Below, one piece after another: positions 1 to 39,298 of a stretch of DNA of 39,298 bases. The notes under the pieces are model-generated. The model was given only the letters and a program-made list of their open reading frames with translations, had not been told where the DNA came from and ran no database searches. Source of the stretch: an uncultured Bacteroidales bacterium. GTDB taxonomy: Bacteria; Bacteroidota; Bacteroidia; Bacteroidales; Paludibacteraceae. Made by a program: the position numbers and the translations under genes. The stretch lies in NCBI GenBank assembly GCA_900321605.1, contig ONWR01000017.1:1-39298 (forward strand), read 5' to 3'. Every line of letters starts with the position of its first letter. Position 1 is the stretch's first letter.

Positions 1-103
1 ACAAGGAAACAATGTACAAAGTACAAAGGTCATCGAGAATGGCGTTCTCTATATCATCCGTGATGGTAAGACCTACAATGCAATGGGTCAAATGGTTAAA
101 TAA
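1..103 (+). CDS. 3' end of a secreted/surface protein with short C-terminal motif (partial)
   Basis: Only the last 33 codons are in the window, in frame from base 2 to the TAA at 101-103. They end in V-I-E-N-G-V-L-Y-I-I-R-D-G-K-T-Y-N-A-M-G-Q-M-V-K. This C-terminal pattern recurs in the proteins ending at 19019 and 20358 and is, from family knowledge, common at the C-terminus of large Prevotella/Bacteroidales surface proteins, where it may act as an export or anchoring signal. That role is inference. A 41-aa gene follows after 33 bases. The main body of the protein lies upstream of the window, so its activity cannot be named. Confidence 0.8.
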   Translation, partial: QGNNVQSTKVIENGVLYIIRDGKTYNAMGQMVK

Positions 104-136
104 GTTGAAAATTGTAAATTGAAAGGAAAAATTAGT

Positions 137-262
137 ATGAAAAAGAAAATATATTTTCAACCTGAGGTGCAGGTAGCGCATATCGCATTGGAGTCGATGG
201 TCTTAGCCGGTAGTTCGGGAAATACCATGGGCATGTATAATATTGAAGGCGATCAGTGGTAA
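137..262 (+). CDS. 41-aa small protein, companion of the upstream surface protein
   Basis: The gene runs from ATG at 137 to TAA at 260-262. It encodes M-K-K-K-I-Y-F-Q-P-E-V-Q-V, a hydrophobic middle ending V-L-A-G-S-S-G, and a Gly/Asn-rich tail ending G-D-Q-W. The same plan (M-[KR]-K, Y-x-Q-P, x3-V, then an A-G and a polar tail) is seen in the 51-aa gene at 20355-20510. That gene also directly follows a protein with the short C-terminal motif. Short proteins of this form are common in Bacteroidales and to my knowledge lack a defined function. The AG-[SQ] junction could be a processing site and the N-terminus a recognition leader; both are guesses. It is probably cotranscribed with the gene before it and ends just ahead of a strong terminator. 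Confidence 0.7.
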   Translation: MKKKIYFQPEVQVAHIALESMVLAGSSGNTMGMYNIEGDQW

Positions 263-286
263 TTAGCTGTCCGCTATCCTAACGAA

Positions 287-322
287 GGGGGTGTGTCAAA
301 TCAATGACGCATCCCCTTTTTT
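287..322 (+). terminator. Rho-independent terminator
   Basis: An 11-bp stem (287-297 with 306-316, including G-T wobbles) with an 8-base loop is followed by a T-run. It lies 24 bases after the 41-aa gene and just before the 3' end of the converging ATPase gene, and closes the left transcription unit. Confidence 0.85.
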
Positions 323-340
323 GTTCTGTTCTGTTCACTG

Positions 341-1771
341 CTATTCTTCAAACAAGTCATCCATAGTGACTGATTTTTGGATGGAGGAGGCGTAGGCTCC
401 ACGTGCTAATCCATAGGTGGTAATATAGGTGGGTTGTACGCCATACCGTGTGCCTGTTTGTGCAACAAAAATACCTTGACGCGTACGGAACTTCATGTCC
501 TCCTCCTTGTCTATGAGGTATAGAGAGGTACTATACTTAATCTCACACATGTTAATTATCCGGTCTGCTCGTTCAATGAGTAAATCTATTTGTGCTCGTT
601 GCTCCGGATCATTACTTCTCCATGAGTAGTACTCTGTACCTATTTGATCTATGCCTATTGCTTTTTTGATTTGCGGGATATGCTCCTCGCACACGCGTTC
701 ATATGATAATCCCCAATACGTGTTAACCATGGGGGATTGTAGATGATGTGCCCAAAAATGTTCGTCATTAGGTTGAGACTCAAGGAACGAATGATAGAAT
801 TGTACGTAGAAATCCGACAATGTGTAATATCCTCCTGTTTTTCCGACTTTCTTGCGACGCACACGATGATACCTCAAAAAATCGCAATTAACCAGATTAT
901 CCAACTGTTTGGAGATGGCACCGCCATTTGATTTCTTCAAAATATCCACCAACTCATCACGGGTCAAACCGTACCGATGAGCAGCTACTATACGAATGAT
1001 ATCCAAATAGGGTTCCGGATGCGAGAAGAGTGATGCAAACAAGCGGTTGTATTCGTCATGCAATTCTCCATTTTTTGAAAATAGCAATCTGTCCACTGCG
1101 TCGGTTACGCTTTCGTTCGGCTCAATCAAACTGAGATAATAGGGGATGCCTCCAAACACCATGTATGCTTGTAACATCGATAGTCGATCCCATGCCATTT
1201 GGCGCCAGTGGAAGAATTGTTCGCATTGCGATAACTGAAATGGATGGAGGTGCATGAGATGCGTAATCCGGTTGTGCAATCCACCATGATTATTGACTAT
1301 ATTGTCAACCATCCATGAGGTCGCCGAACTGCATACAATAAGCATCAGATTATTGTGGTTGGTTACAAAACTATTCCAAAAATGACCCAGCGCAACTACA
1401 AAGCGAGTTCCTTTTACATCCATACACGGGAGTTCATCTATGAAAATAACTTGACGCTTACCGGTTTCCAATCGAGGGGTGATTGTTTGCTCTAAAGCAA
1501 AAAATGCATCCATCCAATTTTTAACATAGTTACCCGTGTAGCCTATTCGGCGTAAACTTTGGTTAAAGGCAGCAAACTGTTCATCACGTGTGCCTTGAAT
1601 CACTCCGGATGTCTCAAAAACGAACGAATCACTCCATGTTTGCTTGATGAGAAATGTCTTTCCCACACGCCTACGACCATATACAGCAACAAACTCCGCT
1701 TTCCCGGATTTGCCGTACTTCGTTAGCATAGCCTTTTCTTGCTCACGACCAATTAACTGAACCTCTTCCAT
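341..1771 (-). CDS. AAA ATPase with C-terminal nuclease-like domain (ATPase_2/DUF234 type)
   Basis: This 476-aa protein has a P-loop G-R-R-R-V-G-K-T at residues 32-39 and a Walker B I-F-I-D-E at about 109-113. A winged-helix-like middle follows, and then a C-terminal segment with D396, E410 and K412 in the order D...E-I-K, matching a PD-(D/E)XK nuclease-like fold. This is the ATPase family abundant in Bacteroidales genomes in many dissimilar copies; its role is unsettled and mobile or toxin-like behaviour has been suspected. The start is set at the ATG at 1769-1771 (M-E-E-V-Q-L-I-G-R-E), because the promoter -7 box lies only about 25 bases upstream. A longer reading to 1927 would translate the promoter and the tandem repeats. 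It is transcribed divergently from the AraC-type gene at 2081. Confidence 0.85.
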   Translation of the reverse strand: MEEVQLIGREQEKAMLTKYGKSGKAEFVAVYGRRRVGKTFLIKQTWSDSFVFETSGVIQGTRDEQFAAFNQSLRRIGYTGNYVKNWMDAFFALEQTITPRLETGKRQVIFIDELPCMDVKGTRFVVALGHFWNSFVTNHNNLMLIVCSSATSWMVDNIVNNHGGLHNRITHLMHLHPFQLSQCEQFFHWRQMAWDRLSMLQAYMVFGGIPYYLSLIEPNESVTDAVDRLLFSKNGELHDEYNRLFASLFSHPEPYLDIIRIVAAHRYGLTRDELVDILKKSNGGAISKQLDNLVNCDFLRYHRVRRKKVGKTGGYYTLSDFYVQFYHSFLESQPNDEHFWAHHLQSPMVNTYWGLSYERVCEEHIPQIKKAIGIDQIGTEYYSWRSNDPEQRAQIDLLIERADRIINMCEIKYSTSLYLIDKEEDMKFRTRQGIFVAQTGTRYGVQPTYITTYGLARGAYASSIQKSVTMDDLFEE

Positions 1772-1796
1772 AATGTTTATGTTTGAAAATCCGCTG

Positions 1797-1828
1797 CAAA
1801 GGTACAGCTTTTTTTTGATATATGCAAG
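1797..1828 (-). promoter_or_regulatory. Promoter of the ATPase gene
   Basis: Read on the minus strand there is CTTG (1825-1828), exactly 20 bp, then TACCTTTG (1797-1804), the Bacteroidota -33/-7 arrangement. Transcription would start near 1790, giving a leader of about 20 bases before the ATG at 1771. This fixes the start codon of the ATPase. Confidence 0.8.
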
Positions 1829-1959
1829 ACTTAGGTCGCGAAAAGTGATAAAAAATCGTCGATTTCGCGAGCAATGTGGGTACTTAGGTCGCGAAAAGTG
1901 ATAAAAAATCATCAATTTCGCGAGCAATGTATGTACTTAGGTCGCGAAAACGAGCAAAA
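1829..1959. repeat. 53-bp tandem repeat, about 2.5 copies, with internal inverted repeat
   Basis: Copies lie at 1829-1881 and 1882-1934, with a partial copy at 1935-1959. Each full unit holds an inverted repeat TCGCGAAA...TTTCGCGA; copy 1 also has an inner palindrome AAATCG-T-CGATTT that is partly lost in copy 2. The array sits in the 309-base divergent gap between the ATPase gene and the AraC-type gene, immediately upstream of the ATPase promoter. The rest of the gap holds the two promoters and AT-rich DNA. The array could be an operator or a relic of a mobile unit that travels with this ATPase family. Confidence 0.9.
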
Positions 1960-2016
1960 TTTTTCTTTTGTGACCAATTAAGTGAATTTTTATTTTTTAT
2001 AATTTTTAATTCTTTT

Positions 2017-2048
2017 CTTGCATATATGCGAAAAAAGCAGTACCTTTG
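2017..2048 (+). promoter_or_regulatory. Promoter of the first AraC-type regulator
   Basis: CTTG (2017-2020), 20 bp, then TACCTTTG (2041-2048). Most of the spacer is CATATATGCG followed by an A-run, nearly the same as in the rsfS promoter at 22459-22490. The predicted start of transcription, about 2053, is only a few bases before the first ATG at 2057. Confidence 0.8.
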
Positions 2049-2056
2049 CAGCGAAA

Positions 2057-2080
2057 ATGAGTAAATGCGTAAATGAGTAA
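2057..2080 (+). CDS. Possible 7-aa leader micro-ORF abutting the regulator start
   Basis: ATG at 2057 opens M-S-K-C-V-N-E and stops with TAA at 2078-2080, in frame with and directly touching the ATG at 2081. Two further ATGs at 2065 and 2073 open three-codon frames that close at 2076 and 2084. The run is made of repeated AAATGAGTAAATG-like sequence. It may be a reinitiation leader or simply a short repeat next to a start codon; translation is unproven. Confidence 0.3.
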   Translation: MSKCVNE

Positions 2081-3220
2081 ATGAGAAAATGGATTAGAGA
2101 CATATGGGATAATTACAAATCCGAAGCGGTCTTCGGGTTGGTGCTGATGGCGGTGCTCATCCTCAGCACCTTCCTCTCGCGGCTTATTCCGGAGGATTTC
2201 TTCGACAATTTCCTCAACCCTGCGCATAGTCTTGCTTTTGCAGTGCTTTGTTTCTTCGGCGCAGCGCAGTGCTTGAGGCATTTGGAGAACAACCGCATCC
2301 GTAAAGTATGGGCCATCATCCTCATCCTTTGGGGACTCTGTGAATGGGTAGGGGTAGCGTTATTTAAGACGGCGTATAATCCTTTCCGGTTCGGCAATGA
2401 ACTCATGGAGAGCACCCCGATGCTGGTGGCTTGTGTGTTTGCATGGTTGCTGTTTATCTACCCCAGTATTTCCATGCGTCCGGGGAAGTTTAACTGGGCA
2501 CGTGGTGCGCTGTTCATATTGCCGGTGGTAGTGCTTGGAGTCATCGATTATGTGCTACCCGCTGACTTACGTATCCTTATTGCGCTGTATCCGATCTGGC
2601 TCATGTATCTCGGCTTTAGGAGAGTACACAGGTACCGTCAATGGTGTGAGGAGAACTTCTCCACCTTGGACGATATCGACGCGCAGTGGATTGTACGATA
2701 TATCATGATGATCATGTTGGCAGCCTTGGTGTTCTATTACCTGTGCGTAAGCGATGACCCGGCTCGTGCGTTTACCCAACAATGGTACCTCATGTTCGTC
2801 CTTTGTTACACTACCGACCAGGTGCTTCACCGTCCCGACCCCTGGGAGCGGTTGCATAGTACGGTGGTGGAGGAAGAGAAGGAAGAACCGGATCCGGTCA
2901 ATGCCGCTTATCGGGCTACATTGGAGAAATGGATCGAAAGCGAAAAACCCTATCTCCAATCGGATTTCCAGCTGATGGACTTGCGTGAGGTGCTGCCGCT
3001 CAATCGCTCCTATCTAAGCCAACTCATCAACTCTGCATACGGTTGCTCGTTCTATCAGTGGGTTAACCGGTTGCGTATCGAAGAAGCCAAGCGCCTGATG
3101 CGTGAGCAGCCCGATCTCAAGATCCAAGATGTCTCCGACCGTTGCGGTTTCTCTTCCCGTCGCGTCTTCTCCCAAATCTTCACACGCGAAACAGGTACTA
3201 CACCTACCGAATGGAAGTAA
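2081..3220 (+). CDS. Membrane-anchored AraC-family transcriptional regulator (paralog 1)
   Basis: This 379-aa protein has seven or eight hydrophobic segments in residues 18-250 (for example 18-36, 51-66, 77-96, 113-130, 143-160, 165-180, 205-225). A charged linker V-V-E-E-E-K-E-E follows, and then a C-terminal AraC-type double helix-turn-helix in about 285-379 (L-N-R-S-Y-L-S-Q-L-I-N ... C-G-F-S-S ... F-T-R-E-T-G-T-T-P). This suggests a cytoplasmic DNA-binding domain tethered to a polytopic membrane sensor; the ligand is unknown. It is a close paralog of the gene at 6675-7850, with near-identical stretches in the linker and helix-turn-helix. It has its own promoter at 2017-2048, and the next gene starts 3 bases after its stop, so the two are likely one operon. 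Confidence 0.85.
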   Translation: MRKWIRDIWDNYKSEAVFGLVLMAVLILSTFLSRLIPEDFFDNFLNPAHSLAFAVLCFFGAAQCLRHLENNRIRKVWAIILILWGLCEWVGVALFKTAYNPFRFGNELMESTPMLVACVFAWLLFIYPSISMRPGKFNWARGALFILPVVVLGVIDYVLPADLRILIALYPIWLMYLGFRRVHRYRQWCEENFSTLDDIDAQWIVRYIMMIMLAALVFYYLCVSDDPARAFTQQWYLMFVLCYTTDQVLHRPDPWERLHSTVVEEEKEEPDPVNAAYRATLEKWIESEKPYLQSDFQLMDLREVLPLNRSYLSQLINSAYGCSFYQWVNRLRIEEAKRLMREQPDLKIQDVSDRCGFSSRRVFSQIFTRETGTTPTEWK

Positions 3221-3223
3221 TAT

Positions 3224-4309
3224 ATGATTCATTTATTAGACAACTATACTTTCTCTCCGGCTCTCCGCTATGACGCGCATAGGCTGATATATACCTATTC
3301 GGAGAAGGAAGAACCGATACAGATCGAGGGCTTTCTGGGGGCCGCGCTGTTATGCGTGCGCTTGATCAATTCCGATGAGGGCGAGCGGCGCGAGATACCG
3401 CTCGATATTGAGCGTAAGCAGGACTTTCTCTTCTCCCGCTATGAGCAGGAAGTGATTGCGGACGGGTGGGGATATCTCGAGGCGGAGCTCCGCCAACTAA
3501 ACGATGCCTATATCCAACTCACGGTCGGTCAAGTTCCCATCGTGGATGTATGCGCTAATGTCCGTCAATTCAGTATAGCGATGTCCTTGCTCTCCGCTTA
3601 CATGCAGCGTCTGGTGACCGAGGAGTTCGGAGAGCATATATGGGAGAAAGAGACGTGGCACATGCCCTTCGCGCACTGGCTCTTCGATGCCGGATATACC
3701 GAGACCGTTCGGCAGCGGTTTTTGCACATCGACTGGACCGATCCCGTGGCCGTCAATGCACTCGTTGAGATGCCGGAACAACGATCCGAAGAACCCTCTT
3801 TTATCTTTGAGGGCGAGGAGGCGGAAGAGATCATCCGCCTCTACTGGGAGTGGCTGTCGAATACCGCACAGAAAGATGCCGCTCTCTTTCCCGATAAAAA
3901 CGTGATGATGGCGGAATTTAAGGAGAAAATCCTTGCGCACGAGACCAATTACGAGGACCTCAAACCGGAGATGAAGGATTTCACGCCGGACCAACTCAAC
4001 CTCTTCCGCAAATGGATGAACCAATGGATCGATTTCGTGAAAACAAAAATCGAACCGCCTGTTTCCTCAAAAAAGAAAGACATCCGGCAGGAGTTTTTTC
4101 TCGATAATATACTCCCCGTCCCGCCCGAGCATAATTATGTGGAAGTGAAGAAATACATCCTCGAGCGATGCAGATATGACAAAGAATTCAAAAAATATTT
4201 CGAAGCACATAAAAGGATAGATTTCTGCCACCAATTAACACTCCTATTTGGTTGGTTTATAGATCCTAACGCCCTCGGCAAACGAATGAAAAGTAAAGCG
4301 AAAAAGTGA
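3224..4309 (+). CDS. Conserved hypothetical protein, 361 aa
   Basis: I do not recognise a named family. The protein is soluble, rich in Glu, Trp and aromatic residues, with no signal peptide or membrane segment. The N-terminal 200 residues look mixed alpha/beta. The C-terminal 80 residues are basic and helical, ending in a block (K-K-Y-F-E-A-H-K-R-I-D-F-C ... L-F-G-W-F-I-D-P-N-A-L-G-K) that resembles C-termini of other uncharacterised Bacteroidales proteins I remember only loosely. The ATG lies 3 bases after the stop of the AraC-type gene, indicating translational coupling and a shared task. The stop codon overlaps the first arm of a terminator palindrome. Confidence 0.7.
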   Translation: MIHLLDNYTFSPALRYDAHRLIYTYSEKEEPIQIEGFLGAALLCVRLINSDEGERREIPLDIERKQDFLFSRYEQEVIADGWGYLEAELRQLNDAYIQLTVGQVPIVDVCANVRQFSIAMSLLSAYMQRLVTEEFGEHIWEKETWHMPFAHWLFDAGYTETVRQRFLHIDWTDPVAVNALVEMPEQRSEEPSFIFEGEEAEEIIRLYWEWLSNTAQKDAALFPDKNVMMAEFKEKILAHETNYEDLKPEMKDFTPDQLNLFRKWMNQWIDFVKTKIEPPVSSKKKDIRQEFFLDNILPVPPEHNYVEVKKYILERCRYDKEFKKYFEAHKRIDFCHQLTLLFGWFIDPNALGKRMKSKAKK

Positions 4310-4359
4310 CGTCACGTGACGTCCTTTTTTTTATGTGTCCTTTCAAAAGGACGTTTTTT
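4308..4359 (+). terminator. Two back-to-back terminator hairpins
   Basis: First is the perfect 16-base palindrome GACGTCACGTGACGTC (4308-4323) followed by a T-run; it overlaps the stop codon of the preceding gene. Second is GTCCTTT-CA-AAAGGAC (4337-4352) followed by GTTTTTT. The second hairpin lies directly in front of the promoter of the DUF3987 gene. Confidence 0.75.
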
Positions 4360-4363
4360 GTAC

Positions 4364-4371
4364 TATCTTTG
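4364..4371 (+). promoter_or_regulatory. -7 box of the DUF3987 gene promoter
   Basis: TATCTTTG at 4364-4371 fits TAnnTTTG. The expected -33 region falls near 4340-4344 (CTTTC) inside the terminator hairpin and is weak, so the hairpin may double as a control site. Confidence 0.55.
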
Positions 4372-4387
4372 CACTCGATTTTAAAAA

Positions 4388-4418
4388 TATTCATTATTCA
4401 TTAATCATTATTCATTAA
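4388..4418. repeat. Short tandem repeat (ATTCATT)
   Basis: Imperfect copies of a 7-8 base ATTCATT/ATTCATTA unit fill the leader just before the ATG at 4426. It is one of several unrelated short tandem repeats found at gene borders in this window. Confidence 0.75.
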
Positions 4419-4425
4419 ATTAACT

Positions 4426-5775
4426 ATGATTGAAAATCTTAACCCTATTCCCGAGGAGCAGGCGAACCTCCACATCGTGGAAAACATGGATGTAAACAAC
4501 CTGCCTGAACTAATGAAATCCGTCTTATCGCTCGCTCACACGCCTGCCGAGAAAGACATGTTATTAATGAGCGCACTTACCGCGTGCTCGGGCGTGCTCC
4601 CGAACCTTTATTTCAAGTACGGTATCGGTGCCAAACGCTATTACCCGAACCTGCAACTCTTCATCGTCGGTTCGGCTGCCTGCGGAAAGGGTATCGCCAA
4701 CCTTGCCCTCGAACTCGTCAAACCCATTCACGAGGCGAATCCCCTCATCATCCCGGGCGATGCGACGTACCCGGCTTTCTACCAGACGCTCGCCAAACAG
4801 AAGGGCCGTGGTTATATCCACGAGTCCGAAGGTTCGGTCATCACCGACATCTGGCGTTCGTCCACCGTGAACTACAACACCGCGCTCCGTAAAGCGGCTG
4901 AGCACGAGACTATCTCCCGTGCCCGTTGCAAAGAAGCGTCCGTCATCGAGAACCCGCAACTCTCCATGGTCCTCACCGGTACCTTCAGCCAGTACCATGC
5001 CCTCGTGCCGTCTATCGAAAACGGTTACTTCTCGCGCTTGCTCACCCTCATCGTCGATGAACACCAAGCCTTTAACAGCCAGTATGTACAACCCTCGGAG
5101 AACTCCGGCGATGTCATCAAAGCAGCAGCCGAACAGCTCTATCATCTCTATGAGAAACTGCTCTTCTCCAAACCCCGCGAGTTCTGCCTCACGCCCGACC
5201 AGCGTACCCGTCTCGGTCATCACCTCGAGACCGCCTATCCGACCCTCATCCGCATGCTCGGCGAAGACTTCCACTCCGTCGTCCTCCGTATGGCTGTCCA
5301 CATCGAGAGGATAGCGATGATACTTACGGCGCTTCGCATGATTAGTTCGTCCTCTTCTCAGCGTATAAACGCTGAGTCCCTCGCATCGTCCATGCCCTCT
5401 GTGTCTCCGTCCATTAGCCCGGAATTGTATTCCGGATCCTCCCTCTCTTGTGGAGAGGGTCGGGGTGAGGTTATTTGTTCCGACCTCGACTACGCTACCG
5501 CCGAACTCATCGGCAACAAACTCATCCTCCATATGGCACAGGCGTATCAGTTGATAAAAGGGACAGAGAAGATAGAGGCACCGAAAGTGAAGCCGCTGGA
5601 TCAGAAAGCCATCCTCCTCTCCCTCCTTCCCGCCGAGTTTGGACACGCTATTCTTGTCAAAGAGGCGGCTACACAAGGTATCCCTGCTCGTACGGCAGAA
5701 CGTTGGAATGAAGGTTGGCAGCAAACAGGCATCGTCTTTCGATTAAAACATGATTGTTATAAAAAAATCGCATGA
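4426..5775 (+). CDS. DUF3987-family P-loop ATPase/helicase-like protein
   Basis: The 449-aa sequence matches the DUF3987 family of Bacteroidota: P-loop-like G-S-A-A-C-G-K-G at residues 82-89, a conserved E-S-E-G at about 130 and P-Q-L-S-M-V-L-T-G-T at about 180. In this family the domain often follows a VirE/primase-like N-terminus and is linked to mobile elements and replication; here it stands alone. Residues about 306-352 are a low-complexity Ser/Pro/Gly-rich stretch, encoded by three clustered hairpins (5357-5459), that interrupts the otherwise regular family sequence. The C-terminus (L-K-H-D-C-Y-K-K-I-A) is encoded across a run of seven A's at 5761-5767, where slippage could extend the protein into another frame. 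It has its own promoter box and is followed by the 126-aa gene. Confidence 0.8.
   Translation: MIENLNPIPEEQANLHIVENMDVNNLPELMKSVLSLAHTPAEKDMLLMSALTACSGVLPNLYFKYGIGAKRYYPNLQLFIVGSAACGKGIANLALELVKPIHEANPLIIPGDATYPAFYQTLAKQKGRGYIHESEGSVITDIWRSSTVNYNTALRKAAEHETISRARCKEASVIENPQLSMVLTGTFSQYHALVPSIENGYFSRLLTLIVDEHQAFNSQYVQPSENSGDVIKAAAEQLYHLYEKLLFSKPREFCLTPDQRTRLGHHLETAYPTLIRMLGEDFHSVVLRMAVHIERIAMILTALRMISSSSSQRINAESLASSMPSVSPSISPELYSGSSLSCGEGRGEVICSDLDYATAELIGNKLILHMAQAYQLIKGTEKIEAPKVKPLDQKAILLSLLPAEFGHAILVKEAATQGIPARTAERWNEGWQQTGIVFRLKHDCYKKIA
5357..5459. repeat. Cluster of three palindromes inside the DUF3987 gene
   Basis: CTCAGCGT-ataa-ACGCTGAG lies at 5357-5376, CCGGAAT-tgt-ATTCCGG at 5419-5435 and CCCTCTC-ttgtg-GAGAGGG at 5441-5459. 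The last is followed by TCGGGGTGAGG, a sequence style seen in palindromic repeats dispersed through many bacterial genomes. The block stays in frame and encodes residues about 310-345. It is most simply read as insertion of small repetitive palindromic elements into the gene. Confidence 0.75.
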
Positions 5776-6095
5776 CGATATTGGCGAAACTGGCGATATC
5801 GCCAATATCGCCATTATCGCCGGTGCAAATTTTACAGCGTCAGTTACGTCCGGATATTATCCGGACATCTCTATCATTTTGCATTTCTGTTGCATATTTG
5901 CAACAGCCAACATGCTTCCAATCGTTAGAGATAAGTTAATCATTCGTTAAATATTGGTTAGTCATTGTCCTTACTATTGCCTAAGCAACACGTAGGCAAT
6001 AACCACCTACGGATTAACAATTTAACGTTTCTTTGCAAAAGAAACCATTTTAACTATTTAACTGTTTAACGTTTTTTGTAAAAAAACTAATTATT
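5776..6095. other. 320-base intergenic region with several perfect inverted repeats
   Basis: Inverted repeats: 5777-5787 with 5799-5809 (11 bp, GATATTGGCGA), enclosing the self-complementary TGGCGATATCGCCA; GTCCGGATA-t-TATCCGGAC at 5848-5866; CTGTTGCA-tatt-TGCAACAG at 5887-5906; GTTTCTTT-gca-AAAGAAAC at 6027-6045. None has a clean T-run like the other terminators here. No good TAnnTTTG promoter is evident. A 66-codon frame (5750-5950) crosses the first half, overlapping the DUF3987 3' end; it is discussed as a possible frameshift extension, not called as a gene. Confidence 0.7.
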
Positions 6096-6476
6096 ATGGC
6101 TCAATTTACTACAGAAGCCGGAATCGATGGATTGACCGGCAAGTTTAGCAAACACTCGCGTCTGGTGATGCGACAGAAAGAATGGCACTATCCGGACGGA
6201 CGTGTCTTTGGATGCGGTCCGAAGGAAGTGTACGCGTATGAGAAACGGGATTATAAACGCGATCCGCGAACTCCTGCCGAGCAGGCCCAGTACGAGCGCT
6301 GGAAAGCCGTTTGCCAAGAGGCATCGCGTATCGCGAAAGATCCGAATCATCCGCGGTACCAAGAGATGGTGGAACGTCATGCTGCCCAACTCCGCGGCAA
6401 ACCCGATCCCGTCCTTGGCAAGAAACGTATCTGTCAGTTCGGCAACTTCGTGCGGGCAGTACTGATACACGAGTAG
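6096..6476 (+). CDS. Conserved hypothetical protein, 126 aa
   Basis: The protein is small, basic and soluble, beginning M-A-Q-F-T-T-E-A-G-I-D-G-L-T-G-K. It has a central W-H-Y-P-D-G-R-V-F-G-C-G-P-K-E-V-Y-A-Y and a helical C-terminal half ending N-F-V-R-A-V-L-I-H-E. It resembles short uncharacterised Bacteroidales proteins that I cannot tie to a named family. The many Arg/Lys residues would suit nucleic-acid binding, but no recognised motif supports that. It lies 320 bases after the DUF3987 gene on the same strand and ends directly at a strong terminator. Confidence 0.7.
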   Translation: MAQFTTEAGIDGLTGKFSKHSRLVMRQKEWHYPDGRVFGCGPKEVYAYEKRDYKRDPRTPAEQAQYERWKAVCQEASRIAKDPNHPRYQEMVERHAAQLRGKPDPVLGKKRICQFGNFVRAVLIHE

Positions 6477-6507
6477 AAAAAACGCATCTTTGAGGTGCGT
6501 TTTTTTA
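6477..6507 (+). terminator. Rho-independent terminator
   Basis: A 12-bp stem with one wobble pair (AAAAAACGCATC with GGTGCGTTTTTT, loop of about 6) and T-run begins at the base after the stop codon of the 126-aa gene. The A/T-rich flanks make it potentially bidirectional. Confidence 0.9.
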
Positions 6508-6539
6508 CATTTATGTGGAAAAATTGACACCTTTTATAT

Positions 6540-6610
6540 TACTTTGCGTAAAAAAATGACATAAAAAAGATACTTTGCGTAAAAAATGCGCGTACGTATT
6601 GCGTATGTGC
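6540..6610. repeat. Direct repeats and GTATGT-type motif upstream of the second AraC gene
   Basis: TACTTTGCGTAAAAAA occurs twice, at 6540-6555 and 6571-6586 (31-bp period). It is followed by CGTACGTATTGCGTATGTGC at 6591-6610. The latter differs by one base from 7891-7910, which overlaps the promoter of the lipoprotein operon, and shares TTGCGTATGT with 6635-6644 in the regulator's own promoter. These are candidate binding sites for the regulator at 6675. Confidence 0.6.
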
Positions 6611-6633
6611 AATTTTTTTTTTTTTCGTTTTAA

Positions 6634-6665
6634 TTTGCGTATGTCAGAAAATTGTTGTACCTTTG
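6634..6665 (+). promoter_or_regulatory. Promoter of the second AraC-type regulator
   Basis: TTTG (6634-6637), 20 bp, then TACCTTTG (6658-6665). The -33 box is part of TTTGCGTATGTC, which matches the repeated motif. Transcription would begin around 6670-6672, only 3-5 bases before the ATG at 6675, so the mRNA may be nearly leaderless. Confidence 0.8.
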
Positions 6666-6674
6666 CAGCCGTTT

Positions 6675-7850
6675 ATGAAAAACAGAGTGCGTGAGATATG
6701 GTTGGAGTACCGCTCGGAAGGGCTGTTCGGGTTGGTACTGATGGTGTGCGCTGCGGTGAGTCATTGGTTGTCTTATCATATACCGGTGGAGCTCTTTGAC
6801 GGTGTCATCACGGCAATTCAGAATACCTGTACGGCGACTGTGTGTTTCTTCGGTGCCGTGCTGATGTTCGTTCATTCGGAGGGTATCCGTATCCGTAAAG
6901 CATGGGGCTGGGTACTGCTCATATGGGGTCTTTTCGATACCTTCTTCCTGATACAGACGTATTTCTTGCATATGCCGGTGTTGAATATCGGGAACGATGC
7001 GATGTCTGCTTTCCAATTATTGGCGGCTAACCTGTTAGCATGGCTGCTGTTGGTCTATCCGCAGGAGGCGATTCGTCCGAACTGGCTTACTTTCCCCAAA
7101 GCGGTATGGCAACTGCTGCCGATGTGCGCATTGGTGGGATTGGATTACTTGTTGCCGGTGGATCTGAGATATGTCATCATGTGCTATCCGGCGCTGTTAG
7201 GGGTGATACTGACGTGCCACGTGCGTGCGTATAGATTATGGTGTGAGCAGAATTTCTCCACCATGGATAATATCGATGTGCAGTGGATCGTACGGTATCT
7301 GGTGATGGTGTTGGTGCTGGGTCTGTCGCTCTTCTATATGTGTCTGACGGATAACCCTGCCCGCGCGTTCACGCAACAATGGTTATTGCTGCTCTTGTTC
7401 AGTTACAGCACCGTGCAGATCCTCTTCCGTCCCGATCCGTGGAAGCAGTTGCGCAGTACGGTGGTGGAAGAAGAGAAGGAGGAAGAAAAGGAGAAAGAGC
7501 CGGATCCGGCTAATGCCGCCTATCGTGCTACGTTGGAGGAGTGGCTCGATAAAGAGAAACCGTACCTCAATCCGGAATTTCAGTTAATGGACTTGCGTCA
7601 AGTGCTGCCGCTCAACCGCAGCTATCTGAGCCAACTCATCAACAGCGAGTACGGTTGTACGTTCTACCAATGGATTAATGGCCTGCGTATTGAAGAAGCC
7701 AAGCGCCTTATGACCGAGCAGCCCGATCTCAAGATCCAGGATGTAGCGGAGCGTTGCGGCTTCTCTAATCAGAAAGTGCTATGGCGAACTTTTGTGAATG
7801 AGACGGGTATGAGTCCGTCTGAATGGAAAGCAAAATTTCCCAATACGTAA
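6675..7850 (+). CDS. Membrane-anchored AraC-family transcriptional regulator (paralog 2)
   Basis: This 391-aa protein is built like paralog 1 at 2081-3220: hydrophobic segments through about residue 245, an acidic linker and a C-terminal AraC helix-turn-helix. The linker is longer than in paralog 1 (E-E-E-K-E-E-E-K-E-K-E). The blocks L-P-L-N-R-S-Y-L-S-Q-L-I-N-S and E-Q-P-D-L-K-I-Q-D-V are shared. The ATG at 6675 is used because an upstream in-frame TTG (6663) lies inside the promoter -7 box. A motif in its own promoter recurs in the promoter of the lipoprotein operon that follows, so autoregulation and control of that operon are plausible inferences. Confidence 0.85.
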   Translation: MKNRVREIWLEYRSEGLFGLVLMVCAAVSHWLSYHIPVELFDGVITAIQNTCTATVCFFGAVLMFVHSEGIRIRKAWGWVLLIWGLFDTFFLIQTYFLHMPVLNIGNDAMSAFQLLAANLLAWLLLVYPQEAIRPNWLTFPKAVWQLLPMCALVGLDYLLPVDLRYVIMCYPALLGVILTCHVRAYRLWCEQNFSTMDNIDVQWIVRYLVMVLVLGLSLFYMCLTDNPARAFTQQWLLLLLFSYSTVQILFRPDPWKQLRSTVVEEEKEEEKEKEPDPANAAYRATLEEWLDKEKPYLNPEFQLMDLRQVLPLNRSYLSQLINSEYGCTFYQWINGLRIEEAKRLMTEQPDLKIQDVAERCGFSNQKVLWRTFVNETGMSPSEWKAKFPNT

Positions 7851-7890
7851 AAATTCACCTCTTTTATTTCCCACTTCGTAAATTTTTGTC

Positions 7891-7929
7891 CGTATGTATT
7901 GCGTATGTGCGAGAATTTGAGTACTTTTG
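7891..7929 (+). promoter_or_regulatory. Promoter and putative operator of the three-lipoprotein operon
   Basis: ATTG (7898-7901), 20 bp, then TACTTTTG (7922-7929). The -33 box is embedded in CGTATGTATTGCGTATGTGC (7891-7910), a near-copy of 6591-6610. The shared TTGCGTATGT core spans the -33 box here and in the promoter at 6634-6665. Confidence 0.75.
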
Positions 7930-7971
7930 CGAGAAATTTGGAATATAAACAAATCAACAAATTGAATCAAT

Positions 7972-8373
7972 ATGAAAAAGTTTTATTTTCTTTTGGTGGC
8001 TCTTGTAGCCGTAGCAATGACCTCGTGTGTGCGTTTCAAAACCGAGGCAACCGTAAGTGTTAAGGTAATCAAGGACGGACAGCCGGTTCCCAATGCCGTA
8101 GTGTATAAATTCAAAGACAACGGCCTTGGCCCGGGTACCACGCTCCACAAGAGCAATGCCAGCGGTAGTGCGGTTGCTGGTGGCGATGGTATTGCGCATT
8201 TCGATCTCAAATCGCCGGATGATCTGGATCCGAGTGGTGTAGCCGGTGTAGAACTCAACGATGAAGCTACGTTCTTCTTCTGTACCTACGATGCAGAAGG
8301 CACCCGGAACGGTATCGTAATGGTAAGTGTAAAAACAGGAGACAAAAAAACAGTTCAACTTAATATGGAGTAA
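7972..8373 (+). CDS. Small lipoprotein with Ig-like/transthyretin-like domain, 133 aa
   Basis: A lipoprotein signal peptide runs to C19 (lipobox-like A-M-T-S-C). The rest reads as one beta-sandwich like the carboxypeptidase-regulatory type (S-V-K-V-I-K-D-G-Q-P-V-P-N-A-V-V-Y-K-F, later G-I-A-H-F-D-L). This suggests a cell-surface or periplasm-facing domain; no enzyme motif is visible. It is the first gene of a three-lipoprotein operon, 2 bases before the next gene, behind a promoter that shares a motif with the AraC paralog 2 promoter. Confidence 0.75.
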   Translation: MKKFYFLLVALVAVAMTSCVRFKTEATVSVKVIKDGQPVPNAVVYKFKDNGLGPGTTLHKSNASGSAVAGGDGIAHFDLKSPDDLDPSGVAGVELNDEATFFFCTYDAEGTRNGIVMVSVKTGDKKTVQLNME

Positions 8374-8375
8374 TT

Positions 8376-8774
8376 ATGAAAAAAGTATTTGTTTTGGCAG
8401 CCGTATGCTGCTTCGCGGTAGTTGCCGCATTGTTCACCTCGTGTAATGCAGATCAAAAGAGCAGTTATCAGTACATCGTCGGATTGGATGACTCCATCGA
8501 GCAAGACGAGAGGATGAGCGCGCAGTTTGAGTTAAACGCACTGCCCGTTATCATGCAAGAAATGAAGAAGACCGCTGACCAATCGGGTGATAACTCGGTT
8601 ATCTTCAAGGACACCAAAGCCAATGCAGACAAGCGTGCTAAAGATGCTTTTGCTTCCGGCATCGCCAAACTGCGTGAAGGTGGTATCGGTTCGTACAAAG
8701 ACCTTGTTGTGGTGCTCAAAGCGCTGAATAATGACACCAACAAATGGGAAGTGATCGATAAAGTAAAGCTCTAA
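8376..8774 (+). CDS. Small lipoprotein, 132 aa
   Basis: The signal peptide ends in L-F-T-S-C (C23). The mature part is helix-rich with S-Y-Q-Y-I-V-G-L-D-D, F-E-L-N-A-L-P-V-I-M-Q-E-M, K-A-N-A-D-K-R-A-K-D-A-F and a strand-like Y-K-D-L-V-V-V-L-K. Order and spacing match the next gene, so the two look like diverged tandem duplicates. I do not recognise a named family. The 2-base gap upstream and 35-base gap downstream support cotranscription of all three genes. Confidence 0.75.
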   Translation: MKKVFVLAAVCCFAVVAALFTSCNADQKSSYQYIVGLDDSIEQDERMSAQFELNALPVIMQEMKKTADQSGDNSVIFKDTKANADKRAKDAFASGIAKLREGGIGSYKDLVVVLKALNNDTNKWEVIDKVKL

Positions 8775-8809
8775 GAACAGATTGTTTATTTACTAAAATA
8801 TTTGACAAA

Positions 8810-9202
8810 ATGAAAAAGTTTTTATTTGTAATGATGGCCCTCGTGGCTACGTTTGCTTTCACGGCATGTGAGAAGAGTGAATCACAGGTTTTTGACCTCA
8901 CCTATGATGAGACCACCGGTGATCAGGCCGAGATCATGGCTTATCAGCTGAATTATCGCGAGATCTTCATCCAGGAGCTGAGCGCAGTGGCTAAACCTGT
9001 TACGGAGGCCGGAACCACGTTTGTGATTGACGGTACGAAGAGTTCCGCTGTCAAAACAGCCACAGCGGCATTTAACAAAGCCGGAGAAAAAGCGCAGCAG
9101 AAAGCCGGTGACAATTCGATCATGAAGGGTTTCAAGGTTATCCTGAAACACAGTGTCGGAAACGATACTCCGAGCGAGTGCGCAAGCTTTATTTTCAAAT
9201 AA
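8810..9202 (+). CDS. Small lipoprotein, 130 aa, diverged duplicate of the preceding gene
   Basis: The signal peptide ends in A-F-T-A-C (C20). The mature part follows the layout of the 8376 gene: F-D-L-T-Y-D-E, Y-Q-L-N-Y-R-E-I-F-I-Q-E-L, S-A-V-K-T-A-T-A-A-F-N-K and G-F-K-V-I-L-K. Function is unknown. The second strand-rich end suggests a small alpha/beta fold. A perfect-stem terminator follows 19 bases after the stop and closes the operon. Confidence 0.75.
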   Translation: MKKFLFVMMALVATFAFTACEKSESQVFDLTYDETTGDQAEIMAYQLNYREIFIQELSAVAKPVTEAGTTFVIDGTKSSAVKTATAAFNKAGEKAQQKAGDNSIMKGFKVILKHSVGNDTPSECASFIFK

Positions 9203-9221
9203 TCATTATTGTTTGAACCGG

Positions 9222-9259
9222 GTATGCGAGGCTGATTACCTCGCATACTCTCTATTTTT
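9222..9259 (+). terminator. Rho-independent terminator
   Basis: A perfect 10-bp stem GTATGCGAGG/CCTCGCATAC (9222-9231, 9239-9248) is followed by TCTCTATTTTT. It separates the lipoprotein operon from the giant gene. The T-rich end also forms TATTTTTA, a weak TAnnTTTG-like box; no better promoter is seen before 9357. Confidence 0.85.
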
Positions 9260-9278
9260 AACAACTGATAATCCCGTC

Positions 9279-9329
9279 ATGCCTTACAACAACCCGCCGA
9301 TCGGCGATGAAGGGGACACGAATGAATAA
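9279..9329 (+). CDS. Possible 16-aa peptide gene
   Basis: ATG at 9279, TAA at 9327-9329, encoding M-P-Y-N-N-P-P-I-G-D-E-G-D-T-N-E. It lies between the terminator and the giant gene, 27 bases before its ATG. The composition (Asn, Pro, Gly, Asp) resembles tails of the small companion proteins, but the Y-x-Q-P leader is absent. It could be a leader ORF, a remnant or chance. Confidence 0.2.
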   Translation: MPYNNPPIGDEGDTNE

Positions 9330-9356
9330 ACCCAAGCAAATACATAACTAACACAT

Positions 9357-12300
9357 ATGAAACACATTTTTAACCGTTTGACAGTCATCATAGGACTGCT
9401 CGTTATGTTCGTAGGAAGCGCATTGGCTACGAACAGTTTCCTGGAAGAAACCCAGAACTACAGCGTCACGCCCAAAGGCAACGGCGTAGTGCATTTCAAG
9501 ATTCCTATCTGGGCCTACGGCCGTGTGAACAACTATCGTCTGGGCTACGGAACTTCGCTCTGGTATTCCGGTACGTACAACAAGACCCCGACGTCAGGCG
9601 TAACCCATTTTATGTATATCCGCAGTACGGACACGCAGAACACCTCTGACCCCAATAAGAACAGCACGGCGGAGATCAGAGTGAGCAAGGGAACCGTGAA
9701 AGTGACCAAGACATCGGACGGCGGCACGAAGCAGATAGATTCGGGTACGGACTATCAGAAAGTAGAACTCTCGGCGCAGAAATCGATGGACGGCAGTTAT
9801 CAACGCGTCGTCTTCCTTGAATTTGACTGGTACGTGCCCCAAGACCTGTCGACTACGACTTTCTATGCCGGCGTAGACGGATTGATCTACAAATATGATG
9901 CGAATGATAAATCGGAAATACAGGAAATGAATATATGGTATTGTTTCCCGGATAGGTTGGACGGCGCGGATGATCTGATAGCACCGGAGTTGCAGTCTCC
10001 CTATCTGTATTTCATGAACGAAGAAGGCAATCCGGTACGCGAAGGCAAGGCGGCGATTCCATACGTGGTATATCAGACCCCGAAGTCGTATACCACATCG
10101 TTTAATTCGCAGAGCGTGACGGTGAACAACCGTGCGGGTTCGATCATCGTGGCTACCGCCGACACTATCCAGCGCAATTTCAAGGCGACCTTTACGGTGC
10201 AGCCCAACTCGGATGTATCGACTACGGTGGAGCGTTCGACAAACGCCATCAATATCCCTGCGTATCACCGAATATATGATTTCGCAGTGAAAGAGGGCAA
10301 GGATGCGCAGGGTAGTTACACGGGCGCCAAGACGCTGAGTTGGACGATACGCAATCCGCAGGCGGAGGACCTGATGAGTACCGACTATTTCGAGATACAG
10401 CGTGCGCAGAAAGAAGACTATTCGGATGCGCAAACAATTCAATTGCTGCCCATGACTCCGGATAGCAGTACATACACCTATGTGGACGAGACGACCGTAC
10501 CGGCAGGAACGGCTGTGACAGAAGACTCACTCCAACGATACTACAATATAGACTATAAAAACTATGTGCTCAAGTCTGAAGAAGGCGAACCGCTCTATTC
10601 GATGAATCTGCAATTGGTAGCGAAGACGAAGACTCAACCGGCGCAGCCTATTTACTACCGCGTACGTCGTGCTTCCGCCTCGGCATGGGACTGGGATCAT
10701 CCTTTCGCCCAGCAGACGACATTGCAGCAGCACAGCTATCTTGCGCCGTTGGCACTCACGCAGCCGAACTACACGCTTGACCCTGATTTTGAGAACAACC
10801 GTAAGGTACATTTCAATATCAAAATTGACAATGCTCAGATAACCGATGCGCCTATTGTACCCGCAGACTGCGAGCTTACTCCTGAGTTCGTGGAGAATAA
10901 GATGCCGATCGATTCGATTACGCTCAATGTAAATGTTACACCGGCATTCCATGAGGCAGTTAGCTACATCAAGTTCCAAGTCGGCGACCGACACGAAGTT
11001 AATGTGTGGGGTGAAGGCATGCAAACCATCAAGCTGCCGTACTGTAGTTCCGGGTCCTTACGGATTGATATAAAAGGTAGATGGTACAATACCTATTTGT
11101 TTAACGGATGCGGCAATGATTTTGTCTTGGAAATTATCAGACTGACTGAGCAGAAGATGGTTGAGATGGACGGCGGTCTATATACGTTTATCCTTGATAG
11201 CCGAGATCGTTATAGTGGCGGATGGGTGTATGAGGGCCATGCGGAATTTACCCCCAACCAAGGAACGAAAGTGATACCTGCCGTCGTAACCGATCGCTGG
11301 AACGAGGTGAAGGATACGGTGAAACAGATGATGTTCGAGAAACTGACGGAGAAGTACCGCACGACGGTCTATGGCCGCTGTACATGGGACCGCGGCGCGA
11401 AACTGGTGTTGAGGCGCACATCCGTAGAGTCGGGAAGCGAGATAGAGTTCATCGTTCCGCAGGACAGCATCCGCCGCAACGAAGACGGCAGCTGGACGGC
11501 GCACTTCACGGATATAGCGAACATGGCTTGTACGCACTATACCTACACGGCGCAGATAGACCCGTCGGATGCCGAGTTGCGCTTCCAGAACCCGAATTCC
11601 ACGGCGCCGGTAGCCATCAACGGACCGTCGCTTTATTTCGATGAGGCAGCGACGATCACTTCCTTTACCGCTTCGCAGGGACTGACGGACGGAGAGAACA
11701 AACGCGGCGTGCAGCTAAAATGGTCGGCCTCCGCGCCCTCGGTGGATGAATTCATATTGCTGCGTATTCCGCAAGGCAGCAGCAACGTGCCGGATACGAT
11801 CTATCGCGGCGCAGAGGTTACATGGTTTGACCAAACAGCGGTACCGGGACAGCGCTACGAATATACCGTTGTAGCGCGCTATGAGTGCAACGGTCGGCGC
11901 ACCGACAACAATGCTACGGCGATAGGATGGCGTACCGAGTTCGGCGAGATACGCGGTGTAGTTACGCAGACCGACAACTCGGGCATGTCGGGCGTGACGG
12001 TCAGCCTGAGCGGCAACGGTCTCACGCGCAGCATGGTCACGGGCGCCAGCGGTGCGTTCGTCTTTGACAGCCTGCCGTATGATGTGACTACCGGAGCGAT
12101 CTATACGATAACGCCTACCTCGCAGTACGGTATATTCAGCTATAACAACACCTCTTCGGGCGTAGCATCCGTGGCGCTGGACAGCAAGAACTGTATCGCG
12201 AGCGGCGTGAACTTCGTCAATACCAGTTGTGTCCGCCTCACGGGACGCGTGCTCTATGACATGAGTACGATACCGGTAGCCGACGCGTATTTCCTGCTGA

Positions 12301-15300
12301 ACGGCGATACGATCCGCCGCAACGGAAAGGCCTATCTCACCGGCATAGACGGTTCGTTCGAACTGACGGTACCGAAATCGATGCCTTGCCGTCTGCAGGT
12401 AGCGAAAGCCGGACATACGTTCAAGAACGACGGATGGCTCTTCGTGACGGAGAACGATACGACCTTCTCGCTTGTCAAACCGCTGGACGGCGTTCGGCTG
12501 TATGACCGGACGAAGGTACGTCTCGTCGGACGTGTAGCCGGAGGTATCGACCAGCAGCAACTGCCGCCTGCTTTGGGGTTGGGTAAGAATAACCTCGGTG
12601 ATGACCTCCAACTGGTGCTGATGCTCGAGGGTGACAATACCGCTCATGTGGTGCATAACCCTGACGACCTGACGCAGGACACGCTCCAATTCGCGATAGA
12701 TAACCTCAGCGGACATACATCAACTATCTATCAGCAGAAACGCATTGTCATTCGTCCGGACAGCAAGACGGGCGAATATGCGGTGGATCTCTATCCGGTG
12801 AAATACAAAGTGACACAGGCGACCGCCAATGGTTATGCGACGCTGCTGAATATCGAAGCGGGTGCACCGACCGTCAACCTGATTAACGCTCCGCTGCAGA
12901 CGCTGCGTTCCGACAGCGGCGATTTGCACGCGACGTACAACGCCGTGTATGACTGTATCTACCGCAGTCCGATGCAGGTAGGCGTAGTGCAATACCAAGC
13001 CGGCATGCCGCAGGACGGCTACGGCGAGAAGACGCTACCGGTATCTAACCTGCTGAACCTCAGTAAAAATGTGGACGTCTATACGGTGGATAGCACGGGC
13101 GCAGTGGAATACCTGCTTGACTATCCTGTGTTCCAGCAGGGACGTACCTATCAGTTCCGCGTCTCGGTGTATGAGGATTACATTTACAACAACGATCCCA
13201 CCTCCAGTACCGACCGCGTTCGTCTGAACGGCGGCCAGCTGAAGATATACAACGGTTTCAAATCGGGCGAGAACACCGCTACGGCGATCTATCCGCTCAA
13301 CGAAGCCGGCGAGGCGAATATACAGGTAGAGGTAGATAACCTCAGCCTATTGGCTACAGGCTCGGATGCGCTCCGTACGCTCGACCTGTCGATAGAGCGC
13401 GAAGGCGGTTCGATCGACTATAGGGCGATACGCGGATTTGTGACGGGTAACTATGTCGAGAACGGCGATATCCGCGCTGTCACAGCTGACATCAAGGTGT
13501 TGGATGTGCTGCGCGACCCGCCGGGAAGCGGAAGTAGCTGCTCACTGGAGAAAGGCGCCAGCTATAAATCGGTTAACCCGTTTGCCATCACCCTTAAGGC
13601 CGGTATCAACCTCAATTTCAAGATAGGTACGGCGTACAACCAGTCCGTCGGAGTGGTGAGCACGGTGTCGTATAGCGGCGTGAGCGTTTCGGCCGGCAAG
13701 ACCAACGCATTCACGTTGCCGCTGGTAGCTTCGATCAAGTACAACTCGTCCTATACCTATACCTATAGCAACAGCGAGAAGATCTCTACCGGTTCGTCCC
13801 CGTCGTTTGTGGGCGCGGATGCGGATGTGTTCGTAGGTCATGCTACGGAAGTGCTCTACGGTACGATACGCGCCGTGCGCATCATCGATGATACCACCTA
13901 TCAGTTGCGCAAGCCGGCCATCGATGCAGGCTATATCAAGGAGATAGCGTCTGCGCGAACGGCGGACGGCACGCCTTATCACTTTGTGATCGCCAAAGAG
14001 ACGGTGCTCGGTAGCCGCGTAGGTACGGATTTCGCCTATACGCAGGGACATATCGCCAACAAGATCCTTCCGAATCTGGTAGCCCAGCGTAACGCGTTGC
14101 TCGTCAATGCGGCAGACTCTGCGGCGGCGCAAGAGATAGCGAACGCACGCAAGGCGGCAGTATATTGGAACATTGCTACCGACGAATCGAAGATAGGTCT
14201 GGACACAACGACCTACAAAGTGATCAAACCGACGAACGTACCGGACTTCGTGGAAGTAGACAAAGTGAAAGCTATCAATAATGTCATTGTCAAATGGGTA
14301 AGCATCCTGGCGACCAACGAACGGGAGAAAGTGGTAGCACGTCAGTCCGGCAAGCATGTAGGTACGTTTAGCGTAAGCGGCGGTACCAACCATGACTATA
14401 GCGAGAGCTACTCAGCAGACTGGTCAATGGGCGGTAATATGTCATATGGTACACCGGATTTCGGTACGTTGTTCAAACAAGTCTCTTCCGGTATCGAATT
14501 GGTCGGCTCAATGCCGGTAGGAAAAGCCATTATCAATCTTCTGAACGACCGTATGAAGGCAGGGGATAATGGCGCCATTATCGATATCAACGGCGTAGCT
14601 GTCGGCGCACAGTGGAAAACCGAAGTGACGCCGGTATTCAACATCGACACGGATATACCGTTGACTGACCACAGCGGAAGCGAGTCGGTATCGCGTAAGA
14701 TAAGCTTCAACATCGTGCCTGACTCCTACGGCTATACCACAGTCAGCGTCTATCGCGCGCCGGCAGACAGTGTGTTCCTCAAGCAGATAGGCAGCTGGAA
14801 GCAATATATGAATATGTACTCCAATGCGACGGACTATAAATACGGCAGTTTCATCTTCTTCCAGGAAGGCGGTTCGAGTCACTGTCCGTACGAGGGAGAG
14901 GTGCGCACGAAATGGTACAAACCGGGTATGTTCGTCTTGGGCAACGCAACGCTGCCGATGGAGAACCCCAAGATTACGCTCGACCAGCACTCTATCAGCA
15001 ATGTGCCTGCAGACCAAGCGGCTGTGTTCCGTGTTACGCTCGTCAACGATAACCTCAATACCGACGGCCGTCCCGCCAAAGGGCAATATCTATCGTTGTC
15101 CGTAGAGCCGCAGACGAACCCCGACGGAGCCATCATCCTCATGGACGGCGAGCCGCTTACCTCGGCTTCGACGCTCACCTTCTTCTGCGAACCGGGCGTA
15201 CCTATCGTCAAGACCATGCAGGTGAAGCGCGGCATCGTGGACGACTATGAGGATCTGACGATCAAACTGGCTTCCACTACCTGTGCGTCTATCGGTACAC

Positions 15301-18300
15301 TTGCGAAGTTCTCCGTTCATTTCATGCCGGAGTCTTCGCCCGTCAGCATTTCCTATCCGCGGGATAAATGGGTGATGAATACCCTCTCTGCGCGGGATTC
15401 TATCGGATATTATCTGCCTATTACCATTGATGGCTTTAATATCCATCATAAGAACTTCGACCATATTGAGTTCCAATACAAGCTCTCCACGGAGAACAAC
15501 GATGCGTGGGTCAATGCCTGCTCGTTCTACGCGGACGACAGTCTCTACAACATCGCTACGGGCAACAAGGCGAAGATTGAGAACGGACGTATCACACCGT
15601 TCCGTTTCTACGGCGAGCGTGACCCCAAAGAGTTGGATTATGACCTGCGTGCTGTATCCTTCTGCCGCTACGGCTCGGGCTTCGTCACCAAAGAGTCACC
15701 CGTCATCAGTGGTATCAAAGATACCCGTCCGCCGGTGCTCTTCGGCAAACCGCTGCCCGCTAACGGCATCCTCAAACTTGACGGGGATATCAAACTGCGG
15801 TTCAGCGAACCGATTGCCGGTAACTGGCTCGACGAGGATAACAACTTCCAGATACTCGGCGTGACCAACGCCACCGGTATCACGCAGACCACCTCGCTCT
15901 ATTTCGACGGCCAGGCCGACCACTACGCCGCCAGCCAGGCTTCGCGTGAGCTGGCCATCACCGATCTTACCATCGACATGCTCATCAAACCCGCGGAAAA
16001 GAACCGCGAGATGATCCTCTTTGCCCATGGTAACGAGGAGGAGTCCTTCACGTTCAGCCTTACGGCTGACAACCGACTCAAACTCTCTACCGAGTCCGAC
16101 GGTAAGCACAAAGAGTACCTCTCCAAGCAAATGGAAGAATTATCCGCCAATGACTTCACACGGGTGATTATGACCTACGAACTATTCGAGAATGAAATTC
16201 ATTTCTATGCCGGAACGAAGGATGTCACCGACAATGACTTCATCGGTTGGGTACTGCAGGACGAAGCAGCTCCGCTGCGTTTCGGCGCCGGACTGAAGGG
16301 CGAGAATCCTTTCCATGGCAACCTGATGGAGGTGCGCCTATGGACGAAGGCACTCGGTCCCGCAGAGATAGCCAACACCCACCTGCATCGCCTCACCGGC
16401 TATGAGCACGGACTGCTGGCCTACTATCCGCTCTCGGAGAGCAAGGGTAACACGATGGACGATCTCGCCTCCGGTGCTACACTTACCGCCAAGGGACTCT
16501 CGTGGACCAATCCGCAAGGCATATCGCTTGCTACCAACGGTAACAAGGTGCGCCTGCAGCCGACGCTCTTCTCGCGCACCGAGGCCGAGGACTACACCTT
16601 TATGTGCTGGTTCCGAAGCGATAACGCTTCGTCGGATAAGATATCCCTCTTCGGTACCGCGATGGGTGACTCTGTCACCATGCAGCTCGCGTTCGGCGAT
16701 GGGGCTATCCGCTTTACGGCAGGCGATGTGGATCAGTTCGCTTCGGCGGATCTGACCGACGGCAACTGGCACCACTGCGTCCTCGTCATCAGCAAGACCT
16801 ACAACAGTGGTACGCTTTATATCGACAACCGACTCATCCTCATGTTCCCCACTATCGGCATCGGCGCACTCGCCGGCACGTCCGTATGGATAGCCAACGG
16901 ACTGGAGGGTAACATCGACGATGTATGTCTCTTCGAGCAAGCTCTGCCCGCTGAACTCATCGCCGAGTACGGCAAACAGACGCCTAACGGCGAGGAGATG
17001 GGACTGATTAACCTCCTCACTTTCTCGCGCGTCAAACGCAATTCCTCGGGTGTCATGGAGCAAGTCTTCAGCCCCGATAACCAGCGCGTCTTCCGCGATG
17101 CCAACGGCAATGTGGTGAACAAAGTACAACCGCTGCTCATCGACGATCTCACTACGCAGGCCGACAAGAGCAATTATGCGCCTGTACGCGACAGGGGACT
17201 GCTCACGAACCTGCCGTTCAACTGGACTTATCAGGAATCCGACCTGCTCATCAATATCAAGACGCAGCCGCGTGAGATCAACAAACGCACGATGTTCCTC
17301 ACTGTACGCGATGTGGAAGACCTCAACGGCAACCGACTGCCCTCACCGGTCATGTGGACCGTCTATGCGAACCTCAACAGCATCGTCTGGGGTGAACGCT
17401 CCTTGCAGATGGTGATGGACTATGAGCAGTCTTCCGCAGTGCGCAGTTCGATCACGATTGTCAACCAAACCGGTATGACACGTCAATACACGATTGACCA
17501 CTTGCCGAAATGGCTCTCCGTTTCGCCCGCACAGGGAACGCTCGAAGCAGAGGACGAGAAAACGGTTACCTTCACCGTAACGGAAGTGCTCAAACCCGGT
17601 ATCCACAACCATGTCGTCTATCTGACCGATGATCAGGGATTGTCCGAACCGCTACTCATCGAGGTGGAGGTCATTGCGGAGTGCCCGTACGAGGAACCCG
17701 AGACCGGCAAGTTCCCGTATAACATGTCGCTCTGCGGACAGGTCAAGATCGGAGATGTCTTCGATACCGACCCCGAAGACAAAGTGATCGCGCTCTATAA
17801 TAATGAGTGCGTAGGCATGGCGAATGTGGACTTCGACAGGATCACCAATAAGTCCAGCGTTCACCTCACCGTCTTCGGCGATGATAAGATGAACCGCAAG
17901 CAGATTCATTTCCGCCTCTGGCAAGCCTCCACCGGTAAGATGTACAACCTCTCTGCCGACAGGAATATCCTCTTTGCCCACGGCTTTGTCTATGGTTGCG
18001 ACGGTAATCGCGTCGTCTTCACTGCCGGAGGTAGCGAGACCCAGAATATATCCCTCCATTCCGGATGGAACTGGATCTCTACCAACCTCGACCTGTCGGC
18101 TACCAAGGGTGATCTCAACACTTGCGTCACTGCCGCCAAACCTTGGAGCGATGCGGACCTCATCAAGAACCCCAACTCGCGGCAGTTCAGCTCCTACGAC
18201 GCCGCGTCCGATGCCTTCGTCGGCTCGCTCGCAGGACTCCATTTCTCGCAGATGTACATGATGTATGCCGCGCAGGAGAACACGCTCCAGATCGCCGGAG

Positions 18301-19019
18301 AAAAACTCTCCGCCGACTCCCTCTCTATTCGCGTACGAGGTGATGGACAATGGAGCCCGATGCCCTGTCTGTTCGACGAACCCGTCTCGGTCACCAAGGC
18401 CCTCACGTCCTATTACGACTATGCGTCACAAGGCGATATGATCAAGGCCCATAACCGCTTCGCTTATTTCTCTGAAGATAAGAAATGGGAAGGAGACCTT
18501 ACCTCCCTCCGGCCGGGAGAAGGATACCTCTTCCGACGTCTGGGACTTGGCAGCAAGGAGATCAAGTTCTACCGCCAGTCTAGCAGCGCACCGAAACGGA
18601 GTATAGACCGCTACGCTGACAGAGCACAGAATACAGACCTATTCAATAATCCCCAAGCGGCATCGAACATGACGATGATAGCGACATTGGACGATGGACA
18701 ATGGACATTGGATAAAGGACAATTGAAAGTATATGTGGGCGGTGAGTTATCCGCTATAGCAAGCCCGATCGACTCATTGTACTTTATCACGATCCAGAGT
18801 GACCGGATAGGCGAACTGCGCTTCGAAATAGCCGGCGAAAGGCTAATGGTGGATGGCGAAAGTATTCGCTATACCGCAGACAGCCACTACGGCACGCTCA
18901 AGGCACCGATCGTGCTCCGCAAAGCGGACGAAACAGGCGTCTATAAGATCCTTGAAAATAACCACGTAGTAATCATCCGAAACAATGAAAAATATGATGT
19001 CACTGGAAAGAAATTATAA
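9357..19019 (+). CDS. Giant secreted multi-domain protein, 3220 aa, with LamG-like and Ig-like domains
   Basis: Signal peptide 1-24 (cut after S-A-L-A). By eye the order is: beta-rich N-terminal region; fibronectin III-like about 770-850; carboxypeptidase-regulatory-like domains at about 862-930, 958-1026 and possibly from 1052; a long unassigned stretch; bacterial Ig-like (D-T-R-P-P-V-L-F) about 2119-2172; LamG/concanavalin-like domains about 2178-2343 and 2392-2540; second Ig-like about 2557-2670; BACON-like about 2675-2775 (L-P-K-W-L-S-V-S-P); a module with A-L-Y-N-N-E-C-V-G about 2790-2890; then S-G-W-N-W-I-S and P-G-E-G-Y-L-F-R-R segments typical of Bacteroidales secreted proteins. It ends K-I-L-E-N-N-H-V-V-I-I-R-N-N-E-K-Y-D-V-T-G-K-K-L, the short motif also found at 103 and 20358. 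No catalytic motif is evident; adhesion or cell-surface structure is inferred. The next gene overlaps its 3' end by 35 bases. Confidence 0.85.
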   Translation: MKHIFNRLTVIIGLLVMFVGSALATNSFLEETQNYSVTPKGNGVVHFKIPIWAYGRVNNYRLGYGTSLWYSGTYNKTPTSGVTHFMYIRSTDTQNTSDPNKNSTAEIRVSKGTVKVTKTSDGGTKQIDSGTDYQKVELSAQKSMDGSYQRVVFLEFDWYVPQDLSTTTFYAGVDGLIYKYDANDKSEIQEMNIWYCFPDRLDGADDLIAPELQSPYLYFMNEEGNPVREGKAAIPYVVYQTPKSYTTSFNSQSVTVNNRAGSIIVATADTIQRNFKATFTVQPNSDVSTTVERSTNAINIPAYHRIYDFAVKEGKDAQGSYTGAKTLSWTIRNPQAEDLMSTDYFEIQRAQKEDYSDAQTIQLLPMTPDSSTYTYVDETTVPAGTAVTEDSLQRYYNIDYKNYVLKSEEGEPLYSMNLQLVAKTKTQPAQPIYYRVRRASASAWDWDHPFAQQTTLQQHSYLAPLALTQPNYTLDPDFENNRKVHFNIKIDNAQITDAPIVPADCELTPEFVENKMPIDSITLNVNVTPAFHEAVSYIKFQVGDRHEVNVWGEGMQTIKLPYCSSGSLRIDIKGRWYNTYLFNGCGNDFVLEIIRLTEQKMVEMDGGLYTFILDSRDRYSGGWVYEGHAEFTPNQGTKVIPAVVTDRWNEVKDTVKQMMFEKLTEKYRTTVYGRCTWDRGAKLVLRRTSVESGSEIEFIVPQDSIRRNEDGSWTAHFTDIANMACTHYTYTAQIDPSDAELRFQNPNSTAPVAINGPSLYFDEAATITSFTASQGLTDGENKRGVQLKWSASAPSVDEFILLRIPQGSSNVPDTIYRGAEVTWFDQTAVPGQRYEYTVVARYECNGRRTDNNATAIGWRTEFGEIRGVVTQTDNSGMSGVTVSLSGNGLTRSMVTGASGAFVFDSLPYDVTTGAIYTITPTSQYGIFSYNNTSSGVASVALDSKNCIASGVNFVNTSCVRLTGRVLYDMSTIPVADAYFLLNGDTIRRNGKAYLTGIDGSFELTVPKSMPCRLQVAKAGHTFKNDGWLFVTENDTTFSLVKPLDGVRLYDRTKVRLVGRVAGGIDQQQLPPALGLGKNNLGDDLQLVLMLEGDNTAHVVHNPDDLTQDTLQFAIDNLSGHTSTIYQQKRIVIRPDSKTGEYAVDLYPVKYKVTQATANGYATLLNIEAGAPTVNLINAPLQTLRSDSGDLHATYNAVYDCIYRSPMQVGVVQYQAGMPQDGYGEKTLPVSNLLNLSKNVDVYTVDSTGAVEYLLDYPVFQQGRTYQFRVSVYEDYIYNNDPTSSTDRVRLNGGQLKIYNGFKSGENTATAIYPLNEAGEANIQVEVDNLSLLATGSDALRTLDLSIEREGGSIDYRAIRGFVTGNYVENGDIRAVTADIKVLDVLRDPPGSGSSCSLEKGASYKSVNPFAITLKAGINLNFKIGTAYNQSVGVVSTVSYSGVSVSAGKTNAFTLPLVASIKYNSSYTYTYSNSEKISTGSSPSFVGADADVFVGHATEVLYGTIRAVRIIDDTTYQLRKPAIDAGYIKEIASARTADGTPYHFVIAKETVLGSRVGTDFAYTQGHIANKILPNLVAQRNALLVNAADSAAAQEIANARKAAVYWNIATDESKIGLDTTTYKVIKPTNVPDFVEVDKVKAINNVIVKWVSILATNEREKVVARQSGKHVGTFSVSGGTNHDYSESYSADWSMGGNMSYGTPDFGTLFKQVSSGIELVGSMPVGKAIINLLNDRMKAGDNGAIIDINGVAVGAQWKTEVTPVFNIDTDIPLTDHSGSESVSRKISFNIVPDSYGYTTVSVYRAPADSVFLKQIGSWKQYMNMYSNATDYKYGSFIFFQEGGSSHCPYEGEVRTKWYKPGMFVLGNATLPMENPKITLDQHSISNVPADQAAVFRVTLVNDNLNTDGRPAKGQYLSLSVEPQTNPDGAIILMDGEPLTSASTLTFFCEPGVPIVKTMQVKRGIVDDYEDLTIKLASTTCASIGTLAKFSVHFMPESSPVSISYPRDKWVMNTLSARDSIGYYLPITIDGFNIHHKNFDHIEFQYKLSTENNDAWVNACSFYADDSLYNIATGNKAKIENGRITPFRFYGERDPKELDYDLRAVSFCRYGSGFVTKESPVISGIKDTRPPVLFGKPLPANGILKLDGDIKLRFSEPIAGNWLDEDNNFQILGVTNATGITQTTSLYFDGQADHYAASQASRELAITDLTIDMLIKPAEKNREMILFAHGNEEESFTFSLTADNRLKLSTESDGKHKEYLSKQMEELSANDFTRVIMTYELFENEIHFYAGTKDVTDNDFIGWVLQDEAAPLRFGAGLKGENPFHGNLMEVRLWTKALGPAEIANTHLHRLTGYEHGLLAYYPLSESKGNTMDDLASGATLTAKGLSWTNPQGISLATNGNKVRLQPTLFSRTEAEDYTFMCWFRSDNASSDKISLFGTAMGDSVTMQLAFGDGAIRFTAGDVDQFASADLTDGNWHHCVLVISKTYNSGTLYIDNRLILMFPTIGIGALAGTSVWIANGLEGNIDDVCLFEQALPAELIAEYGKQTPNGEEMGLINLLTFSRVKRNSSGVMEQVFSPDNQRVFRDANGNVVNKVQPLLIDDLTTQADKSNYAPVRDRGLLTNLPFNWTYQESDLLINIKTQPREINKRTMFLTVRDVEDLNGNRLPSPVMWTVYANLNSIVWGERSLQMVMDYEQSSAVRSSITIVNQTGMTRQYTIDHLPKWLSVSPAQGTLEAEDEKTVTFTVTEVLKPGIHNHVVYLTDDQGLSEPLLIEVEVIAECPYEEPETGKFPYNMSLCGQVKIGDVFDTDPEDKVIALYNNECVGMANVDFDRITNKSSVHLTVFGDDKMNRKQIHFRLWQASTGKMYNLSADRNILFAHGFVYGCDGNRVVFTAGGSETQNISLHSGWNWISTNLDLSATKGDLNTCVTAAKPWSDADLIKNPNSRQFSSYDAASDAFVGSLAGLHFSQMYMMYAAQENTLQIAGEKLSADSLSIRVRGDGQWSPMPCLFDEPVSVTKALTSYYDYASQGDMIKAHNRFAYFSEDKKWEGDLTSLRPGEGYLFRRLGLGSKEIKFYRQSSSAPKRSIDRYADRAQNTDLFNNPQAASNMTMIATLDDGQWTLDKGQLKVYVGGELSAIASPIDSLYFITIQSDRIGELRFEIAGERLMVDGESIRYTADSHYGTLKAPIVLRKADETGVYKILENNHVVIIRNNEKYDVTGKKL

Positions 19020-20358
19020 AATCCTTGCTCTTTGTGCCCTGCTGCTTTCGGCAGCAGGCACAGTAGGAGCAACCGCCCCGAAAGGAGTGTTCTCCGTCGG
19101 AGACGGCGTGTATGTAACGCTGGCGGACGAGAACTATTCTCAAAGTACAAAGACCCTCTTTACATTCGCTGAAACGCAAGCAATCATTGAGGAAGGATGG
19201 CATGTCTTGGACAAAGATGAATGGACCTACTTGTTGGTTACACGCGATGAAGGACGCGCAGCTGCCGACCAACGCAACGGAATAGGTACCGTAGCCGGCG
19301 AGCACGGCTTGATCATCATTCCGGATAACTGGACGCAACCTGCAGGTGTACCTGCCTTTACGGCCGGCGCTGCTGCTGAAGGCTGGGACACCAACATCTA
19401 CGATGCTGCCCAGTGGACGGCTATGTCGGCTGCCGGAGCCGTGTTCTTGCCTGCTGCAGGTTATTCTACCGACGGAACAAATGCCGAGGATCTGGGTTCA
19501 GACGGTACGTATTGGAGTAGTACCGAAGATGAGAGCAATACGGCCAATGGATACGCTATTCAGTTTCAGAATTCGGTCATCCATGACCGTCAGTCGAGAG
19601 CTAAGACAATGTACTACAGCGTTCGCTTGGCGCAGACGGTAATCGTGTTGGACGAGAAGGATAATGAAGCCACCTTTGCCTCTAAGTTCGCTGCGGTCAG
19701 CACGAAGGACTATGCACTCATGAAACGTACGCTCTATAAGGACGGTTATTTCAATACGATATGTCTGCCCTTTAATGTGAACAGCATCGCCGCTTCGCCT
19801 TTAGCCGGCGCGGAAATCTACACCTTCGATGGCGGCAGAGTGGTGGATACCGGTTCGGGCAATGAGTTGCAACTCCAACTTTCACCTCTGACCGGCGATC
19901 AGTTAACCAAAGGCGTACCGTACATGATCCGTTGGACCTCCGGTGATGACCTGTCGTTCCTGAAATTCGATAATATCGTTTGGGGAACGGGTAGCGATGC
20001 CGGTCAGACGGGCGATGCGAAGGTGACTTTCCATGGTTTCTATCCGATGACCCATATTGAGGAACTGAACCATTATAACCTCTTCCTCGGAGCAAACGAT
20101 GTCCTCTACTGGCCTATCGAAGACGGCAAGAGCATGAAAGGCTTCCGGGCGTATTGGTTGGTTGATTCCGATCAACCGAGTCCGGCTCCTGTCTATCGCG
20201 GTATGCCCGCTTCGCTGCATATCCGACAGAAAACGGGTGTCACTACGGGAATAGAGAATGACGAACTGAAAACGAAGAGCGATAAGATACTGCGTGAAGG
20301 ACGTGTGGTCTTGCTCATCAATGGTGAACAATATAGCATAGGAGGGCAGAAATTATGA
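18985..20358 (+). CDS. Secreted protein with FISUMP-like domain and short C-terminal motif, 457 aa
   Basis: Signal peptide about 1-30 (hydrophobic core L-A-L-C-A-L-L-L-S-A-A-G). Residues about 60-215 resemble the Fibrobacter major paralogous (FISUMP/C-type-lectin-like) domain: F-L-P-A-A-G-Y, then D-G-T-Y-W-S-S-T, then Y-S-V-R-L-A-Q. A second module carries F-N-T-I-C-L-P-F-N and G-V-P-Y-M-I-R-W, common in Prevotella secreted proteins. The end, K-I-L-R-E-G-R-V-V-L-L-I-N-G-E-Q-Y-S-I-G-G-Q-K-L, is the same motif type as at 103 and 19019. It overlaps the giant gene by 35 bases and the 51-aa gene by 4 (ATGA), so translation of the three is probably coupled. The start could be 18985, 18994 or 18997; the signal peptide is intact in each. 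Confidence 0.8.
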   Translation: MKNMMSLERNYKILALCALLLSAAGTVGATAPKGVFSVGDGVYVTLADENYSQSTKTLFTFAETQAIIEEGWHVLDKDEWTYLLVTRDEGRAAADQRNGIGTVAGEHGLIIIPDNWTQPAGVPAFTAGAAAEGWDTNIYDAAQWTAMSAAGAVFLPAAGYSTDGTNAEDLGSDGTYWSSTEDESNTANGYAIQFQNSVIHDRQSRAKTMYYSVRLAQTVIVLDEKDNEATFASKFAAVSTKDYALMKRTLYKDGYFNTICLPFNVNSIAASPLAGAEIYTFDGGRVVDTGSGNELQLQLSPLTGDQLTKGVPYMIRWTSGDDLSFLKFDNIVWGTGSDAGQTGDAKVTFHGFYPMTHIEELNHYNLFLGANDVLYWPIEDGKSMKGFRAYWLVDSDQPSPAPVYRGMPASLHIRQKTGVTTGIENDELKTKSDKILREGRVVLLINGEQYSIGGQKL

Positions 20359-20510
20359 GAAAGCAATATTCACAACCTTCCATGTCCGTGCAGACAATTG
20401 TGATAGCAGGTCAAACCCTTTGCACGAGCACAATGCCGGTAGGCGGTGGAAACTCGCAAGGTGGCGCACGTGCGCCGGAACGAACGTTCATAAATGATAA
20501 CCCCATGTAG
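20355..20510 (+). CDS. 51-aa small companion protein
   Basis: ATG at 20355 overlaps the TGA of the preceding gene (ATGA). The sequence starts M-R-K-Q-Y-S-Q-P-S-M-S-V, continues I-V-I-A-G-Q-T and ends in a Gly/Asn/Pro-rich tail. It shares M-[KR]-K, Y-x-Q-P, x3-V and A-G with the 41-aa protein at 137-262, and like it directly follows a gene whose product ends in the short C-terminal motif. Function unknown. The repeat of the arrangement argues that it is a real gene. Possible roles (export partner, processed peptide, linker to the surface) are guesses. Confidence 0.65.
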   Translation: MRKQYSQPSMSVQTIVIAGQTLCTSTMPVGGGNSQGGARAPERTFINDNPM

Positions 20511-20524
20511 AATAATTCAAAACA

Positions 20525-21013
20525 ATGAACAATATGTTACAGGTAAAAAAATCTAACAGACCAAAGGTCGGTCTAACAGCGTTAGCGGTCGCACTTCTAA
20601 CAGTGCTAACGGTCTTCTTTGCGGGCTGTAAGAAGGACAAAGAAAGCGAACCGGTTGATCCTTTTGTTACTCCGGGAGACACACCGAATCCCAATTGGGT
20701 CATCACCGGCGATAATGACATGTCCGCATCCATGACGTCAATCGTCAAAGTCTCCTTTAGTAAGTCGAAAGGTACCCTCGCTGCTTTCATCGGCAACGAC
20801 TGTTGCGGTATCGCTACCTACAAAGCGGACTACGACCTTTATTGGCTCTATATCTCACCCGCTGCGGAGGGCGGCGGTAACGTCCAACTGCGTTTCTATT
20901 CTCCGGACCTGAAACGCATCTTCGTGGCTACCTCCACTTTCCCCTTCCGCAACGATACTCCGCTTGGTTATATTACCGCTCCCTACACACCGGAGTGGAA
21001 AAAAATGCAATAA
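20525..21013 (+). CDS. Lipoprotein with surface-protein module, 162 aa
   Basis: The signal peptide ends F-F-A-G-C (C35) after an unusually long, repeat-encoded hydrophobic core. The mature part has a Pro/Asp-rich linker and then one module with V-K-V-S-F-S, L-A-A-F-I-G-N-D-C-C-G-I-A and V-Q-L-R-F-Y-S-P-D. The same order (V-I-A-L-Y-N-N-E-C-V-G-M-A ... I-H-F-R-L-W) occurs near residues 2790-2890 of the 3220-aa protein, so both carry one domain family, found in Bacteroidales secreted proteins. It lies 14 bases after the 51-aa gene and 1 base before the transporter gene. The DNA of the signal peptide region (20552-20616) belongs to the dispersed mini-hairpin repeat. Confidence 0.8.
   Translation: MNNMLQVKKSNRPKVGLTALAVALLTVLTVFFAGCKKDKESEPVDPFVTPGDTPNPNWVITGDNDMSASMTSIVKVSFSKSKGTLAAFIGNDCCGIATYKADYDLYWLYISPAAEGGGNVQLRFYSPDLKRIFVATSTFPFRNDTPLGYITAPYTPEWKKMQ
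20552..20616 (+). repeat. Mini-hairpin repeat array inside the lipoprotein signal sequence
   Basis: Three units of the form TCTAACA + hairpin + GG: hairpins GACC-aaa-GGTC, GC-gtta-GC and GT-gcta-AC, with TCGCACT between the last two units. The array ends in TCT. It encodes residues about 10-30 of the lipoprotein (L-T-A-L-A-V-A-L-L-T-V-L). It belongs with 22876-23030, 28522-28588 and 36309-36431. Confidence 0.75.
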
Positions 21014-21014
21014 C

Positions 21015-22346
21015 ATGGCTACGTTTCTTATTATTCTGCAACTGCTCGTCGTGCTGGCGATGATCTTCATCGGCGCGAAAGTAGGGTCTATCGGCCTGGG
21101 TATATACGGCATGGTAGGCGTGTTCATCCTCGTGTTCTGCTTTGGGCTGGAGCCCGGAGTGATACCCGTTGATGTGATGCTGATCATCGTCAGCGTCATC
21201 ACCGCCTCTGCGGCACTGCAAGCCGCAGGTGGTCTGGATTACATGGTGCAGATAGCCGCCAAACTCCTTAAGCGTCATCCGAGCCGTATCACGTTTTACG
21301 CGCCGTTTGTGACGTGGCTGTTCTGCTTCTTGGCAGGTACGGCGCATACCTGTTATGCGCTGTTGCCGATCATCTCGGAGATAGCCTACAAGGAGAAAGT
21401 GCGCCCGGAGCGACCGCTCGCCGTCTCCACGATTGCGGCGTCCTTGGGTATCACCGGCTCACCGGTGTCGGCGGCTACGGCGGCTATCTTATCCTCCACC
21501 ATGCTCGGTGGGGCGGGAATCGGTATTAAGGAGATCATGATCATCACCGTGCCGGCTTCGCTCATCGCGATCTTTGTGGCGGCACTCGTGCAGAACTTCG
21601 TCGGCAAACCGTTGGAGCAAGACCCTGAGTACCAACGCCGTGTGCGTGAGGGATTGATTGCCCCCGAGGCAGAAGCCGTTCAGGAAGAAAAGGCGGAACA
21701 TAACCCGCGCGCTATGTGGGCGGTATTGGCGTTCCTGCTGGGCGTGATTCTGGTAGTCCTCTTCGGCGCTATCCCCGCCATGCGACCGAGTTTCCGAGGC
21801 GAACCGATGAACATGAACTATATCATCGAGATCATCATGATGTCCATCGCCGCCTTGATCCTGTTTGTGGGCAAGGCGGACGTGCGCGATGCGGTCAAAG
21901 GTAACGTCTTTGCGTCCGGTATGAACGCCATGGTGTCGATCTTCGGTGTGGCGTGGATGGGTAGCACCTTCTTCCTTGGTAACCAAGAGGTCATCATGGG
22001 CTCCGTGGCAGGTATCTTCACCTCATGGCCGATCCTGTTCGCGATACCGCTGTTCCTGTTCAGCATCATGCTCTTCTCGCAGGCAGCCACGGCAAAGACC
22101 TTGTACCCTGTCGGCTTGGCGCTTGGCGTGCCGCCGCATATACTGCTCGCCCTCTTCCCGGCTGTCAACGGCTATTTCTTCCTGCCGAACTACCCGACGG
22201 AGGTAGCCGCTATCGGTTTTGACCGGACAGGTACCACCCGCATCGGTAAGTTTGTCATCAACCATTCCTTCCAACTCGCCGGCTTCATCACCACCTTTGT
22301 CTCCATCGGCATCGGTTACCTGATCGCCTGGCTGCTGTTTGGATAA
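21015..22346 (+). CDS. dcuB: Anaerobic C4-dicarboxylate transporter, DcuA/DcuB family
   Basis: The 443-aa polytopic membrane protein follows the DcuA/DcuB family from end to end: P-V-D-V-M-L-I-I-V near the N-terminus, A-A-G-G-L-D-Y-M-V-Q-I-A, A-G-T-A-H-T-C-Y-A-L-L-P-I-I, R-P-E-R-P-L-A, and near the end Y-P-T-E-V-A-A-I-G-F-D-R-T-G-T-T-R-I-G-K-F-V-I-N-H-S-F. Members exchange fumarate, malate or aspartate for succinate across the inner membrane in anaerobic metabolism. The B assignment rather than A is tentative. The start is the ATG at 21015 (M-A-T-F-L-I-I), one base after the lipoprotein stop; the longer frame from 20964 would overlap that gene. A terminator follows. Linkage to the surface-protein operon may be only transcriptional. 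Confidence 0.88.
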   Translation: MATFLIILQLLVVLAMIFIGAKVGSIGLGIYGMVGVFILVFCFGLEPGVIPVDVMLIIVSVITASAALQAAGGLDYMVQIAAKLLKRHPSRITFYAPFVTWLFCFLAGTAHTCYALLPIISEIAYKEKVRPERPLAVSTIAASLGITGSPVSAATAAILSSTMLGGAGIGIKEIMIITVPASLIAIFVAALVQNFVGKPLEQDPEYQRRVREGLIAPEAEAVQEEKAEHNPRAMWAVLAFLLGVILVVLFGAIPAMRPSFRGEPMNMNYIIEIIMMSIAALILFVGKADVRDAVKGNVFASGMNAMVSIFGVAWMGSTFFLGNQEVIMGSVAGIFTSWPILFAIPLFLFSIMLFSQAATAKTLYPVGLALGVPPHILLALFPAVNGYFFLPNYPTEVAAIGFDRTGTTRIGKFVINHSFQLAGFITTFVSIGIGYLIAWLLFG

Positions 22347-22370
22347 ATAGCATCCCTGCTAACTCTACCC

Positions 22371-22408
22371 AAGAGACGGAGCACGTCCATCGTGCCCCGT
22401 CTCTTTTT
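22371..22408 (+). terminator. Rho-independent terminator
   Basis: AAGAGACGG-a-GCACG pairs with CGTGC-c-CCGTCTCTT around a 5-base loop, followed by a T-run. It ends the long operon that includes the transporter. The following 30 bases contain a short TTATACT tandem repeat. Confidence 0.9.
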
Positions 22409-22440
22409 GTCTCTAAACCTTATACTTTATACTTTATACC

Positions 22441-22490
22441 GAAAAATCATCGATTTTTCTTGCATATATGCAAAAAAAAGTGTACCTTTG
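22441..22490 (+). promoter_or_regulatory. Promoter of rsfS with upstream palindrome
   Basis: CTTG (22459-22462), 20 bp, then TACCTTTG (22483-22490). Directly upstream is a perfect hairpin GAAAAATC-atc-GATTTTTC (22441-22459). The spacer CATATATGC plus A-run is nearly the same as in the AraC paralog 1 promoter. Confidence 0.8.
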
Positions 22491-22512
22491 CACAAAATTT
22501 GCAATCAGACAT

Positions 22513-22875
22513 ATGAAAGAAATCAGTACAAAGAAACTTTTGGAGACCATTATTGAGGGTATCCGCAACCGTAAAGGTCAGCGAATTGTGACTATTGACC
22601 TGCGCAAGATCAAAGAAGCTCCGGTGGAGTATATGCTTATTTGCGAGGGACAGAGTAACACGCAGGTAGCAGCTATAGCGGACGAGATCGATGATTTTGT
22701 GCGCACCACTACACATGTTCACCCCCTTTCCGTAGCCGGACAGGAGAATGCGGAGTGGATCGCCATGGATTACGGCACGATATTTGTTCATGTGATGCAG
22801 CGTGAACCCCGTGCGTTCTACGACATCGAGCATCTCTGGGCAGATGGCAAGGTGACAGAACTCGAGGAGGAGTGA
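22513..22875 (+). CDS. rsfS: Ribosomal silencing factor RsfS
   Basis: This 120-aa member of the RsfS/DUF143 (Iojap) family binds ribosomal protein uL14 on the large subunit and blocks subunit joining when nutrients are scarce. Family marks: L-L-E-T-I-I-E-G-I near the start, I-V-T-I-D-L-R-K, Y-M-L-I-C-E-G-Q-S-N-T-Q-V-A-A-I-A-D-E-I, W-I-A-M-D-Y-G-T-I-F-V-H-V-M and F-Y-D-I-E-H-L-W-A-D. The length is normal. The start is the ATG at 22513, about 20 bases from the predicted transcription start; the longer frame from 22468 would read through the promoter. ftsH follows on the same strand after the repeat at 22876-23030, an order common in Bacteroidales. Confidence 0.95.
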   Translation: MKEISTKKLLETIIEGIRNRKGQRIVTIDLRKIKEAPVEYMLICEGQSNTQVAAIADEIDDFVRTTTHVHPLSVAGQENAEWIAMDYGTIFVHVMQREPRAFYDIEHLWADGKVTELEEE

Positions 22876-23030
22876 AACAGACCGTCCTTCGGACTGACAG
22901 AATACAGACCGGCTGCGCCTGACAGAATACAGACTTAATTACACCATGCGGATGGTAAATCAGTCTAACAGCGAAGCGGTCTAACAGTGAAACGGTCTGT
23001 CAGCGAAGCGGTCTAACAGTGAAACGGTCT
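22876..23030 (+). repeat. Composite mini-hairpin repeat between rsfS and ftsH
   Basis: Part 1 is two units AGACC-[hairpin]-TGACAGAATAC with hairpins GTCC-ttc-GGAC and GGC-tgc-GCC. Part 2 is a 32-base linker (22931-22962) containing ACCAT-gcgg-ATGGT. Part 3 is four 16-bp units GTCTAACAG[CT]GAA[GA]CG (22963-23026; the third reads GTCTGTCAG) and a final GTCT. The element fills nearly all of the gap, from the rsfS stop codon to 15 bases before the ftsH ATG. A second copy lies at 36309-36431. Confidence 0.9.
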
Positions 23031-23045
23031 AAAAAAAAATTTTTT

Positions 23046-25085
23046 ATGTCAAATGGAAAAAAGCGGATCAATCCGCAAATGAATAACAACGAGCAGCCTT
23101 CGGGTCCGCGTAGATGGGGTAGTATCCTCCTCTATACGATCGTCTTTGCGCTTTTGGGAGTGTATTTCTTTGGCAATGACGACCGTCGCGGAGCGAGCAA
23201 GGAGCTCAGTTATACCAAACTAACGGCGTATATCGAGGCGGACGCGGTGGATAAGATCACCGTGTATGACGACCTCAGTCTCAAAGCTACCGTCAAGCCC
23301 TCCAAGTACACCTTGGTGTTCAGTTCGCAGGGAGACGGTGAGCAGGCACGCGGGCAGCTGCAGGTACAGGTGCCTTCCGTGGAGGAGTTCGCCAAGTATA
23401 TCGACACGGTCAACGCTTCGCGTAAGGCGAACGGTTTGGCGGTGATCGACGTGAAATACGACAAGTCGCACGACTACTGGTATCTGCTGCTGGTCAATAT
23501 CCTGCCTTTTGCGCTGATCATCTTCTTCTTTGTGATGATGAGCCGCGGCATAGGCGGTGCAGCAGGTGGTATCTTCGGTGTGGGTAAGGCGAAAGCGCAG
23601 CTTTTTGACCGCGATAAGAAGGACAAAGTGACCTTCGCCGATGTAGCCGGTCTCTATGGCGCTAAGCAGGAGGTGCAGGAGATAGTGGCTTTCCTCAAGA
23701 ACCCCGAGAAATACACGGAGATAGGTGCCAAGATCCCGAAAGGCGCGCTGTTGGTAGGTCCTCCGGGAACGGGTAAGACCCTCTTGGCGAAAGCCGTAGC
23801 CGGTGAAGCCGACGTGCCGTTCTTCTCGATGAGCGGTTCGGATTTCGTGGAGATGTTCGTGGGCGTAGGAGCCAGCCGTGTGCGTGATCTCTTTGCGCAG
23901 GCGAAAGCGAAAGCGCCGGCAATCATCTTCATCGATGAGATAGACGCCATCGGTCGTGCGCGCGGTAAGAACGTCATGACCGGCGGTAACGACGAGCGGG
24001 AATCGACCCTCAACCAGCTGCTGACGGAGATGGACGGTTTCGGCACCAACTCGGGTGTGATCATCTTGGCGGCTACTAACCGTGCCGACGTGCTCGATGC
24101 AGCCCTGCTGCGTGCCGGACGTTTTGACCGTCAGATACATGTGGAGCTGCCCGACTTGCAGGAACGTAAGGAGATCTTCCAAGTACACCTCCGTCCGCTC
24201 AAGCTCGATGATACGGTGGATATCGATTTCCTGAGCAAGCAGACCCCGGGTTTCTCGGGTGCCGACATCGCAAACGTGTGCAACGAGGCAGCGCTGATAG
24301 CGGCTCGTGGCGAACGTAAGAAAATAGGCAAGCAGGATTTCATGGACGCTGTGGATCGTATCGTCGGCGGTTTGGAACGTAAGAACAAGATCATGACCGA
24401 CGATGAGAAACGGTCGATCGCTTACCACGAAGCCGGACACGCAACCATCAGCTGGATGCTCCGTTGGGCAAACCCCTTGGTCAAAGTGACGATCGTGCCG
24501 CGTGGTATGGCTTTAGGCGCTGCGTGGTACCTGCCGGAAGAGCGGCAGTTGACCAACGAGGATCATATCCTCGACGAGCTCTGTTCGCTTTTGGGCGGAC
24601 GTGCTGCCGAGCAGCTGTTCCTGAAACAGACCTCCACCGGTGCCCTCAACGACCTTGAGCGTGCTACCAAACAGGCGTACGCCATGGTGGCTTACTACGG
24701 AATGAGCGATAAACTGAAGGACATCAGTTTCTATGACTCCACCGGTCGCTACGACTACGGCTTCACTAAGCCTTATTCGGAAGACACAGCGACCTTGATT
24801 GACGAGGAGACCAAGCGTATCATCGCCGACCAGATGGCACGTGCCAAGAAGATCCTGACCGACTACGAAGAGGGACACCATCAGTTGGCACAACTGCTCA
24901 TCGACCGCGAGGTGATCACCTCCGAAGACGTAGAGCGTATCCTCGGTCCGCGTCCGTGGAAGAGCCGTGGAGACGAGCTGCTGGAGGTCAACGCAGCCCT
25001 CGCAGAAGCTCAGAAACCCAAGAAACGTGCGCCCCGTAAGAAGAAAACGACTAAATTAAACGATAATGAAAAAACTACTGCTTAA
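23046..25085 (+). CDS. ftsH: ATP-dependent zinc metalloprotease FtsH
   Basis: This 679-aa inner-membrane AAA protease degrades misfolded and regulatory membrane proteins. Membrane segments lie at about 26-42 and 144-166 with the periplasmic domain between. Walker A G-P-P-G-T-G-K-T is at 238-245, Walker B I-I-F-I-D-E-I-D at 293-300, the second region of homology follows, and the zinc site H-E-A-G-H is at 461-465. The tail is basic ([10 protein letters not shown]). One oddity is [10 protein letters not shown] at 201-210, where most relatives have E-E-A-K or similar. The ATG at 23046 is chosen; a GTG at 23019 lies inside the repeat. The 3' end overlaps the next gene by 20 bases, indicating coupling. 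Confidence 0.97.
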
Positions 25086-27870
25086 CTCCTTGCTGCTATT
25101 CGTAGCAATGAGCCTTGCGGCGCAAGAGGCGCCGGAGAAACTGCCGATCGACCCGCAAGTTCGGTACGGCAAGTTGGACAACGGATTGACCTATTACATC
25201 CGTCATAACGAGCAACCCAAACAACGTGCTGAGTTCCACATCGCACAGGCCGTGGGTGCCATCCTCGAGGAGGATCATCAGAACGGTTTGGCGCACTTCT
25301 TGGAGCACATGGCGTTCAATGGTACCCAGCATTTCCCGGGCAAAGGAATCATCAATTATTTCGAGTCCGTGGGTGTGAACTTCGGTGGAAACATCAACGC
25401 TTACACCTCCATTGACGAGACCGTCTATCGTCTCTCGGACGTGCCGACCTACCGTGCCGGTATCATCGATAGTGCGTTGCTGGTCATGCATGACTGGAGT
25501 TGCGGTCTGCTCCTTCTGGACGAGGAGATCGATGCCGAGCGTGGCGTGATCCTCGAGGAGTGGCGAACCGGACGTACCGCACGCAGACGTATATGGAAGA
25601 GACTGAACGAGCTCATGTACCCGGGTACGCAGTACGCGAAACGCGATGTCATCGGCGACACCGCCGTCATCAATAACTTCGAGTACCAAGCGCTCCGTGA
25701 CTACTACCATAAATGGTACGGTCCCGACAATCAGGCAATCATCGTAGTCGGTGACATCAACGTGGACAGTATTGAAGCGAAGATACAAGCCCTTTGGGCA
25801 GATGTGCCTCGTCGCACTAACTACGGAGAGCGTCCGATCTATACCATCAACCATAACGACAAACCGCTCGTAGCTATCGTCACCGACCCCGAAGCCGAAG
25901 GTAGCCGAATCACGTTCGAGTATAAGTTCGACCAGCTGCCCGAGATGCTGCAAGGTACCGCACAGGAGTATATGCTCAACGGAATGCGTGACTTGGTGTG
26001 CGAAATGCTCAATAACCGTTTCTCGGAACTGGCTCTCAACCCCGATGCTTCTTTCGCAGGAGCTCTGTCGTACTACGGCGAGACAGCGAAGAAGATGGAC
26101 GCTTTTGAGGTGATCTTTGTGCCCAAAGAGGGACGTGAGACCGATGCTCTCAACGACCTGATCTTCCAACTGGAGAAGATGCACCGTTACGGCTTCACCA
26201 ACGCGGAGTTGGAGCGCGCCAAGAACGACAAACTCAACGCGATGGAGAAAGCTTACAACGAGCGTAACACCCAGAAAAACATTACCCTCGCTCGCGAATG
26301 TATCCGTCATTTCGAGAACGGCGAGTCGATGCCGGGTATCGAATGGGAGCACGATTTCGTGTTGGCAACGATGCCGCTCGTGTCGCTGGATAATGTCAAC
26401 AGCGTAGCGAAAGCGCTCATTCATGCAAACCCGACCGTAGCTGTCTCCGGTCCCGAGAAAGAGGGTATTAACATCCCGTCTGAGGCAACGATCTTAGCAG
26501 CTCTCTCTGCTCAGAGCGAGTTGGCTATCGAGGCACCGCAGGAGGAGCAGGTGGACACCGAGCTCGTGAAGAAAGCGCCGCGTAAGGGCAAGATCAAGAA
26601 CTTCCGCGAGAACACCACCATCGGTACCGTCGAATGGACGCTCTCCAATGGTATCAAGGTGGTCTTCAAACAGACCGATTTCAAGGCAGACGAGATCCTT
26701 ATGCAGGCTTTCTCGGACGGTGGAATGTCGCTCGTGAAGACCGAAGATCTGCCTTCGGCTGAGTTGGCTACGATGATCGTGGAGATGTCCGGTATAGGCT
26801 CTTTCAACGCTACCCAATTGGTAAAAGCCCTCTCGGGTAAGACTGTCTCCGTTTCGCCGGAGATAGACGAGTACTTAGAGCGCTTGACCGGCTCGTCTTC
26901 CGTCAAGGATTTTGAGACGATGCTCCAACTCATGTATCTCTATTTCACCGCTCCGCGTCGTGACGAGGAGGCTTATCAGACGACGCTTAACGTCCTTCGC
27001 AGTCAACTCGCTAACCGCGATAAGAACCCGAAGATCACGTTCTCCGACTCCGTACAGATGATGTCCACGAATCACTCGGAGCGTACGATCCTCATGACGA
27101 TGGAGACGCTTGAACGCGTGTCGCTGGACAAAGCCCTTGAGGTGTACAAAGAGCGTTTTGCGAACCCTGCGGACTTCACCTTCACCTTCGTCGGTAACAT
27201 CAACCCCGCTGACCCGAAGGTCAAAGACCTGATCTGTCAGTGGCTCGGTGGTCTGAAGACCAAGAAGACCCGTGAGCAGGTAGTGGATCATCATATTCAG
27301 GTGGCTCCGGGCAAGCAGAAAAACTACTTCAGCCGTAAGATGGAGACCACCACCGCCTCTAACCGCATCCAATATACCTCGTACGACATGCCGTGCTCCA
27401 TGGCTACCGAGCTCAATATGGAGATGATCGGACGCATCCTCTCGACCCGCTATCTGGAGTCGATCCGTGAGCGTGAAGGCGGTTCGTACGGTGTAGGTAC
27501 CTACGGCTACGCGTCGATGGTTCCCTCTCAGAAAGCAGTGCTCCTCATGCAGTTTGATACCGACCCGCTCAAACAGGAGCGTCTCATGCAAATCATCCAC
27601 GAGGAGATAGGTACCATCATTGCGAACGGTCCGTTAGTGAACGACTTGCAGAAAGAGAAAGAGTCGATGCTCAAGGATTTCCAAGAGGACATGGAGAAGA
27701 ACTCATGGCTGCGTTACGCGCTGCGGATGTACTACGGACATGACTTGGATTATATCAACGCCTATCGTCCCGCAGTGGAAGCCATCACGGCTGAGACCGT
27801 TCAGGCTACCCTCAAGCAACTCGTTGCTGCCGGCAACGTCTTCGAGGTAGTCATGTTCCCGGAGAAGTAA
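25066..27870 (+). CDS. M16 family zinc metallopeptidase (PqqL/pitrilysin-like)
   Basis: This 934-aa protein has a cleavable signal peptide (about 1-20, ending S-L-A-A-Q) and is likely periplasmic. The inverted zinc motif H-F-L-E-H is at 77-81, with the third ligand E158 in D-A-E-R-G, at the spacing expected for the family. The second half is an inactive M16 repeat starting near residue 520 (G-T-V-E-W-T-L-S-N-G-I-K-V-V-F-K-Q-T) and containing a substrate-binding R-x-x-x-x-S-Y-G-V type segment near 800 (R-E-R-E-G-G-S-Y-G-V). Length is normal for two-domain Bacteroidota members. It starts within the last 20 bases of ftsH, so periplasmic and membrane proteolysis genes are translationally linked. 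Confidence 0.92.
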   Translation: MKKLLLNSLLLFVAMSLAAQEAPEKLPIDPQVRYGKLDNGLTYYIRHNEQPKQRAEFHIAQAVGAILEEDHQNGLAHFLEHMAFNGTQHFPGKGIINYFESVGVNFGGNINAYTSIDETVYRLSDVPTYRAGIIDSALLVMHDWSCGLLLLDEEIDAERGVILEEWRTGRTARRRIWKRLNELMYPGTQYAKRDVIGDTAVINNFEYQALRDYYHKWYGPDNQAIIVVGDINVDSIEAKIQALWADVPRRTNYGERPIYTINHNDKPLVAIVTDPEAEGSRITFEYKFDQLPEMLQGTAQEYMLNGMRDLVCEMLNNRFSELALNPDASFAGALSYYGETAKKMDAFEVIFVPKEGRETDALNDLIFQLEKMHRYGFTNAELERAKNDKLNAMEKAYNERNTQKNITLARECIRHFENGESMPGIEWEHDFVLATMPLVSLDNVNSVAKALIHANPTVAVSGPEKEGINIPSEATILAALSAQSELAIEAPQEEQVDTELVKKAPRKGKIKNFRENTTIGTVEWTLSNGIKVVFKQTDFKADEILMQAFSDGGMSLVKTEDLPSAELATMIVEMSGIGSFNATQLVKALSGKTVSVSPEIDEYLERLTGSSSVKDFETMLQLMYLYFTAPRRDEEAYQTTLNVLRSQLANRDKNPKITFSDSVQMMSTNHSERTILMTMETLERVSLDKALEVYKERFANPADFTFTFVGNINPADPKVKDLICQWLGGLKTKKTREQVVDHHIQVAPGKQKNYFSRKMETTTASNRIQYTSYDMPCSMATELNMEMIGRILSTRYLESIREREGGSYGVGTYGYASMVPSQKAVLLMQFDTDPLKQERLMQIIHEEIGTIIANGPLVNDLQKEKESMLKDFQEDMEKNSWLRYALRMYYGHDLDYINAYRPAVEAITAETVQATLKQLVAAGNVFEVVMFPEK

Positions 27871-28019
27871 TTAACAATTAATAATTAACAATTCACAATT
27901 CACAAGGCGTCCTATTGAGTTTTGTACAAACTGAAATGTCCGTACTTATTCTTTTAGTCCGTACCAAACTCCGTGAGCCCTTTGTAAATTGTACATTGTA
28001 CATTGTAAATTGTACATTG
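27871..28019. repeat. Short tandem repeats before lpxB
   Basis: An AATTAACAATT/AATTCACAATT array at about 27871-27905 and a second array of TTGTAAATTGTACATTGTACA type at about 27980-28019 flank a non-repetitive stretch. The second array contains the TTG proposed as the lpxB start codon, and if translated upstream would read N-C-T-L-Y-I-V-N-C-T-L. Confidence 0.8.
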
Positions 28020-29150
28020 AGTAAGTTTTTTCTCATAGCAGGCGAAGCGTCGGGAGATCTGCACGCGGCAGCGCTCATAGAGCAGCTGCTGCGGCTTGAT
28101 CCCGAGGCGCAGTGCGCAGGACTCGGCGGCGACAAAATGGCTGCTGCCGGGTGCCGCCTATATCAACATATTCGCCAAATGGCGTTTATGGGCTTTGCTG
28201 CGGTATTGGCTAATCTCGGTCAGATCCGCCGTAACTTCCGCATCGCGCAGCAAGCACTCCTCGATGAGAAACCCGACGCGCTGATCCTCATTGACTATCC
28301 GTCCTTTAACCTCCGTATAGCGAAGTTCTGCCGTACGCATCTGCCGAAAACCAAGATCTACTATTATATCCCGCCTAAAGTGTGGGCTTGGAAAAAACGC
28401 CGCATTCACCAGATCGCCGCTCTTTGCGATGAGGTATTGGGTATCTTCCCCTTCGAGCCTGCTTTCTATGCCCAATACGGCTACTCCTGTACCTACGTCG
28501 GCAATCCCACCGCCGAAGAGATCTTACAGCGTAGCGGTCTTACAGCGAAGCGGTCTAACAGTGAAACGGTCTTACAGCGCAGCGGTCTCAACTCCATCGC
28601 CATTCTCCCTGGCTCCCGTCCGTCGGAGATCAGTCATTGCCTGACGAAGATGCTCGATGCTGCAAGGCAGTATCCCGACTATCGTATCGTGGTCTGTGCT
28701 GCCCCGGGAATAGACGATGCGTTCTATGCGCCCTACCTGCGTGAAGGGGAGACGCTGACGAGGGACACTTATTCCGCCGTGCAGCAAGCAGCTGCAGCAG
28801 TAGTCAACTCCGGTACCGCTACCTTGGAGACCGCTCTGATCGGTTGTCCGCAGGTAGCCGTCTATCATCTGGCTCTCTCACCCCTCATCGGTCTGATCCG
28901 TTGGGCACAACCTCTGGTGTTCTCTATCCCCTATTTCACCTTGGTGAACATCATCGCAGGCAAACAGGTCATCCGTGAGTGCGTTGCCAATGATTTCAAG
29001 ACCAAGAAAGTGGCTGCCGAACTCGGTCGTTTGCTCACCGACGAGGCATACCAAAAAAATATGCTCGCGTCCTACGAGCATATTCGTTCTCTCTTGGGCA
29101 CTCAGCCCGCTGCGGCTACTGCCGCTTCTATCATCACATCGAAACCATAA
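28017..29150 (+). CDS. lpxB: Lipid-A-disaccharide synthase LpxB, with repeat-encoded linker
   Basis: LpxB condenses UDP-2,3-diacylglucosamine with 2,3-diacylglucosamine 1-phosphate to form lipid A disaccharide at the inner membrane. Marks: F-F-L-I-A-G-E-A-S-G-D-L-H-A at the start, Y-Y-I-P-P-K-V-W-A-W-K-K, Y-V-G-N-P-T-A-E-E, I-A-I-L-P-G-S-R-P-S-E-I and N-S-G-T-A-T-L-E-T-A-L. No ATG fits the conserved N-terminus. The likely start is TTG at 28017 (377 aa, normal length); ATG at 27936 would add 27 repeat-encoded residues. About residues 169-191 (L-Q-R-S-G-L ... L-Q-R-S-G-L), between the two Rossmann-like halves, are encoded by the mini-hairpin repeat. The 3' end overlaps the converging gene by 17 bases. 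Confidence 0.93.
   Translation: MSKFFLIAGEASGDLHAAALIEQLLRLDPEAQCAGLGGDKMAAAGCRLYQHIRQMAFMGFAAVLANLGQIRRNFRIAQQALLDEKPDALILIDYPSFNLRIAKFCRTHLPKTKIYYYIPPKVWAWKKRRIHQIAALCDEVLGIFPFEPAFYAQYGYSCTYVGNPTAEEILQRSGLTAKRSNSETVLQRSGLNSIAILPGSRPSEISHCLTKMLDAARQYPDYRIVVCAAPGIDDAFYAPYLREGETLTRDTYSAVQQAAAAVVNSGTATLETALIGCPQVAVYHLALSPLIGLIRWAQPLVFSIPYFTLVNIIAGKQVIRECVANDFKTKKVAAELGRLLTDEAYQKNMLASYEHIRSLLGTQPAAATAASIITSKP
28522..28588 (+). repeat. Mini-hairpin repeat array inside lpxB
   Basis: Four 16-bp units TCT[TA]ACAG[CT]GNA[GA]CGG at 28522-28537, 28538-28553, 28554-28569 and 28570-28585, with hairpins GC-gta-GC, GC-gaa-GC, GT-gaa-AC and GC-gca-GC, then TCT. Sixteen is not a multiple of three, so successive units are read in different frames, yet the gene stays open. 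Confidence 0.9.
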
Positions 29151-29412
29151 GTGCCGCTAAGATATACGGCAGGGCACCGATGAGGATTCCTTTGCTAAGC
29201 CGCCATGTGTCCGTGGTGTAGAAGACAAAGATCAGTGCCAAATCCGGAAAGACGCTGACCAACAGCAGTTTGCTTAATACCCCTCCGGCTTGGAACTGCA
29301 AGGTCTGCAACGGGTACCAGAGGTTCATCACATCGATGTACGTCAACCCGAAGATGCCCGGTATCAGTATCCCTGCTACTATACCTATCCAATATCGGTC
29401 AAAGCGATCCAT
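29134..29412 (-). CDS. Small membrane protein, 92 aa
   Basis: ATG at 29410-29412, M-D-R-F-D-R-Y-W-I-G-I-V-A-G. There are about three hydrophobic segments (8-27, about 45-62 and 75-90) joined by short loops. No family is recognised with certainty; similar small membrane genes occur after surE in Bacteroidales as far as I recall. The 5' end overlaps surE by 14 bases on the same strand, and the 3' end overlaps lpxB by 17 bases on the opposite strand. Confidence 0.7.
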   Translation of the reverse strand: MDRFDRYWIGIVAGILIPGIFGLTYIDVMNLWYPLQTLQFQAGGVLSKLLLVSVFPDLALIFVFYTTDTWRLSKGILIGALPYILAALMVSM

Positions 29413-30142
29413 AGTCCGTCCAATCAATCGTAATAGGCGTAATGGAGAGCATCTGATGCTCCATCGCCCAGATATCGGTGTCGGTAGCCGAAGGCTCGTC
29501 ATTGATGAACTCACCCGCTAATTTCCAACCGCTCGTTACCCCTTCCGGCAACGCCTCTTGCAGCGGAACCAACTCGTTTGCCCAATGCCCTACGCACTGT
29601 CTTGTCCAGCGGATACCTTCTATCTCGCCTACCGGCGCATTGATATTAAAACACGTACGAGGCGCAATACCGTCTTCCAACAGATGTTGCGTCACGTCCG
29701 TCAGGAAAGGCTGCAACCAGTGCAGATCGACGTCCAAGGCGTGGTCGTTGATAGACCAGCCGATTGCCGGAATACCTTTCTCTGCCGCTACCAGACACGC
29801 ACCCATCGTACCCGAATACATGGTATTGACCGATGCGTTACTGCCGTGGTTGATACCCGAGACGACGAGGTCAATAGGCTTGTCCTTGAGGACAACCTCA
29901 CGCGCTAATTTGATACAGTCAGCCGGGGTGCCGTTGGTCGTATAGACCTCTGCACCGTTCAGGTCATGTTCCTCTACGCGGCGCAGGTAGATAGGCGGTA
30001 CGACGCTGATGGCCGCACCGAAACCGCTGCGGGCACCCTCAGGAGCAATCACCGTCACATGACCGAGCTTGGTCATCTCCTTGGCTAACAGACGAATACC
30101 TGCCGTACCCCATCCGTCATCGTTGACAACTACTATATTCAT
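29399..30142 (-). CDS. surE: 5'/3'-nucleotidase SurE
   Basis: This 247-aa metal-dependent phosphatase of the SurE family removes phosphate from nucleoside monophosphates and exopolyphosphate. The metal site residues D8 and D9 (N-D-D-G), S39 and N98 (S-G-I-N-H-G-S-N) are all present, as are T-N-G-T-P-A-D-C and Y-S-G-T-M-G-A. The start is the ATG at 30140-30142 (M-N-I-V-V-V-N-D-D-G); an in-frame TTG two codons upstream is less likely. It overlaps the following small membrane gene by 14 bases, indicating coupled translation. Confidence 0.95.
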   Translation of the reverse strand: MNIVVVNDDGWGTAGIRLLAKEMTKLGHVTVIAPEGARSGFGAAISVVPPIYLRRVEEHDLNGAEVYTTNGTPADCIKLAREVVLKDKPIDLVVSGINHGSNASVNTMYSGTMGACLVAAEKGIPAIGWSINDHALDVDLHWLQPFLTDVTQHLLEDGIAPRTCFNINAPVGEIEGIRWTRQCVGHWANELVPLQEALPEGVTSGWKLAGEFINDEPSATDTDIWAMEHQMLSITPITIDWTDYGSL

Positions 30143-30148
30143 TAACAA

Positions 30149-30247
30149 TCTGAAATCTGAATTCTGAAAATTCGCTCTGCGAATAATCGTTCGAGCAAAG
30201 CGAGATAAGAAATCTTAATTCTTAATTTTTAATTTTTAATTTTTAAT
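30149..30247. repeat. Mini-hairpins and TTTTTAA tandem repeat between surE and glmM
   Basis: TTCGC-tct-GCGAA (30171-30183) is followed by a second GC-aaa-GC type mini-hairpin (near 30193-30200). Next comes a CTTAATT/TTTTTAA tandem repeat from about 30213 to 30247 that runs over the glmM stop codon (30236-30238). The hairpins resemble the triloop style of the dispersed repeat but not its TCTAACA frame. Confidence 0.65.
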
Positions 30248-31609
30248 TACTTCCATCACTTGTTGTGCAAGCTCGTTGGCACGCTCCATCGTCGCCGCCT
30301 CTGAATAGACGCGGATGATCGGCTCGGTGTTCGATTTGCGCAGATGAACCCATCCGTCCGCAAAATCGATCTTTACGCCGTCACGGTCATTGACGCGTTC
30401 GTTCCGATAGAGCTCTTTCACGCGTGCAAGGATGGCATCTACGTCCGTCTCCGGCGTCAGGTCTATACGGTTCTTGCTGATACAGTAGTCGGGCAGGGTA
30501 CGACGCAGTTCGCTCACTTTCATATTCAGATGTGCCAAATGGCTGAGGAACAGCGCAATACCTACCAGCGCATCGCGACCGTAGTGACACTCCGGATAGA
30601 TCACTCCACCGTTGCCTTCACCTCCGATAACCGCGTGTACGCGTTTCATCTCCGCTACGACATTCACTTCGCCTACCGCACTGGCACTGTACTCCCCGCC
30701 ATGAGCTCTCGTCACGTCGCTCAACGCACGGGTACTGGACATATTGCTGACCGTGTTGCCCGGGGTGTGACGCAGGATATAATCTGCTACGCTGACCAAG
30801 GTATATTCCTCGCCGAACATCTCTCCGTTCTCGCAGATGATCGCCAGACGATCGACATCCGGATCCACTACAAAACCGACATCCGCCTTACCGCTCTTGA
30901 GCAGGTCGCTGATCTCGGTCAGGTGTTGAGGCAGCGGTTCGGGATTGTGGGGAAAACGACCATCCGGAGTGCAGTTCAGCTCGATGATGTTCGTTACGCC
31001 TACGGCTTTCAGGATCGCCGGTATAGCCAATCCGCCTACCGAGTTCACGCAGTCGATAGCTACCGTGAAATTCTTCTTCCGGATCGCCTCGGTATCTACT
31101 AATTTCAGTTTCAGTACTTGCTCTATATGGTAGGGCAGGTAGTCCTTGTGGGTCATGTGTCCCAACTCATCCACCTCCGCAAAGCTGAAATCCTCTTTCT
31201 CTGCGATCGACAACACTCCCTTGCCTTCGGCATCGTTGAGGAACTCACCCTTCTCGTTGAGCAACTTGAGGGCGTTCCACTGTTTGGGGTTGTGACTTGC
31301 GGTGAGGATGATACCACCTGCTGCGTGTTCGCCGGTAACGGCTAACTCGGTCGTCGGCGTACTTGCCAAACCGATATTCACTACGTCGTAACCCATCCCC
31401 ATGAGCGTACCGCACACGATCTGCTCGACCATGTGACCGCTCAGACGCGCGTCACGACCGACTACAATCACCTTGTTCTCCGGCATAGCTGCACGGCGTT
31501 GCGTAGCATAAGCAGCGGTGAAACGAACTATATCTACGGGATTCAGACCCTCTCCTACGCGACCACCAATAGTGCCGCGGATTCCTGAAATAGATTTTAC
31601 TAAACTCAT
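30236..31609 (-). CDS. glmM: Phosphoglucosamine mutase (GlmM-type phosphohexomutase)
   Basis: This 457-aa alpha-D-phosphohexomutase has the catalytic phosphoserine S105 in T-A-S-H-N-P, metal loop D-P-D-V-D-R at 249-254, sugar loop G-G-E-G-N-G-G at 329-335, and phosphate-binding R-K-S-N-T-E-P near 425. The N-terminus, S-I-S-G-I-R-G-T-I-G, is the Bacteroidota form. GlmM converts glucosamine-6-phosphate to glucosamine-1-phosphate for UDP-GlcNAc, peptidoglycan and lipid A; a phosphomannomutase role cannot be excluded by motif alone. It is the last gene of a three-gene operon, 2 bases after the DUF4827 gene. Confidence 0.9.
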   Translation of the reverse strand: MSLVKSISGIRGTIGGRVGEGLNPVDIVRFTAAYATQRRAAMPENKVIVVGRDARLSGHMVEQIVCGTLMGMGYDVVNIGLASTPTTELAVTGEHAAGGIILTASHNPKQWNALKLLNEKGEFLNDAEGKGVLSIAEKEDFSFAEVDELGHMTHKDYLPYHIEQVLKLKLVDTEAIRKKNFTVAIDCVNSVGGLAIPAILKAVGVTNIIELNCTPDGRFPHNPEPLPQHLTEISDLLKSGKADVGFVVDPDVDRLAIICENGEMFGEEYTLVSVADYILRHTPGNTVSNMSSTRALSDVTRAHGGEYSASAVGEVNVVAEMKRVHAVIGGEGNGGVIYPECHYGRDALVGIALFLSHLAHLNMKVSELRRTLPDYCISKNRIDLTPETDVDAILARVKELYRNERVNDRDGVKIDFADGWVHLRKSNTEPIIRVYSEAATMERANELAQQVMEVIKN

Positions 31610-31611
31610 AT

Positions 31612-32145
31612 TTATGGTTTTACATTGATTTTCAATATATATACATAGGGCGTCACGGACATCTCATCCGCCTCAAAGCCCTGTTTGCTGGGCACGATGA
31701 TCTCGCACTCGGAGTCCGAGTATTTCATTAGCCTTACCGCCTCGTGCCAGCCTACCGCTTCACAGCTGCTCAGATCGCCGTATTGGAACTCATAGGGGTG
31801 TGCCTGTTCCATCGTCGTCCAGTAACTCAGCGTGTCCGGATCTTCCGTGAGGTCGAACTTCTTGTACCTCGTCACGATCACATCTTTCGCTACCACTTTG
31901 ATGCTGTCCCCACGACGACGCAGATGGAAGTACAACTCATCGTACCCGTCCACCTGATAGTAGTCTTTCTCGCCCCAAACATAGTCCTCTGCCGGTTCGG
32001 TGGTGAGGATATTCAGCCCTTTGCGGCTGATATAGTTCTTAATCAGCTTCTTCTCTTTCTTGCGAAGGTTGGAATACGTGTTCGATTTGCATCCTACCAT
32101 CGTCAAGGCGAGGCCTGCTAATAAGAGAAATACAATCTTTTTCAT
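31612..32145 (-). CDS. DUF4827-type lipoprotein, 177 aa
   Basis: Lipoprotein signal to C19 (M-V-G-C), then T-Y-S-N-L-R-K-K-E-K-K-L-I-K-N-Y-I and a beta-rich remainder (Y-Y-Q-V-D-G-Y-D-E-L-Y-F-H-L-R-R-R-G-D) ending V-Y-I-L-K-I. This matches DUF4827, a Bacteroidales lipoprotein family with an FKBP-like fold, often near glmM. No catalytic residues are evident. It starts at the base after the stop of the FKBP-like gene and ends 2 bases before glmM. Confidence 0.8.
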   Translation of the reverse strand: MKKIVFLLLAGLALTMVGCKSNTYSNLRKKEKKLIKNYISRKGLNILTTEPAEDYVWGEKDYYQVDGYDELYFHLRRRGDSIKVVAKDVIVTRYKKFDLTEDPDTLSYWTTMEQAHPYEFQYGDLSSCEAVGWHEAVRLMKYSDSECEIIVPSKQGFEADEMSVTPYVYILKINVKP

Positions 32146-32661
32146 CTATTTAATCTCTAATTCAATAATTACATTTTCGTAAGGCGGCACCTGTGCCGTT
32201 CCTTTTATTCCGTAGGCGGCGTACCAAGGGGCAATAAGTCGCATCTTTGCGCCGTGGTACCATTCTCGGATGTTCGCGTCAATGGCTGCGGGTACCTCGT
32301 ATTTACCGGCTTTGAACCGCTGTTCGGTGTCGCTGTAGAGCTTGCCTTCCAAACTGCTCACACGCATATGTACTGTGCATTCTTCGCCCTCTTGGATCCT
32401 GTCCTCATCTGTCCGACCGACATCATACATATGCACCCACGTGCCCATTTCGTATTGGGCATAAGGTTCTCCTTGTGCCTGAACGAGGTGCAGCAACGTA
32501 GCGTCCGCACTCTCTCTGAGCTGCTGATTGAGTTCCAGCAGCGCCAACTGCGTACTGTCCGCTTTCGGCGTCTCGCCTTTACGTTGACTCGGTATCTGCG
32601 GTCCTTTCCCTCCGCAACTCACCATCACCGCCGCAATCACTATAATAATTGCCCCTTTCAC
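32146..32661 (-). CDS. FKBP-type peptidyl-prolyl isomerase-like lipoprotein, 171 aa
   Basis: GTG start at 32659-32661, signal peptide to about C16 (V-M-V-S-C), then a helical segment and a C-terminal FKBP-like domain: C-T-V-H-M-R-V-S-S-L-E-G, a flap-equivalent region, W-Y-H-G-A-K-M-R-L-I-A-P, Y-A-A-Y-G-I-K-G, V-P-P-Y-E-N-V-I-I-E-L-E-I. Likely a periplasmic or surface folding factor related to the gliding lipoprotein GldI group; activity is not certain. It is first in the operon with DUF4827 and glmM. The start codon abuts a tandem repeat with no clear promoter. Confidence 0.8.
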   Translation of the reverse strand: MKGAIIIVIAAVMVSCGGKGPQIPSQRKGETPKADSTQLALLELNQQLRESADATLLHLVQAQGEPYAQYEMGTWVHMYDVGRTDEDRIQEGEECTVHMRVSSLEGKLYSDTEQRFKAGKYEVPAAIDANIREWYHGAKMRLIAPWYAAYGIKGTAQVPPYENVIIELEIK

Positions 32662-32708
32662 CTATCGACCAACGACTAACGACTATCGACTATCGACCAA
32701 CGACTATT
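32662..32708. repeat. Short tandem repeat (ATCGACCAACGACT)
   Basis: Imperfect copies of a 7-base CGACTAT/CGACTAA/CGACCAA unit fill the whole gap between the stop codon of the hybrid sensor gene (32709) and the GTG of the FKBP-like gene (32661), both on the minus strand. Confidence 0.9.
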
Positions 32709-35700
32709 CTACTTCTCACTCTCCCCGATTTTCTGTTTCCGGTACTCACTCGGCGTCATTCCGTAGGTGTTCTTGAAGCATTTGGAGAAATACCGGCTGT
32801 CGTTCATGCCGACCATGTAGGTCACTTCGGTGATATTGTATTTGCGGTCTTCCAAGAGTTGCGCGGCACGTTTGATTCGCATCTCACGGATGAACTCCAC
32901 CGGACTCAGACCCGTCAGACTCTTCAGCTTATTGAAGAAGACCGTGCGACCCATATTCATCTCTTCCACGAGTTCATCGACCGTCAGGGTGTTGTTATCC
33001 ATGTTTTTGTCCATTATATCCAGCAGCTTGGCGAGGAACGTATCACCCGGTACCGGATCATCGGTCTTCTGCGGCTCCAGACGCATCAGACGCTGACGGT
33101 AACTCTGCTCCAACTGCGCGCGTTGCGTCAATATATTATGTACGCGGGCACGCATGTATTCCGGTTCAAACGGCTTGGTCACATAGTCATCCGCACCGTA
33201 CTGCAGAGCCTGCAAACGACTCTCGATAGCCGTCTTGGCGGTCAGCAGAATCACCGGAATATAGTCTGTATCGGGGTTCTTTTTGATGAATTGCGTTAAC
33301 TCCAAACCATCGGTGTTCGGCATCATCAGATCGGTGATCACGAGGTCAATCTGCTTGTTGCCGATGATCTGTTTGGCTTCCTCTCCGTCCGCCGCGCACT
33401 CGACCTTGTATTCGCGGCTGAAGATACCGCTTAAGAACTGCCGCATCTCTTTATTGTCGTCAACCACCAAGATCGTTCTCCTGTTATCGCTCTGATCCTG
33501 CGTCAACTGATCCATCTTCTCCTCGAAACTGTTACCCTGCGGAGGTACAATAACGGTAGGTTCGTCGGTGATAAAATCGACGTCAGATCCGAAATGCTCC
33601 TTACCTGTGTGTAGCATGATCGTCACCGTTGTGCCTTTTCCTACCTCGCTCTCCACCTCTATGTGACCATGGTGTAGATCCACCAGCTCTTTGGTCAGGT
33701 TCATGCCGATACCGGTACCGGTGATATTGTTCGAGTTCAGCTCGTTGTTGCTCGAGAAACGCTCAAAGAGCACGCTCTTTTTATCCGGCGCTATACCGAT
33801 ACCTTCGTCCTCAACCGCTAAGGTCACAAAGCCCGGTTTGGAATCGATCTTCACGTGGATTTGCTTGCCCGAAGGCGTGAACTTAAACGCATTGCTCAGC
33901 AGGTTCCAAAGGATCGTGTCCATTCTTCCGCGATCCACCCAAACGGTCGAATCTTCCGCTTTGTTCTCCACCGAGAACTGAATATGTTTGTCGTACGCCT
34001 CTTTCTGGAAATTCGAGCACGTCTCGTTCACCAAATCGCTCAGCAGCGTCTTCTGCACCTTCAGTTTCATCTTCTGGTTCTGCACCTTGCGGAACTCCAA
34101 GAGCTGGTTCACCATCCGCAACATTCGCTGGCTGTTGCTCTGTACGATCTCCAACTGACTGCGGACGCTCTGACTGATGCGCTCGGTCTGCAGGATATTC
34201 TCTATCGGACCTACGATCAGCGTCAGCGGAGTACGTAACTCATGGCTGATATTCGTGAAGAAACGAAGCTTGATATCCGTCACTTGTTGCTCCACTTTCA
34301 CTTTCTGCCGCAAGGCATTGACGACACCTATCGCGTAGCCTATTCCCGTGATAACCAACAGAGAACCAAGGATATACAGTACCAATGCCCACCACGTCAA
34401 CCACCATGGACGATGCACGATGATCAGCAGCTGTTTCTCGTTATTCACATCGCTTCCCTCATGGTTTGTGGAACGCACATGGAACATATACCGTCCGTGA
34501 CGAAGATGGTTATAGGTCACCCGTCGTACGCCTTCCGCGTATCTCCAATCCGCGTCAATACCGTCCATCTTATAGGTATAGACGATCTTATGCGTCCGGA
34601 TATAATCCATCGCAGCGTACTCAATGGTCACGCTGCTTCCGTCCTCCAACTCGATGGTGTCGCCTTCCAATAGTTCATCCTCTGCCTCCACACGCGTGAT
34701 TCGCATCGGCGGAACGAAGGTCGATCGGCGTACACGCGAAGGAGAGAATGCGCAATAACCGTTCGAGTAACCAAACAGGATCGTTCCGTCCGGCGTACGA
34801 AGAGCCTCCGCCTCCGTAAACCAAGTGTTGTGTTCGCCGTCCAAAGCGTCATAGAAATACAGATCCCCGCTCTCTAAATTCAGCTGTGCGATGTCGTTCT
34901 CGGAACTGAACCACAGGTTCTTACCGTCTCCCGCCATGCTCAGAATGATGTCGTGGAAGGTCTCTACACGCTTGATCTCCGGCTTCTCGTCCTTGGGATC
35001 AAAACTCAGCAAACCGCCACCGAAAGAGCCTAACCACAAACGGTCTTGGCTATAATAGATCGTACGAATATCGTAACTCGGCAGCACCGTGCTTTCTTTG
35101 GTCTCCAAGTTAATGCGCAGTACTCCGGTCGTTGTGCCACACCATAAAGTCTCGTCAACGATCTCTATATCACGCACTTTCATTCCGTTACCCACTACCA
35201 TCGGCTCGCCCCATTGTTGGCGCTCTTCGTTCCAAGGGATGATGTTCACACCGCCTCCGTAGGTAGCTACATACAGCGTTCCGTCGCGTCCTTCCTCGAT
35301 GTCATAGACATCCGGATGAGTCGTCGGAATCTGCTTCTGAGCCTTCGTCTTCGTGTTCTCCACCATGAAAAGACCGTTGCCTTTCGTTCCGTACAGCAGT
35401 CCGTGTCGGCTATCCAACGCACAATAGACATTCGTCTCTGATTTGACGAGTTTCAGCACATCGCCGTTCTTGAGTTGCACAAACGCGCGCACCTCACCAT
35501 TGTCCTGTGCCGACTGCCGCATATCAAACAGCTTGTACGGAGTAGGCTCCATGTTCACGCAATCCACACCCCCGTCATACGTCGCTATCCACATCTGGCC
35601 GTCACGGTCTATATACGCCGTGTGGATCATATTCGTCAGACCCTCTATAGGATACACCAACTCATCCTTCTCGAAGTCATAGTAACTCCATCCTCCACCC

Positions 35701-36287
35701 GTCGGGTTCACCCATGTACGACCTTGGTTGTCTTCCAGCAGGAAGAAATGCTCCCTCAATCGTCCGGCATAACGGCTGTCCAACGGAGGAGTGAAGCGTT
35801 TCCATTGACCGTCTCGGTAACGAAGGATGCCGTACGTGTCATCGGCTTGCCAGATCACACCGTGCGAATCCACTTTCGTGTTCTTGTCCGCCTCGCTCAT
35901 CTTCAGCAGCATCCCTTCCGGCAGACTGTCGTATGGCTGCTCTACCGTCTCCTTGCGAGACGCGTCCAAACGGTAGAAATGACCATCATACGTTCCCCAC
36001 CATATCCGCTCTGCTTCATCTTCGTATATCAGGTCAACACGGTTGTTCACACGTGCCTCTACTCCTTCGTTCATCGCTTTGTAAACTTGGAACGTGTAGC
36101 CGTCAAAACGGTTCAGACCGTCCCATGTACCGAACCACATAAAGCCCTGCTTGTCTTGCAAAATAGCCATTACGGTGTTCTGGCTCATTCCATCTTTGAT
36201 GGAGTAGTGCTGTATGATATAGTGCTCGTGTGCAAAAACACAAAGCATCTGGATACACAGCGTGAACAGAATGATAAATCGTTTCAT
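32709..36287 (-). CDS. Hybrid two-component system sensor/regulator (HTCS)
   Basis: This 1192-aa single-chain system of Bacteroides type has a signal peptide (1-19), two sets of sensor propeller repeats (first D-K-Q-G-F-M-W-F-G-T-W-D-G-L-N-R-F near 46-62), Y_Y_Y domain about 550-615, membrane helix about 630-655, and histidine kinase with phospho-acceptor H at about 682 (N-I-S-H-E-L-R-T-P). The ATPase N-box is near 796 (N-L-L-S-N-A-F-K-F-T-P), the receiver has Asp at about 984 (T-D-L-M-M-P), and an AraC-type helix-turn-helix covers 1085-1192. In this family the periplasmic propeller binds glycan breakdown products and the protein activates polysaccharide-use genes. No SusC/SusD or glycosidase genes are in the window. 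It follows rfbA on the same strand, separated by the composite repeat. Confidence 0.95.
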   Translation of the reverse strand: MKRFIILFTLCIQMLCVFAHEHYIIQHYSIKDGMSQNTVMAILQDKQGFMWFGTWDGLNRFDGYTFQVYKAMNEGVEARVNNRVDLIYEDEAERIWWGTYDGHFYRLDASRKETVEQPYDSLPEGMLLKMSEADKNTKVDSHGVIWQADDTYGILRYRDGQWKRFTPPLDSRYAGRLREHFFLLEDNQGRTWVNPTGGGWSYYDFEKDELVYPIEGLTNMIHTAYIDRDGQMWIATYDGGVDCVNMEPTPYKLFDMRQSAQDNGEVRAFVQLKNGDVLKLVKSETNVYCALDSRHGLLYGTKGNGLFMVENTKTKAQKQIPTTHPDVYDIEEGRDGTLYVATYGGGVNIIPWNEERQQWGEPMVVGNGMKVRDIEIVDETLWCGTTTGVLRINLETKESTVLPSYDIRTIYYSQDRLWLGSFGGGLLSFDPKDEKPEIKRVETFHDIILSMAGDGKNLWFSSENDIAQLNLESGDLYFYDALDGEHNTWFTEAEALRTPDGTILFGYSNGYCAFSPSRVRRSTFVPPMRITRVEAEDELLEGDTIELEDGSSVTIEYAAMDYIRTHKIVYTYKMDGIDADWRYAEGVRRVTYNHLRHGRYMFHVRSTNHEGSDVNNEKQLLIIVHRPWWLTWWALVLYILGSLLVITGIGYAIGVVNALRQKVKVEQQVTDIKLRFFTNISHELRTPLTLIVGPIENILQTERISQSVRSQLEIVQSNSQRMLRMVNQLLEFRKVQNQKMKLKVQKTLLSDLVNETCSNFQKEAYDKHIQFSVENKAEDSTVWVDRGRMDTILWNLLSNAFKFTPSGKQIHVKIDSKPGFVTLAVEDEGIGIAPDKKSVLFERFSSNNELNSNNITGTGIGMNLTKELVDLHHGHIEVESEVGKGTTVTIMLHTGKEHFGSDVDFITDEPTVIVPPQGNSFEEKMDQLTQDQSDNRRTILVVDDNKEMRQFLSGIFSREYKVECAADGEEAKQIIGNKQIDLVITDLMMPNTDGLELTQFIKKNPDTDYIPVILLTAKTAIESRLQALQYGADDYVTKPFEPEYMRARVHNILTQRAQLEQSYRQRLMRLEPQKTDDPVPGDTFLAKLLDIMDKNMDNNTLTVDELVEEMNMGRTVFFNKLKSLTGLSPVEFIREMRIKRAAQLLEDRKYNITEVTYMVGMNDSRYFSKCFKNTYGMTPSEYRKQKIGESEK

Positions 36288-36294
36288 TACTTAT

Positions 36295-36299
36295 CTCCT
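36295..36299 (-). promoter_or_regulatory. Ribosome binding site of the HTCS gene
   Basis: Read on the minus strand, AAAGGAGATAAGTA precedes the ATG, placing AGGAG about 7 bases from the start. This is unusual here: other starts in the window have A/T-rich leaders without Shine-Dalgarno sequences. Confidence 0.6.
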
Positions 36300-36308
36300 T
36301 TCAATTTC

Positions 36309-36431
36309 TTAGACCGTTTCACTGTTAGACCGTTTCACTGTAAGACCGATTTACCATCCGCATGGTGTAACTAGGTCTGTATTCTGTCAGTCCGAAGGAC
36401 GGTCTGTACTCTGTCAGGCGTAGCCGGTCTA
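36309..36431 (-). repeat. Composite mini-hairpin repeat between rfbA and the HTCS gene
   Basis: Read on the minus strand: unit with GGC-tac-GCC hairpin, unit with GTCC-ttc-GGAC hairpin (each followed by TGACAGA[AG]TAC), the 32-base linker (36347-36378, three differences from 22931-22962), then two 16-bp GTCT[TA]ACAGTGAAACG units and GTCTAA. It starts within the rfbA stop codon and ends about 20 bases before the HTCS start, in the same orientation relative to the genes as the copy between rsfS and ftsH. The first two units are in swapped order. Confidence 0.9.
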
Positions 36432-37295
36432 TTTAGCCAGTCTCTCAAGGTAACGACCGTAGTTGGTCTTCATCTCTTTGCCTAATTCAGCCAGCTTCTC
36501 CGTGCTGATCCAGCCGTTTCGCCATGCGATCTCTTCGATACAGCTTACGTAGAAACCCTGCCTGTTCTGGATCGTCGCTATGAAATTACCGGCATCCAAC
36601 AGACTGTCGCAGTTACCCGTGTCTAACCATGCAAAACCGCGGCTGAAGAGCTTCACGCGCAGCGTCCCTTCCTCTAAATACAGCTTGTTCAGATCCGTGA
36701 TCTCGTATTCGCCACGCGCACTGGGCTTCAATGCCGCCGCTTTCTCGCAAACCGTCTTGTCGTAGAAATACAGACCCGGCACCGCATAGTTGCTCTTCGG
36801 CTCCGCCGGCTTCTCTTCCAGACTCAGCACCTTGCCTTCTGCGTCGAACTCCACCACACCATAGGCACGAGGATCCGCTACTTCGTAACCGAAGATACAT
36901 GCACCGCCCTCTTCTGCCGACGTTACAGCCTCTTTCAACATGTGACCGAAATGCTGACCGTAGAACATATTGTCGCCTAAGATCAAGCAACCCGGCTCGC
37001 CGTTCAGAAACTCCTTGCCTAACACAAAAGCCTGTGCCAAACCGTTCGGCACTAACTGTACTTTATAACTCAACTTCATGCCAATCCGGCTTCCGTCGCC
37101 TAAGAGCTCTTCAAACATCGGCAGATCGCGAGGCGTACTGATCACCAGCACTTCGCGGATACCTGCTAACATCAATGCACTTAACGGATAATAGATCATC
37201 GGTTTGTCGTAAACCGGCATGATCTGTTTACTGATTGCTTTGCTCAACGGATACAAACGCGTCGCGCTCCCTCCGGCTAAAATGATTCCTTTCAT
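36429..37295 (-). CDS. rfbA: Glucose-1-phosphate thymidylyltransferase
   Basis: This 288-aa RmlA/RfbA forms dTDP-glucose from glucose-1-phosphate and dTTP, the first step to dTDP-rhamnose for surface polysaccharide. Marks: [14 protein letters not shown] at 3-16 (most relatives have S-G-T; here S-A-T), [26 protein letters not shown] with D108 and E-E-K-P. Full length. The start is the ATG at 37293-37295; an upstream in-frame TTG at 37322 falls in the -7 promoter box. No other rhamnose genes lie alongside. Confidence 0.96.
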
Positions 37296-37319
37296 AGGCT
37301 CTCGTATAATATGCGTCTG

Positions 37320-37351
37320 CAAAATTACTACAAAATTTTGAATTACACAAA
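37320..37351 (-). promoter_or_regulatory. Promoter of rfbA
   Basis: Read on the minus strand: TTTG (37348-37351), 20 bp, TAATTTTG (37320-37327), a full match to the Bacteroidota consensus, giving a leader of about 20 bases before the ATG at 37295. Confidence 0.8.
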
Positions 37352-37691
37352 AATTTTTACCTAAAAATACTTTTTATGTGTATTTTTTCGTATTTTTCGC
37401 TCTAATATCGGTCCAATGTCGATCCAATGTCGGTCCGTTTTCAGTCCAATGTCGGTCCAATATCGGAAGATAATCATCATCTCACGTTCTTTTTTTACCT
37501 CCTTATTCGCGCGCGCGCACCCGTTCATTTATATATTATATATTGATTGCTCCAAAATCCCAAATCTCCGATTTTTGCCCAAAATCCACTTTTTGACCAA
37601 AAATGACCAAAAATTGGCAAAAATAATGACCATTGATAATCAATGAGTTACAAAGAAAATGCATTTTTAGGTGCATTTTTTTGCAAAAATA
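37352..37691. other. Intergenic region with tandem repeats and hairpins
   Basis: It holds about five imperfect copies of an 11-base TCGGTCCAATG unit (about 37403-37466), an alternating CGCGCGCGCGC tract (near 37508-37518), the palindrome CATTGAT-a-ATCAATG (37631-37645) and a terminator-like hairpin (37656-37683). Open frames here are made of repeat sequence and show no protein-like composition. I see no gene. Confidence 0.75.
37656..37683 (+). terminator. Terminator-like hairpin upstream of the rRNA promoter
   Basis: AAAATGCA (37656-37663) pairs with TGCATTTT (37672-37679), followed by a T-run. It lies just before the rRNA promoter and could insulate it from upstream transcription. Confidence 0.6.
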
Positions 37692-37723
37692 TTTGGTCAT
37701 ATCAAAAAAAAGCTGTACCTTTG
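37692..37723 (+). promoter_or_regulatory. rrnP: rRNA operon promoter
   Basis: TTTG (37692-37695), 20 bp, TACCTTTG (37716-37723), both at consensus. Transcription would start near 37728, about 260 bases before mature 16S rRNA. Confidence 0.85.
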
Positions 37724-37987
37724 CACTCGCTTTTGAGAAACAAGTGTGTTTCGATTTTCTACCGGAGCCCGGACATTAAAATTCAGATTCTCGAGTGAGA
37801 ACCTAATTTTTTTGCGCCAAACCGAAGGAAAAACATCTTTGAAAGATTGATACAATTAGTGTAGTACAAGAACTGAAATGAAATGTAAGTCCGTGGCTTT
37901 GCCACGAACTGATACATTTGAAGGTTCCCGAAAAAATTCTACACTTGATAAATTCGATTATTCTGAGCTATCTTATAATTTCTTTTT
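37724..37987 (+). other. rRNA leader region
   Basis: A boxA-like ATCTTTGAAAGAT lies near 37835-37847. AGTGTAG (37858-37864) can pair with CTACACT (about 37940) across a leader loop that contains the strong hairpin CGTGGC-ttt-GCCACG (about 37893-37907). These fit antitermination and processing signals preceding 16S rRNA; no coding frame is supported. Confidence 0.6.

Positions 37988-39298
<1,311 letters not shown>

Follow-up and report, generated by a model that had tools for sequence, protein, structure and literature searches.

A family of dispersed DNA mini-hairpin repeats within genes and intergenic gaps of gut Bacteroidales

In-frame repeats within conserved genes have been reported, in the parts of the literature considered here, from Rickettsia, Wolbachia, Methanocaldococcus and some REP-rich genomes (PMC2996958, PMC3733652). 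The Rickettsia palindromic elements (RPEs) are described as single elements of 100-150 bp with long stems, copies of which in orthologous genes often lie at the same place (PMC2229807, PMC3767692). Many of the intragenic REPs are found in repair genes, some of them supplying stop codons, and CGTC repeats have been reported in Bacteroidetes (PMC3733652). At the level of DNA structure, GNA or GNNA loops closed by at least two G-C pairs give extra-stable mini-hairpins, of which d(GCGAAGC) melts at 78 °C and is resistant to nucleases (PMC4686876). In-frame repeats of a mini-hairpin type now appear to be present in much of a genus of gut Bacteroidales.

The window analysed here is a stretch of 39,298 nucleotides from an uncultured Bacteroidales bacterium, ending in a partial bacterial 16S rRNA gene (37988-39298; Rfam). 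Two composite cassettes, at 22879-23030 (+ strand) and 36311-36430 (- strand), were read directly in its sequence. The first starts three bases past the TGA of rsfS with two long-spacer mini-hairpin units (22879-22905 and 22906-22930), which have the form AGACC-hairpin-TGACAGAATAC on the + strand and present GTCC-GAA-GGAC and GGC-GCA-GCC, respectively, on the - strand; these are followed by a hinge, or linker (22931-22966, + strand; TTAATTAC..GTAAATC, flanked by AGACT and AGTCT), and by four 16-bp mini-hairpin units (22967-23030, + strand) in the opposed orientation. The second comprises, again by direct reading, two 16-bp units (36311-36342, - strand), a hinge (36343-36373, - strand) and two long-spacer units with GNA loops on the + strand (36374-36430), and the AG of the first AGACC at its outer end completes the TAG stop codon of the upstream - strand gene. 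An earlier note on this DNA had described such a three-part layout, starting at a stop codon and with the second cassette differing from the first by a swapped order of the first two units, three changes in the linker and two instead of four 16-bp units, and all of this was confirmed by reading; the gene names given there for both gaps are likewise upheld by Pfam matches to RsfS, FtsH (M41/AAA), an RfbA-like nucleotidyl transferase and a hybrid two-component protein. What did not stand is the division of the cassette halves into two kinds of part. On the - strand, the + strand sequences GTCC-TTC-GGAC and GGC-TGC-GCC read as TCAG-stem-GNA-stem-CGGTCT, and since this is also the plan of the 16-bp units (ACAG-C-GAA-G-CGGTCT), a cassette amounts to a hinge with an array of the same hairpin family on either side, the two arrays being opposed. 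Within the window, the 16-bp motif has 11 matches with at most two mismatches (0.46 expected) and TGACAGAATACAGACC has five with at most three (0.23 expected), numbers well beyond chance.

The common plan of the units is a short, mostly G-C stem, a GNA or GNNA loop and constant flanks (for example GGTCT-N-ACAG or GGTCTGTATTCTGTCAG). In the genome to which the window belongs (2,315,634 bases in 64 contigs, 95% complete), the 16-bp unit occurs at 77 places with at most one mismatch (control 6) and the AGAATAC unit at 29 places with at most two (control 1). The linker core, with at most three mismatches, was found only in the two cassettes (two places, control 0), so that the possibility raised earlier that the two copies are the only ones in the genome is true of the linker core and not of the units. 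The hinge end GTAAATCNGTCT is present at nine places (control 0), of which six adjoin units and three do not. Three full cassettes were found in the genome, the third lying in frame within an ORF of the uvrD/pcrA type, as named from its sequence. A structure-aware scan of a 431,673-base sample of this genome, with flanks and stem fixed and the loop left free, yielded 95 raw units, compared with 1-25 for other motif pairs and nine for the reversed sequence. From these, 19 matches without the constant left flank were dropped, which leaves 76 units in 32 arrays, a set that owes part of its definition to that flank; among the kept matches, one (C50:108058) probably arose by chance, and unit density may be overestimated because the sample consists of long contigs that already had matches.

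The unit loops conform to the pattern of d(GCGNAGC), the extra-stable DNA mini-hairpin. Among the 76 kept units, 66 have a loop of this type, GNA in 56 and GNNA in ten, and the remaining ten have others (AAA in six). Over all fetched loci, GNA makes up 90 of 105 three-base loops in the window's genome and 342 of 394 in other genomes, and GNNA 14 of 19 and 34 of 44 four-base loops, respectively, although these counts are partly ascertained, since the search patterns behind many of the loci already required G..A. Stem pairing was compared with shuffles under a pattern that held the loop to GNA and put no constraint on the stem bases. Of the one-base stems, 56 of 61 pair in the window's genome (shuffle mean 38.7, maximum 48) and 290 of 298 in other genomes (mean 185.9, maximum 206); the corresponding figures for two-base stems are 25 of 27 (mean 10.8) and 32 of 35 (mean 16.3), and three-base stems from other genomes pair in 18 of 19 cases (mean 6.7, maximum 12); for three-base stems of the window's genome, the figure of 9 of 16 is weak, being no better than the best shuffle (mean 4.2, maximum 9), and five-base stems pair in two of nine. 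The stems covary at the DNA level. Two G-C pairs are present in 45 of the 56 paired one-base-variable units of the window's genome, and a single one in the other 11, which are T-A variants. The conservation of GNA could reflect common descent and not structural need.

In the sample, 25 of the 32 arrays are located inside 20 ORFs called with a simple longest-ORF script and seven are intergenic, which, given a coding fraction of 0.91, makes arrays somewhat rarer in ORFs than predicted (p 0.024). Pfam searches with 16 of the 20 array-bearing ORFs gave 14 matches over the cut-off and one (SBF) below it, with one ORF left without a match; the genes concerned include LpxB, RecF (two arrays; matching SMC_N and the solved RecF), Dus, a PcrB-deaminase (pcrB-tadA fused), EPSP synthase/glycosyltransferase, Mur ligase/alanine racemase, SusD, LptE and a U32 peptidase. 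In the window itself, four 16-bp units lie in frame on the sense strand of lpxB (units 28522-28588 within 28017-29150, + strand), and a single unit with an AGAATAC spacer (18592-18640, - strand) is in frame near the 3' end of a 3220-residue ORF (9357-19019), the C-terminal flanks of which had no match in stretches from 15 congeners. Three further units (20558-20614, + strand) lie in an ORF (20525-21013) that has no Pfam match, and in this and two other ORFs the array can be read as the start of a putative lipoprotein signal peptide. These candidate signal peptides (window 20525-21013; L062:14292-15839; L076:11806-12375, LptE) appear to be partly built from repeats, and some of the stems code for hydrophobic residues. 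A Mur ligase/alanine racemase double-domain ORF (L079:5149-7023) holds a single antisense unit, also in frame.

Residence within genes follows a simple rule. As 16 equals 1 modulo 3, at least three units in a row pass through every reading frame. With TTACAG, CTACAG or TGTCAG as spacers, the GNA strand is free of stops in all three, whereas the strand opposite to it has stops in every frame and a TAACAG spacer brings stops to both strands; long arrays in genes are sense-only because only the GNA strand can be stop-free in all frames. Indeed, arrays of at least three units in the sampled ORFs are sense in 13 of 13 cases, and the 12 shorter ones are divided into five sense and seven antisense, the latter being single units or one pair at a gene end; taken together, 18 arrays are sense and seven antisense (p 0.04). 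Among the 80 loci listed from a scan of other genomes, 73 tandem arrays do not touch an edge, 47 of which are sense within a frame of at least 150 codons, none antisense and 26 neither.

Orthologous proteins carry different fillers at the same points. LpxB loci were read in 30 of 39 genomes with a match and UvrD loci in 30 of 37, and the fillers were assigned to the GNA family by eye, with the window's genome included. The LpxB linker is filled by GNA units at eight of 29 readable loci (five sense, two antisense with another spacer and one variant), and so are the PcrB-TadA junction in six of 15 cases, the PcrB loop in two of 15 and the UvrD linker in five of 30. The remaining species have, at the same point and in frame, other short repeats, non-repetitive linkers or almost nothing, the PcrB loop of some orthologues being reduced to a single residue between the flank matches. 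A single uninterrupted ORF encodes the PcrB-like and TadA-like enzymes in 14 of 15 genomes (L295-L309, the window's own included), with a stop in one case (L309), and the repeats that join them in frame mostly differ from species to species. We infer that the LpxB, PcrB-TadA, PcrB and UvrD sites are permissive and have probably been refilled repeatedly. It has to be considered whether the protein segments themselves are what is selected, with Ser/Arg/Gly/Ala-rich stretches serving as flexible linkers and the intergenic copies being spill-over. The in-frame filling of LpxB, PcrB-TadA and UvrD loops in several species would agree with this, as would one of the RecF arrays, which lies mostly opposite a 21-residue gap in the alignment to the solved RecF 5z67; the unrelated repeats or single-residue PcrB loop of orthologues, the existence of intergenic copies and the covariation of stems in DNA, on the other hand, make such selection quite unlikely as an explanation of the family. 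A model of LpxB predicted with AlphaFold from three sequences presents the array as coil that includes the lowest ten-residue block, but it is poor (mean pLDDT 53) and hence of no use as evidence.

Imperfect tandem repeats of period 7 also occur in the window (4388-4417, 27869-27905, 27982-28019, 30215-30248 and 32662-32707), and the 431,673-base sample has 63 rows of this period, at least one of which stems from a masked run of N; their motifs differ among species at the same gaps. Hairpin units directly adjoin GTCGTTR heptamers at several loci, and only two of 14 sampled heptamer arrays are near a unit.

The number of exact units varies from 0 to 209 over 37 genomes of the genus (the window's own included), with at least ten in 18 of the 37 and none in three, counts that are not exact since these genomes are 54-100% complete. 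Other families of the order gave a single exact-unit match in total over 24 genomes, and the tandem pattern, allowing one mismatch, was found in none of 394 other sampled genomes of the phylum. A scan of a wider contig collection gave at least 118 stretches with the tandem pattern, and among the 80 loci listed 11 lie, by title, outside Bacteroidales/Bacteroidia (Saprospiraceae four, Flavobacteriales four, Flavobacterium two and Nanoarchaeota one). The Nanoarchaeota case is a MAG contig (L112) in which an array of the same plan with the spacer GGTCTCACAG (834-940) stands directly after an rpL14-like ORF; its ORFs read as archaeal-type ribosomal proteins, and by our own estimate chance would not be expected to produce the exact 30-base tandem pattern. 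A phage or plasmid vehicle was considered and rejected, as the exact tandem pattern had no occurrence in viral contigs and a blastn search with cassette 1 against plasmids and phages returned no match.

At individual sites, presence and absence vary between relatives. The rsfS-ftsH cassette is absent from all 29 relatives in which the gap was read (36 had a match), and the rfbA-HTCS cassette from all nine of 15 fetched in which both flanks were found. In one relative (G004), the rsfS-ftsH gap holds a single hairpin with a different spacer; a sister form of the unit with the spacer CTCAAAGTAGAAAGACCG, similar to this hairpin, fills lpxB in G004 and G002 (L207, L208 and L241). The comparison with RUG454 (L135) covers 1.4 kb of ftsH at 98.7% identity, 6.8 kb at 96.8% and 409 bases of rsfS at 96%, yet the whole rsfS-ftsH gap differs and, together with the last rsfS codons, is occupied by unrelated heptamer-like repeats, whereas the lpxB array is retained with small changes. 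A 53-bp direct repeat in the window (1829-1950, 2.3 copies) has a 93% match upstream of rsfS in RUG454. The earlier proposal of modules that spread and rearrange between codirectional genes thus gains from these cassette-free alleles as regards spread and rearrangement, but not as regards placement, since 25 of the 32 sampled arrays lie in ORFs.

Genome comparison shows that the units are dispersed, tandemly arrayed and sometimes set as opposed halves around a TTAC..GTAAATC hinge. Their number is specific to the lineage, a fixed site may be occupied in one genome and empty in another, and conserved genes carry them in frame. Probable dispersal, growth in tandem, tolerance within reading frames and rapid turnover emerge from these comparisons. 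Plain slippage of tandem repeats at each site, with no dispersal, would account for the 16-bp tandem form and would suit a genome that is rich in period-7 tandem repeats, but it does not provide for the same unit and spacers at unlinked sites in both orientations or for sites that are empty in relatives; slippage in situ alone was rejected on these grounds and is highly improbable.

The folding of the arrays bears on whether they act as RNA. Both cassettes of the window fill gaps between codirectional genes in equal orientation, and the third, in the uvrD-type ORF, shares this orientation, an arrangement that would suit RNA-level regulators between codirectional genes such as terminators or stability or attenuation elements. 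Cassette 1 also folds better than its shuffles, in DNA (z -3.6 and -2.7 for the two strands) and weakly in RNA (z -1.75), the stability in DNA arising from pairing between its two halves; cassette 2 is weakly more stable than shuffles (DNA z -1.05 and -1.39; RNA z -1.03). Against this stands the lpxB array, which folds less stably than shuffles under ViennaRNA in DNA (z +2.1 and +3.5 for the two strands) as well as in RNA (z +3.1). Moreover, only 13 of 48 GNNA loops are GNRA (p 0.002), the RNA GNRA type not being preferred; Rfam at gathering score gave no match at the cassettes and only SSU rRNA in the window; most arrays lie in ORFs; and relatives keep the same gene pairs without cassettes. 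A known RNA family or riboswitch and an RNA hairpin function were accordingly rejected, and the action on the mRNA envisaged in the earlier note is not supported. Regulation at the RNA level is very unlikely as the reason for the family; a single copy may affect expression.

Instead, we consider it reasonably probable that these are self-dispersing DNA mini-hairpin repeats, tolerated wherever the reading frame survives, and that the cassettes in gaps are neutral or near-neutral insertions of the same element and not regulators. The hairpins would form in single-stranded DNA at replication forks or breaks, where they could promote slippage, leading to tandem growth, and template switching to repeat-bearing or micro-homologous sites, leading to dispersal. 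No dedicated transposase of the repeats' own would be needed for this, and copies that break genes would be removed by selection. Several results count against this reading: standard DNA energy parameters predict no fold for the lpxB array, three-base stems of the window's genome pair no better than the best shuffle, and arrays are slightly short in ORFs relative to the coding fraction.

Mobilization in trans is the obvious competing route, the units being REP- or MITE-like and moved by a hairpin-recognizing Y1 transposase (RAYT, IS200/605-type) or another transposase. The hairpin form, the dispersal and the opposed pairs recall REPs, elements linked to Y1 transposases (PMC3733652), and in two unit-rich genomes of the genus, G032 (55 matches) and G018 (42), a weak and partial match to Y1 does pass the cut-off. 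PF01797 (Y1), the sole transposase family searched, has no match in the window's genome (95% complete), and although 12 of the 41 genomes searched in the genus have a match above the cut-off, the family does not track unit number, being absent from G024, the richest in units (209), as well as from G002 (92) and G026 (46), and only below the cut-off in G007 (115); in addition, the units lack the GTAG tag. Transposition in trans is therefore unlikely, and Y1/RAYT mobilization was rejected as the main cause. The weak partial Y1_Tnp matches lie in open frames of about 330-440 residues in G003, G022, G032, G035, G061 and others.

Self-dispersal through single-stranded hairpins may be taken one step further, albeit only as a tentative and rather doubtful possibility, to a minimal replicator: a 16-bp unit without any enzyme of its own, the sole heritable trait of which is an extra-stable, nuclease-resistant GNA mini-hairpin. 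Such a unit might spread by protecting or priming single-stranded ends in repair, and its period relative to the codon and its stop-free strand would suit it to tolerance within genes. The same repeat turnover would then rewrite protein linkers and bridge fused genes (pcrB-tadA) across the genus, and would occur sporadically in other Bacteroidota and a DPANN archaeon. The family bears on the question of how repeats of such small size can spread when no transposase is in evidence. The unit is simple enough for synthesis and has a structural signature in common with a laboratory DNA hairpin, and the orthologous linkers with species-specific repeats constitute a natural experiment on the origin of protein segments and gene fusions.

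Searches of the literature on palindromic, in-frame and intragenic repeats in Bacteroidetes and Flavobacterium, with most subscription journals outside their reach, returned no description of this family, and searches with exact 14- and 15-mers of the unit found no papers. As far as the sections of the respective reports cited here allow, several described systems can be compared with it. The d(GCGNAGC) mini-hairpin is identical to the heptamer of the commonest unit and also has GNNA loops in common with the family, but it figures in that literature as a laboratory motif and not as a genomic repeat (PMC4686876). Yeast mitochondrial GC clusters are very small palindromes too, and they likewise proliferate, merge and shuffle, through a mechanism described as unsettled, but they belong to an organelle, and are 42-base palindromes with a putative target-site duplication (PMC4478555). 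PARCELs share the coding tandem repeats, the dyad symmetry and a patchy distribution among distant microbes, and differ in being 75-nt repeats in codon phase that encode 25-residue amphipathic domains (PMC2996958), whereas the period here is 16 bp, out of codon phase and read in three frames. Heptameric simple sequence repeats, reported to be over-represented in bacteria (PMC4692102), occupy the same gaps and linkers of the genus with their period-7 arrays, but have no hairpin unit and a period of 7 instead of 16.

The closest parallels are the REPs and the palindromic elements of Rickettsia and Wolbachia. REPs of the GTAG and CGTC super-families are short hairpins, form opposed pairs and are in part intragenic (PMC3733652). 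The present units form tandem head-to-tail clusters, are flanked by ACAG or TCAG and CGGTCT in place of a terminal GTAG, and show no association with Y1, with none in the window's genome. Nor do they have the CGTC tag, for which CGGTC is found, and their stems of 2-6 bp with mostly three-base loops are for the most part shorter than the reported 5-13 bp, or 8-9 bp with loops of four to five bases for the CGTC type (PMC3733652). With the Rickettsia and Wolbachia elements (RPEs/WPEs), the family has in common palindromes in gaps and in frame within conserved genes (PMC2229807, PMC3767692), as seen here in the 25 of 32 arrays spread over 20 ORFs. In place of elements of 100-150 bp with long terminal inverted repeats, it consists of tandem units that measure 16-27 bp and have stems of 2-6 bp and GNA or GNNA loops, three units covering all frames, and only the three cassettes reach 120-160 bp. 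Since the size, tag and transposase features of RPEs and REPs are lacking, the family is filed as neither; by analogy, it nevertheless appears to work like the RPEs and the intragenic REPs.
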